Assembly (NCBI GenBank): GCA_025201705.1
Contig: MU616582.1
Location: forward strand, 18,739 to 82,738
DNA from: Dissophora ornata
Lineage: Eukaryota > Mortierellomycota > Mortierellomycetes > Mortierellales > Mortierellaceae
Length of the DNA stretch: 64,000 nt
Reading direction: 5' to 3'
This document shows positions 1 to 64,000 of this stretch, in pieces. A program made the position numbers and the translations under genes. Position 1 is the stretch's first letter. Each line of letters starts with the position of its first letter. Below the pieces are notes generated by a model. The model worked only from the letters and a program-made list of their open reading frames with translations, was not told the DNA's origin and made no database searches.

Positions 1-40
1 CATACTATGATGTCAAGAACTAAAGACGACAAGGCAAAAG

Positions 41-430
41 GTGCGGAGCCCAGTCGATATTTACTTAGAGGGGAGGAGGTTGAGGCACTTCGAGAAATCA
101 TTCGACTTTTTGCAGCCGGCAGCCGATTTCAAGCATTTGGCAGGAAATGTTTCTGACCCAACAATCGCGCTCATCTATCACAAAGTTTATGCGATGCTCC
201 CGACGCTTGACACGTTCGTTACGACAGACGCGCGTGAACTTCTCGGCTGTCCGGAGAAACTGATTACGGAACCGTGGCCCCTCGAAGATATCTCTGGTGT
301 CATGCTTCTTGCTGTCTTTCTCAACCCTGCCTGCTTGTCACTTGAAATGATGAAGCTTGAGATATCCGCCGACGGCTCTACACTCGGTGATAAAGCAAGA
401 GACCTTGTTGTAGCGGTCGGAGTCTCGTAG
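41..430 (+). pseudogene. hAT-transposase-like fragment (tentative)
   Basis: The 129-codon reading frame contains segments such as FLQPAADFKHLAG, ALIYHKVYAMLPTLD and VMLLAVFLNPAC. Their order and spacing resemble the middle of fungal hAT transposases, where a stretch on the target being reduced is followed by a 'LLA.FLNP' motif. No BED finger, catalytic acids or C-terminal dimerisation block can be seen, and the frame closes at 430. A short readable stretch at about 862-930 (LFVELWGYP) may belong to the same relic. I read it as an eroded element cut by the window edge. A lineage-specific host gene exon is possible. Confidence 0.3.
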
Positions 431-2277
431 AAGTTGGGCGATGGGAGGGCGAAGGGGCCACAGGGTGCAGAGGAATCTGAGAAACTCTAGTGGCGCAGGA
501 CTGGCTTAGCCAAGCACATCTCAATATTCTAGGTCTGGTAGAAGAGGACCCAAACAAGTACTCTTGCTACATGGATACCCCTCAGAACTTCTGGCGGAGC
601 CGAAAGGAGGACGAGGAATGGGGACTATTTGTACGCGTAGCGTGATCATACCTTTGCATCCAGGCGACTTCAGCGGAAAATCTGAGAGGTTGTTCAGCAA
701 GGCGGGAGAAGTCCTTTTGTCACATAGGACGCAACTTTCCGGCCAAAACGTTCGCAACTTTATCTTTTCTCGTAGTTTTGAGAAGCCCCTGCTGAGAAAA
801 TAAATGAAAGCACCCCTGTTCTATCGCTGCTATTCGCGTCAAAAAATCTAGACCCGCTTTTTGTTGAATTGTGGGGCTATCCCAATACGACAATGGTGAA
901 TGAGGAAGCGCGTCATGAATTGTTGAAGCCATGATCCTATCCGTTGCAGCACTCGTACCATTGTCCTATTTATGACTCGTCTATACGACGGGAAGGCGGT
1001 AAGACGCTCACATGGTGCAAGACGAATATGATCTTGTCTTATGTATATCATTTGATTCCTAGCTCTCGCTTTATTTGGTCGAGCTTGACTATGGAATTCT
1101 GTGGCACGCAGGAAGAGACTGAGAACACTGCGGAGGTATTGCGGGGAGGATTAAAGAAGGTTCGGCCTTGAGTCCCTTGGCTCCAAGAAAGCACAAACCA
1201 AACTCTCGTGATGGTCCCATTTCCTCTGGTTGGCATGACGTTTGGCAGCCAGCTCGTACTGTGATAATAATTGAATCGTTGAAGTTTATGTTCATTCAAA
1301 ACAATTAGAACAACGACATCACAAATCGTAAAAAAATGCCGTATTTGCGCTTCAACGTACCTTGAACCAAAGCAGCTCGTGAATGGCCAGTAAAGAGGTC
1401 GACATGTAACTGGCCCTAGCATCCAGCTTAGTCGCCTCCATCTTGAATAACCTGGTGACGTTGTCACCGGCCGCTCCCCAACAAAGACCAAACCGCTGGA
1501 TGCATGGTCCTGAAATCCTGTTAGGCGTTGAGGTTCAAAAAAAAAAAAAAAAAGAGAAATAAAAGAACAACGCTTACCTCTGCAATAGGAGGGGTAAGAG
1601 GCAGTGAACAGTGTATGTGAGACAAAGGTTGGAGCAACGAATGAGGACCTTATTACTAGAACTACAGCTATTTATACAAGTTGGATCTGGAGCTGGCGTA
1701 CGGGTGCTGACATACGGTTGCTTACATACGAGTGCTTTCATACGGATGCTGATGTGTGGATACTGATGCAAGGACGCTAACTAACCAATGCTGATTAATC
1801 TGTTGCAACCTCCTATGATCAAACCTGATACCAGGACATCTCGAAGGTCATCCGCCCTCCAACTTCCATCGCTCCACCAATCAATGCATCATGGAGTTGC
1901 CTTGGCAGCTTGGACTTGCTTTCAGAGATGTACTTGTTTCCTTGGGGGCACCAGACCTTTGCCGCCTCCGTTATCGCCTAGTCAGTCTCTCCCATTCTTT
2001 TCCTTTCGCTCCCGCATGTGGACCCCCGACCATTTTTCCTTCTTGCAGATGAATCATGGCCTGTTATTTCCCCCAGTATTATAAAACGCCCTGGCACTCC
2101 TTTTGCCATGTTGGTGCACACGCCCCACGCTAACTTCAGCCACTAATTCTCCAACAAGCTACCTGCAACATTGAACGGCGAAGGGTCGTCTGTTTCATAC
2201 AGATAAAGCCTAAAAAGAAGCATGATATGTAAGATACCGGTACCAGGATGTGAGTTATGATACCGCGCAACAACTTA
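431..2277. other. Region without a supportable gene
   Basis: Only short overlapping frames on both strands occur here, with an A-run near 1538-1553 and T/A-rich tracts. Nothing recognisable is conserved beyond the possible hAT remnant near 860-930. The flanking content suggests decayed repeat DNA. Confidence 0.5.
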
Positions 2278-3153
2278 TCAGTTCAAAAGGCACTCATGAA
2301 TCAGTTGAGATTCGATATGACGTGGATGCTTGTCAAGCACATCTTGGATATCCTTTAGCGCCGCCACACAGTCGAATTTATCCAGATAATTTGATGCCTC
2401 CTTCGAATACGATGGAACATACGGGAGATCGCAGCAGGTTTCGGTCCAAACTTCCTTTGAGAATAGCTGCCGTGCAATCTTATCACTCAAACCGAGCATG
2501 AACGAGTGAATAGGGCTACATAGAGCAAAGTCAGTCATGTTTGCTTCCTCAAAAAAAAAAAAGAGAAAATAGAAAAAAAGGAAAAGGGAAAAAAAAACTT
2601 ACTGGAAGTCCTTCATCTGCTTCCCCGCTTCGAATAAGATATCTTCGATCGCGGCTTCCTTCAATTTATAGCCTAAGCTAGAGTAGCGGCGCCGAAACGA
2701 CTTCCTCCTGTCGTCAGTAAACTGTTTACAATTAGTCAGTTAGTCAGTTAGCAGTTGAGCGAGCCTAAGAGAACATTGCAACGTATTTGCGTCTTACTTG
2801 TTTACTACTCTTCCGTTTCTTTGTGGGAGGTGAACGCTCAGCGTTTGAATTTTAAGCATCACATCCATTGTCACGACTAATGTCATCGTCGTTAGCATCG
2901 TTGGTGTTGCTGTGTTGGTCGGGGCGGTCATCGTCATAAAACCAGGAAATAATTTAAAAGGCATTATTGATGGTATTGATAAGTATAAGAAGGAGTTCAC
3001 ATTAGGTTTGGACAAAACCCCTGTCATACCACTGCTTTATGGTGCGCTATGGGTCTGCTAGGTCGCTTGCTGCAATCTCACTTCTCCTATCAGCTGCAGG
3101 AATATGAAGATAATTTAATAAGATAGCTACGCAACTGGCGCTTACATCGGCCG
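2278..3153 (-). CDS. Hypothetical multi-exon gene or fragment
   Basis: The last exon (2538-2278) reads TDFALCSPIHSFMLGLSDK and then a Leu/Asp-rich helix, ending in a stop. An upstream exon around 2725-2606 reads FTDDRRKSFRRRYSSLGYK and then KLKEAAIEDILFEAGKQMK. It ends at a GTAAGT donor. A candidate first exon, ATG TCG GCC GAT followed by GTAAGC, sits near 3153. The family is not recognised. The C-terminus is abrupt and the gene lies beside decayed repeats, so it may be a fragment of a multicopy lineage-specific family. Confidence 0.3.
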
Positions 3154-3249
3154 ACATCTTCCATTACCAAATGCCGCCGACGCCTCGTCGACCGCTATAT
3201 CTCTATGCCGCACATGCAAGCCTCTATACACTCTTCTTTATATTGAATT

Positions 3250-3474
3250 TCAGAGAGCACGCGCTATCCATAATTCCTTCTCATGGTGCCCACGGAAGCT
3301 GTCGAATTCGTCGTTCAAAACCTGAAGGCGCTTCGATGGGATTTTTGAAGATTGCAGAAGGGTCTTGAACGATGCGGTCGCGGAATCTCGGTCGGAGAAA
3401 TTGAAGTGCGCGACGAAGTTGGCGAAGAAGACATGCTCCTTGTCTCTCCGTTCGAGGGCCCAGTCCAAATACAA
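3250..3474 (-). pseudogene. Truncated homologue of the 12557 family
   Basis: The translation (LYLDWALERRDKEHVFFANF, then DRDSATASFKTLLQ) aligns clearly with the protein encoded at 12557 (LYLNWALNIEPKKEHVSFVN). Spacing through the 'SFR..E..W.ARAL' segment is the same. There is no ATG in frame ahead of LYLDWAL, and the frame stops right after ARAL, where the other copy continues. It is therefore a 74-codon relic. The function of the family is not recognised. It lies 0.3 kb outside the left end of the Mutator/Fanzor transposon, on host DNA. Confidence 0.5.
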
Positions 3475-3794
3475 AGTGAGTGGTTAAAACAGGATCATAA
3501 CAGGCGCACGCGTACCACAAGTTTCATTGATGCATAAATATCAAACAGAGGGGCCAATGACGCCTTCCCGGCACATGCCATAGGAAGCCCTAAGAAGACC
3601 ATCGCTGTTGCGGTCACTTCCCGGTCGGCAAACCAGAAGTCCGAAAGGACTCGTTAAATCTGCTAGAGCTAAAGAAGTGCGAAAGGATTGTTGAACGCAC
3701 CTGAAAGGGGGACTGGGGCTAGGAACGAGAGCTTGATTCTGGTCCATGGAATTCTGTAATATATACGATTTACTAGACAATCTAAACGTCGAAT

Positions 3795-3803
3795 TCCAAC
3801 CAT
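3795..3803. repeat. Left target-site duplication TCCAACCAT (9 bp)
   Basis: The 9-mer TCCAACCAT directly precedes the left terminal inverted repeat. It recurs exactly at 11136-11144 directly after the right terminal repeat. Nine bases is the usual length for Mutator-like elements. Confidence 0.93.
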
Positions 3804-3830
3804 GAAAACAGCACAATTTCGGCTCAAATT
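3804..3830 (+). repeat. Left terminal inverted repeat
   Basis: Positions 3806-3830 are the exact reverse complement of 11110-11134 (25 of 25 bases). The outermost bases are GAAAAC on the left and GAAAC, reverse complement, on the right. The termini thus differ by one A in an A-run. Similarity ends abruptly inward. Confidence 0.95.
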
Positions 3831-3933
3831 CGCTGATTGGTCCAAATTTCCTTCTTTCGCCGAACGCCACCAACCCATAAATGGAAAGTCAATCGACTCA
3901 TTTGATCTTGCTGGTCTTTCTAAAAAAAATTGT

Positions 3934-6633
3934 TTATTGACACCTGCGCCCAGCTCCAGCTACATCAACCTGTACGTCTCGCACAGCATTCTTCAGCCCC
4001 ACCACCGCGCTTTGGAAGTACTGCAATGTGCATCGTCTTTTTTTGCCATTCCTCACAACATCAATCAGTGCCTTACAAGCAACCAACATCTCGCGCTCGC
4101 ATTCCTGAAAAGCCTCAGCAATTTCCTCCTCTCTCGCTCTTTTTTGTGCTTCTTGGTGTTCAGCTCTCGTTGCCTGCAGCTGGAGCACCAAATGCGGCGA
4201 AAGAGTGCTTTCAATGGGAGGCCCGAAATCTTGATCGATGCCAATCGCTTCCTGGGGTTCTTGTGGCTCTTGGGGCAGTACAGGATCGCCGCCATATTTA
4301 ATTTCCAGGTCAATGTAGACCCTTGGTACCAAATACATATGCTTGCATGGCAACTTGTGTTGGACGTAATCCTCGCACGAACAAGAACGAAGAAGGACCC
4401 TATTCATGTCCACAGAAACAGAGTACTCCGTGCCCGGTTGGGTAAACGACTTCACCAAAAACTATGGTGATGAAAAGCTATTAGAGCGATATTCATATTG
4501 TGTATGGTAGTCAAAGATACTATCCGCAAATGGGCTCGCACCTTTCTTTCATCCATCCTCTCTGTGATCATGTTTCTTGCTGTGTCGAAATCCAACGCCA
4601 TCGCCTTCGCTCTTCTCTTCCTGTCATATTCCGAGAGTTGTAGAGGTTGTAGTCCCTGTCTAATCTTGTAGTAGATGACTCTGAAGTCTGTGTTGGTGAC
4701 TCCTTGCAGAAGGTAAATTAGGAAATCTGCACGCACATTGCGTTCACTCCCCAGATGGTGCTTCTTCAGAGTCTTGTGCCAGCTCTCTATGAGATTGTTG
4801 GTGTCGACATGCTGGTAGTCCTGTTAGATAGTGATATTATAACAGATAAAGAGTTATTAATATGAGTGAGCGGGATTGCTTTTTTTTTTTTTTTTCTTTT
4901 TGAAAGGGGGGTTTTTTTCCAAAGCCTTTATCACCTCACCTGTCTCACAAAGGTAGCCCATTTTGGGATCTTTTCCGCTGTCATCCAGTTCTTCTCGATA
5001 TAGGTGATAACGGAGCAGGCTTGTGGGAATTTGTTCTTGAAGGCATTCCACAAAGTCGTCAATTTCTCCTGAGACGATGCAGCTCGCACCTTATTCAAAT
5101 CAGGTCGCATGGCGTCACCATCTTTCGCCTACAGAGCATAGCAAGCACGTTAATACAAAATCATGTACACTGGTGACATGTTCCTTGACTTCACTTACCG
5201 AACATTTTTTCAACCTCTTCTCCCAATTTTGTCCCACATGGAAAAGGCAGTAGTAGATAGCTGCATTAGGGAACACTTGCTTTAGAGCTTCAGACTCCAC
5301 CACAGAACAATCCACCATGAATTTCGACATCTTAAGCCCACAGTCATTCTTGAGCCAGGTCAACCATATCCTGAGGATGTCGCTGTCATTGAAAAAGTCG
5401 CTTCAGTCAACTGAATGTGTTGCGATGTTGCGATTTCAGCACATAATCACATGCCACCTACGTTGACTCTGAGTTGCAGATCATATACGCAATGGGTATG
5501 CCTTTCTGCACATTCCGATCCTTGACAAGAATCGTGAACAGAAAAGAGGATGTATACGCCTGTACTGTGTCCCCACCTGGCTTCAGGGACTTGACAGTCT
5601 TGTGCGTTGAATCAATGCATGCTATGGTGTCATTGTCTTTCATAATCTGTTAAACAATAGGAATGAATATGGATATTAGAAGACGCGAGGAACTGAAGGA
5701 CGTGTCTTACGCGAAATTTTTACCTTCAACTGAAATGAAGTACTCCAAGCAATCAAAAATCTGTTTGGCGAGTCACCGACACCATTCAGGAACTTTCCCT
5801 TGCCACCATCTTGATGAATCGTTGTAATCCAAAGCTTCACGCTGTCTGTAATGTCGCTAGCCTTTTGGGATACCTTCTTGCGCTGACGATATATAGCTCC
5901 GCGAACATCATTGTAGGTTATAAGCATGCCTGGAGGAGCCGTTTCATCTCGTTCTAGCTATAATATTGAGATCTTAGTCATCATGTCATGGAGAGACTCA
6001 ACCATGTGCAATGATTTTCAATGAAAGACACAATAACACAATAGGTACCGATTGAAGAAGTTCCTCACTTGGCCGCAGCTTTTTTTTTATTCCTTTCCAG
6101 TCAAGGCCTTCTTTGACCTTTGCTTTCATCCATTCGATCTCGTTGGTGCTCAATGGGAGAAGTGCCCTGGTTTTCACCGAGTCGTCATGATTGTGGCGCC
6201 AATGGTACTCCACAATCACTTTGTCGTCGCCCACAGGTTTTTGAATCCTGATGTTCGCGTCGCAACTGGTACCAACAGAGCCACGGCCAATAATTAAGGC
6301 TTTACCGGGACGCTGACGCCTGCATGCAAACTTGAAAGACCAGTCAAATCTACGAGGTTTGCCCCTACCACTAGAGGGTCTCCCATAAACTGGAAGTTCA
6401 TCATCTGGGCCCCTGTTGAACAAGACTTCGCGAGCATTCCGCTCTGGACAAAGTTCCCATTGAAATGCGACTCTTTCTTGACCCCAAAATACTCGAAATT
6501 CATCAGTGGTGAAACAAGCATTAAAGACATCTGGCGAGTCGCGATTCCTTGGGAAAGGATGACGCTCGACAGGTGCAAGAGGGTCAAATTCTGTGGGAGA
6601 TAGAAGCACATCCTTGACTTTCAAAGGGGTCAT
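3934..6633 (-). CDS. Mutator-like (MULE) DDE transposase with SWIM finger, 7 exons
   Basis: Exons at 6633-6049, 5957-5724, 5646-5462, 5400-5199, 5128-4940, 4820-4542 and 4461-3934 join in frame to 733 codons with no internal stop; an upstream in-frame ATG at 6666 would add 11 residues. The N-terminal zinc-binding module has C104, C124, H147 and H149, resembling the WRKY-GCM1/FLYWCH-type DNA-binding domains of MULEs. The DDE core shows D285 (ACIDSTHKT), D365 (FMVDCSVVESEAL), the MULE-typical CLFHVGQNW, and E477 (NNLIESWHK). A SWIM finger follows (C585, C587, C597, H599), then a coiled, charged tail. The protein should bind the terminal repeats and cut and paste the element in the nucleus. It is divergent from the FEN1-Fanzor gene and appears intact. 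Confidence 0.93.
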
Positions 6634-7105
6634 GGTTGATGGGAGACAAGAGAAACAGGGATTCAAAGAAAGGTGTTAATACCCACTTGAGAGGAGCGGG
6701 TGTGCATAATTTCCCTTGCTGGAAAAATTGCGCCATGCTCTGGAAAAATTATGTTCATGTGCACGGTTGCATTTTTTTTTCTTTTTGGTTTTGTGCAACG
6801 TGGGTCAGTATGTGTGCACAGTGCAGCGAATATATCCCATGACCCTGGAGGTCCTTGTTAGTCAAAAAAAATACAACCGTGCACATAAACAAAAAAAAAG
6901 AAAAAGTCCAAAGCGAGAGGAAATAATAGGCACAGACCTCGCAGAAGCATGTTCAAAAAAAAAATCAAGAGTATTTCTTCTTCTTCCCACTCGCCTATTC
7001 CTCGTCTTCACTCCGTCTTTCCCTTCTTCCTCTGCAACATAGTCCACCCATTTCTCCATATCTCCATCTTTACCATCTTCTTCATTTACCTCGCGAGCGT
7101 CAGCA
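6634..7105. promoter_or_regulatory. Divergent promoter region between transposase and FEN1-Fanzor
   Basis: This 472-bp spacer separates the two start codons of the transposon genes and must hold both promoters. It contains T-runs, A-runs and a pyrimidine-rich stretch (about 6969-7095) just upstream of the plus-strand ATG. I see no clear TATA box. Shared use for both genes is an inference from the geometry. Confidence 0.5.
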
Positions 7106-10100
7106 ATGGGCATCGTGGGCCTATGGTCCTTCCTTCAAAAAGTTGGATACGATGCTGCTGTCTGCTCTCAGTTTCCTCAAGTTTCCCAGCCCAACAACTG
7201 CTTTTCAGAGCCTACTCTTCGAGTCGACATTCTATCATCATTTTATCCTTCAATTCGTCATTCCTACACAACTCATCCCTTGCATGACGCTCACGAAGTC
7301 CTCGAACGAGTTATATCGAAGTCTGGAGTCCCAAAGAGCGCAGTTCTTTATCTGGATGGCTTCTCGCCGAATGAGAAACGAGGGACCTGAGAACAGCGTC
7401 GTGCCCATGCTCTAAAGCGTGCTCACGAATGCATTGGTGACCTGGAAGAACGCATGATGGACGAACGTAGAGTACGAAAACGCCACTTCATTAACTTGAA
7501 CAAGCACATCAAGGTGGCCTTCTACTGGTCCACGGACTCTCGCAGAGCTTTTGCTCAATACATGCGCATCATGGGGTGGGATGTCAAAGAATGCCCCACA
7601 GAAGCAGATATAGCGATTGCCCAGGACTCCCGACCCTACGATGTTGTATTGTCTGCCGACAGCGACATGCTTGCCTATGACACCGTAACAACCATTTGGA
7701 GACCCTCTTCAAGAGGCAGATACCTGATATACGACCTTGCAAGTGTGTTGAGGAGTCTTAGCTTCTCCAGGGTACAACTTACCGTACTGTGCATCGTGTC
7801 AAAGAACGACTACACTTCCAACATCGCTTCGCTGGGACCCCACACCAACCACAAGATCGTCAAATTACTAGAAGGAGCAGGTAAATACTTGCACAACACC
7901 AATTATTATTAAGTTTGACACAATTCATTTTCTAATGGACTATTTTTTTTATTTTTTTATTGACCACAGATCCAAGAACTATGATCAAGAAATACTTGGC
8001 CCACGATGAAGTGTTCCGCAAGGATCGAACCATCAACCACTTCGAGACCTCTTTGAGGGTATTCGCACATCGACGAATCTTGAGCATGCGGCAATCCGCG
8101 GCTCCTCGTGAGTCAAAACAAGAACCTGCGACCTATAGGGATGTGCTGGAAAGACTGAGACTTGTTCGCATGCAACTTGACGAGAACAAGAAAAAAAGGT
8201 ACTACAATGGTCTTCCCTCTCTTTTTTTAATTTTTTTTTTCGGACATTAACCAATGCAACTTTCACAGCAATCCTGTTAGTACTGAGTGCCAGATGGAGG
8301 TTCCACCAAAGCCCTTTAATCGTTACGGCACTGTCGATCGTACCCCTGATCAATTGCCTCGTCCTCACGATTCTGGAAGAAAGTACAAGTATCGGAAGCG
8401 CTTCTCATTCAAGACGCGCTCACGACTTAAAGAGCATGAGCCTCCTGATACAATGAAGAAGTACCAATGGAAGCCATGGAAAGTGGTACCTGAGAGTCCC
8501 TCCGCTCACTTCACCAACCCTCCCAAAAACAATAACAATAGCAAGCCGCCAAGAACGCCACGACCAGTGGAGGACATGGACAAAGCTGCTCTGGTCAGAG
8601 CTATGGAATGGGAGCATCCAACGAGGACCCTCAATGTCGGAACTCTCAATGCTAATGTGGTGCGAGGATTGAGCAAGGAGTTTCAGCAGGCCAAGGCAAA
8701 CACGTTATTGCCAAAGATCAAGACCTGCCTCCAACAAGCTGTTCGCCATGCATCACTCACCAAGCGGACCTGCCAGAGAGCTATTGGTCAGTACATTGAG
8801 CACCTTTCAACTACCGACATCGATGCAACAGACAGGATCCTGCTCGACAAGCTCTGTCCCCGCACCTCCAACAATGTGACCGGCAACAACGATTCTGACA
8901 AGCCAGATGAAGAACTCAATGAGCATAACGACAAGATTGACACAAAAAATGAGCAGTTGAGCTTCCTGTTCTCACTTCTCGTGTCCATCTACAACTCCAA
9001 GCCTCCTCCCACTTCAGGAACGGGTTCCCATGTCCTTCGGTTCATTGAGAAAGCCAAGGACTTTTTGCCAACCATGAAAAATGACGGAACGAAGATGCTC
9101 TATCCAGGGTCCTCTATACTGCGATCCACTGCTACACAGCTTTCGGTCGAGTTAAGGAAGCACTACAAGAATGGCTCGAAAGATCTTTGTGAGAAGGTAC
9201 TAATATGAATCTTCAACTGGCGCAATCGTTTTTTCTTCTTCTATAAGTTTGCCAAGGACGGTCTTACAAACATCGGCCATCTTTTCAAAATAGGCCGAGG
9301 CTCTCAAGAAAAAGGGTCTTTTGCCTGCAGATGTAGCGATCAGCATTGACCACGACATTTCAGCAATTGAGAACTTTATTCATCTAAACAAGGTCTGCAT
9401 GAGCCGTCGAAGGTTGGCTCCAATGTCTTCCTTTGAAGACAGCTTCATATCTCTTTCGGAACTAGAGTTGACCAGGCTCTTTTGGCAAGACGAGATCTTG
9501 AAACAACAACTGCAAGACTATGCCAGTCCTGACTTCCCAAACGCTGAGAACATCTCCCAGACAGACGTTGCGTATTGGCTCTCAAAGAAGGAACCGGGAC
9601 ATCTTATCACCAAGCTGGTCACTGACGTTGGAGGCTACCAACCGGAGGAGCGGAAGAGACTCAAGGAGTACAGGGCGAAGACATCTGTGATGCCATTGGA
9701 CAAGATGAAGCAGCACATTAGAACCATTCGTGATGACTCCTTCGAACCCATGTCTTACAAAGAGCGCGACTATGTGGTACGTGGATCGATTCGGACAGAT
9801 GGGTTTCGGCTACAGCTGACTGCATTCAAGCTGAACGAACTTAATGCGGTTAAGTACAGACGACTTCCTGTGGAAAAACTACCTCCTCGCATCACTTCAA
9901 CTCTCGCTGGAACGGACTATTTCTTGACCGAGATTAGGAATATAGTGAAGACAAAGCAGGATGTCTCTGACCTTTGGGGATGTGATCCCGAACGAATCAA
10001 GGTTTTGGGTCTAGATCTTGGACAAGCATTTGTAATAGGAGCGAGCGCCTTGCTGCCTAATAGTGACATAGGAAAGGGGGCAAATGCTGTGGTCAAAGAA

Positions 10101-11014
10101 AAGCCTGAAGAGAAAGTGGCCACCAAGTTTTACAACCTGGCTGTCAAGCAGAAGGCAGTGTATCAGCCCACACTGAAACTTCGACGCTGGATGGAGCAAA
10201 GGAAGGACAATGCAATCTACAATTCAGCATCTATCAGCAGCATCGAGACCAATTTGCCCCACCTTCGCGGCACTGGAGCAAGCATTAAAGAATACGTTAA
10301 CAAGCTCAAAGATGTTGAGGCGCACCTCGACTCCTTCTACAACAGCAACATGGTCCTCAAGAAACACAGATGGAACGCGAGAAAGGCACGAGATGAGGAG
10401 TACTTGCAGATTGCCAACCGTCTCTTCAAGTTAGTCGGAGGATCGATTGGCGCCAAGAGAAAAGACAGTAACAAAGTCGTGATCGGTGTGGGTCTTGGAA
10501 AGTTTTCTACAAAGACCAGACTGTCTTCTCTGCACGAGTCGTTCCAATCGTACTTTGTTCAAAAGGTAAGAGAGCATTTTTGTGTCTTCGCGGCCCCATG
10601 GTCTATTTTTCTAACATCAGGACTAATATCGCTTCCCTACAATTAACTGCCTCTCTCAAGGCTAGATCCCTGGGTTACATTGTCGTAGGTGTGAATGAAT
10701 ATTACACCTCGAAAAAGTGTCCGGTCTGCGAGGATTTTGTTGGTCAGGTCGACCTGCGCCGCCTATATTGTTCGAAGTGCAAGACGTACATTCATTGCGA
10801 TGTCATGGCCGGGCACAACATCTGCAATGCAGTTCAAGGACATCTACGTGACCAACAGAGGCCAGCTTATCTCCAGCCAAAGGATGCGAATGGGGATTAC
10901 CCATGGATGAGCTCTCACATGGTGGGCGGCAGTATTGAGTACGGTGGGGTCAAGCGACAAGCACCGTCTGACTCGATGGACAATCCACGCCTCAAGAGAC
11001 CACACGCAGAGTAG
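7106..11014 (+). CDS. XPG/FEN1-like nuclease fused to Fanzor (TnpB-like RNA-guided nuclease)
   Basis: Exons 7106-7880, 7970-8198, 8269-9196, 9294-10565 and 10661-11014, all with GT..AG introns, join in one frame of 1,186 codons with the stop at 11012-11014. Residues 1-335 resemble FEN1/XPG: they start MGIVGLW and keep acidic ligands D41, D84, E166, D168 (Glu in FEN1), D185, D187 and D235. Residues ~336-885 are basic and helical, as in Fanzor N-terminal halves. RuvC-I is VLGLDLGQAF (D885), RuvC-II probably VNEYYTSKKC (E1081), the zinc finger uses C1088, C1091, C1105 and C1108, and RuvC-III is HCDVMAGHN (D1115). Codon 95 (7388-7390) is an in-frame TGA. If it truly terminates, translation from M117 would lose D41 and D84 but keep Fanzor. 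Expected role: RNA-guided DNA cleavage coupled to 5'-flap processing during transposition. Confidence 0.85.
7388..7390 (+). other. In-frame TGA within the FEN1-like domain
   Basis: The frame reads FSPNEKRGT, then TGA, then EQRRAHALKRAHE, and continues open for 163 more codons. In FEN1 this position lies in the Arg/Lys-rich helix after the second catalytic Asp. A CGA arginine codon mutated by one C-to-T change would explain it. No splice donor and acceptor around the codon removes it in frame. Confidence 0.8.
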
Positions 11015-11109
11015 ACAATATTATATTTTAGACATTTGTGTGTCAGCAAACACATAGTCTTAGTTTAGATGCAGCTAGTTCGTGCTTGGATTTGTCACTT
11101 CTGTGACGT
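11015..11109 (+). ncRNA. Candidate 3' omega-RNA scaffold region of the Fanzor
   Basis: The 95 bases between the Fanzor stop and the right terminal repeat contain two short hairpins. One is TGTGT/ACACA (11037-11041 with 11050-11054). The other is GTCAC-TTCT-GTGAC (94-98 with 103-107 in the 11,0xx/11,1xx numbering, i.e. 11094-11107). In TnpB and Fanzor systems the guide RNA comes from the 3' end of the nuclease gene through the right terminus, so this is where it should lie. No transcript evidence is available and the structure is only inspected by eye. Confidence 0.4.
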
Positions 11110-11135
11110 AATTTGAGCCGAAATTGTGCTGTTTC
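11110..11135 (-). repeat. Right terminal inverted repeat
   Basis: This is the reverse complement of the left end, exact across 25 bases (11110-11134), with the terminal C at 11135 matching the left terminal G. A guide-RNA 3' end and transcription through this end would read into the flanking duplication. Confidence 0.95.
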
Positions 11136-11144
11136 TCCAACCAT
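11136..11144. repeat. Right target-site duplication TCCAACCAT
   Basis: This is an exact copy of 3795-3803, directly abutting the right terminal repeat. Confidence 0.93.
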
Positions 11145-11273
11145 TTCGTCACCGAGGACGAATTAAACGTACCCTCTGTTCAACTTCCCCCTCCGGAGAT
11201 CTCGCAATGACAGGAAAGCGATCGCATTTAATCCAGCCCTCTTTCTCCCTACACATCTATACAACACACGACA

Positions 11274-11367
11274 ATGGCCCTCCTCACAACCGTCGCAGGA
11301 TTCTCCACCTTTGGCTTGGCCGTTCGTGGCGTCGCACTCACCATCCAACGCCGCCCCATCACCACTG
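11274..11367 (+). CDS. First exon of a small, possibly mitochondrial protein; rest lost at assembly gap
   Basis: ATG opens MALLTTVAGFSTFGLAVRG followed by VALTIQRRPITTG. The exon ends ACTG with a GTAAGG donor at 11368. The hydrophobic start with a following basic stretch suggests a small membrane or mitochondrial protein, but I do not recognise it with certainty. Eight bases into the intron the assembly has ten Ns (11376-11385), and the sequence beyond is a Fanzor fragment, so the remaining exons are missing here. The Mutator/Fanzor element inserted 130 bp upstream of this ATG, into its promoter or 5' leader. Confidence 0.5.
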
Positions 11368-11375
11368 GTAAGGAG

Positions 11376-11385
11376 NNNNNNNNNN
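11376..11385. other. Assembly gap (10 N)
   Basis: Ten consecutive Ns mark a scaffold join. The true distance and even the adjacency of the two sides are uncertain, because the right side is a repeat copy. Confidence 0.98.
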
Positions 11386-12120
11386 AACGAATCAAAGTTT
11401 TGGGTCTAGACCTTGGACAAGCATTTGTAATAGGAGCGAGCGCCTTGCTGCCTAATAGTGACATAGGAAAGGGGACAAATGCTGTTGTCAAAGAACGGTC
11501 TGAAGAGAAAGTGGCCACCAGGTTTTACAACCTGGCTGTCAAGCAGAAGGCGGTGTATCAGCCCACACTGAAACTTCGACGCTGGATGGAGCAAAGGAAG
11601 GACAAGGCAATCTACAATTCAGCGTCTATCAGCAGCATCGAGACCAATTTGCCCCACCTTCGCGGTACTGGAGCAAGCATTAAAGAATACGTTGGCAAGC
11701 TCAAAGATGTTGAGGCGCACCTCGACTCCTTCTACAACAGCAACATGGTCCTCAAGAAACACAGATGGAACGCGAGAAAGGCACGAGATGAGGAGTACTT
11801 GCAGATTGCCAATCGTCTCTTCAAGCTAGTCGGAGGATCGATTGGCGCCAAGAGAGAAGACAGCAACAAAGTCGTAATCGGTGTGGGTCTTGGAAAGTTT
11901 TCTACAAAGACCAGACTGTCTTCTCTACACGAGTCGTTCCAATCGTACTTTGTTCAAATAGGCAAGAGAGCATTTTTGTATCTTCGCGGCCCCATGGTCT
12001 ATTTATCTAACTTTAGGACTAATATCGCGTATCTACAATTTACTGCCTCTCTTTAGGCTAGATCCCTGGGCTACATTGTCGTAGGTGTGAATGAATATTA
12101 CACCTCGAAAAAGTGTCCGG
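11386..12120 (+). pseudogene. Truncated second Fanzor copy (RuvC-I to start of zinc finger)
   Basis: This 735-bp stretch is nearly identical to 9991-10722 of the full Fanzor, with scattered substitutions. It begins at RIKVLGLDLGQ, directly after the N gap. It ends abruptly at SKKCP, before the second zinc-finger cysteine. An inserted base and a GT-to-GC change destroy the normal donor after SYFVQ. RuvC-III and most of the zinc finger are absent, so it cannot be an active nuclease. It is either a real degraded copy or a mis-scaffolded piece of another element. Confidence 0.85.
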
Positions 12121-12556
12121 CACACTTTTTGTTGATACTTCGTGGGTTGAATGCGCAGAACATGTAGTCAACAGCAACCCAGCCTTTTTAGCTCCAGCAG
12201 GTGCTCCAGAGTAATTTCGTGCCCTGCCAAGCGGGAGGTGGTTGTGATTATGATGGTCTTCAGATTGGCTTTGCATGGCTTGTATGATGTCATGCACACT
12301 TTCTGTCGATTGCGCTTCTGTGATCTGGCAAAGAGCCATAATGATATTGTGGCACTCGTTAACTTTTGACTCTACTATTCCAACTCTCATTCTACCAGTG
12401 TCTCAATTCTCTTCAGCTGTTCTAATACTGGTAAGGCATCGGAGCTGTGTCCACGCTATAACAAAGTCGCCTAAAATAGCAATGAGCAATATTAATTGGG
12501 AATCCCGCTTCATTCTCATACTTTGATCGCTTCCTCATTACCATTCTCATTCAAGC
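12121..12556. other. Junction region between Fanzor relic and 12557 gene
   Basis: No gene is supported. The left edge is the breakpoint of the Fanzor copy. Short frames on both strands look random. Confidence 0.5.
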
Positions 12557-13198
12557 ATGTCGGCCACTTTGTATCTAAACTGGGCACTAAATATTGAGCC
12601 GAAGAAGGAACATGTCTCCTTTGTAAACTTCGTGAGAAAGTTCGACTTCACTAACAGGGATGTCGCACATAAGGCGTACTTGTCGCTCATTGAGTCGCAA
12701 CATATTCGCCAATGTCGACGGAAACGACTTCTTGAAGCTTACAACTCATTTCGAGCACGGAACGAGGAAGGATTTTGGGCTGAGCGAGCTCTGCTTGTTA
12801 ACAGTGCCATTGCGGCCAAGAAGTCGGCGGTTATGATCCAGGAAGCGGGTCTTCAGGAGGCGGATTCTGGGCTGCAGAGATACCCCTGTGACTTGAACTC
12901 CAACGTTACGCATTTGAACATTGAGGCTGAGACAGAAGTGGAAGTCACCTCCGAGATAGGTAAGGTTCCTTGATTTCTCTAATTTCATTCAAAGAAATTA
13001 TTGCGTTATCGTCTTTTAATCATTTTCTCTTTGGGGACAAATACATGTAGACGAGATCATCACCGTCGGAAGCCAGAGCAAAATCCCCGCCGGTTGTGAG
13101 CAAAATGAGTGCCCTGCCGAGGTTGACGTGACAGACGAGGAACTTGCGCGTGCCAAGTTGACCCCCTTCTATGACCTGATCCTCTATGTGTTTAAGAA
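12557..13198 (+). CDS. Hypothetical protein of an unknown multicopy family (5' exons)
   Basis: Exon 1 (12557-12959) starts MSATLYLNWALNIEPKKEHV and ends at a GTAAGG donor. Exon 2 starts at 13051 after TGTAG and runs DEIITVGSQSKIPAGC and then an acidic stretch to at least 13198 (LYVFKK). The first 75 residues match the relic at 3474-3250, which shows a family with at least two members here. The part from ~80 on is acidic and likely disordered. No domain is recognised. Later exons between 13200 and 13500 could not be assigned. The nearness of both members to the Fanzor transposon may be chance or shared tolerance of repeats. Confidence 0.5.
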
Positions 13199-13518
13199 GG
13201 TTATTATACCACTTTCCTGTTCTCGCTATGCTTTAATCCCTTCCACCAAGATACTAAAACTGAGTATTTTCATTCATAGACATGAGGTGAGATGGTGGCT
13301 CTTCCTGTTTCTCCACAGTATCTTCCTTCCCTAAACCACCTTGAGATGGTCAGGCGCTGTAGGAGAGTGGATGAAGGTGTCTTTCTTGTCTCGACCATGC
13401 TCACATCCAGACTGCACAACACGATCAAAGTTTCACCTCCAGAAGTGCCTCTGCTCGTTGTACCGAACGACCGATCGCCGGTTTCTTGTCGCCATGAATA
13501 GACCTCGAACCCAAGTAG
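13199..13518. other. No assignable gene
   Basis: This may contain the 3' exons of the 12557 gene. A Cys/His-bearing frame (CSHPDCTTRSKFHLQKC) occurs at ~13397-13447 on the plus strand, but it has no supporting context. Confidence 0.4.
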
Positions 13519-13977
13519 TCAGATTGCGAATTGGCTTTGGAATACACAATCGGCCCAAGACGTGGTCTTACTCATTCCTTTGTCTGAAAAAGTAACGAAT
13601 CCGAGTAACTTAATGGTAATAAAGTACTGGCTGGCGTTTCTAGCCATGTTGTGAAAACACATCCACTGGTCCGGGGTATCAAGTGAGGTGATCGCAGAAA
13701 AGCTGATAAGAGTCGTGTCCATGACCGGCGGTGAGGGGAGACCCTTCCGGTAGTAATAGTGCTCGATCGTCCAAGATGCCAAACATCTTTTTTGCTTAAC
13801 ACGACGTCCACTTTGCAGTTTTCACATTTTGACGCTTTACCCCATGCAATCCCATTCCGACGATGTTTTTCAGACGGGCTCGGAAAAGGTATCGCGAGGA
13901 ATCCACAGCCATTAGGACATACGAGAGATCCAAGACAATGTCGCTTGATCACTCGATGCTTAATACCATCGGGAGAA
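13519..13977 (-). pseudogene. Cys-rich zinc-finger fragment, WRKY-GCM1-like (tentative)
   Basis: From an ATG at about 13988 the frame reads MVDYSPDGIKHRVIKRHCLG and then SLVCPNGCGFLA, followed later by KCENCKVDVVLSKK. This gives two Cys pairs spaced as in transposon-associated WRKY-GCM1-type fingers. After VLSKK the frame appears to shift: the continuation that looks coding (ASWTIEHYYYRKGLPSPP) lies in another frame. No transposase core follows. I read it as a frame-broken remnant of a transposon-derived or transcription-factor-like gene; the assignment rests on Cys spacing only. Confidence 0.3.
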
Positions 13978-14099
13978 TAGTCGACCATGTTTGTGGGACT
14001 AAGAGATTTTTTTATGATCAGGGAACGACAGGGGCACGAAAAAAAAAATGCAGTACTTTTGATGATATGAGGAAACAAAGAAAAGCTAAAGACACAAGC

Positions 14100-14601
14100 A
14101 CAGCTCAGCGCCTTAGATTCGACAGGAGAAGTGCTGTTCTGCTTGTCGACAATCTTCAAGTCAGCGCAGGAAGTGTAATGCTCGGAAGGATCTTGTTCGA
14201 CTGCCAGCGCCACCCTTGCATGACGTGGTTGCCGGAAGTAATATTCTTGGGTATATTGAAGCAACCACGCAGGGCCAAATGTCGGTGTTCAGGTCCTTGT
14301 TGGTACAGTTCTTATAATTCAGGTTAAAGATGTATTGGGGATGACGCTTATCCTTTCCCAAAAATTGCTGCTGGGTAGGATCCTTCTTTTCATTTGCAAT
14401 CAAAGACATGCTAATCATGTCAGGACGGCTCACCTCATCCGGGACGGCATGGTTCTTGGCGGGCCAAAGGATATAAAGTTGACCACCAGGGTAGGTCACG
14501 GTCTGCACGCCGGTCTTGCGACCGTGCTGGTCCTCTCCAACACAGGCGAGACTCCAGTTTCCACCCTTACCTATGGTCTCATCCGCGCCAGGTTCCGTCA
14601 C
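14100..14601 (-). pseudogene. Broken secreted-protein gene, LPMO/chitin-binding-like (tentative)
   Basis: The minus strand reads GGNWSLACVGEDQHGRKTG, then TYPGGQLYILWPAKNHAVPD, then FNLNYKNCTNKDLNTDIWPC. After one frame change it reads CFNIPKNITSGNHVMQGWRW, and after another DPSEHYTSCADLKIVDK. The Gly-Asn-Trp start, the 'WPAKNHA' segment and the 'W.W....YTSCAD' end resemble secreted copper LPMO-like or chitin-binding proteins of early-diverging fungi. Two frameshifts (near 14300 and 14190) and no clear signal-peptide exon mark it as a pseudogene, unless short introns or sequencing errors explain the shifts. Confidence 0.4.
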
Positions 14602-15347
14602 GGCTGTGAGTCAATCGAAACTGACCATGAGCGCGATAGGCGACACAATAGCACCTCTCTTCCCGACTCAAACTTTTTTGAGCCGATTGTTAGACTATAC
14701 AGCAGGAGTGGGAGTCAAGTTGATCCCCTGGCGGAGAATGAAATGAGAGCATGCTTGTTGCCACCAGATTTGCGGTCTACACAACTTTATGCAGTCGATG
14801 ACACTCATCAAGGATCGTGGCAACGAGGAGTCCAGACTGCAGTCTATGAAGGGAAAAAAACCTGCTGATGACTCGTGCATCGCGCTAAGGAAATATGCAC
14901 GGTGAATATGTGCTGCGCAGTCAACACATAGTCTGTCGAATCTTGATGCGAAGCATGCCACACATGGATCATTTTTCCCATTTTCAGCGTAAACATCCAA
15001 ACATCCATGCCTGTGAACTTTCTTTTTTTTTATTTATTTGTTTGTAATATTTTGGGCAGTGCATGCTGCTTCAAAGCGAGATACAAGGTGAGGTATACAA
15101 ATAAGCATTCGCCATGCTGCAGGTACACAAAATAACAAATCCAGAGCCCGATTGGGGTGAACAAAAGGGAAAATAAGGAAGCTCGACTACTCCTTGCAGC
15201 AGAAGGTACGTGTGCTGCACATAAAAACTGTCTGTTTTCTGCCTGTTCCGTCCCTTCCTCCGTTCTTGCTCACCTTCCCCTCACGTCTCGGTCCTTTTTT
15301 TTTTTTTCCTTTCATACATCACTTTCGTCCGTTTTCAACGAGAAGCC
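14602..15347. other. Intergenic
   Basis: Possible lost 5' exons of the broken gene on the left and the promoter of the 15348 gene on the right. T-runs occur at ~15020-15030 and ~15297-15307. Nothing else is seen. Confidence 0.5.
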
Positions 15348-16855
15348 ATGGGTCAACTCGAAGTTAGCTGCTTTGCCCAAGGGAGCAACAACGTACTCTA
15401 TGCCCTGTCGTTCGGCTATGACCTCTCCGTCAAATCCGGCAACAACAGCGTGGCTATCTTGCTACAGTCCAATGCCTCCCCCTCCGGCCCGAATACTCTG
15501 ACTTGGCAAGCTGTTAGCACGATTCGCCAGAGTGAACTCTTTTCGTTTCTTGACAACCTTAACCTCCAGTGCAGCGTCGACCCCAATGGCTCGTTCCTCG
15601 CCTGGTCCTACAACGCCTATACACTAGGAGCGGCCGCTGGAGCTTCACCGCGTCCAGGTGGATTCCGTTACGACCCCACTTTGTCCACATCCTCCGCCAC
15701 CACGACGGGGAAGGGCGGGTGGGCAAATGTTGACACCCCGCTCAACTATACCTGGACTTCTTCTTCTGCGGGAGGTGATCTCTTTTACCTGAGCAATGGC
15801 AACAACTACAACTTTTATCACGCATACATCCCCGGCGCTGTGGGCGCGTCGTTCGACATTGGCGTTTTGAACAAAACAGTGACCCCCAATTTAATGGTGA
15901 ACTCTGCCACAAAATGGTCTGTCCTTGTAAGTTAGCCTCAGCGCTCTCTCAGTTGAATCATTGTACTTTGAATGATTTTCCGTTTTAAATCTTGACAGGT
16001 TTGCAGTTTGGAGACTAAGCCTACTTGTTCATTTTGATACCTTTCCATCTTTTCCCACCTGTCCGTTGTTGCAACTCGTTTCATCATAGTCTACCATCGC
16101 AGGTGTCAACGGCATGAAAACCAGTGCAACCAAAATGTTTGTCTGGGGATCTGCTGGTAACTCGAGTAGCTTGTTCGGCTCGGCAAACCTTCCTTCGAGC
16201 GGTCCTTTGCCAACGTCTGCACCCTCGTTACAACTTGACAACTATACTACCCCTGTCACAGGTTGCTTGGGCCCTCAGGCATTTAATGACCAGTTCTACA
16301 AGTACTGCGTAGTTAATGTAAGTCTTCCCATAACCTGGCTAGGAGAATTTGGTGTTTATCATTCGGTTTTATAGTGAATGTCTTTCTCAACTTTTCTTTC
16401 TTCTTTCACTGTAGCAACAACACGGCCAAGCAGACCAACTTTACGTCTGGGATGGCTCTGAGGCTTTGAGCCCCATCAGTATGTCTCAGTTACCTCTCAA
16501 GGACCAGTACACGTCTGCTGTCACTGGCGTGTTTGGTGACTCGTCCACGACTTATATGTTGGTTCAGTCTGGCAAACTTTCAACCCAGGATGGTTCAGCT
16601 GGCAGTTACATGCTCATGGCCTTGGCACTTTCGGGCTCCGCTGCAGGATCTGTATTGAATGTCCCCAATAACATTACAGTGTCTGAGAATCTTACCTTTT
16701 ACGCCACCCAGGGAGAGGCAGGAGGAGGAGGAGGAGGATCGGGGGTAAAACTTAGTAATTGGCTCCCTGGCGTTTGCGTCGGTCTCGTTGTGCTTTGTTT
16801 CTGTTATGGTTGGTTGAAGAGCCCTACGATTAGGGGGGTTATCCTTTTCGATTAG
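15348..16855 (+). CDS. Hypothetical membrane-anchored protein, 3 exons
   Basis: Exons 15348-15926, 16090-16317 and 16415-16855 join in frame to 415 residues. The start ATG sits in a good context (GCCATGG). The body is rich in Ser, Thr, Gly and Asn, with repeated 'LYVWDGS/MFVWGSA' like strands that suggest a beta-rich fold. The C-terminus has a Gly-rich linker (GEAGGGGGGSG) and then a hydrophobic segment (WLPGVCVGLVVLCFCYGW), a likely membrane anchor. No classical N-terminal signal peptide is visible, so the topology is uncertain. I do not recognise a named family. Many potential N-glycosylation sites (NYT, NLT) would fit a cell-surface protein. Confidence 0.75.
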
Positions 16856-17811
16856 GCCGCCCATCGCGTTTTGGGTTGAGGTGGATCTGGATTACGATTT
16901 TTTTCTTCTCTTTCCCACCTCTTCCCGGTCCAGACTTTGATCACATACGCACAGCATTTCTTCTAGCTTCCTTATTAAAATGAGCGCGATCACTGGCACT
17001 TGTCGAATTTTCCCATGACTGACACCCCTGGCTGAAGAGGTCGTCAGCTTGGGTATCTTGTATCTTGTTTTGTACTAGTCGCGGTATTGCACAATGATAA
17101 GTAGACTATTGATAGTCTTCTCGGCCTTGTGCTAGTTCGGAGCTGCGGCGCGATGAAGGTTGTCTAACAGCAGCGTGCACATTTATGAGTAAAGATGAGG
17201 AGAGTGACAAACATGTACCATTAACGTTGGCTGTGTGCCACGTTGCCAGCGGTTCTCAGACCGAGAGCCTTTACAACCGTGCTCAAGATGGGGCCGGCCT
17301 GGGAGAACACCGTGAAAGAGACGTGGGTATTGACTGTCATCCCGCCTACCCGCAAGAATTGAAGGATTAAATGACGGTGAGAATACTGTTTGATATCTAA
17401 GAAATACTCACTTTGAGCATTTTGCCAATGTCAGGACGCATAGATTGGTAATACCTACGCCAACTTCCGAAGGTCCCACGCCAACGCAGCCTTGTGGCTA
17501 GACGTGAGTAAAGAGCGGCCGAACCCGAGAGTCGCGTACAAGGATCGAGGGGCGTGATGGATGAGGATATCCAGAGCCATAGTGTATGTTCATACGGTGC
17601 TCATGAGAGGTGACTGGCACTAGAGGAAAGCCAGCAACTGTGCCAGATCAATGGTTGCGGGGTTTCAAAGCTTTACCTTGAAGATTGGCGCTAGCCGTCT
17701 TGATCCAGGCCGGACATCGCTTGCAAGAATCATCTATGATTCGGCGCATAACATAGCAGAAGACGAGTAAAATAGGCTTTAATACCACAAGCTCAAATAC
17801 GATCCTATTTC
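16856..17811. other. Intergenic, no gene supported
   Basis: This holds the 3' flank of the 15348 gene and sequence downstream of the Argonaute fragment. The longest minus-strand frames are under 60 codons, so no PAZ, MID or PIWI domain is present. A 61-codon plus-strand frame at 17185 resembles nothing known. Confidence 0.5.
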
Positions 17812-18120
17812 TTAATAAACCTGTAAACTGATATCGATGGTACGCTTGTCGAACTGGAAGACTTTCGACGAGAACATGTTCCTGCGATCATTGTAGGCAG
17901 GTTGGGCATCGTCGAAATCCGTGCTGCCATAGGTGTCGATTAGTTGCCGAAAAATCATGCGGTTCAATGCAGGAGGGACGTCAGGAATGATGGTGATATC
18001 GTAATGGCGAATGCCCATGTCAAGTAGAGATGTGATCTCGAAACAGTTGTATCTAACCGCGACGGACTGTCCCAGTATTCCGACACCCGGGCGTCTTACA
18101 AGCGCAGCAGGCTCTGCCAT
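17812..18120 (-). pseudogene. Orphan Argonaute N-terminal domain
   Basis: The 102-residue frame from ATG 18120 matches Argonaute N-domains: RRPGVGILGQSVAVRYNCFE, then HYDITIIPDVPPALNRMIF, then QPAYNDRRNMFSSK. In full Argonautes this is followed by linker 1, PAZ, MID and PIWI. Here the frame ends a few residues later (DISLQVY stop), and no further domain can be found downstream. An upstream ATG at 18192 would add 24 residues. It may be a truncated gene copy. It could also be a deliberately short protein able to compete with Argonaute, but I see no evidence for expression. The last exon boundary (CAG followed by GTTTAT) leaves open a splice into lost exons. Confidence 0.7.
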
Positions 18121-19053
18121 AGTGGGGAACTTTGGGGGTTGAAGCGGTTGGATGGGATAGATGTATGTCAAAGCCTTTAACGTGTTCATCACTCTCTTCT
18201 GAGGACCGATGACATTTCACCTTGCAGACCACCCACAAATACACATGCTCACGCGTCAGGCTGTTATCCCCCTTCCTCGTTCTCGGGTCCCACGCGTCCC
18301 AGAGGACAAATTGCTCCGTGGAGTCACAGCTTCATGAGTCATGACGCTTTTGTCCTGTCGGTAGACCGTCAATTGACGCGCTCTAGGTGTCTATTGGATA
18401 AATGGTAAAGTACTCCAGAGCATGCTCTTTTGGCAACGCATTAGCACTGAATGCATGTTCAGAGTCGCAGAGATATGTGTCCAATACTCTCTCTGCTTGC
18501 GATGGTTTTATTGTTCCTGAAAATCACGTCAATACTTTCTCCTCAAAAGAGCCATTGGCCCTTCGATAACATGCCTATGGTATAGAAACCATATCTAGGA
18601 TACGAGATATGCCACCTTCCTTCTATCTCTTTACGTCTCTTCGCAGTTCTGATCCCAGCAAGTCTAGAGGAATATCCGAGGCAAATGTTCAAAAGGGCCC
18701 GTGTCGACCAGAAGGATGTCCCAGGTTCAAGTCAGGGACGACAACTGATAAGTCTGATGTTACCTTTGATGCCGATAACTTGGACGGACAGGCTCATCCC
18801 TCTCTTATTGAATACGAGAAAGGAAGGCTAGCAGGTCCTTGCACATCGTCTCAAGAGCCATTTCGTTGTTGGTGTTTGTTGCATGCATCCATCGCGTCAC
18901 GCGCGGAACTTTAAGGGGCATCTCTCCATTCCTTCAAAATTGATCCGCCCACAAGTTCTTCCTTTTTCTTTCAACAGCCTTTTTTTTCTTTCCTCTCTAT
19001 TCTCCACTACCACCAAGCTCTCATCCACTCTTTCGAAAAAAAAAAACCTCACC
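18121..19053. other. Intergenic; promoter side of 14-3-3
   Basis: The 101-codon plus-strand frame at 18609 has no recognisable content. The last 120 bases before the 14-3-3 ATG are pyrimidine-rich with an A-run directly before the start, typical of a fungal leader. Confidence 0.5.
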
Positions 19054-20978
19054 ATGACTGACACTACCCACTCCCGCGAAGACCACGTCTACCTCGCCAA
19101 GCTCGCCGAGCAGGCTGAGCGTTATGAAGGTAATTGTTAACGAGAACAGATCTCCTACATATCTCAACGCCACCCTTGCCGCTTCTTACTACGCGCACCC
19201 CCACACGCGCACCAAGCGCGATATAACGAGCCGACAGTCAACTCTATAAGCTATGAGTGTCTTTTGTTGTTCACATCTTATACTGCGGCGTCATGTTCCT
19301 CGACAACGCTCGGGGCGAAGAGCGGGAGTTTGGTTTCAGTCTTACTGTATCGCAGTCTGTTCCTGTATGTTTTCTGCGCTCCTCGAGGCTATTTGCAATG
19401 AAATTGTATAGCTTTTATTCAGGCTTTTGAAAGGAGTGTTGGATGAGTGCTGCAACGGAATGAAAGGGGGTAGCTCCACGATAGGACTTTGGGTCGCGTC
19501 GATGACAAGGCAGCTGCTGCGACTGGGAGATTGGCCTGCGTTAATAGTTTATGTCGTCTCATCTACGACCTGTCAAATGAGCGAGTCTCCACCTCCTGTT
19601 CTTCACCTTCTGTCTACCCTCACGTTCTTTTCATAGTCATTGTCTGTTGCAGCCTCGCGGTCAGCTGTTTCCGTTCCACTGTCCCCTTTCCCCCTCCACT
19701 TTTTCTTTCCGTCAGAGTTCACGTCACATTTTCTTTTTGACTTATCGCATGGAGGAAACCTCACCTGTGTGCGTGTGATTGTGCGTGTGGCGATAGGACG
19801 TGATAGGACACGACATTTTTTTTTTCCTGTCTGTGTTGTCTGTGTGTATGTGATATGTGCTATTGAGTTGTATGCGTGTGTTTGTGTGTGTTTCCATTGG
19901 CTTCTATTCGTTCGTCACAAGGGGGAGGGGCACCTGCAGACACAAGCGAAAAAGCGAACGGGGGAAGCGGAATGAGGCACACGGGAGATAGAGAGCAAAA
20001 GCGAGTTGAGTCGAGCACCTGTGCACTGCTCTAGGGTGGTTAGTGCTGGTGCCCAACGCAGGAACCAAAGGCAGCGAATTAGTCAGTAATCGCAACACAT
20101 TACTCACATCTCGGTTTCTCTGCATGTGGAATCGACCTTCATGTAGAGATGGTCAAGAACATGAAGGAGGTTGCCTTTGCCAACACGGAGCTGTCGGTCG
20201 AGGAGCGCAACCTCCTCTCAGTCGCCTACAAGAACGTCATCGGTGCCCGCCGTGCCTCGTGGCGTATCGTCTCGTCGATTGAGCAGAAGGAGGAGTCCAA
20301 GGGCTCGGATGCCAACGTCGCGATGATCAAGACGTACCGCACCAAGATCGAGGAGGAGCTCGCTGAGATCTGCAACGACATCCTCAATGTCCTGGAGAAG
20401 AACTTGATCCCTGCCGCAGTCCTTGGAGAGTCCAAGGTCTTTTACCACAAGATGATGGGCGACTACCACCGCTACCTCGCCGAGTTTGCTACTGGTGACA
20501 AGCGCAAGGAGGCTGCCGACAAGTCGCTGGAGGCATACAAGGCCGCCAGCGAGGTCGCCATCACGGAGTTGCCCCCCACTCACCCCATCCGCCTCGGATT
20601 GGCCCTCAACTTCTCTGTGTTCTACTATGAGATCTTGAACTCACCCGACCGCGCTTGCCACTTGGCTAAGCAGGCTTTTGATGACGCCATTGCCGAGTTG
20701 GATACCCTGAGCGAGGAGAGCTACAAGGACTCGACGTTGATCATGCAGCTGTTGAGAGACAACTTGACCTTGTGGACCTCTGACATGCAGGAAGGTACAG
20801 TTTCAATTGACTCTGTTTACATTCGTATAACTCTTTGTGTTGTTCGTTGCATTACGGAATCTGACATTATCCTCATTAATCTCCACATAATCAAACAACC
20901 TGGCATGGAAAAAATCTGCCAACAGCCTCTGCAAACCAGCCAGAGTCCACAGAGGGTGCCCGTGAGCCTGAAGCTTAG
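19054..20978 (+). CDS. 14-3-3 protein, 3 exons
   Basis: Exons 19054-19129, 20147-20794 and 20926-20978 encode 258 residues. The start is [20 protein letters not shown]. The family signature for the phosphopeptide groove is present: [18 protein letters not shown], then [20 protein letters not shown], and LWTSDMQE near the end. The short acidic tail ([17 protein letters not shown]) is on its own exon. 14-3-3 dimers bind phosphoserine/threonine motifs in client proteins and control signalling, cell cycle and metabolism in the cytoplasm. The first intron is unusually long for this window (about 1 kb) and interrupts codon 26. Such first introns often carry regulatory sequence, which is an inference here. 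Confidence 0.97.
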
Positions 20979-21862
20979 ACATATTCCGTCCTCTCTCCCT
21001 CTTCTATCCGAACAACGTCGCCCAGAAAGAACACATTCGCATGCTAATAAAGCAAAAGATGAACATTTTTTAATAGTCCCACGACTCACAGTTTGAACGT
21101 TTGTGCATGGGCATAAATCCATTGGAAACAACCGCAAAGCTGCGTCTCAGAGTCGCAGACATACTACAGGGGGTCCTGTTTTGGTCACTTGCTTTTTCTT
21201 TTTTGTCAATCAACAAAAGCTTAAAAGCTGCGTGCTTCTCTTCTCCATGCATGAGATTCGCAAAGCGCTTGCTTTCGCCCCATATTGACAGTGAGTCCTG
21301 GATCAGAAGCGGCGTGTCCGATGACTTTAGCGTCCAGGAGGAGCTGCTGCGGCGGAAGATGCAACGAGGATAATTGGGTCGACTTTATACTTTCCGCAAG
21401 CTCTTGAGGGCCATCAGCAAACACAGAAGTGAGAGAAGTGAAGGACATATCCCAGCTTCGCGTCGCGTTAACTCACATGGGAAAGAGGATATGCGTCTCA
21501 GCAGATACTGTCGCAAGGAAATTGGAGTCCATGTCAGTCGAGCTCCGTTTTCCCCAAGGTCATTTGCATCATGAGCGGAAAGCTCAAGGCTCCCGGGAGG
21601 AGCGACTCTCCTAATGTCAATCTGCCATCTGAGGATATTTTCATTAGACCAAGAGATCCCTATTCTACCACTGCAATTGCGATTTGCTGGTGCCTCACAC
21701 CTCCTTTCCTTCGACCACCAAACTTTCCTTCATTCAGCTGGCGCCACCGTACCACCAGCCTGCACTATCTATACCAACAACGCTAGTCCTCAAGAAGTGG
21801 GTTTATCGGACCATGACGAGATTCATAAAGTCACCGTCTGCATGTGTGAGCTGAGGACTAGT
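20979..21862. other. Intergenic between convergent genes
   Basis: This holds the 3' flanks of the 14-3-3 and methyltransferase genes. Overlapping short frames occur on both strands (21101-21574), none recognisable. Confidence 0.5.
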
Positions 21863-22752
21863 CTACGACTTGTAAATGTAATAGTGATGTTCTGATCCTC
21901 CGTGAACTAGGTACTGGGCCAACTCAGGGATTTCCCATCGCATCGATAGCACGGTCTTTTGCTGCTCTTTGACAGCTTCTAGCAAAAGTGGGGCCAGCTT
22001 TGACAGGGCCTCGGGAAGTAAATACACGAATAGATGTGAAGAGTCTTGTATGAGCTCTCTCATTGTCGCAGGCGCATTTGCTGCTAGAGTGGGAGGCGTC
22101 ATAATTGAGGCCAGAGGATCGTCCTTGGTAATCAAGTCGCCGTGATATAACTCTATCCGTGACAAGATCGCGTTACAGTTGTCATCATTGACGAGACCGC
22201 CGCTGTTATCCAGGAGGATCTTGTCTTTAGCAGCTTCGAGCAAGGGTCTGTCAAGATCCACGCCAATGGCGCGCGCAAGTTGCGAGCGCGGAAAGGTCTT
22301 GAGAGCCTGGATCAAGACGAGTCCATCGCCACATCCGAGATCGAGAAGCGATGAGTTTGGAGTGCAGAATTCGACGAGACGGAAGAGGTTGCTAAGGATG
22401 TCTTGAGGAGTAGGGCGAAAGGGGGAAACAAACCCGCCAGCCCTGGAATATCAAAGACATGTATGTGTTAAAAAGAAACTCTCTATACCCGTTCTCACAT
22501 ACACAGAGGAATGGTTGGGCGTTTATGTAGTTACCAATCGAACGAAAAGAGTCGCGTTGCCTTTGAATTTGTCTCGCTGAGAAGATCTGGGTTATTCTTG
22601 TATCGGTCGTATTCCTCATCCTGTTGTTCCTCCTGTATTCCTTCTTGCTGTTGTTGATGTGTACCAGCGTTATCGCGCACATGGAGTGGCACTTTGATTT
22701 CTGCAGTCTCCTGTGGTTCTTGTGCATGATTCTCTTTCTGGTTCATTTTCAC
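21863..22752 (-). CDS. Class I SAM-dependent methyltransferase, 2 exons
   Basis: Exons 22752-22535 and 22442-21863 join (FDW|AGGFVSPFRPTPQDILSN) to 265 residues. Motif I, the SAM-binding loop, is LLDLGCGDGLVLIQA, followed by the acidic-ribose strand AIGVDLD. Motifs IV and V are less clear (SHLFVYLLPEALSKL). The first ~65 residues are polar and Gln/Glu-rich, and likely disordered. The substrate cannot be told from the sequence. The compact Rossmann domain and 'FVSPF.PTP..I' lead resemble small protein-lysine or RNA methyltransferases. Convergent with 14-3-3. Confidence 0.82.
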
Positions 22753-22915
22753 AAGTGAGGGTGTTTTGTTGAAATGGTTGATGAATGTAATGGTGAAATG
22801 GCTGATTCCTCGTGTGCGCGTATTTTTTTTTTAGTTGCAAATTTGTTTGCAATTTCGTGAATGATGTAGGAAAAAAAAAAAGTATTTTTTTTATTTGTTT
22901 GGTTGAGAACACGAT

Positions 22916-24577
22916 TTACTTGACTGCCACCGTCTGGGCAGTCGTCTTCTCTGGCCTGTTCTGTGTAGGCTTGCGGGCGCTATTAGCGCGTCCGGCGCGG
23001 CTGCTTCCTCCCTGCTGCTGTTGTCCATGTCCATTAGTTGCAGCTGCATTGTGGTGCTGTTGATTAAAAGGGCGACCTCCGTTCTGAGGTCCATTATTGT
23101 TGTTCTGGTTGTTGTTGTTACGGCGGCGCTCCTCTGCCAACACGGTCTCGTTTCCTACGGTCACAACGTTCTGCTTCAATGCCGCATGCATCGCCTCAGG
23201 TGTTGTGAAATCCAAGAATGCACAGTTCTTCTTTTGTGTAAAATCCAAGTGCTTCACCGTTCCAAACGTCGAGAACGCCTCACGCAACTGTAGCAGGGAC
23301 ATTTTCTCCGTCACGTTCTTGATGTAGATCGAGTGGAACTCCTCGCGTGGTCTTGAGCCACCTTGGGGCCTGTTGCCGGTCTGATTCTGGGGCTGGGCCT
23401 GCTGAGGTTGGGTCTGCTGAGGCTGGGTCTGAGGCTTGGGAGCGGCCGGGGCAACGTTCGCGGTCGCAGCTTTGGCAGGCGCAACATGCGATCCCGATGG
23501 GTTCGGGTTGCCGGCTACCAAGTTGGCCCACGTCTTGGGTTTGGGGGGCTGTGTTGGTGCCACTGGAGCTGGGACAGCAGCAGGGGCGGCGGGGGTAGAC
23601 TCAACGGTCTCGGTCTGGGCAACAAGCACCACCGCTGCCTTGATAGGTTCAATGACCTCCTGCTTCTCGATCGGCTCTTCGTCCGCCTTGACCTCCTTCT
23701 TAGTCTCAGCCTTCTTTTCGGTCTTCTTTTCAGCCTTCTTCTCCTCAACCTTCTTCTCCTCGTCTGCGGCAACGGTAGCGACGGGTTTCTCCTCCACAAT
23801 CTCAGAGTTGAGTGTGGTGATCTCTTCCTCAGCAGGCTCAGGTGCACGGATCTCGTCCTCAGCGGCCTCTTCAATGACGAGGACCACAGTCTCTGTATCT
23901 TCGGTGTGCTGCTCTTCATACGTCTCCATGACATCCTCGGTCTCCTCGACATATTCCTCTTCATCCTCCGTGTCGTCCTTGAGATAGCGGAAAATGTCGT
24001 TGAGAACAAAGTAGCCGTTGGGCTGCTCTGCCAAGAAGAATGTCTGCACAAACTTTTGGGCAAGACCACCCCTGTTGGACATCTCTCCAAGTACCTGGAT
24101 CACAATTCCTTCGTTGATAGAGGCCTGGCTGTCGATGTTGCTCACAAGAACCCTGCAGTCTTCAAAGTCAAGCTCAAGGATCTTGGCACGGATGTTCTAC
24201 ATGCACAAAGTCCAAGGGAGTCGAAACATTTAGTTCAGAAGTGGTCAGGAGGGACAGAGCAGTGGTACAGCACATGAAACATGGCACAAGATCGTGCTCA
24301 TAGATCACCGCACAACACACGAGCTGCAACAGACGTCTCCGATATATTGGAACAAGGGAAAAGAGTTCGTCTGCAAGGCGCTTACCGGTAGACCCTTGCA
24401 GGTGTCCACGTCCCCGCCCTGGATGCCATGGCTCATGGCCGACTTTTTGTTGTAGAAGAGGTGGAGGCGCGAAGGGTCCTTGTTGAGGAAAGTGTAGTAC
24501 TCGTGAGCGAACGCCACACCGACCTCGGTGGGGTCCTTGACATCGGGATTGGTAGGGTTGGCAGTGGGTGCGGTCAT
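22916..24577 (-). CDS. G3BP: G3BP-like protein (NTF2 domain plus RRM), 2 exons
   Basis: Exons 24577-24386 and 24196-22916 give 490 residues. Residues ~16-130 form an NTF2-like fold (VGVAFAHEYYTFLNKDPSRL, later LAQKFVQTFFLAEQPNGYFV and LNDIFRYL). A long acidic then Lys/Glu/Pro/Ala-rich middle follows. An RRM sits near residues 355-425 (HSIYIKNVTEKMSLLQLREA; RNP1-like KNCAFLDFTT). The C-terminus is Asn/Gln/Gly-rich with RG dipeptides. This is the layout of G3BP/Bre5 proteins, which recruit a ubiquitin protease and nucleate stress granules by binding RNA. The opposite strand carries long spurious frames caused by the acidic low-complexity region. Confidence 0.93.
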
Positions 24578-25477
24578 TGTATGTGCGGCTATGGATGTGT
24601 ATTGCTGTTGCTGCTGCTAGTGATTGAGAAGATGAAAGTGAAGAAAATGGTAAGCGGATTGAATACGACACCTTTCTTTTCTGCATGTGCCTTGAGTCAT
24701 GCCTGGCCTTAATGATCAGTGGGCGCACAGGCACAAACAAGTCCAGCTTCTGCTCAGTCTTCATGCAACAGTCTCCTCCCATGCAACTCTTGACACTCTC
24801 TGGCATCCGAGCCAGGAAAGAGCCAGTTGGAGATGCAGAGTGTAGGCGTGCGCAAGTAAAGGTTGAGGCATGCCATGCTTCGTGTGTGATCGATCCACGG
24901 TGAGCCCGATGAGTTCACAGGTCAAGTGCTAGACCAGATCCTCATAAGATCTATCCTGCGAAGATTGTTTCATTGCTCCTGAATCTTACCTGAGGGTGGA
25001 CCAAAAAGGAGCCAGCGATTAGAGAGAAAACAAAGGAAGGAAAGAAGGATGGTTGCTGATGAGGAGGGGGGGAAAAGAAAAAAAAAATCGAAAACGCGTC
25101 CTTTATATAAGTTTGTCGCCATCGAGATGGATTCCACATTGCTTATTTTATTGGGTGACTGGAGCTGCTCAGCGCTCTGCCCTTGCACAATGCCGTGAAC
25201 ACCACACATCGCAGGCGAGGTGGGCCCCTCGTAGAATACCATCCATCTTATTGGCCATGATACGTTGCTGGTGTAGTCAGTCTGAGGGGTTCTTTCTGGC
25301 GGGGCATGACGCACGTGCACGGTGCCTCCCCCTCCCCCTCCCTTCGGTGTGCGGTCACGTTTGTTCGCGCTCATTACAATTCACGCGCCCGGTTGTTGAT
25401 CCTCACTTCTTCTCCACACATCTAATCGTAAACGACACCGGCACCGCTGCTCAGCAAAAACAACATCATCAACATCA
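24578..25477. other. Divergent intergenic region, G3BP-like and MGR2
   Basis: This holds both promoters, with a G/A-rich stretch at 25060-25086 and a C-rich run at ~25325-25345. No gene is recognised. Confidence 0.5.
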
Positions 25478-25916
25478 ATGGAGCCCTCAAAGTTTGAACG
25501 CGCCAAGGTCGGAGCCATGATGGGTGGCACTGTCGGTCTCTGCATCGGTCTTGTCATTGGCGGATTCTCAATTATCAGGTATACTGATCCGAGCTGACCT
25601 TTCTTCCCCTTTCGCATTCACATATTCATCGCTCCAAACCTGTCTTCGTGTACATGTAAATAGAAACGGTCCAGGCTCACGTGGATATGTCAACACACTC
25701 GCCCAGACGATGTTGTCGTCAACAGCCACCTTTGCCTTCTTCATGGCAGTCGGTTCAGTAATCAGGAGCGAGGAAGCTTTGGCGATCGACTATGCATCCC
25801 TGGATCAGAACCGCGACAAGAAGAGTATTTGGGGTGGTGATATGCGCTTTAAGACCCCTCCTGTTGTCATCCTTCAGCAACAGCAGCAGCAACACCACCA
25901 ACAGCGCCGGGAATAG
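25478..25916 (+). CDS. MGR2: Mgr2/Romo1, TIM23-complex subunit, 2 exons
   Basis: Exons 25478-25578 and 25664-25916 encode 117 residues. FERAKVGAMMGGTVGLCIGL and then FSIIR match the first glycine-zipper membrane segment of Romo1/Mgr2. LAQTMLSSTATFAFFMAVGS and then VIRSE match the second. The protein is known to sit in the mitochondrial inner membrane, where it couples the TIM23 core to TIM21 and controls lateral release of precursors; in animals it also affects reactive oxygen levels. The C-terminal extension here is hydrophilic and ends in a Gln/His-rich run. Confidence 0.93.
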
Positions 25917-26079
25917 CTTCTATGATATCTGTATCGGCGTGTGAAGAATGCAGGCACGAAACCTTGAGGGATGCGCCCAAGCGCGTCTTTGCTCTGTAAA
26001 TAAATCGATTGTTTGATAGATGAACGGAACCCTGGCGACGGTGTTTATTTGAAATATGGGACTATGGGATTTCAGAGGC

Positions 26080-26700
26080 AATCTTGATAGGTCATCAAGC
26101 TTCCGCGGTCGCTGTGGTGGTGCAGTCTCCAGAGATATGGCCTGTTGGCTCTACAGTCCCATGCGAAATGGTTCAGACCCCCGCACTTGAAACATACAAT
26201 CCTACCACAGGTGTTGCTGGGAGACAGCGTAGCAAGACAAATGTTACACACGAGACTGCACGTACAAATCCCGCAGCGGTGGATCGACCTGATCTGGCGT
26301 TCCGCTCAATTCTGACTGTTGGGCAAAACGACTGGATATGACCTACCAATTAAGCTGGAATTGGCTGAACGTTGATAAAAAGGATGGAGGGTATAATGGA
26401 TCAAGCTTCTTGTGCAATTACCTCCTCCACAGGCGTAGCATTGCTTCGAGTAGGTCTGGCGAGGCATAGGACACAGGTTGAACTCGTGACCCGCTTTCTG
26501 GCAGTTGCAACAGAAGCGTCCCTGCAGTATATATTAGTCGATTGCCACACTTACAACAGCCTTTGCTTGGATACAGCTGTATATCAACGTGTATTCCAGA
26601 ATGTCCTAAGGCTAGTCGTTGCAACGTTGATCGCAATATCGCGCGACAAGTGCAGCCTCGGTGTCCACGACTTGTGTTATGAATCGTGTCCTGCGGTCGC
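26080..26700 (-). pseudogene. CCHC zinc-knuckle (CNBP/Gis2-like) gene, probably broken
   Basis: Three knuckle segments can be read on the minus strand: CCNCQKAGHEFNLC near 26470-26511 (perfect C-x2-C-x4-H-x4-C), QCYACGG directly after, and CFKCGGLNHFAWDC near 26140-26200. Between them, VGHIQSFCPTVR completes the second knuckle, but the intron before it ends in GG instead of AG, so normal splicing would not join CYACGG to VGHIQ. Another intron (GTGTGT...CCCAG) would join the third knuckle in frame. The family binds single-stranded nucleic acids and acts in translation. I read this as a decaying copy with a lost acceptor. An unusual splice site or sequencing error is the alternative. Confidence 0.5.
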
Positions 26701-26726
26701 CATAACCATTTCCCAATCCGATTCAA

Positions 26727-27329
26727 TATGGTTTTGTTATTGCGAGTCGATGTGGAGTGAAAACCGTTTTCATGGAATGGAATGAAGTGACGCGTTTTTT
26801 TGGAGGTGGTCTACTGACCGACGGTGAAGACACATGCACCACCTTTTCTGCCTCTCCTTTGCCTCATCCATCCGAGAGAACAAAAAAAAAAAAAAAAGGC
26901 CTCTGCTCCTCACTGCCAAACTAGAAGCATCATTCCTTCCCAAATCAAGGTGAGTAGTTGAGTAGCCGCTGCTTGTCCCTCGCTGCAGAATTCAAAGCTG
27001 CGGTATGCAACGAGAGACTGCTCATTCCCTGCTCTACCTGCTCTACAATGAAGGTTGCTTGTTGTCCACCACCTGAATGGAATGCACAGCTCGCAAGAGC
27101 TCAAGGATGGGCGTGCAAGTTGGGACCTGGGAGTTGCTGACATGAGCCTTTTTTCTTTTTTTTTATTTCATGCAGTATCTTAGCACTCGAGTAGACTTCA
27201 AAGCCAGCAACCGGGACAAGTGGAAAGGTCTATCCCAAAAAGACCTCCAAGCCAAACAAGGGCCATTGCTCGACTGTCCATACCTTCAAATACCTATACT
27301 CAACCCAAGGCATTATCCATTCCACCACA
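26727..27329. other. Intergenic, promoter side of GID7
   Basis: An A-run lies at 26882-26898 and a T-run near 27150-27167. No gene is supported. Confidence 0.5.
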
Positions 27330-30300
27330 GTGGCATCGTCAACACCACCCTCCTCAGCTTCCCCGGACGTGGCTTCTTCATCCCAGCAACAGCCTCCTCA
27401 GGAGCAGCAAGACGCGGCCCTTTCCGTTACACCTCCATCCGCTGTCACGCGCACTCGATTGGCAAGCCAGGTGCCGGAACTATCCTTTCGGAGCCTATCC
27501 TCACCTTCTTCGTTTACTGAGGAATCCAAACGAATTCGTCTCGAGCCATCCACTTCAGCCGCAGCACAGTCTTCGTCCTCAGGACTCCAGATATCTGCCA
27601 ACGAGGTCGATACTAGTATGAAACCTGAAGCAGATTCTCGTCCTCACCAAAATGGGGCACACGCCGTCTCGTTAGACAACAAGAATGGCTCAACATCCAC
27701 TTCAATGAACATGGACGGCTTGGAAACAGGAGGGATCACGCCTTCAGGATTTAGCCGCCATGAGCTCGTTCGCCTGATGGTGCAATCCCTGCAGAGTCTT
27801 GGCTATAAGTAAGGATAACCTCTTGTCAAGAAACACGTGTTGTATCGGGGGATTCCTTCGCAGTTGGGAGTGCTGCTGAAAGTTGGCCCATGTCTGAGAG
27901 CAAATACCTGTCGCCGGTCATGCGACCAAACTTTGCAGCGGTGCTGCTTCAGCGATTATGGGTAGAAAAAATGCATTCGTCCCACGGTGTTACTTATGCC
28001 TACGCACCATTGTTTCTTGTTAAATTTGTAGAAAATCAGCTCAGGAGCTCGAGGCCGAATCTGGATTTCAGCTGGAGAGTCCTGCAGTAACATGTTTCCG
28101 AGAATGTGTGCTAAATGGAAACTGGGACGAATTAGAGCGGTTGACTGAGGAGCTGGATCTAGACCTGACCCACAACGTATCGGTAAGACGTCTCCAAGTC
28201 ACCATACCCTCTAGCGCACCGTGCTTTCAAGCCAAAGATAGTTCTGTTTGCAAGCAACGTACTGACCTCAATGGCCGATCGTGACTACATATCGTTCTAG
28301 GTCAAGTTTTTAATCAGGGAACAAAAGTTTTTAGAGCTACTTGAGGCGCGTCAGATCAAGAACGCATTAATGGTCCTTCGCTTAGAATTGACGCCCCTGA
28401 ACCAGAACATGGAGCGGGTTCACACTCTCACAAGGTATAGACTGCGCAGCGTTATTCAGTTTTCTCTTGTAGGAAAAAGGACATGAGCGACGTTCTAATC
28501 ATAACATTTCTATCTTTCTCATATTTCTCAGCTATATGATGAGCTCAAGTGCCGACGATCTTCGACAACGAGCTGATTGGGATGGTGCAAATGGAAAATC
28601 ACGACAATTACTTCTATCCTCGTTGCAGAGTAAGCATCGATTTTGTCCTCCGAGGCGTATCAGTGGTCTCGTACGATGTCTGTGCTATCTGCTCCCCCAG
28701 ATGTGCTAACCAATGAGCATATATTCATGTCTTGGGTGTTATAGAATTCATATCACCTGCAGTCATGGTCCCAGAGAATCGGCTGGAGACAATGCTAACG
28801 CAAGCTGTGGAGATGCAAATCAAGAATTGCTTCTATCACGACAATCGCAATACCTCGAACAGCCTTTACAGCGACCATGTCTGCGACAAGTAATGTCCTA
28901 CTGGGTTTGCCCTTGCTATTTTTTTAATTGTTGCCCAATGACTAATGCAAATCTGTTATTTAACTCTGACAGGACTGGAATTCCCTCAGTGTCACATCAT
29001 GTACTGGATGGCCACACGAACGAGGTCTGGTACATATCATTCTCGCACGATGGAAAATACCTGGCCTCGGCATCGGCCGACCATAGGGTCATCATTTGGA
29101 ATCTCGAGGTATGGCCAGAAAAGGCTTAAAGGTCATGATGCACCATGATACGCCATATAGCTGTGCTGACGTGGTTCCCGTTATCGGTGATAGACATTTG
29201 AGGCATTGCACGCCCTCACCGGCCATAGCAACAAGGTCACATGCTGTGCCTGGTCTCCAAATGATTCACAGCTATTAACGGCAAGCTTCGATCGGACGGT
29301 GAGGCTTTGGGATGTGCAGGTGCGTATGTAGATATGTATACAATACTGCAAGAATCAAGAGACTGCGTCCGATCTGATCTCGCATTGTTCCTAACCCTTT
29401 GAGTACGTTTTTTTGAAACAGACTGGAATCTCAACGTCGACTTTTCAACGACACGCCGACGTTGTCACGGGTCTCGCATGGCTTCCGGATGGCAATCGCT
29501 TTGTCTCTGGGAGCGAAAAGAATCTCTATTTGATTGTAGGTTCTTGTGCCATCGCTTATCCTGCCTCTGCTATCTCCTTCAAAATGCTCACAAGGACTCG
29601 TATCAATTCATAGACCTCGGTAGGCGATGTGGTTCACTCTTGGCCATTCCCTGTACGGGACTTGGCCATATCTGGTGATGGCAAGACATTAGTGGCCATG
29701 GCAGGCCCATTTATTAACGTGATTAGCCTTGAGGACTTCAACGAGATTAAGTAAGGTGACTCTGGGATGTTAATTGTGATCACTAAGCAAGAAGATAACA
29801 GTATCCAAGGAATGTTCACTAAGATTCGTGTATCACATCGTTCATCTGCAGCAAATTCGAAGAGACTGACGGAGTCACAGCCATCAGCCTATCCAAGGAT
29901 GGACAGTTTTTGCTTGTCAACACTACTCTTAAGGTAGCCTTTATTGGCCCATGATATCCTGCGTTGCTTTTAGGTATATCGCGCACCTCGCTGACCCTGT
30001 ACCTTTACTGTGTGTTGCTCTTCATGATATAGCCCGCTCAACTGCCGATGCACCGAGAGATCCATCTCTGGAGCCTCGCTGAGGGACGGATCATCCGTAA
30101 CTTTTCGGGGCACAAACAAGGGCTCTTTGTGATCCGGTCCTGCTTTGGCGGATGGGACGAACGGTTCGTGGTCAGTGGCAGCGAGGACTCCAAGGTCTAT
30201 ATCTGGCATCGCGAAAACGGAAACTTGCTCCAGACACTGGATGGACACTCCAAGGCAGTGACGATGGTGGCGTGGAATCCCACGAACCCAACAATGCTTG

Positions 30301-30497
30301 CGTCTGCGAGCGATGACCACACAATCCGGATGTAAGTGCATTCCTTCTTACCTCGAGCAGCCTATTGCGCGTGGTTTTGCCAATATTTGTTTACTTTGAC
30401 TCTAACAGCGCCATGTTTGTTGGGTGTGAGTAGATGGGGTACCCCCGAGGATGCGGAAGGGAGCCAGGTTCGGGTTCTAAACGGGAACAGCCCCTAG
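27330..30497 (+). CDS. GID7: GID7/WDR26, WD40 subunit of the GID/CTLH ubiquitin ligase, 12 exons
   Basis: Twelve exons (first 27330-27808, then 28032-28182, 28301-28434, 28532-28629, 28745-28889, 28973-29108, 29194-29319, 29422-29535, 29614-29750, 29852-29933, 30033-30331 and 30434-30497) join in frame to 654 residues. A disordered Ser/Gln-rich N-terminus precedes a LisH motif ([18 protein letters not shown]) and a CTLH domain ([20 protein letters not shown]). A segment specific to WDR26 ([20 protein letters not shown]) leads into WD40 repeats ([58 protein letters not shown]). Gid7 is known to drive higher-order assembly of the CTLH E3 ligase that degrades gluconeogenic enzymes in yeast. The usual C-terminal end is followed by a short tail ([19 protein letters not shown]). 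Confidence 0.95.
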
Positions 30498-30779
30498 ATC
30501 GAGGTCTCCCTGCACCTGCAAGGGCAAAAGCAGCCCAGATTCCGTAGCCATTGACCATAGCGAGATACTTTATTCTGCAGCACTCACTTTTGCAAATAAA
30601 CTACTGACGTGATAATACCATGCACCCAATCACAGCCGCAGCAGGCCCCCGAAGGCTGCTTTATTCATTTATTCTTGCGCTTGAAAGCACGCTTGGACTT
30701 TTTTCTTCTCATCTTTCCTTTTGTCTTGCTCACATCCACTCTCCTGCACAGCACACACCAAACCATCAACTTCTTCTCT

Positions 30780-32129
30780 ATGCATACCATATCCCACAGC
30801 ACACTATACAAAAACGATCCTTGGCACACACCGTCGCGCCCAGAAGTATACACCGCCGCTTCTGTGTCTACATCTAACGAGATCACTCCTCTGCCCGATA
30901 AGCTTCTCGGCCGTGTCCCCCACGAATGCTGGTGTCTCATCCTCAGCTTCGTCCCACCTGCCCAGTTGGTCCTTAAGACCCAGGTCTGCTCGCGATGGAA
31001 ACAAATAATCCAACATGACCTGGCAGTCCCCCTCTGGAAACAGCTCGCCATCCAGTGCGATCTTGGTGAGCCAAAGAATTTGATCAAAGATTATCATCAG
31101 CTCGTGTTGGGGCATGTACTGCTGATCTGTGAGTTGTGTTTGAGAAAGTCCAAGAAGGGTGTAGGCTCAGCAGTGCCGCTGCCAGTGGTGAGAGAGGACG
31201 GGTTTGGAAAGACATGGATGTGCCGCCCGTGTCGGAGACGATACTTTGAGCGACGCCCGGAACCAACACGGGAGAGTCAGCCGTCAGATTATGAGTTTCA
31301 AAAGGGTGTTGGCGGTCACGGAGCGACCATGTGGAGTATCTGTTCTGCTCCGGTGATTGTGTCGCCAACAGAAGGCGATGGCTCGTTGTGGACGAGCCCA
31401 ATTCATGCTTCGTCGTTACTTTCAGCATCGTCTCAGCAACATGAAGAAAACCGAGGTGTGGGGCATGGTCCATCGACAACTGTCATCCCTCTGGACTCGC
31501 CCTACTGCCTTGAACATGCTCATGAGATTGGCCAGGGCATCGTCTCTGAAGCTCGATACCATCACGGAGGCGACGCTGGGATCCAAGCGCACTGTGGGGC
31601 CCAAGCTATCTACTCTTTGCTTCGCCGTCGTCGTCGAAAACTTCTCTCTACGCTTCTAGGGCTCGTCGGATTGAAACTTCGGAGTGACTCTAAGCTATGT
31701 GGGCGATACCTGAGGGGATCTAAGGACGATCCATTTCGGATTGTAGAGATCATGAGGGAGATGGAATGGTACTACGAAGAGACCAGCTATATTGAATACT
31801 TTGATCTTGACTACGATTCTGCGGACTGCAAGGCGCTGGCTCTTAAGGACTGGATCCAGAATATGGTAGATGAGAGTGGGTCCGCGCAGGAGGCGAAGGA
31901 AAAATACAAGGAATTAAATGAGAAAATTGACTCAGCGGACGTTTCAGACAAGGCCATGTGTATGGTTGTCAATGGCGAACTTGAGCGGTTGCACCACGAA
32001 GCACCTCCGAGGTCACTGTGGCCTTTACTGGATTCGTGGCTGGACCATTGGCAGCATGGGGATCACGAGTATCGACCACCGAACAGCACCTTTGACGTGG
32101 ACTGTGAAGCGGGGGACTGGAGCGACTAA
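30780..32129 (+). CDS. F-box protein with a CxxC zinc-like motif
   Basis: This is a single-exon frame of 449 residues from the ATG at 30780; an in-frame upstream ATG exists at 30651 or earlier, but the intervening sequence looks like leader. The F-box (PLPDKLLGRVPHECWCLILS, then FVPPAQLVLKTQVCSRWKQI) lies at about residues 37-80. Next come CELC and CRPC pairs (about 30 residues apart), which may bind zinc and resemble the XPA-like finger found in some fungal F-box proteins. F-box proteins link substrates to SCF ubiquitin ligases. The C-terminal half is helical and acidic with no recognised repeat. The substrate is unknown. Confidence 0.82.
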   Translation: MHTISHSTLYKNDPWHTPSRPEVYTAASVSTSNEITPLPDKLLGRVPHECWCLILSFVPPAQLVLKTQVCSRWKQIIQHDLAVPLWKQLAIQCDLGEPKNLIKDYHQLVLGHVLLICELCLRKSKKGVGSAVPLPVVREDGFGKTWMCRPCRRRYFERRPEPTRESQPSDYEFQKGVGGHGATMWSICSAPVIVSPTEGDGSLWTSPIHASSLLSASSQQHEENRGVGHGPSTTVIPLDSPYCLEHAHEIGQGIVSEARYHHGGDAGIQAHCGAQAIYSLLRRRRRKLLSTLLGLVGLKLRSDSKLCGRYLRGSKDDPFRIVEIMREMEWYYEETSYIEYFDLDYDSADCKALALKDWIQNMVDESGSAQEAKEKYKELNEKIDSADVSDKAMCMVVNGELERLHHEAPPRSLWPLLDSWLDHWQHGDHEYRPPNSTFDVDCEAGDWSD

Positions 32130-32669
32130 GCCGATTGATTTTCGATTTCTGTCTTTCTGCCTCTCTCTCTCTCTTTTTCTTTTAATTGGATAGTAAAGGT
32201 TGCGAAAATGTATGTATGCCTTGGTGTTCAACATGCCATAAGGGACAATGCCAAATGTTTTATTTGCATACACAACTCGGTCTTAGGAAGTGTCTGGGCA
32301 CTACACCATGCCTCACCGCGCAGTTTTTCAGGCCGCGGGCGGGGTGACGGTTAACATGCAATTTGAAATCCTGTAAACGTTTGTGAGACGTAAGGGAAAA
32401 AATTAAACGGTTGCAGCCCGCAACTTTAATTTATTGGAAATCTGCAGAGCAAGTCACTGCTGGCACTGCACCCTTGCACCACCAGCTCTGTCCTATGGGT
32501 TATAGTTTTGGTGACAGGCGCGAAATTCAAAACAGGCCTACAAAAAAAAAATGAAGGAGCAGTCCTGATCGGATCGGAGCCATTGGGCTTCACAAGACCA
32601 TGGATCTCCATTTGCCACCAATAATAGAAATCTGTGTTTATCATGTTGTTTTTTTTTTCATTATTGAAA
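32130..32669. other. Intergenic between convergent genes
   Basis: 3' flanks of the F-box and RhoGEF genes, with a CT repeat at 32159-32176. Nothing else is seen. Confidence 0.5.
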
Positions 32670-35600
32670 TCATGTAGCTTCATGCAACTGGTGCGTTGCA
32701 GGCAAGGACAGGCGCTCCCCGATCTCCCTGTCTTCTTTCTCTTCACGGTCTGCTGCCTCTTCCTCATCCGTCGTGCCCCCGCCCGTGCACGAAGAGTGAT
32801 CCATCATAATCGGTGATAGGCTCATCACAGTCCTCTTCCGGAGTCCACTTGGCGACCACATCAACGTCCGAAATTTTTGTGAAGCTGAGTGCGTAATGTT
32901 TTGCAGAATCGACAGTGATTTGCGACGGTCATGCGAAGGTGCCGAAGGTACTGGCACCGATTGGGGGTGAGTTTGCGTTTGGGTTTGAGAGTTATAAGTA
33001 TCTTGACGGCGGTGGTCGTGGTTATGGTTATGGTGTTGAAAGAATATATGATGCGAGTGTTCTTTTTTCTGTGTCTGCGACGACGAAGAGGAAGACGAGG
33101 GGCTTTGCTTCTTACTGACAGAATGCGCCGGCAGGTAGTCGGGCGACGTCTCGGCTGACGAGGAGCAAGTTATCGACACTGACGGTGTCAACCTGAGCTT
33201 TGGTGGAGCAAATGACATCTTAGATTTTCCTAATGCTCCTGATCCCGTCCCACAACTTCCACTAGGCTCAGGTCTCATATCCGTGTCCAATTCTAGGGAC
33301 TGTATTGTACTGATCGAATCAGCTCGGAGACGGCTCTTTTTGGGATATTGTGGCGAACAAGGCGACTTAATACTGTAGGGGTGTGGAGCCATTGTAGGCG
33401 AGCAGGATGAAAAAGAGGTCGAGGACGATGTCAGGGTGCAAGACGTCTCTGAGGATCGCCCAGATCCTACGGTGGATGATCTTCGGAGTAACGTACTGCC
33501 GGTTGTGGTACTCAAGCTGGCTGGTCTTTGGTGCTGTGGCTGCTGTTGTTGGTGGTGATGATGGTGTAACAACTGTCCTTGAGAGGAATGGCACCCATGG
33601 GCGTCATTAGGGCTTACATTCTCTCCGCTGCTTAAACTGTTATTCCTGCTCCTCCCACTCTTGTGAATCATTCGACCCATAGCAGTCCATATATTCTCCA
33701 CGCTCTCCTTCGTCGTATCTAAAGGCTGCAACGAGATCAAAGACGACGCGCTTGAGTTGGCGGATCGCAGTGTTGCAGGCAATGAATGAGAGGAAGAAGT
33801 TAACTTCAGTCCGCAGTCGCCTCCTAGCGATACACCTTTCCTTGCAATCCTCTCGCTTCCTCCGCGACGCGATCTGGCAATTTCCCCTACACTGCTCAGT
33901 GTATCCAGTATCTCCATGTCACCTCCCATTGATAGCGCTCGGTCCCTGGTTGCCATCCCTGACCCAATTGTGGCGACAGCATCCTCATCATCTGCTACCA
34001 GCGAGGAACTTGACTCTTTGTGGCTCCGCAAATGAAGACTACAAACTTTGCTTTTGATTTTCATCTTGGACAACGAAGAAGACGATGTTACCGAGGTCAG
34101 GAAGGCATCGTGGAGCGAGGACGACTTCTTCTCGATCACCTGTGCTCGAGCTTTGACGGACATGCTATGACCCTGCGCGCTCTCTTGGCTCTTCATATGG
34201 TGGTCATCTTGGGTCCCAGTAGCAGCTGCGGCTGCGGCGGCTGCGACGAACGCTTCCGGGATGGAAGGGTGGCGACGGTGACCACTGCTACTGCTGTTAC
34301 TATGTTGCTGCGGATCGGAGTTCTTGCGGAAGTTGAGGGAGAGTGTGCCAGCGATGGTTGCCGTCGCAGAGTTTCGTCGTCGGTCCTTTTCTGTGGAAAT
34401 AACATTAAACAATCTTTTTTAGGACATTTGCGCTAAAAAAAAAAAAGATTTGAGGCAAAGATGAATCGAAAAACTTACCACCCTTCTCCTGGCATCCTGC
34501 AGCGGCTCCACCTGGGGCACACTTGGCGCGGTCTCCAGACCCACGTCTTCGTAACAGCCGACTTGTCAGTGAGACTGTGGACGACGAGCCACCTTCATCC
34601 TCTCCACCCGTATTCCAGCCTCCTGCAGTGTCTGTATCCTTCAAAGAATACAACCCTCCGCCTATATTACCCATTGAAGGTGAAAGGGGCACCATTCCTG
34701 CATTGTTATTGTTCGTCGATGTAGTCATTGAATGGAAGTAGCTCAGCGGACTGGCGCTGCCATATCTACTCAACGACAACGCCGACGTCGGCTGCGGTGA
34801 GGGTTGTCCGAGCTGCCCTAGCTGAAGATGTCCCTGCCCCTGTTGTAGTTGTCGTTGTGACACGCTTGTGGTTGTCCAAATATTCTCAGTCGAAACATCC
34901 TTAAACATGCTCTGCACCAGCGCTCTTTGATTCGGTTTGATGCTGTTATGGCTGCTGGTGCTTGACGTGAATACCCGTGTTACATCAAAGGAATGACTCC
35001 GTGTGCGAGTCTCGGGGAGTAGCCAGGGCATGACAGAAGTCGCGGGGTAGAGCGAATGCGTGGATGATGACGACGCTGAAGGTGGCTGTTGGTACTGGTC
35101 TGCGTGCTCTCTATCTAGAGATCCGCTACCTACCATACCACCAATACGAATGCTTTCGCGATCTCCACCGCAGGATGCCACTCTGGCGCGCGGTGTATAA
35201 CTTGACGCATTGTGGGACTCTGACAACTCACTTGGATGCGGCTGTGTAGAGTGATTCTCATGTTGAGACTGGCGACGGTATGTATGGCTATCCCACGTAG
35301 GTCCTGATCCACATGCATTCCACTTCTCTGGCTCTATCGTGACCATCGAAGACATTGCCATCATCATCGTTGTGCCGTTCGAGGACGGCGCTGTCGCCGA
35401 AAGCGGGGGTGGCGGCATGAGAGGTGATGGAATTGCGGATGAGCACGAGGACCAGGGTGAAAGTGAGGGCGAAGGCGATTGTTGACAGACATGAAGATGA
35501 CGTGTAGAAGATGAGAGACCACCAAGACTGCTGGCGCCAAAAATTAATGAGGAGGACCCAATCTGATTGTTATGGCTGGTATGAGTTTTGTTGTTCAGCT

Positions 35601-38600
35601 TCCACGGCAAGGAGGATATAATCGTTTCAAAGGCTGCAATCTCTCGGGGCAGTTTTGAGTAAGCATCCTTAGCGGTTTGAATGCGGTCCTGAAGAGTGGA
35701 AACCCAGACTTGCTGCTCTGCATCGCAGCTCGCACCAAAGTCAACTCGAAATTGGTCATACACGATCCTCCATCCAAAGCGTGTGTAGCCTAGGGCAGCA
35801 GGACAGAGTATAAGCAATAAGATAAAGGCAAAATAAAGTACTGATATTGAGAGACCGTACGTACCATCTAGACGCGTCGTTTCCTGGAGCTCGCAGAGGC
35901 GCAATGGCAACCACAGTCTCGGCTCATACAGACTTGACTTCTTGGCCTTTACAACAATGAGCACCGTTTCAAACAAGAAGCAGCCGTAATACTTCAATCG
36001 GATTGGCATATCGGGGGTAATCACGTACTCTAGCGCCCCGGCTAACACGATTGATCCCAAAGTCCCTGCAAAGGCCTTTGTCAATGGCGCAGGAGCGAGA
36101 CCTTCTTGAACAGCTGGACCGAAATCAAAGTAGCTGTCAGACATCCCCCCAGGACTAGGCCTCGGCCCGTTATTTCCGCAGTAGTGACATCCGGGAGAGG
36201 CTGTGCAATGTTGAAGAGAGTGAATATTGAATTGCCCTGCGTTGTAGTTTCCGCCGTTTGTCGCGTTACCGTCGTTGTTACTGCTACCATTGCCACCAGC
36301 GCTTGAATGCTCCTTGCTCGCTAATGTTGTGGTGATGCCCACCTTTCTGGGAAAACTAGTCTCGGGCAGCTTTTTCAAAAACTGTTCCGTCAACAACTTT
36401 CTCTCCACAACTCTTTGAGTTTCATCCATCTCTCTTGCCTTATCTTTCATAAGGCGGTATGCTTGGTCGATATACTGGTACTCAGGGTCATCCTCGCTGG
36501 TGAGTCGCAGAATCTCCTTTAATAGAAGCGGGTATCGGCAGACACGCTGAATGGGTTTGATAAGGAAGTCCTTCAGATCTGCTCGGGAACTAGGACGTCC
36601 CTGCTGGGCCATGAGTTCTTTGCTCTCACGTTGGAGTAAGGTCATAGTGGCCTGGCCAGCAGATCGGTTGATCTCCTTGACAGTTCTCATACGTAGTTCA
36701 CAGAATGTGCTGTAGAGCGAGTTATCGCGATCCTACATTCAAGAAACAGCTCTAGTAAGTTTAATGCTCGTCTGACAACCCACAGGCCCATTGATACTCT
36801 AGTAAAGAAGAGGCGAGTGCTTACCAGTGCTCTGAAAGATTCAGCCAGGTCCCTGTACACCTTCAGCGGCGCCTGTTGCTCACGATCTAAATCGTCCACT
36901 TTGTTGGCCTCTAGTTTGGAATGGAAATCGCGATGCAAGGCTAACAATCCGCTGACGCATCTCCGCATCTTTGCAAGAATAATTTGTGGGAACCAAGACC
37001 TGGACTCCAAGATCCGCAGATACACCTTTTTGTGGACAAATAAGCGCGCACAGATTAGGCACAAGCAATTAACCCTCAGATATATAATAGCAGCGAACGT
37101 GTGCAAGTATCATCAGACTTACATGTACAAGTATATCTAGATCGTTCACATAGCTCTCTTCAGTCGTCTCCAGCTCCAGAAGCGCATGCGACCGCTTGAC
37201 AAAGCGCTTGATTTCACCTGCATCAATCACTGGGTTCGGATCGATGGTAAATGTTTCTAATGCTGGGCCCAGTCCTGATTCATGCTCAGGAGCAGGCTCA
37301 GCAGCGATCACAGTATTTGATAGCGGGAGGGGGATGTCCGAATTTAAGTCTTCGCGCGGCTCATTTGTTGATACGCCTGTTACATCCCTGCCTTGAGACG
37401 TTTGTTGGATACGTCCCTCATCTGCATGCATCGCTTCTATACGACTTTGATCCTTATCCGATACTTGAATCTGATAATCCACCAGGTCGTCACAAGAAAC
37501 CCTCGCTGTCCGTAGCACTGTCTCGACTTCAATCTCGCTACCATTCTCATCCTGGCCGATATGACCTAGAGCCGAATTACCCGAAATGCGACTAGAAGAC
37601 GGCATTGGCCCAATATTCGTAAGCCCACTGGAGCTGGGAAGAGCATCTGCCGTACGAAAATCATCGTCGCTATAAATTCCTGCCATCCCTCCGCTAATCA
37701 CTACCACCGCCGTCGTCGTCGCCGTCTGTGCTGTGGTCCGAATATCTGGCAACCGGTGACGGACTTTTGCGTCCGGTTTATTAATCCGCCGGTCCTGCAG
37801 ACTCAGAAGCGCTTTTTTTGAAGAGTTGAAACTCAATGAAGGCCGATGATAGGAAATGTAGCCACAGCTCTCGCTCCTCTTCAATCTTTGAGGCCCGTGT
37901 CTCCTGTGGCTACGCTTCTCCGATCCTGACTCATGCTTCCCTCCCACAGTAGTCGCAGTTGTGAGTGGAGTAGCAGGAATGGCTGCCGTCCCATCGTAGT
38001 CGGTGGCGGTGATAGCATTCAGGTCTTTGATGTCGTGTCCTGTAAGCATTCGCGACGACCCTGTCGTTCCCAATCCAGCAACCACGTCCAGACCAGGTGA
38101 GGTGGTCCTAGAAGAAGTGTTGCTGCTGCTGGGCCGCGAGTTCTGAATTAGGTCCGACGGCGACAAAGAATGAACATCAAGAGCCTTTCCAAGAACACGC
38201 GAGTGTGTGGTGTTGTAAGGTAGACTCTGATGGTGGCTGTGCTGATGAAGACGAAGTCTTGTAGGGGTGTGCTTCTCGATAGGACTCTTCCGCATAGGAA
38301 ACCGAAAGGACTCTAATCGTTTGGCTGAAGTCACTACTGCTACTGTACTACTATCAGTTGTGGCAGCGATAGGAGCGATGGAAACAGGTAGAACCGCAGC
38401 AGTGGATGCCGACGGAAAGCCTGAGGTCGAGTTAGAGGTCAAACGCGCGGATACGCTGTTTTGATTAAACTTATCCTCGTTGTCTTTTCCATCGTGGTCA
38501 ATGTGCGGAAACGCGAGAGATGGCGGCGATGAAGAGTCATTTTTTTTCTGCGCTAGTGCAATCAATTCCTCGCCATTTTCATCCGAACCATCAGTCACAG

Positions 38601-41221
38601 GACGACGATCACCGCCATCACAAACGTGTTCACCGTGTATGATGTGGCGAGACTGCTGATGCGTGGTTGTGGCCATTGTTACTTCCTCTTTCGTAGAGCA
38701 GTAATCTCTCTGTCTATTACAATTCCCACGATCCTGGTGACATGCCATGTTTGAAGTCGCCTCGTGGTAGCTGTCATTCTCAAAGACCGGTGATCCGATG
38801 CACTCCTTGATTTTAGGAAGATCACTTCTATCCGATGCTGAGGTATTGGATTCTGTAGGTATAGGAGGAAGAGGTTTGTTTGCATTTACTGCAAACAACT
38901 TGAAGGATCTCCTGTATGATGGCCGGCGCCTGAGAGTTGCCCTAGAGATCGAACGCACGACAGGCAAGGGTTTCGCCTCCAGGAACCGCAAAAACCGCGG
39001 TGAGAGCTGTCTTTGTCGCAGCTCGGTTTCCCTCCTCTTCAGACTCGTTGCTGTTTCCAACGACGGTGAATGGCGGGCGCCGCTAAGGTGTCGCTGAAAT
39101 GACGGTGATGAGTAGTCCTCGCCCACGCGTCGCCATCTTGATCTCCCCTTGACTCGGAACCGTGGCTGTTTCCGCCACTGCTGCAATGGCGGGCTATGTT
39201 GCTGTGAATTTGCGATTTGATGAATATCGCAGTGAACGATATCTGAGGTCATCGTCGGGTTGGGTGTGGTAGCGGGTGTGGCCATACGGAACGAGTCGAA
39301 CTCGAATGGCGTAGGGTTACAGATTTCCATGGCATAGGAAGACACTGGATTCTTTGTCGGTGGAGTACCAGTCGTTGAGGCAGATGGCGATGTGCCTATT
39401 CGTTTCCATTGACGTTTGCCATTGTCGTTGGTGATTAGGATGTTATGAAAGAGAAATAAAGAGTCAGGGATACAAAGTACAACTACCCGCGGAGTGTCCT
39501 TTCATCCTCAGAAACAACAAAAAACCCGATCGTCATCAACTTTTCTCTCGATCAAGACAAAAGGGTTTACCTTCATACTTCCTCACGCCACTGCTGTCGC
39601 GATCTATATCTCGCCCAAACGCCTGTGCAGACTCTCGGTACTGCTGATCCAGATCTGCAGACCTCTTGGCCGCGACCAGACCCTGGTTAACCATGGCCAT
39701 CACGGGAGGCCACGCAGTACTGCTCTTTCGACGCGGCAACAGCGCCTCCGTATCAGATCTTGAAACTGACCCTGAGGCAAACCGAAGACGCGCCATGATT
39801 TTTTCTTTTGGATTTTGGGTTATCCACGCCCAAGCCGCTTCCCCATCAGAATGCCGTCTACCTGTCCCTCTACCTTCGCGTGATGATTTCGTGGGCTGAC
39901 TGAGTGATAGCGATAGACGTGACGGCGTCCACGGTCGAGAGGATAACACTAGTGGTGCGGAGCAAGGCCCAGATTGTATTGCAGAGGTATCTGGTGCCCA
40001 GCCCTGGGTGTGCACTTTGGGTCGATGCACAGGCAGTAATAATGGTGGAGTTGAGTGGTCCTGGATTGAGAAAGGATACATTGGGACAGAGGATTGTAGC
40101 TCTGCAGTGGACATATTGGAACAAAGAGGACGGTACCGTCCTCCTCTTGATTCTTCTCTTCCTCCTTGGAGTATAGCTCGGTGTGAGTCGAAGGAATGGC
40201 ATCGAGGGGCAGTGGATGAATGGAAGCAAGAACGGCGGACTGGGGCATTATTTACATTGTCGACTGATTGCTGAAAACTCTCTAGGGTGGAAGATGTGGA
40301 AGAAGAGGAGGTGTGCGCCAACGGGTAGTTGGACGATGGGGACGTGGATGGTGGTGAGTGTGAGGAACATGGAAGGGTGAAAGACGAGTCAGGAACATTG
40401 GAGGTCGTTTGAGAGCGTTCTTTATCAGGAGACGACAAGGTCGACTGATAACCAATACGAGACCGGGAGCTATGTAAGCAATCGTGCCTACTACCCCGGG
40501 ATAGCGAGGAGGAATAGCAGAAGAGCGAGGAGTCGGAAGCGGAGGAAGAGTGGATAGCTAAAGGGAGTAGCTGGTCCTGGAGGATAGCCTCCGTCACGGA
40601 TCCTAGCCTCGATGGAGTCGATGAGGAGAGAGGACGCCGGGAAGGACAACAAGGAAGTGACGATTGTGCGCTTGATCTAGAATGTTGCAAAGGCTGGCTA
40701 TCCTGTTGCTGTTGCTGTTCATGTTGCTGCAAAGGATGGATGTGACTATAATGAGACGCACTGATGATACGACGGGTTGCAATCCTGTTGGCAGACTTCT
40801 GCGGTCGCTTAGAATGACTTGGCCTCCTTTTCATTACCGGAGAGGTTGCAGTTGGCGAGACAGGACTAGATCTCTCTGAAGGTGAGCTCGATACCTCGAT
40901 AGATGTTGGGGTCGCTCCTGAATGTGGTATGCTCTCGGTAGCGCATGATAGCATTGCTGATGATGAAGATGATGATACTGTGGCTGTGGTTGTGGTTGTT
41001 GCCGTAGCCTGTGGCCTATATAACGATGTAGGGGTGGTGGAAGAAGGTGATGGTGTCAGCGACGACCTAGGTGTCGTTAGGCCATGAAGTGTACCGCGGT
41101 CGGGACGGGTCTTGTAGGTGACCGCATTGACATTGTGTGATTTTGAACAAGGCGTTATCATGATTGAATCAGAGGACCGACAGAGATAAAGGAGTCGGTC
41201 CGCGGAGGTTGGTGAGATCAT
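32670..41221 (-). CDS. Very large Rho guanine-nucleotide exchange factor (DH-PH), 6 exons
   Basis: Exons 41221-39571, 39482-37123, 37025-36825, 36732-35865, 35789-34479 and 34390-32670 join in frame to 2,703 residues. The DH domain runs from about residue 1310 (RFVKRSHALLELETTEESYV) to ~1510, including the family motif LKDFLIKPIQRVCRYPLLLK. A PH domain follows, split by an intron (IRLKYYGCFLFETVLIVVK; later DAEQQVWVSTLQDRI). The ~1,300 N-terminal and ~930 C-terminal residues are Ser/Pro/Gln/His-rich and probably disordered, full of RxxS-type sites suited to kinase control. RhoGEFs load GTP on Rho-family GTPases at the membrane to direct polarity and wall growth. The exact GTPase is unknown. 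Confidence 0.92.
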
Positions 41222-43322
41222 CCCACAAGGATTGCTGGCCGGTTGGTAGGGGTCGTGTCGTGTGGTAGTGGTGCAACAAAGTAGAAATAGCGACTCTAAA
41301 AAACACGATGCCCGAGATGTCGACCAGCAGTAATTTCAGTAAGGGACGGGAGAGGAGAGAAGTGAACGGGAAAGCAAGAGGAGGAAGTGGAGAAGAAATA
41401 TGAGGACACAATGGTAGGACAGACCGTTGCAACATGCGCGACTTGTGTTACGCGCGTTCAAACAAGAACGTTTTGGATGTCGGCGCACCGTTACTCATCC
41501 AACGATCTAGCGACCAGGCAGAAGTACCCTGGAGAGAAGAAAGGCTGTGTTGAGGATTAGGAAGGGCGGGGAGAAATACGGGAATGGTAGAAATAGCAAG
41601 GGAGGGAGGGAGAGAGGGAGGGTTGAAAGGCGTAGAAGAGAGAGAAAGAGAAAGGGAAGGAAGCGTAGAGATGCCCACAGGTGGGTCGTGAGGATAGGCG
41701 AGTAGTGATGGAGAGATGCAGGACAAGGACAAAGAATGGCGTGAAGGGAATAGGCGGCAGAACGTTTGCACGCGTGGGTGGAGGTGGAAGACAGAGTGGT
41801 GTGAGAGAAGGAGAGAATGGGAGAGAAGGGTGGACAAGGGATTGTGGATAGTGGCATCCGCTCGCTCGCCTCCTCTCTCTCGCTCTCGTTGAGGCTGCAG
41901 ATGGACAAAGAGACCGAATTAGAGACCGCCGGTTCACACCAGAACAATCGCACGAAATACATGGGCAAAGACAGACGGACACGAGGCACTGCTCTCAGCT
42001 GAGCGCTCTGTCTGGGGCGCATCAGAACAAACGCAGGATCAGAAGGATCAATGTGCATTCACCACCCGCATTTGCATCTCCATTCAAATTCGCATCCGCA
42101 TCTGCATTCTCTCGCTTTCTTTATTTATCATTTTCAGCTCTCTATGCAGCCATCTAACATTAAAACGCCTTTGAGCCGTAGCTCACTGCTTTTTCCACAT
42201 GCAGCACGTCCTTGTAGATTCAACATGTTGCGGTATGCTGTGCTCTCATAGGAAGCCCTCTGATTGCCTCTGGTCAATGCCATTCGCTTGGGAGATACTG
42301 CAGCAGAAGCAATGGCTCTCTTCTGCAAAGAAAAGTGCTCATGTCAGAGAGGCGAGGGGTGTTTGCCAGCAGAAGCTCCGTATGTCCTCAGTCCTACCGA
42401 ATTGCACGCTCTCCTATCAAGGAGGATATATTCACTCCTGTTCGTCGTACATCCATAGACCAGTCGAACTGCAAAGGAGGTGGGGAGATTCGTGTAAATA
42501 TGCCATGCAGAAACGACACATCATTACCCTCACAACACAGTGGAGAGGACAGACAGCGACAGCGAGGCACTTGCGACAGCATGGCCTGTCCGATGACCCT
42601 CGACCAACAGTTACATGGCCACATCCTTGTCCTTACATGGCCACATCCTTGTCCCCTGACGTTCAACTATAAATCCCCTGACCAAGTACTGCTTCGCAAA
42701 TCAAGATTGGGCAATTAGATAACGCGAAATGAAAAGAGCTTTCGATTGTGCATGTGTTGTACAACTTGTTGGCCACAAGGGCTGCAGGAAGGAAGCATCC
42801 AAAAAAAACTCTTGGAATAAAAAGACGGAGGGGATGGAGATTTTACGGAGACGACATGTGTACCACATGGATAATTGATGTATACAGCCGCTCCTTCGAG
42901 AGTGGTTGAGTAAGTAGCGCTCTCTGAATGCTACTGTTGTCTTTAAATTCTTAAAATGCAGGACATTTCAAGAGTTGACAACGCGTCGCACAGCAAAACT
43001 GTGTTTGCATGCTACGCGCATAATCCGCACACAGTCGGATTGAGAACGTGGCTCAGGCACACTGCTGGATCTCATGCACACACTCATTGTCCAATGGTGG
43101 GGTTAGGATGCCCATGTAGGGCTGGAGAGAAGATCGATGAGAACACCAAAAGCGTGAATAAAATAACCCCCATCCAAACAGTTTTGGCCTACTTTTTCTC
43201 TCATTCCTGCAACATCCAACCCCGCAATCGCCCTCTTCGTACCTCTCAATACTCAACGCTCAAAGTCTCCTAATCCCAACACCAACACTCCCACACTTCT
43301 CACTCAAGTGCCTATTCCAACC
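41222..43322. other. Long intergenic region between divergent genes
   Basis: About 2.1 kb upstream of the RhoGEF and aquaglyceroporin. A purine-rich (GA) stretch at 41330-41880 makes long Ser/Leu-rich frames on the minus strand that are compositional artefacts. GCATTT/CATTCG-like short repeats occur at 42063-42110. A tandem pair (TACATGGCCACATCCTTGTC) lies at about 42612-42652. No gene is supported. Confidence 0.55.
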
Positions 43323-44719
43323 ATGGCGGAAAATAGTCGCCAAGGACATGACGCTCTTCTCGATCGTGTCGAACGTGGAGTTGTTCATGCCCAGTACGAG
43401 GCACAAAGCAGGTGGGCTAGTGTTCGCCACAAGGTAAACTCTCGACTTTTACTCGCAGCTCCTGAATGAATACATTGATTGCAGTTGACCCAAGGAAGCT
43501 AACGCATTTTGTATTGGTTTGTCTCATTTCTTTCTCCTAATGCATAACTAACCATTTACGCACGAGCAGTTCAGGAAAGCCTTTGCCGAGTTTTTGGGAA
43601 CAGCCATCCTAGTTGCATTCGGATCGGGAGCCATTGCCCAGCTCGTCTTCTCGACCCATAGCTCGTGGTCCACGATGTGCCTCGGATGGGGTCTCGGCCT
43701 GACGTTTGGTATATATGTCGCCGGAGGTGTCTCTGTAAGTGTGCCTTGCTGCTTTCTCAGACCAGCCAGGAACCCGCTTTGCACCTCGGGAGAAGGCGAA
43801 AACCGGCGAAAGGCGGCGGGGAAGATAATAATAGCAAATAGCAAAGAGGGGAAGAGGCATGTTTCTCGCAATAATGCAGATGGAGTTCGGCACGCAATAA
43901 GACCGCATTTGCAGATTTGGGGATGACACGAGATGACACGAGGGGAAAAGGAAAGGAGTCCGAAAACAAGTACGAGTGTCTTGTGTCTTAACACAGCCCA
44001 AAACTCTCGATTTTGATGACTAGGGGGCGCATTTGAATCCCGCAGTTACCCTCGCCCAGGTCATTTTCCGTGGGTTTCCCCTGATCGAGCTGCCCCTCTA
44101 CTGGATTGCTCAGTTCGTCGGTGCCTTCCTCGGGGCTGTCATCGTCTACATCACCAACTACGCTTCCTTCAAAGCTAATGAGCCCTCGTCCACGATTGGC
44201 ATCTTCATCACCGGTCGCATGACCGACAGTGTCTCCACCGCTGCTGCCTTCGCTGCCGAGCTCTTCGGTACAGCGTTCCTCGTCCTCGTCATTTTTTCGA
44301 CCTCGGATAAGGGAAACACCCCTGCTGGCAATGTCCAGCCCCTGATCATTGGGCTCTCCTTGGCTGCCATCGGCAACTCGTTCGGTTATGAGACCGGCTT
44401 TGCTCTGAACCCAGCTCGTGACTTTGCTCCACGTGTGTTCGCGGCCATGGCTGGATGGGGCGTCGATGCGTTCACTCGCCAGGATTATTACTTCTGGGTA
44501 CCAATTGTCGCGCCGTTTGTCGGCGCAATCGTCGGGGCCTTCAGTAAGTCTTTCGATGTCAGCATAACTACATTTGGACGACGACTGCCATTCCAACGAA
44601 ATTTTCATTTCTGACTTTTCTTCTGTTCTTCTGTTCTTCTGCTCATCCTCCTTTAACTCGTGATAACAGCCTACGATGTCTTCGTCTACTCGAGCGGACC
44701 TAGCCCTCTTAATAAGTAG
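43323..44719 (+). CDS. Aquaglyceroporin, 4 exons
   Basis: Exons 43323-43433, 43570-43734, 44024-44543 and 44670-44719 give 281 residues with six predicted membrane segments. The first pore motif is GAHLNPAVT (N97) and the second is ALNPARDFAPR. The Asp after NPAR and the Gly-Tyr-Glu-Thr-Gly-Phe lead are hallmarks of glycerol-permeable (GlpF-like) channels rather than strict water channels. The protein should sit in the plasma membrane and conduct glycerol and other small polyols, important for osmotic balance. The second NPA falls in the large third exon. Exon 4 is only a 16-residue cytosolic tail. Confidence 0.95.
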
Positions 44720-44950
44720 GCAACGAGCACGAATCGAGGGAAATGCGATACAGCAGAGTCTTTATTTTTTTTATCTGGGGTATATGAACAAAAACAAAGC
44801 TGTAATTTTCTGTATAAAGCTGTATTTATTTTCTGTTGATGTCGCGCCAAAAAGGAGATCCAGTGAGTGTTCGGGGGCACAGACGTGTCCAAGCTCAAAT
44901 GTATGACCCCTGATTCCAACATTAAGTGCAACCCTTTGTAGGGAGCTCCT

Positions 44951-45532
44951 CTACTCGTTTTGTAACCAGAGATTCTCCTTTGAGATCTTTGACTTCTCCA
45001 CAATGTATTTGCCCTCTTTGTATTTTTGTGCTTCTTCAAAGGCGTATATCTGAATGCGACGTGGAAAAAAAAGCACGCGATTAGCACAACAGGTCTTGGG
45101 TGCCGCGTTAATAGTCAGCGCCAGGGGAGTTGAAAGCAGCTTACATAGATCCATCCGACAACGCTTTCGCATGTGGTACATGAAACATCGGCGACAGAGT
45201 GGAGGCCTGTCATCAGTATCCTGTCCTCTTTGGGTCCAAGAGTGATGTTGTGCACATTCTTAAATAAGTAAGCTCGACCATGCCGTCCTTGGAAGCCCTA
45301 GTACAGCGAAAGTATCCCCCGTCGGGAGCCAAGAAGCACAGCTGTGAGATGCTTGCAGTCTTCCTTGATGAATGTTGGCTTTTATCTTTGGTCAAATCTT
45401 TGGTAGCATGCACTTCCGTACTTTGGAAATAATGTCCTCGTTCCTGGCAAGATGTGCGTGACAGCCCTTGCAGGTGTAGATCTGATCGCCATTGAGATAA
45501 ACCTGATGTGGATGTTGAACGGTGGGCTCCAT
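44951..45532 (-). CDS. MOH1: Yippee-like protein (Moh1/YPEL), 3 exons
   Basis: Exons 45532-45422, 45297-45145 and 45049-44951 encode 120 residues. The zinc-binding pattern is C21-x2-C24, 52 residues, C77-x2-C80, the exact spacing of YPEL proteins. Core segments match the family: [71 protein letters not shown]. In animals YPEL proteins localise near centrosomes, and the yeast homologue Moh1 is linked to stationary-phase survival and the GID/CTLH ligase. This genome window also holds GID7. Convergent with the aquaglyceroporin, 231 bp apart. Confidence 0.95.
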
Positions 45533-46065
45533 CGTATGTTGCCGGATACTGGCAGCTCTGAGAGTGCTGATTGAGAAGGGCGGATAGGAAAGAAAGAAAA
45601 GAGAGGGAACAATTGTCAGACGCAGATAGTTTGGCGGTATAAGAAGGTCTGGGAAACAAGCCTCTGTCGTGCCGCTGTCCCGTCTTCCCCTTTCCCCCTC
45701 CTGACGATCACGCGGACAGACGGCTGGCTGCCATTAAAGGACTTGTCGTAATACGCGCTGTACAAGGAAATATATCGCTTTGGAAGACTGATGCCAACGG
45801 TCGCTGCAGCTGGCATTCGTGATACATCAGTCGTTTATCAACACGAAAATAGCCGCGGCCAGAACGATCGCGATAGAGTGTCCGAGGCCAGCATTAGCCA
45901 GGAATAGAAAATATTGTGTGATGCAAACAGAGAAGGTGATATAGTGCTTTGACCGTTACAGCACCGGATAGGCGATGGTTACAAGAAGGATCTGTGGGGA
46001 GCGCAGCGTTGTGTCGTACCGCCATATCGACACCCACATGTCTCGCTCTGTATTCTCCGCGTGCG
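45533..46065. other. Divergent intergenic region
   Basis: Promoters of the Yippee gene and the Asp/Pro-rich protein. A minus-strand frame at 45816-45616 is not recognised. Confidence 0.5.
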
Positions 46066-46073
46066 TATAAAAA
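46066..46073 (+). promoter_or_regulatory. TATA box of the Asp/Pro-rich secreted protein gene
   Basis: TATAAAAA lies 111 bases before the ATG at 46184, at the distance expected for a TATA box and a ~80-base leader. Such strong boxes mark highly or conditionally expressed fungal genes. Confidence 0.55.
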
Positions 46074-46183
46074 GAAGGCACCCCGGAATAACACCTCAGC
46101 ACTCGCACCCACAACTTTCAAAGACGCACAAGCAACGGCTAAACACCTTCCTTCAAGAAATCAAAATCAAGTCCCAACCCCCA

Positions 46184-46345
46184 ATGGCTCCTCGCAAGAC
46201 TATCCTGCTCCTCACCGCGACCTTGGTGGCTACTGCTATATTTAATGTCGCGTATGCTGCCCCAGTTGAAATGACCCAAAGTCTGGAACTTTACAGGAGA
46301 GGCGGCCACGACGACTGCGATTGCGACTGCGGTTGCGACGGCGAC

Positions 46346-46377
<32 letters not shown>

Positions 46378-46606
46378 TGACGACGACGATGACGACGACT
46401 GCGACCATCATGAGAGCCATGAGTGCGAAGAGTGTGAGAGAGATCATGTTGCTGTCATCCGTGTGCCCCAGCCTTTCCCAGTAGATCACCCCATCCCAAT
46501 CCCTCAACCTGTCCCTGTCCCTGTGCCTGTCCCTGTGCCTGCACCAGTGCCCGCGCCAGTGCCAGTTCCTGCCCCATTCCCCGTGCCATTCCCCAGCCAC
46601 AAATGA
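46184..46606 (+). CDS. Small secreted Asp-rich/Pro-Val-repeat protein
   Basis: The 140-residue frame starts MAPRKTILLLTATLVATAIF and then NVAYA, a clear signal peptide with cleavage after AYA. The mature part has a Cys/Asp module (CDCDCGCDGD), an almost pure Asp run of about 20 residues encoded by a GAT/GAC hexamer-like repeat (46336-46400), a Cys/His/Glu patch, and a C-terminal PVPVPVPAP repeat. Acidic runs with Cys and His suggest metal or calcium binding at the cell surface. The Pro-Val repeat is a rigid rod. No family is recognised. A longer frame upstream to 46061 has no coding character. Confidence 0.8.
46336..46400 (+). repeat. GAC/GAT trinucleotide tract coding poly-Asp
   Basis: A tandem GAT-GAC tract of about 65 bases lies inside the secreted protein gene. 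It is likely to vary in length. Confidence 0.9.
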
Positions 46607-47336
46607 AAGACGGGTAGCATACCTTGACGCAACTGAAGCACAGCAAATCAGACCAGTGTTGTTCATTGTTGATCTAGAGCCTCGCGCCTTCGCACCATAC
46701 TACGGCGGGATCCATAGCATTCTTAATACCATCCACATCCTCACGGACAGACATCCTTCACCCTCATTTCGCAGCTTGACGCCATGGAATCCAGAATAAA
46801 AAAAGATCCAGATGTAATAGCGGTCTCTCTGACGCGTCGTTCATAGTTCGCGAGCATGCAGTTGACAAGCGTTTCGTAGTGTTTGGCGCTCTTTGATATT
46901 TGTGTTTGTGGATATCGCTTCCTTGTAGAAGATAGTTCGCGCCCTCGAATCCTGCACTACAACGCCATTGGCTGACATGCACTGGGTGACATGACCGACA
47001 GTCCGTCCTCTCTCTCTCTCTCTTTTTTTTTTTTTTTTTTTTTTTTTGAACACTTCGTCCTGCAAACCTTGGTCCAACTCTGCATCCCTTGCTCCCACAC
47101 GTTCCATTCCTCTTTCTGAGTGTAAGAGGCATCCCTCTTCCTCGTCATTGCCAATCGATCCTCTGATTCCACTCGCGCTTGCTCGCACGTCGATCCCTCC
47201 TCGAGTGGTATTCAGAACGCGTCACTCAAAACGCTCTCGCCTCCGGTCTCGTCTTCTCGCGGTCTTCTATTTCTTATTCCACGCTGACCGCTGACATCGA
47301 GTCGCACCAGACATCACACCATCGCCATTGCTCGTC
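46607..47336. other. Intergenic with CT and T simple repeats
   Basis: A (TC)n run at 47008-47023 is followed by about 25 Ts to 47047, probably part of the VAC14 promoter. Overlapping Lys-rich frames opposite to it are artefacts. Confidence 0.6.
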
Positions 47337-50300
47337 ATGTCCGACTACATCCTCAGTCCTCAGGTATCGAGGGGCCTGGCTGACAAACTGTACGACAAGC
47401 GCAAAGGAGCAGCACTCGAGGTTGAGAGGTAAAGTAGACAGCCCCTTTCCCTTCTTGTCAGGGTGCAGCCTTGCACACCTGTTTTCACTCGGCAGCAATG
47501 GCTCGCGCAGAGTGGGGGAAAATTTCTCCTCTGCAACGACATACTCCAGTTGCTCAATTGACGTCTGGAAAATAACCAATTGGTCGTTTTCTCCTTTGTA
47601 GAGTTATCCGCGAGTATGTAATCGCCAACGACAATGCAAAAATCAAGCTGACGATCCAGGCCCTCGTTGCAGATTTTGTCTATTCTGTCTCGCCAAACGC
47701 CCGCAACGGAGGCCTCATCGGACTCGCAGCCACATCTATCTCTCTTGGTGGGGTAAGCATCTTGAGTGTCGTTATTGCAGATGCTGGATTTGACAATGGT
47801 TGACCATCTGTCCTGACTGCCTAACATATACGTTCATTATCAATACATAGACCGTGTCGACATTTCTGGAGAGCATTGTGCCGCCAGTGCTCATGTGCTT
47901 TGCTGATCTGGACTCACGCGTGCGATACTATGCCTGCGAGAGCATGTACAACATTGCCAAAGTCGCAAGGGGCAGCATCCTGCGCTACTTTAATGAGCTC
48001 TTTGATGCCATGAGCAAGGTAAAGCGGATAATCTTATCTGTTCCGGCTGTAAATTTGCCTCCCCCTCAAGTTCTACTCGTCGCTGACCTGCTCGCTCCCT
48101 TTCCATCGATAAAAAACAAAACAAAACTGACAGCTCTACGCTGATTCAGAAATGTCGGTTAAGAACGGCGCAGAGTTACTGGATCGTCTTGTCAAGGACA
48201 TCGTGCACGAGCAGTCGATCGCCTACTCTGGACCCATCTCCCACATTGACGACCAAGATCCTCAACAACTGGCCCTGGCTTTACCTCGAGTGTCCCAGTT
48301 CTCGCTCCCACGGTTTATCCCTCTGCTTGCTGAGCGTGTCTATAGCAAAAACTCTTGGACACGCAACTATCTGGTGACCTGGATCGCTGTGCTGGACTCC
48401 ATCCCCGATCTGGAGTTGGTCTCATATCTTCCCGACTTTTTGGATGGTCTCTTGTACTTTCTGAACGACCCGAACCCAGATGTTAGGACGTTGACCCAAA
48501 AGTTATTGAACGACTTTTTGACAGAGATTCGCAAGGTGGCGGAACTTCAGCAACAGCAGCAGCATGAACTGTTGCAGGAGCGACTCAGGCAACTTCAGAT
48601 GTCAGATGGACAGCAACAGCAATTGCGGTGGGCGAGCTTTGATGGTTCAGTTGATACGTTGGAGAACGAGTCCACGGGTCAGGGAAAGGGCAATTGGGTC
48701 CCCGGCCAGGGCGTGAACATTAACTACGCCAAAATTGTCAAAATCCTCAAGCCCCATCTCACATCGAACGACGAGGATATTCAGGAGACGGCGCTGCGAT
48801 GGATTAACGAGTTTATGAGTCTGGCCAAGGACGTCATGATCCAGTTCACACCTGCACTCATTCCGGCAGTCCTGCCTTGCCTTGCACACTCTGTCAACTC
48901 GATTCGTGCGATCGCGAACGAGACCAATCTGAGTCTGTATAGACTGGTGTACGAGTCAGCACTCCCGCCCGAACCTCAGAACGTTAACCAACAGCAGCAG
49001 CAACAGCAGACCAATTCGACTTCTGAACGTTCTGGACATCCGCGATCAACATCCCCGCGACCACAGTCACCTAAGGGCCAGGATCGTTCGACCAAGTCCT
49101 TTGGCACCTCTGGATCGATTGCCTCAAAAATGATAGTAGCGACCAAGGAATCGTCTCGAGACCCCTCTGCGACAATAGCAGACCAAAACCGAAATGCCTC
49201 GCCAAGCCCGTACCAAAAACCTGCCACAGAACAGCTGGAATTCGACTATGTTGCGACTGTGAACGCCTTGACGCTGCAATTCCTAAACGAACACGAACAG
49301 ACTCGCGTCGCGAGCCTAGAATGGCTTCTCATGCTCCATAAGCGTGCGCCGCACCTGATCCTCGCGATTGACGATGGTAGTTTCCCGGTCCTACTCAAGA
49401 CTCTGTCAGATCCTTCCGAGGAGGTCATCAAGCGTGATTTGCAGCTCTTGGCACAGATTTCATCTCATTCGGATGACGCCTATTTTTACAACTTTATGTT
49501 GAATATGCTGTCGCTATTTAGTACGGATCGTCGGCTGCTGGAGAATCGAGGAAGTGTGATTATTAGACAGCTGTGCGTGAGTTTGAACTCGGAGAGGATT
49601 TATAGGACATTGGCGGAGATCCTGGAGAAGGATGAGGATTTGGAGTTTGCAAACACGATGGTGCAGAACCTGAACATTATTCTGATCACGGCGCCCGAGC
49701 TGGCGGATCTGAGGAAACGTCTCAAAACTGTGGACAGTCGAGTAAGTTTTTTTTTTATTAGCCAACAATTTGGTTGGGCCACCTTGCTGTTTTGGAGCGG
49801 TTGCTAATGCCTTTCTGTTGTTTTATTATCATTACTTGCGCCTCGTTTTAATGGGTTGTGCAGGATGGTCAGGCATTGTTCACAGTACTATACAAATCGT
49901 GGTGCCACAACCCGGTCTCTACTTTTGCGCTTTGTCTGATGGCTCAATACTATGAGCACGCGGTCGCGCTCCTTCAAAGTTTGTATGTCTTTTTTTTTTT
50001 TTTTGGAACCGCTTTCGATGCTTCGTTAGGACATTACGAGGCGGGTTCATTTGCCGAGGGGCATCAAACTCATTTCGCGTATTTACACCCGTTGATACCT
50101 ACTTAGTGCCGAGTTCGAGATTACTGTCAATCTCCTTATTCAAGTGGACAAGCTGGTTCAGCTCATCGAATCGCCCGTCTTTACCTGTAAGAACTATCAC
50201 TATTCGACTGGGGTCGCTCGTCCGCTTTTTGTAACCAATGGTTTTTTATCGTAACGCTTACTTTTCTTCTTATTTCCACAATGTGTAGATCTCCGTCTTC

Positions 50301-51570
50301 AGCTACTGGAGCCTGAGCGATACCCAAATTTGTTCAAGTGTCTCTACGGCCTGTTGATGCTGCTCCCACAAAGTACCGCCTTTGCCACTCTCAGGAATCG
50401 GTTGACAAGTGTCAGTTCCATGGGCTTTATCCACCTTGTTCCCAAGATGTGAGTTCAGACTTCCTGCGCGTTTATCGCAAATGTGATCTAATCAAGAGAG
50501 CATTCAAACTAACGAAAAACGCTCCTTCCGGTGCATATAGACCCAATACAGGAACTCAGAATTCTTTCACGTCCTCCAACTCCGCTTCCGGTATTGCCTC
50601 TTCCAACTCCTCTTCCCTCACTTCCTCCTCAAGATCGAAATCCGGCGGTATCTCTTCCAACCTCAACCACCACCCAGAAGGGCCTCGTTTCCCCGAACTC
50701 CTCTCTCACTTCAAAGCAGTCCAGGGTCGCCATGAACGTTCTCGTCGCCAAGCTGTACAGGCGCTTCTCCGCCTCAACACTTATGGCAGCAGCAGCAGTG
50801 CTGGCAATGGCAACAGCAACATCAGTGGAGGCGCGGCTGGGTCAGGGTTAGGGGGCTCTGGAGCACACTATTATAGCCAGCAGCAACAGTATTACCAGCA
50901 GCACCAACAAAAGCATCAGAGAAAGCATCAACAGCAACTGGAGCATCAACAACTTCAACAGCAAGTTCAGCAGCAACAGCAGTTGTATGACCAAGCGCAT
51001 CAACAGCAGCAACAGCAGCCCGGTGCTAGTGGAGATCAGTTTGGAGCAACGTACAACAACCAGATTGCAGAATCTCCTAACGAGACTGATCACACCCCTC
51101 CTGGTGGCACTGCTGGTGCTCCTCGTGGAAACAACGCTGATGGCTCCAACAGACACGCAAACCATTCTAACCCTCGTAGAAGAACCCGTGATCGTCTGAG
51201 CCAGATGGAAGTTTTACAACAGCAACAGCAGCAGCAACAGCAACAGCAACAGCAGCAAGCCCAACAAGCCTTAACTACTTCTGCTTCGTCGACTAACCAG
51301 CAGCGCAACTCTTTCTCCAAGAGCGGTAATCAAGGTAACGCTCAGTACATTGCCAACCAAATCTATCCCTCCAGTCCTTCTGGGACCCCTCCATTCCCAG
51401 AAACCCAATCTTTGACCACAACCTCTTCGCCAGCAGCTTCAACAGGTCCCACGGGTGCATCATCAGTCTTGGCCGTCTCGCCCACCTCGTCACCCGCAGT
51501 CACCTCCATTGGTGGATCTGACCTGCCAACTGACTCAAAGTCCTCCAAGACCAATAGACCCAGCGCATAG
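47337..51570 (+). CDS. VAC14: VAC14, scaffold of the PI(3,5)P2 synthesis complex, 8 exons
   Basis: Exons 47337-47428, 47602-47752, 47851-48018, 48134-49741, 49864-49982, 50107-50186, 50289-50448 and 50541-51570 join in frame to 1,135 residues. The HEAT-repeat N-terminus is diagnostic ([60 protein letters not shown]). The conserved C-terminal block has [20 protein letters not shown] and [20 protein letters not shown], ending [13 protein letters not shown]. Vac14 is known to hold the Fab1/PIKfyve kinase and Fig4 phosphatase on endolysosomal membranes. After MGFIHLVPK the family normally ends soon; here exon 8 adds ~340 residues of Ser, Gln, His and Thr-rich sequence with poly-Q runs. Confidence 0.93.
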
Positions 51571-51699
51571 ACATCCCCCCCCTCTCTCCTTCTCTATGCC
51601 ATGTTCTTTTACGACCATTTTTCATGGCAGTAATATAATGTTTTTGTATTGCTTCAGCTTCTGGCATGCATATGTACATTTGACCTTATTATTGATTTT
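51571..51699. terminator. Short intergenic region between convergent genes
   Basis: Only 129 bases separate the VAC14 stop from the kinase stop. It is T-rich and must hold both 3' ends. Overlapping 3' UTRs are likely. Confidence 0.4.
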
Positions 51700-53425
51700 T
51701 TATTGGCGGCTTACGCTGGGAGGCAGGCCATTGGGTACTACGGCTTTTCTGTAGCGTGGGTGGTTTGGATTATTAGATCGCCCCGCCGAGGACGAAGGCG
51801 TCGGCGAGTTCGCCATGAGTGGCGACGGTGGGTGTTGTGAAGCCCGTCCTAATGACATTGGTGTGAGCATCGAGGCCGGAGTCAACATTGGAGATCCACG
51901 GATAGTCGACCCGCCACCAGAGCTACCAGAATAAAGGTGCTGGTGGTGGCCATCGTATGCCGGATAGGATGTTGACGTTGAGCCATCGTATCCATGAGAG
52001 TGTGTTGGGTATTGATGATACGCGTGGCCTGCACTAAGGTATTGGGTTGGCGGTGTGTGAATCCCGAGATTGAATCTGAAAGCCTGAACAATCTCGTCAA
52101 ACGTTTGCTGCCGTGAATTAGGGTCCTCACTCCAGGCTTGAGTGTAGACATTGTAATACCAATTGGGCGTGCCATCTATCCTTTCTTCTCGAGCACCTGG
52201 GCTGAATGTCGACGGATCTTTGAAAGGGTATCGCCCTGCCATGATGAACCAGTAGATGACGCCTAGCGCAAAGATGTCGCAGCGAATATCGTATCGTGGT
52301 CGGTTTTTCGGCATGCGTTCCGGAGCCATGAACTGCCACACACCTCCAAACTGCTGACTCGAGAACGCGGTTCTGCTATCGCGGATGCGTCGAAGACCAA
52401 AGTCAGTCAGCTTCGCCTGGTATCGCCCCTGGTGTGGCGTGCAGTCCCTCCTGACGTCGATCAAGATGTTTTTAGGGTGGAGGTCGCCATGGTGAAAGCC
52501 GCATTTGAAGAGATGGTCGAGCCCCTGGGCGATGTCCAGGGCCAAATACACTTTGTCGATCATTGTCGGTGCCTCTGGTGCCTGTGGAGGTGTTTCAAGC
52601 AGCTTGACTAGGTCCCCATGCTCACAGTACTGCATAATCATGAACCGTTGACCGTTGAGGTCGTCGTCGCTGTTCCTTACAGCCACGCCAAAAAAGTCGA
52701 CGATGTTGTCGTGTTGCTGACACCGGCTCAGCACCTCGACCTGTGGGGTTTAGGCACAACACACAATAGCATGGATAGGTCTCAAGTTAGTTAGAGCCGA
52801 TTCTGGGCGCAAGAGCAAAAATGATGTAGAACGGCAGAACATGTATCGATACACTGGATAAACAAACGGACCTCCTTGTCAAACAGTCTTGCGATCTTTT
52901 CTGGTGTGTGCTTTCTATCGATAAGACATTTGAGAATCACTGTCGTCTTGCGGAGAGTCCAGAACGCCCGTCTAATCTCGCCATTGCCTCCCTTGGCGAA
53001 AAGCTCACGATGGGTGAACTCGGCATCATAATCATATAATGCCACAGTGGGGATTCCCGCAGGTGCTATCATGTTAAGCACGGTCGTCAAGAAGAAATCT
53101 GGATCGTTTGAATCCACGTCGACTGCTCCAGGCGGGGAAGAGGAGGAGGGGGAGAGGCTCTGACTCTGGTTCTGACTCTGCAGCATGGCTCGGGATGCGG
53201 TCATGGTACCATCGGAGAATGCAAGACTTGGCATTTCTGTTTCCTCAGACGAAGGTGTGATTGGGTGGTAATCAGATGTCTTCCAGCCCTGCTGGGACTG
53301 ATTGGGTTGATGGGCCTGACTGGACTGAACAGGATAGAGCAACTTTTGCTGCTGTTGCTGTTGCTCCTGCTGCTGATAGAAGACTGGGGGTTGGTGTATG
53401 TCTTGATAATACTGGTATTGGCCTG

Positions 53426-53483
<58 letters not shown>

Positions 53484-53864
53484 AATGTGCTGCTGGTATC
53501 GTTGCTGTTGTTGCAGCTGCTGTAGCTGTGATTGTGAGGCAGAAAGCTGATATGAATACGACGACGGGGAGGTAGGGTGTTGCTCATGTGGGGGTGGGTG
53601 TTGCTGATACTGTTGCTGCTGCTGTGGCATGTCCTGCTGGTGCAGCTGCTGGATCTGCAACTGATAGAGGCGCTGTCGCTCAAGCTGATCAACATTAACA
53701 TGGGGTACGTAGTTTAGGATTCTAGGGTGGTGGGCTTCCATGGGTCTGGAGTCGAGGTCCATTACATCGCTCCGGGTGGACATTGCAGAGTGGGTGAGAC
53801 CAGGGGCGACATCGGCTGTCCTTGTCTGGGAAGGGTCGTAGTGGTATTGGGGTGAAGGATACAT
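51700..53864 (-). CDS. Protein kinase with poly-Q N-terminus, 2 exons
   Basis: Exons 53864-52872 and 52740-51700 give 677 residues; an ATG at 53984 in the same frame adds 40 hydrophobic residues of leader-like character. Residues 1-240 are Gln/His/Pro-rich with a pure poly-Q run encoded at 53426-53482. The kinase domain follows: Gly loop FAKGGNGEIRRAFW, Lys in TVILKCLI, catalytic loop H415-G-D417-LHPKN422, D444-FG, and APE (470-472). HGD replaces the usual HRD, so the Arg that reads activation-loop phosphate is missing; many kinases not controlled that way look similar. The C-terminal ~200 residues are Ser/Pro/His/Tyr-rich. The fold resembles TKL-type fungal kinases. The substrate is unknown. 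Confidence 0.88.
53426..53482 (-). repeat. CTGTTG hexamer repeat (poly-Q in kinase)
   Basis: About 9.5 tandem CTGTTG units encode an uninterrupted poly-Gln run on the minus strand. Confidence 0.9.
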
Positions 53865-53984
53865 GGACGAGCAGACTGAGAGAGAAGGTTGGAGCGAGTG
53901 ATGATGGAAGATGGATTGAGGAATGAGCAAGACAAGGGACAAGAGACAAGGGAAGGAGAGCGTGAGAGACGGCAAGGGAGTCAA

Positions 53985-54871
53985 GAAGGTTTAAAAGGCA
54001 TGTGTGGGTGAGAGCATGGGTCCTGGACGCGCTCTTTCTTGCAGCAAGATGTGCATCTCTGGGAGAAGCGCATATCGCCGTGGCGTAGGATCAGGCGACG
54101 TGTGCCAGAAACCCAGGGAGACCTGGGGAGTACCCCAATGGCTTGCGGGCTGTTCCCAAGCACATGCTCGCCCATCCCAGTGATCCGGCTTCGCCCTTGA
54201 CTGGGCACCTGTGCTCTCTTCGCTCTCATTTATCCACCAGATCGAGAGGTGTCTACCCACGGCCATCATTCACCCGGCTGCCCATCATCAAAGCGAGCTG
54301 AGAAAACATGCGCTTGGAGTCACAACGTGAATTCAAAAGGGTTTCTGTCAATCCTCACCTTTGCCCCGCTGTCTCTGCGAAAGAGAAAACAACGCGAGCA
54401 ATGCCGATGGCTGTGGACAGTCTGTGCATCCCAAGCAGTTGTCTACCACAAGGGTCCGCATCTCTGTGTTTGTGCTGTACCCGTGCCAGAGAATAATAAC
54501 AACAGCAAGAGCTTGCTTACCGCGCGTCGCGTGGATCTTGACGTCCACACACGCCCACACGATTGGAAGCAAATTAAGGTTTTCGATCTGGAGAATCGAT
54601 GTTGCAAACAGACGCCGAGCGAGCGGCAACTTTCTGAAGGTACACATAGTGGACACAAATCGTGGACGAGCCAAATAGCATGCATGCAACCCAGTCGATG
54701 CCGCCTTTCTCGGTAGACACATCTTTCGCGCCGACGACGGCTATTGGTCGGACCCACACAGACTTTTCCATGCGCGACGGTCTTCTGTGACGTGTGTAGG
54801 ATCGCCTTCCTCCTTTGGGAATGCATTCATTCATCTTATTCTTCATTCTTCGAATCACCCACCGCATCCCA
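53985..54871. other. Divergent intergenic region
   Basis: Promoters of the kinase (left) and SGNH-like gene (right). Several short overlapping frames on both strands have no recognisable content. Confidence 0.5.
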
Positions 54872-56326
54872 ATGGAACCCATCAACTCACTCCTCAGGAC
54901 TATCAAAGTCTTTTTCACTGTCTGTTTCTTCTACCTCAAACTTGGATTCATCTACCTTGCCAGGGTAACGCCAACAGAATCACCCCCACCTCAAAACAGA
55001 AACACCGCTACTGCCAGTGCCAACCGCAAGAGATCACTCATTGTTAACGTTTATCTGAATACTTTGTAGTGGCATGAACCATCTTTGCGTAAAAAAGGAA
55101 GCTACAACCACACAATCGTTGTTCTCGGTGAGTTGCGCTTTTTGGAGGAACATCCGCAAACAAGTTTCGATCCGATCATTGTCACATAAATCGACCGACG
55201 TATCAATCGGCGTGGTCCCTTCTAACGGAAACCCTACCGCACCCATTCTTACAACTCATAGGCGACGATCACGCACTAGGTGTCGGCGACTACAGCACTC
55301 TCACTGCAGGCACAGGTAGGATTGAACCCCCCCGATCGATCTAGAAACTTGAAAGATTTATCTGCTAACCATGGGTTCTACTTTGATGCATGTACCCTAG
55401 GCATCGCACACAAGCTCGGAAAGGAACTAGCAAAGGAGACTTCTATCCGCCAATCATGGCAGATTTTCAATCGGGGGGAGTACAAGACCTCCACCGAAGA
55501 CTGGCTTCATCCTGCAGACTCTGTAATGCTGCCACGCTTCGCTGTGTCGAAAGTCTCGTCTGTTATTATGGACGTATTCCGCTCCATCTAATCAAATGTC
55601 GTTGCAACCCTTACCATCCAACCGAAAAATAGAAACAAAAGAAGAAGCCTGAGCTGTTGACAAAACTCTTTCAGGATCCCAAATACCTCAAAGCCGAGAT
55701 CGTCATCGTTATGCTTGGATCTTATGATGCTCTGTAAGTGTCAATTTTTCGCATCTTGACATGTGATGCCACGTAATATTAATAAAAATGAAATTCTTCC
55801 TGCATCATAGGCAAAAGGATCCTTCGTTAACCCCTCAGGACACCCTCCGCAACCTTGAATTGATCTGCCAGGCACTGAAGAGGACGGGAAAGGAAGAAAA
55901 GTCGATTTATCTCGCCACAATCCCGACGGGAGGAGATGATGTATATCTAACAGAGGAGCAGAGGGCTGACAACCTCACCAGGAATCGCCTCATTGAGGAA
56001 TATGTTAAAAAGTAATGCGCTGGAATTCATTGCAGTCGGTGAGAAATTCTCTTTCTCGGTCGGTCAAGACGTTATGACTGACTGTATGACTGTATTATAT
56101 TGTTTTCCTATCCAATTGCCATAGGAATGATGATGGTGTGCTTCCGGGACTGCAAATGGACTTGGTGAGTAACTTCGAGATGAAGCGCCGCAACCTCTAC
56201 TGGCAGGATGGTCGCCATTTCAGTGATATCGGATACACAAAGATGGCCAAGGACTGGGTGCCAATCACCAGACCAGACATAGTCAAGAGGGAATTTGCCT
56301 TGTTCCGATCGGACCTCGGTCTTTGA
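54872..56326 (+). CDS. SGNH-hydrolase-like membrane-anchored protein, probable pseudoenzyme, 7 exons
   Basis: Exons 54872-54964, 55070-55127, 55262-55315, 55401-55522, 55648-55733, 55811-56011 and 56125-56326 join in frame to 271 residues. An N-terminal hydrophobic segment (FFTVCFFYLKLGFIYLA) anchors or exports the protein. The SGNH blocks are recognisable: block I VVLGDDHALGVGD, block III VMLGSYDAL, and block V WQDGRHFSDIGYTKMA. The nucleophile Ser of block I is Asp (D53) and the Asn of block III is Tyr (Y135), while the D233/H236 pair is kept. Serine-esterase chemistry is therefore unlikely; binding or a regulatory role is an inference. An in-frame stop in the first intron rules out read-through there. 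Confidence 0.78.
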
Positions 56327-56462
56327 AAGCAATGGCTGCCCCCTGAGTGTCTGCGATATCGATTAATAAACATGTATTCGTTGTGACATTAAGAGAGGCT
56401 CTATGTTTTTTTTACTTTGCGATTTTCCTTGAAAGGTGCATTCTCATCTAGGCAGTAAACTT

Positions 56463-57577
56463 CTACTTTCCGGCATTATTCAGTTTCTTGACCTTGTATG
56501 GCTTTGCGCGTTCCTTTCGTGTAAGGGCTTCGGGATCGTAGGGACCACGGGCAGCCTTGGGCTCTCTAACAATTTCCACATTGCGATCCTTCCACTGACT
56601 CTTTCTCAGCTTGATGGGTCTGTTTCCTACGTATTTGCCTATTGACAATCCAAAGCAAAGTAAACGATTTAGTTACTCAGGCCCTTGAGATAATGATCGC
56701 GCATTTTATCTTCCTTTCACATAAGGCAGGAAGCGTGGATGATTGCCCTTACCATTCATTTCTTTCCATGCTCGGGCGAAATCCTCTGGTTCCGAAAAGC
56801 TAACAAAGCCATATCCTTTCGTTTTCTGGGTCCTCTTATCTCGGACCACTTTGGCTTTCAAGAATGACGGATACTTGGAAAACGTCTTTGTCAGCAACTC
56901 GTCTGTCACCTCATTGCCCAAATCTCCTGCAAATAACCGAAAGTCATCTATTGCAAAATAAAGAATTACGACATTTTAGTACAACCACTTTTTCCCTATT
57001 CCTGCCTGTTCATATGGAAGTATACAAGTTGGCGAATTCACATACTCTCGTCAAATTCCAGCAGGGAGGAGTCTTCCCAGACCAACCCTGCTGCTTTGCG
57101 AACAACCGTTGCTGCTGCTTTCGCCTTTGCTTCTCTTTCTTCCTCTTCAGCCTTCGCCGCTGCAGCTGCAGCCTCCTCCTGTGCCTTTTTCGGGTCCACA
57201 AAGATTTTGTTCAGGTCCTCGTACTCATTCGCGCCGTAGCCCTGTTGGCCATTACTGTATGGGTTTCCTGACCTGGGTCCTCCGCCTTGGTAGTATCCGC
57301 CTCTGCTCCCTCCTGCACCAGCGTAAGGCGCCCTTCCTGCTGCTGGTGCTAATGATGATCCGGGTATTGATGGCACGGTAGGTCCTACCGCACCGGCATA
57401 GGGCTGTTGATATTGAGAATAGGCAGGATCAACAGCCGGCATGGCTGCTACCGGTGCTGACGTTCCCGCTGCCGCATAGGATGGGTCCATCACATAGCCA
57501 AGGGACTCCCAGTATGCGATTTCTTCAGGCGTATATTGTGGAGCTCCTGCGCCGGCTGCACCATGGGCATATGACAT
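56463..57577 (-). CDS. RBM42: RBM42-like RNA-binding protein, 3 exons
   Basis: Exons 57577-57046, 56947-56753 and 56638-56463 encode 300 residues. The N-terminus is Ala/Pro/Gly/Tyr-rich (YTPEEIAYWESLGYVMD). A coiled, Ala/Glu/Lys-rich helix precedes a single RRM: RLFAGDLGNEVTDELLTKTF, then KTKGYGFVSFSEPEDF as RNP1, then YVGNRPIKLRKSQWKDRN. The 'NDFRLFAGDLGNEV' start and the 'NRPIKLRKS.WKDRN' end are specific to RBM42, a nuclear RNA-binding protein tied to splicing and stress granules in animals and plants. The end is basic. It lies 137 bases from the convergent SGNH-like gene. Confidence 0.93.
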
Positions 57578-58129
57578 TGTCGCTTGTGTTTACTGATGGT
57601 ATTCGTGAGCAATGTTTTCCCTGCTGCGATTGCTGTCACTTCTGCTGCTATGACACTGGCCTCGAAAGAGAGAAGTCAATGAATGATTAAGTTGAGCTGA
57701 TGGCGGATTTGGGTGAAGCAGAACTGAGGATGGTCGTGGAATGCATGAGAAGCAAACGATTTTTCATTGTTGCATGAAACAGGCTAGCTGTGAGCACCAA
57801 AGCCACTTTGATTTCGATTTGGTGGCAACAGTAAAAAAGATCCCTTCCTGTGCAGCAGGATCGCAAAGGCCAAGGCCTTCCATTGAAAGCAAGCAACTGG
57901 GGGCGATTCTGAACAAGGGAGTCCACAGATAAGAACCCTGTGCGACCTCTGTTTGTTGTTAGGGATGGCAACCTTGGGGCAGGGTGGGGCAAAGTCCTGT
58001 ATCAGAGCTTCATCTCGCATTTGAAGAAGAGGGTAAGAGCAAGCTGTTGTAAGGTCTGGTATTCAAGATCTGAATGCTGAAAGCCTATGTGTTTTTATTG
58101 ACAATAGGTGGAATTATTGGGTCTCAAGA
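57578..58129. other. Intergenic, promoter side of RBM42
   Basis: No gene is supported; sequence upstream of RBM42 runs into the Fanzor relic. Confidence 0.5.
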
Positions 58130-58351
58130 TTGTGTGTTGTGACGAGCGGTGTACTCCGAAGCGATACTGAAAGTGTGGAGGAACGAAGGCGCAGCCAGTG
58201 CCTCTCGCAACATGGCACAAGCAACGCACCACCAAGCGACATTTCTACAATGGCTGAAGAGATTGGATCGTCATCACCCCGACCTCTATCGAACGGAGGG
58301 AGGGATAGATGATCCTAATTCAAAGCTACACGTGTGGTGTGACAGGCGCGA

Positions 58352-58552
58352 TCTCTTGAATACATAGTGGTTGGTGCGAATGAATATTGCACCTCCAAAA
58401 AGTTGGACAAGTTAATCCAGAGACTATACTGCAAGAACTGCCAGATGTTCATGCACCGCGACATCATGGCTGACCACAACATGTGCAACATAGTCCATGG
58501 ACATCATCTCCGCCATGGAAGTGTGAGGCATCAATACGCCAATCTTGCGTAG
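58352..58552 (+). pseudogene. Fanzor C-terminal relic
   Basis: After an AG at about 58344 the frame reads ARSLEYIVVGANEYCTSKK and then LDKLIQRLYCKNCQMFMH, RDIMADHNMCNIVHGHH, and a stop at 58552. It matches the last exon of the full Fanzor (10661-11014). RuvC-II Glu, the second zinc pair and the RuvC-III Asp (here in the canonical HRD context) remain, but the first CPxC pair is deleted. The upstream stretch 58149-58340 has a coding look (HHQATFLQWLKRLDRHHPDL) and may be an older exon of the same element. No terminal repeats were found around it. It is an old, separate insertion. Confidence 0.75.
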
Positions 58553-58904
58553 AACTCTGTAATGTGATCTACAGTGGCAATTCCAGGAACAACCAGATTC
58601 TAAACGGCTCAGGTTTCGTAGGCTTGACGTATCATGACGGCCCGCAATGGCGACGCCGCAGCCATTTTCGCTCTGCCGCTGACGCTAGACACTCAAACGG
58701 CATCATCTCGAATGCTAGAGGGGGAGACGGCTCTGTGAAGACTTGGAGCACTGAAGCACAGCGACAATACAGATTCCCGTGACGTATTTGAACACTATTT
58801 TCTTCTTTGGCGTTCTAATAAAGCAAGTTAAAAAGGTGCGCGCCTCTCGAACCAATCTCCATCAACCCCTTTCCCATCCATCACTCACAGACACAGCATT
58901 CGCA
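58553..58904. other. Intergenic, promoter of CCT4
   Basis: Upstream of the CCT4 ATG. No gene is supported; the 99-codon plus-strand frame (58483-58782) is likely spurious. Confidence 0.5.
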
Positions 58905-61250
58905 ATGGTTGACATAGCAACAGCACCCAAGACCGGCGGTGGATCCTTCAAGGACAAGGACAAGCCCGTCGAGGTCAGACTCAGCAACATCATCGCCGCG
59001 AAGGGTACGACTGTCTTCTTTTCTCTTCTTTTTTTTTACCTTCGCGTCTCTCCATCCACATCTGCCCAGCGCACTTTGTTCAGGACAGCGCGCCACCATC
59101 ACACAGCACGCATAGCAACTTTGGGGCAAATCGTGCACAAGCATTGGCACAAAGCAGAGTTCAGACTTGATTCGACTTGAGACACGGATGACCTCTTCCA
59201 GATCACCCTTGATCTTCAATGTGCTTTCGTGACAGCGTCGACATTCCTTCCTGGAGCAACCTCACTGGAGATGAGCGAGGAGCAAAGGGACAAACGTCGA
59301 GTTCCGCTGCACTGGCACTGGGGCTTTGCTTATATACAACAGGATGCTTTCCGGGTGCCGCAGCTCCTCACACGACTCCTGCCATGCCACAGGGCAACTT
59401 GTGACAATTTGATATACTCCTCAATATTAACACGCACCTCAACCCTGCCTGTCTTCGGTTTCGCTATACAGCCGTCAGTGATGCCGTCCGTACTTCCCTG
59501 GGTCCCAAGGGCATGGACAAGATGGTAATACCTGGGGATCATAATTAGTTTCTGTTTTGATCCAGTGTTGGATTCTCTGCAAGTTCTCGCACTCTGACAC
59601 ATGCCTCGTTGACCTTAGATCAAGACTAGCAACGGCGAGGTTATCATCACCAACGATGGTGCCACTATCTTGAAGCATATGGCTGTCCTCCACCCAGCTG
59701 CCAAAATGGTACTTTTGACTGCACCCGCGTGCAATGACTACCCGACATTCATGGTTCCTTCATTGAACATGAGCGTGTATCTAGACTGACACCATAATAC
59801 ATCCATGCTTTGTAGCTCGTCGATTTGTCTGCTGCTCAGGATGTCGAGGCTGGAGATGGTACCACATCGGTTGTTGTTTTGGCTGGATCGCTGCTTGGCG
59901 CCGCCCAAAAGATGCTGAACAAAGGCATCCATCCTACTACCATCGCGGAGTCTTTCCAGAAAGCTTCCCACAAGGCCAACGAGTTTTTGACGGAAGTTGC
60001 CACGAAGTTGGATCTTTCAGATCGCGAATCACTCCTCAAGAGTGCCAGCACCTCGCTCAACTCCAAGATTGTCTCTCAGTACTCTGGATTGTTTGCGCCC
60101 ATCGCTGTTGACGCTGTCCTGAGAGTTATTGAGCCCGCCACCGCCGTTAATGTGGATTTGAAGGATATTCGTATCGTGAAGAAGGTTGGAGGAACGATTG
60201 ATGATACTGAGCTGGTCGATGGCTTGGTCTTGGCTCAGAACGTTGTCAAGTCTGCCGGCGGTCCCACCAGGATCGAGAAAGCCAAGATTGGTCTGATCCA
60301 ATTCCAGCTCTCCCCCCCTAAGCCTGATGTAAGATGCTGCTCCTTTTATTGCCACGTCCTGTGTGCCCTGAACTCGGCTTGCCTGACCCATATTATTTTG
60401 TCCTTTTTAGATGGAGAACCAGATCATTGTCAACGACTACCGCCAGATGGACAAGATTTTGAAAGAGGAGCGCCAGTACTTGCTCAACATGGTCAAGAAG
60501 ATCAAGAAAGCTGGATGCAACGTCCTCTTGATTCAAAAGTCCATTCTGCGCGACGCCGTCAATGACCTGTCACTCCACTTCTTGGCCAAGCTCAAGATCA
60601 TGGTGGTCAAGGACATTGAGCGCGACGAGATCGAGTTCATCTGCAAGAGCACAGGATGCAAGCCCATTGCCGACATTGATTCGTTCACAGAGGATAAGCT
60701 GGGTTACGCTGATTTGATCGACGAGGTCCAGGATGTTGGATCGCGTGTGGTCAAGGTCACCGGAGTAAAGCATGCCGGCAAGACAGTCTCCATTCTCTGC
60801 CACGGAGCCAACTCACTTGTCTTGGAGGAAGCGGAGCGTTCTTTGCACGATGCCCTGTGTGTCATCCGTTGCTTGGTCAAGAAGAGGTATCTGGTTGCAG
60901 GAGGTGGAGCACCAGAGATTGAGATCTCTCTGAGACTGCAGGAGTATGCAAAGACATTGCGCGGCATGGAGGCACATTGTTTCCAGGCTTTTGCTGAGGC
61001 GCTGGAGGTCATTCCTATCACTTTGGCGGAGAATGCTGGTCTTAACCCCATCGCTATTGTCACGGAACTGCGCAATCGCCACGCTCTGGGCGAGACGACT
61101 GCAGGTATTAACGTTCGCAAGGGAGCCATCACAAATATCCTGGACGAAAATGTCATCCAGCCTTTGCTCGTGTCAACAAGTGCTATTGAGCTGGCCGCCG
61201 AGACTGTCAAGATGTTGCTCAAGATTGATGATTTGGTCCAAACGCGATAA
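58905..61250 (+). CDS. CCT4: CCT4, delta subunit of the TRiC/CCT chaperonin, 5 exons
   Basis: Exons 58905-59004, 59472-59524, 59619-59708, 59816-60328 and 60411-61250 encode 531 residues, the usual CCT4 length. The group II chaperonin signatures are in place: [40 protein letters not shown] (ATP site), and [15 protein letters not shown]. Delta-specific segments include [20 protein letters not shown] and [20 protein letters not shown]. The protein is one of eight subunits of the cytosolic ring that folds actin, tubulin and WD40 proteins; GID7 in this window is a WD40 protein. The first intron is long (467 bp). Confidence 0.97.
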
Positions 61251-61378
61251 ATGACGACTATGGTCCCAATCTCCTTCCTCTATAAACTCTTCCTCTCTGT
61301 CTCTATTTTTCTTTACATCGTATAAATTTTTTTGCTTTGCATTTCAACAGCTTCCGCCTAATTGTCTTTTATTTAATG

Positions 61379-63979
61379 CTATGAATATTCCTGTGCCAGT
61401 AGGCGCAACCTGGCTTGTAGTCCCTGGAGTGGATGACTGCTACGCTCCGTCCCAAACATCTCTTTCCAGACTAATGCCATTGAGAGAGTAGAATCTTTCT
61501 GCAGATCTGCAACACTGTTTAGCGTGTCGAGGATCTCAGTCTGTTCTTGTACAAGGACGACTGTCGGTATTTGTAATGACAGCACCTCTAGTAGAAGACC
61601 TGCCCATATTACTGTTGACTGGGACCCTTCCGCTTGGTCAATTCGTTCCAAGAGCGGCACTAGATACTTGAACAACTGGAGGAGGAACTCGGCACAGATG
61701 CTTGATCCAGTCGTGGTGACTGGGGCTTGAGGAGAGTCTACGGTCGACATGCAAGACCACGTCGATGTTCTTGGAGCTGGAAAGAGCAGCACGAAGAGCG
61801 ACAGAGCCATGTCCAAATCCGCTTTAATACGTTGCTGGCTCTGGTCACCAGCAGTCGCCAACAACATTGCTTCCGTCTGTGAAGCACAGAAACGAGGTTC
61901 ATTCCTGTGCACGAGGCATGCAAGAAATACGTCCAAGCAGACCGCCGATGTTTCGCGTATCTATTCCAAAGCAAGCGTTATCCAACTAGTCCCTTCCTTT
62001 GAAGCTTTAATATACATGTGCAACCATTACCTTCGGGTCCTTCAAACCCATATCTTCCTGCAGCTTTTCGCAAGTTCGTAGACAGACAGATGCCATCCAT
62101 AGTATTCTAGGAAGTAATTGCGTGGGTCCGACGATACTGATTTGCAGCAGTTGCCTAGAAAACCTCAATACCTGCTCCAAGTTTGACTTGAGGGACGAAA
62201 GGTTGAGAGGCTGGATTGACAAAGACACCATATTGCTGGCTTTGTCAAGGTGTAGCTGGATATCGGACGTTGGATCTTGGATATCCAGAGTCAAACCAAG
62301 GGCCGCATTCAAACTTTCGTGGACACTCCTGTGACTTTCCAGGGCTGAGCAAACACGTTGTCGAGCAATGTATAGGTGGGTCATCGCATCATTAACGAAA
62401 TCTTGCGTTCCTATGATCGCCTTTTGAACAGGGCTAGGATCGAATGCTGAAAGACTGAATCCCATCGCTCTGATGACTTCCAGGAAGAGCAGAATCGAAG
62501 ACCTGTGTTCGTTGAGGTTTAGGTAGAAGACAATATCATGATCCAGTATGCTCTTCAATTGAGCTGATGTCAAATACTAGAGAGTCCATCCACACAAGAC
62601 AAAGGTTAACAGGCTAGACATAAATTAATCCGGTACAATGAATTGTAAATACTCAGAGCGTTGGCGAACCTCGGTGATGATATCCTGACGACAATATCGA
62701 GTGGGGTCCGATACGACGAGATTTAGATAACAGTAGCCCCTATCACGTCAAGGAAAGCGTGTCAAAAAAAGGAAGCCTAAGAACAACATGTTTGCAGCGC
62801 GTCAAGCAACAGTGGGTTACCGGAATTTAGTCTGCTCATAGACCGACGTCTGCCTCAGTACACCAATCTTTTTCGCGATCCGTTGAACAAGGGATCTGAA
62901 CTCGATGTCCTCGAATGAACTTTCCTGGAGCTAATTTTTTGGTCCGATAAAAGATGTATCCAAAAAATCACATTTTAGTCATGAAACCAAATACAGCTCC
63001 CATTATCGAGGGTTCTCGCGCCTTGCATAGGTTCCGTTACCAGACGAGATATTTTTTCGGAAATAATAATCCGCGTCTCCAGATGGTGCAGAATAAAGCT
63101 GGCGGGTCCCAGGATAAATCGCAGGGTAGACGTCCGTGCGAAGAGTGGTATTGGTGTCGAACAAATCATCTCTAGACATATGCTGCTAGCCAAGCTACGC
63201 AGAGGATCTATATTCGCGTGACGATGGTGATCAGAGGGATGCGGGGGTGATAACGAAGAATTGTGGTTATTACCAGCAAAGCTTCTAACTTACAGCAATC
63301 CTCAGTATCCTTGAGGTGAATACAAAGTGTCAAAAGACGTTCGCAGTCGTGGACTTGTGCTCCTTGCACGATGGACGCGATTATCACGTTGAAGATGGCT
63401 TTGGCATTAAACTAAACAAACAAGGCAACCACGTTGGAATTAATCCAATATTATGGTCGTAGTCGATTCAAAAAATAGTATGGCTAATATCCGTCATACT
63501 TCGATGGAGTCCCTAAAAGACTGCGATGGCCTTGTCAAATTCACCATGGCGTAGAAGAGTCGATCGACAATTGGCGTGGTACTCTCAAGATCGATAAACT
63601 TCAGAGCAACCTCGGCTGATCTGTGCTCTAGATCTGTTGTTCCGTTGGAGATATTTTGACTAGCCAATGACGGCTCGGTTTGCAAGCAGATATCCAGTTC
63701 TTGTAACAATTGTGGAGGATAGAGCGGTGCGATGGGATTGATCATGGCATCCTTGTAGAAGACGAGGATGGCTGCCAATAGCCTATTTGTCTTTTCAGCT
63801 CCTTTGTCGATTTCGCCCTCTACATCCATATAGTGCTTTTTTATGTTTGGCTGTGTGGGAGAGTAGTGGACATCCACTCGTGACGTGGAAGATTGATTCC
63901 ATGTCTCGACTACTTTGTGATTCATGTTCGCATGAGGATCCAGCCGGGAGGAGAGTCCAATTGATGGGAAGAGCGCACT
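61379..63979 (-). CDS. Unrecognised intron-rich helical protein, 5' end beyond the window
   Basis: At least eight exons read in phase on the minus strand: one ending near 63489 (YAMVNLTRPSQSFRDSIE), then FNAKAIFNVIIASIVQGAQV, then LRSLASSICLEMICS, then LQESSFEDIEFRSLVQRIAK, then GYCYLNLVVSDPTRYCRQDI, then YLTSAQLKSILDHDIVFYLN, and a last exon reading ATAGDQSQQRIKADLDMALS to the stop at 61379. The acceptor-like TGCAG at ~63980 shows that the gene continues past the right edge. Amphipathic helices without Gly/Pro breaks suggest an ARM/HEAT-type scaffold. I do not recognise the family. Confidence 0.6.
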
Positions 63980-64000
63980 GCACGCAGTCAAAAAAAAAAA

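Follow-up and report, generated by a model that had tools for sequence, protein, structure and literature searches.

A single bordered element in Dissophora ornata holds both a MULE transposase gene and a gene in which a Rad2/FEN1-family nuclease is fused to a Fanzor, a eukaryotic relative of CRISPR cutters. The sequence supports this arrangement as a Mutator-type element, and the pairing of the two genes recurs in diverged copies. All positions below refer to the window, the whole 64,000 nt stretch of contig that was analysed.

The bordered element and its two genes

The element is located at positions 3804–11135 and has terminal inverted repeats (TIRs) of 26–27 bp. The left TIR (GAAAACAGCAC..., 27 nt from 3804, positions 3804–3830, plus strand) and the right TIR (GAAACAGCAC..., 26 nt to 11135, positions 11110–11135, minus strand) were read directly and found by a repeat search. 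They differ by one base up to the target-site duplications (TSDs) and contain a perfect 25 bp core (3806–3830 and 11110–11134). The TSD TCCAACCAT, read directly at 3795–3803 and 11136–11144, is an exact 9 bp sequence in both copies; by arithmetic, the chance of an exact 9-mer at a fixed place is about 4e-6. Reading of the sequence thus confirms the perfect repeat and exact duplication described in an earlier note on this DNA. A search of the 31.4 Mb genome with a 23-base repeat core (up to three mismatches allowed) gives two matches, which are the two ends of this element, and a control pattern gives none. A chance TIR or TSD is ruled out by the exact duplication, the perfect repeat and this genome-wide search. 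Just inside the left TIR, CGCTGATTGG (3831–3840) corresponds to the left-type subterminal motif found in other copies, and ACGTCACAGAAGTGAC (reverse complement), flanking the right TIR, resembles their right-type motif. These motifs are conserved at 77 right-type and 20 left-type ends. The element and its TSDs are contiguous, with no N inside. About 230 bp outside the element lies a gap of 10 N together with a fragment of a Fanzor.

The transposase gene (3934–6633, minus strand) is defined by domain matches on exons, a spliced model and homologue P0031 from Linnemannia elongata (46% over 99%). It has seven exons (6633–6049, 5957–5724, 5646–5462, 5400–5199, 5128–4940, 4820–4521 and 4461–3934), and intron 5461–5401 is modelled with an AAG acceptor. 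The spliced frame is open over 740 aa and contains a SWIM zinc finger together with D285, D365 and E477, which we take to be the catalytic DDE residues; the transposase is as the earlier note described it. Domain matches on single exons have E values of 3.5e-7 (SWIM) and 1.4e-4 (MULE), the latter under Pfam's cut-off. The TIRs, the 9 bp TSD and a DDE transposase with the conserved E in a TNNLIES-type motif are the properties of the Mutator superfamily. A 472 bp region (6634–7105) with a 31 nt inverted repeat (6749–6779 and 6864–6894, 90%) separates the transposase gene from the fused gene.

The fused gene (7106–11014, plus strand, 1185 codons) is head-to-head with the transposase gene and is defined by domain matches on exons, a spliced model and homologue P0001 of Mortierella sp. 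GBAus27b, which is naturally uninterrupted (56% over 99%). Its exons are 7106–7880, 7970–8198, 8269–9196, 9294–10565 and 10661–11014, the last with an AAG acceptor. They encode a Rad2/FEN1/EXO1-family 5' nuclease, a middle region and a Fanzor core with a C4 zinc ribbon. Both domain matches on the exons are over Pfam's cut-off (XPG_I, E 1.3e-5; Cas12f1-like_TNB, E 5.6e-12). The exon at 7106–7880 on the plus strand contains the nuclease catalytic core, as seen from XPG_I over part of it and from the homologous domain of other copies. The nuclease reading frame of the window copy is not intact: it has an in-frame TGA at 7388–7390 (plus strand, codon 95), inside the 5' nuclease domain on comparison by eye with the homologue alignment. 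The earlier note correctly placed both domains in one divergent gene but overlooked this codon. In the annotated gene model on contig C429 of the same genome, the nuclease is spliced to the middle region. The Fanzor core (9294–11014, plus strand) has the RuvC-I D in LGLDLGQ, the E in VNEYYTS, the C4 zinc ribbon and the RuvC-III D; RuvC-III reads HCD in place of HRD, with the D codon present at 10799–10801.

Nuclease residues D78, K85, R92, E163, D165, D182, D184 and D232 are invariant in nine homologues, and the first Asp (D35) is present in all six of these with an annotated N-terminus. These acidic and arch residues presumably correspond to FEN1-numbered positions. Together with the fold, the catalytic acidic and arch residues place the domain in the Rad2/XPG/FEN1 5' nuclease superfamily. 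The homologous domain of other copies matches each of RAD2, FEN1, XPG and EXO1; RAD2 ranks first by sequence and EXO1, nominally, by fold. The nuclease part belongs to the Rad2/XPG superfamily of 5' nucleases and, because all four match, cannot be assigned to FEN1 itself; the "FEN1" of the earlier note is corrected in this respect. The Fanzor motif is D-X(125,275)-[TS][TS]-X-X-C4 zinc finger-X(5,50)-RD (PMC3627910). D877, T1066-S1067, C1070/C1073/C1087/C1090 and R1096-D1097 are invariant in the nine homologues, with spacing counted in P0001 only. Some of the other 21 public homologues have changed residues, for example N at 182 in P0006, Y in the zinc ribbon of P0008 and Q at 92 in P0027.

Copies and homologues

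Among 30 public homologues there are 13 that cover both domains; they come from genera of the Mortierellaceae. The fusion is annotated in several species, which rules out a one-off event. In the D. ornata genome the transposase and nuclease genes are head-to-head in one fixed orientation at at least 11 loci; such locus counts are lower bounds, since scores are assigned to the best candidates only in the genome search. Purifying selection on the two genes is similar in the same subfamily (dN/dS 0.31 and 0.34). A Mantel test of gene co-divergence gives r 0.70, which rests on one close pair; without this pair the value drops to 0.35 and 0.24 and is not significant.

The nuclease core is absent in 8 of the 21 Fanzor loci checked, a set from which the rearranged loci C58 and C349 were excluded and outside which further merged loci lie; some copies thus either do without the nuclease or have lost it. 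In locus C237 the fusion alone is bordered by related ends of both types and by a 9 bp duplication with one mismatch (8/9). C275 is a transposase-only copy at which a related TIR was not seen. The two genes are therefore not always together, a split familiar from transposon families that have autonomous and non-autonomous copies. Repeats that bound only one gene, which the earlier note had set against its own proposal, are thus found in part at C237. At C497 a left TIR is directly ahead of the fusion, without a transposase between. C465 has an exact TSD by eye (CAGCACACG), and matching flanks are absent by eye in seven of eight short paired-end copies. TIRs were not found at C661, where the contig ends about 160 bp past the transposase match. 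The left TIR on C120 was rejected as a border of the Fanzor copy there; it pairs with the right-type end of a short element (36003–36820 of C120). No relative turned up in one scan of viral contigs.

The right end and a proposed mode of movement

The right-end region (11015–11135, plus strand), next to the stop codon of the Fanzor, is a putative guide-RNA scaffold on the basis of its fold and a comparison of strands. Folding of 11015–11134 gives a z of -4.12, with a hairpin at 11039–11054 and a long one through 11094–11107 in which the right TIR is paired with a subterminal strand. Compared with left ends, right (Fanzor-side) ends fold more strongly into stable hairpins; the z value is above -1.2 in 8 of 25 right ends. 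The right-end repeat and the subterminal strand partly vary in step, and for several ends pairing with their own strand is no better than pairing with the strands of others. RNAalifold on 17 right-end rows (16 distinct loci, C450 being present twice under two lengths) shows no supported consensus: there are eight pairs, none with double changes. Covariation of two short hairpins in the same alignment is weak, with shuffles as high in 16/500, 135/500, 252/500 and 45/500 cases on different measures. No Rfam family reaches the gathering threshold in 3700–11300. A structured, partly co-varying right end is as would be expected for a guide-RNA scaffold, but the consensus-structure test did not support one.

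We favour, with modest confidence, the reading that this is a two-gene Mutator-type DNA transposon of the Mortierellaceae that may "cut, paste and re-copy" as a DDE element. The transposase would cut the element out and paste it elsewhere. The fused protein would be loaded with an RNA whose transcription runs from the 3' end of its gene through the right TIR and on into the flank, such that the guide would match the insertion site. It would then cut the empty donor site, or an empty sister or allelic site; the Rad2-like domain would trim 5' ends or flaps, and repair would copy the element back from the occupied homologue. Where their ends are of the same kind, short copies and those with the fusion only could be mobilised in trans. 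The earlier note's proposal of RNA-guided cleavage and flap repair alongside DDE movement is a plausible hypothesis. The specific sequence of a guided Fanzor cut at the empty site, end preparation by the fused EXO1/FEN1-like nuclease, and repair that restores or multiplies a DDE cut-and-paste element is tentative and somewhat doubtful. If true, we would know of no earlier case in which an RNA-guided nuclease has its own repair nuclease built in, here kept across a fungal family. Points counted against "cut, paste and re-copy" are the interrupted fusion in the window, the 8 of 21 loci without a nuclease core, the changed homologue residues, the lack of a consensus RNA fold, the weak hairpin covariation, the 8 of 25 high z values and the one-pair co-divergence.

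The Fanzor-Rad2 gene may instead be a passenger that acts alone, cutting and homing (or defending its site), and borrows any MULE transposase, the two-gene layout being frequent but loose. The arrangements at C237 and C497, the loss of significant co-divergence without the close pair, and the Mutator-type Fanzor elements reported without a transposase in 2013 (PMC3627910) are consistent with this, but the fixed orientation at 11 or more loci and the similar purifying selection on both genes argue against it, and we consider it unlikely. An artefact of annotation or assembly, in which two adjacent genes are taken for one fused gene or the contig is chimeric, would explain the unusual AAG acceptors and the nearby gap with its Fanzor fragment; it is largely refuted by the contiguous element and TSDs, the annotation in several species and the splicing in C429, and its probability is very small.

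Two further alternatives concern the right end and the Rad2-like domain. The hairpins may be transposase binding sites (subterminal repeats) and not guide RNA. The TIR belongs to a hairpin, the subterminal motifs are conserved at many ends of both types and RNAalifold supports no consensus RNA fold, all of which point to binding sites; the stronger folding of the right ends and the stem strands that partly vary in step do not, and this explanation seems rather improbable. The Rad2-like domain could also mature the guide RNA or resolve R-loops, the target being cut by the Fanzor part only. The right end is structured with the TIR within a stem, so that processing may be needed, and 5' nucleases of the Rad2 family act on structured branch points. 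However, DNA nucleases are the domain's close relatives in both profile and fold comparisons, and a role in guide RNA maturation or R-loop resolution is judged distinctly unlikely.

Comparison with known systems

The nuclease domain of the fusion shares a fold over about 250 residues and an acidic active site with FEN1, EXO1, XPG/Rad2 and GEN1. Unlike those enzymes, it makes up the N-terminal portion of a transposon-encoded protein, and identity in the structural alignments is 13–20%. Such a natural fusion of an RNA-guided nuclease with a nuclease that processes 5' ends could also guide the search for genome-engineering enzymes. Maize MuDR and other MULEs have, like the window element, a DDE transposase with SWIM, TIR borders and a 9 bp TSD, and to our knowledge no Fanzor. 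The TnpB systems of IS200/IS605 and IS607 likewise place an RNA-guided nuclease in a transposon, with the guide read from the flank; we know of no 5' nuclease fusion among them. They differ in being prokaryotic and in their unrelated HUH or serine transposases, as stated in the part of PMC10711439 consulted.

ROr-4, PBl-3 and MCi-4 of Mucorales are Mutator-type Fanzor1 elements described in 2013 by Bao and Jurka, in which, as in the window element, a Fanzor is within MuDr-like TIRs with 9 bp TSDs in an early-diverging fungus; according to the relevant part of that paper they encode no MuDR transposase, and the words FEN, XPG and flap are absent from its main text (PMC3627910). Spizellomyces Spu-1/SpuFz1 is comparable: there a Fanzor1 comes with an RNA from the right end, and "ghost" elements retain the ends but lack the gene. 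It differs in its locus of about 2.1 kb with a single ORF and no transposase between the repeats, and the available part of the report does not mention a Rad2 domain (Saito 2023, PMC10432273). As these two cases are described without a transposase, the present element bears on why eukaryotic transposons keep Fanzors. Within its borders it unites transposase, Fanzor and a putative guide-RNA end, and its genome also has diverged relatives with two genes, with the fusion only or with no gene, so that the hypothesis of an RNA-guided "cut and re-copy" can be put to the test in a soil fungus. The earlier note took a fully bordered Mutator element with a Fanzor that also carries a flap nuclease to be new. 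Fanzors have been known since 2013 from Mutator-type elements that have TIRs and 9 bp TSDs (PMC3627910); within the literature searched, the co-encoded transposase and the fused nuclease in such an element are new.

Borders and genes of the element

The Mutator-type element is at positions 3804–11135 of the window (7332 bp), between exact 9-bp target-site duplications, TCCAACCAT, at 3795–3803 and 11136–11144. Its terminal inverted repeats contain a 25-bp perfect core. The coordinates proposed in the earlier note, with this core and the exact duplication, are correct. The element carries a transposase gene and, head-to-head with it, a gene that encodes a Rad2/FEN1/EXO1-family 5' nuclease, a middle region and a Fanzor. 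A 31-nt inverted repeat (90%; positions 6749–6779 and 6864–6894) is located between the two divergent genes and is possibly a shared promoter feature.

The transposase gene is modelled on the minus strand with seven exons, giving an open 740 aa protein in which D285, D365 and E477 are present, the last within TNNLIES. Pfam shows a SWIM finger (E 3.5e-7) and, on a single exon, a MULE domain match with an E of 1.4e-4, which is under the cut-off. Four public relatives are listed. P0031 from Linnemannia elongata (724 aa) has 46% identity over 99%, and the other three cover 46–71%. AAG acceptors were modelled in two introns, one per gene (positions 5401 and 10660); because one transposase intron has such an acceptor, the exon borders of this gene represent models.

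The fused gene is modelled on the plus strand with five exons. Its 1185 codons include a single in-frame TGA, at codon 95 (positions 7388–7390, plus strand). A comparison of the alignment by eye places the TGA inside the nuclease domain, between positions equivalent to D78 and E163 of the relative P0001, and it therefore is no intron edge. In addition, the RuvC-III 'RD' is 'CD'. Because of the TGA and this change, the fused gene is probably defective in the window copy, unless the stop base is a sequencing error.

To the right of the element, a host-like gene start (from 11274) is followed by a 10-N gap (11376–11385) and a Fanzor fragment (11386–12119), whose first 300 bases are 96% identical to positions 9991–10290. 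A second insertion would account for the fragment, as would a misjoin in scaffolding. In the region 20083–53990, five of ten long frames scanned match ordinary fungal families, i.e., 14-3-3, NTF2/RRM, F-box-like, RhoGEF and Vac14.

Related copies in the genome

The earlier note had proposed a search for other copies with the same terminal repeats. For a 23-base part of the repeat, allowing up to three mismatches, only the element's own two ends match in the 31.4-Mb genome (control, 0), but related ends are present. The related repeat is AGGACAATGGGCGCGAAAATT or similar. Directly inside it, the other copies have the subterminal motif ACGTCACCGAAGTG at the right (Fanzor-side) end and CGCTGATTGG at the left end; the window element has motifs of the same kind. 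The patterns used, with up to three mismatches, detect 77 right-type and 20 left-type ends (controls, 0).

Counting scored candidates only, at least 116 Fanzor matches merge into at least 72 loci, at least 41 nuclease matches into at least 38 and at least 28 transposase N-terminal matches into at least 24. Among the matches listed, a Fanzor is downstream on the same strand at 13 of 38 nuclease loci, and a transposase is upstream and head-to-head at seven of the 38, with about 0.04 expected. The head-to-head loci rise to 11 when transposase-profile remnants are counted (contigs C21, the window, and C661, C429, C791, C425, C160, C13, C20, C454, C18 and C509). On C661, near full lengths of both proteins are matched, at 30–59% identity.

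C799 has an internal deletion that joins transposase to Fanzor, with 94–95% identity in DNA, and C275, which carries the transposase alone, matches positions 3869–6784 at 91.9% identity. The element at C237 (33109–37783) is bounded by one end of each type, of which the right one carries a small deletion. Its 9-bp duplication has a one-base difference between sides, and the element contains nuclease and Fanzor with no transposase match. Among 21 Fanzor loci with upstream sequence, excluding the rearranged C58 and C349, the nuclease core is present in 13 and missing in eight, two of which (C824 and C549) retain just the last part of this core. Eight pairs of one right-type and one left-type end (C60, C242, C465, C256, C85, C106, C210 and C120) enclose just 0.5–0.9 kb, with room for neither gene. 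Inspection by eye shows an exact 9-bp duplication at C465 and none at the other seven.

Values of dN/dS are 0.31 for the window and C275 transposases (733 codons), 0.34 for the window and C799 Fanzors (430 codons) and 0.20 for the window Fanzor and the adjacent fragment (190 codons). We read these ratios as suggesting that the transposase and the fused gene were both kept functional until recently.

Conservation of the fusion in other fungi

The nuclease-Fanzor fusion is real and conserved. The fused gene, read through with X in place of the stop, retrieved 30 public relatives, from named genera that we take to be Mortierellaceae; a taxonomy look-up places Dissophora ornata in this family. P0001 from Mortierella sp. 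GBAus27b (1186 aa) has 56% identity over 99%. By a coverage cut, 13 of the 30 span both the nuclease and Fanzor regions, and the remainder are partial or have one side of the fusion only. Pfam finds XPG_I in nine of the 30 and Cas12f1-like_TNB in 15 (E 0.01). A nine-sequence profile retrieved 12 proteins from the same kind of genera. One of these, P0042 from D. ornata, has three exons 100% identical to contig C429 of this genome, where the annotated gene model is a single gene with the nuclease exon spliced to the middle region. More distant fusions could have been missed, because the search for relatives depends on short words in common and on similar length.

A more distant Rad2-like domain, 26% identical to that of C298, is found in a long open frame at C134:22968–24035, a contig with no Fanzor match listed. 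It could be a free-standing relative.

The right end, a proposed mechanism and known systems

Secondary structure modeling of positions 11015–11134 gives a fold z of -4.12, and the right terminal repeat and the subterminal strand are predicted to form a stem, with a small loop between them. Five other right ends gave z values of -6.08, -2.36, -1.72, -3.21 and -1.95. The terminal 100 nt have a median z of -3.31 in 25 right ends vs -0.52 in 14 left ends (p 0.0012, with related ends treated as independent). Across eight representative right ends, pairing of the repeat arm is better with the subterminal strand of the same end than with the strands of the other ends (200 of 40320 permutations were as good). 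A 70-nt stretch with z ≤ -4.1 is present in 7 of 18 Fanzor 3' flanks, some of which were also used in the permutation test, vs 1 of 36 control segments. Evidence to the contrary is that RNAalifold gave no consensus with support among right ends, that a covariation count for two short hairpins is only suggestive and that folding is weak in eight of the 25 right ends. On balance, the right end is suggestive of an omega RNA, a putative guide.

What the sequence shows is the anatomy of the element, its conservation and signs of selection. In the proposed mechanism, the transposase would move the element by DDE cut-and-paste, and a guide RNA would be read from the right end into flanking DNA. The Fanzor would then cleave the empty site, the Rad2-like domain may process the 5' ends, and repair would copy the element back. 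The role of the Rad2-like domain is the step with the least certainty; alternatively, the domain may serve RNA maturation instead of 5' end processing.

Fanzor together with XPG, or with Mortierella, was not found in the literature searched, and broader searches gave no title that looked pertinent among the matches listed. In the same literature, Fanzor co-occurs with FEN1 in one paper, with Mutator in four and with MULE in five. A 2023 paper is reportedly a survey of Fanzor-transposon links. The short D. ornata copies without genes resemble the 'ghosts' of Spizellomyces, which keep the ends without the gene. In the portions available of the published accounts, Fanzor1 is described within MuDr-type elements with 9-bp target-site duplications and without a MuDR transposase (PMC3627910), and linked with hAT, Mariner, Crypton and Helitron transposases, and the repeats of the Spizellomyces Fanzor1 element Spu-1 are described as enclosing no transposase that was found (PMC10432273, PMC10711439).
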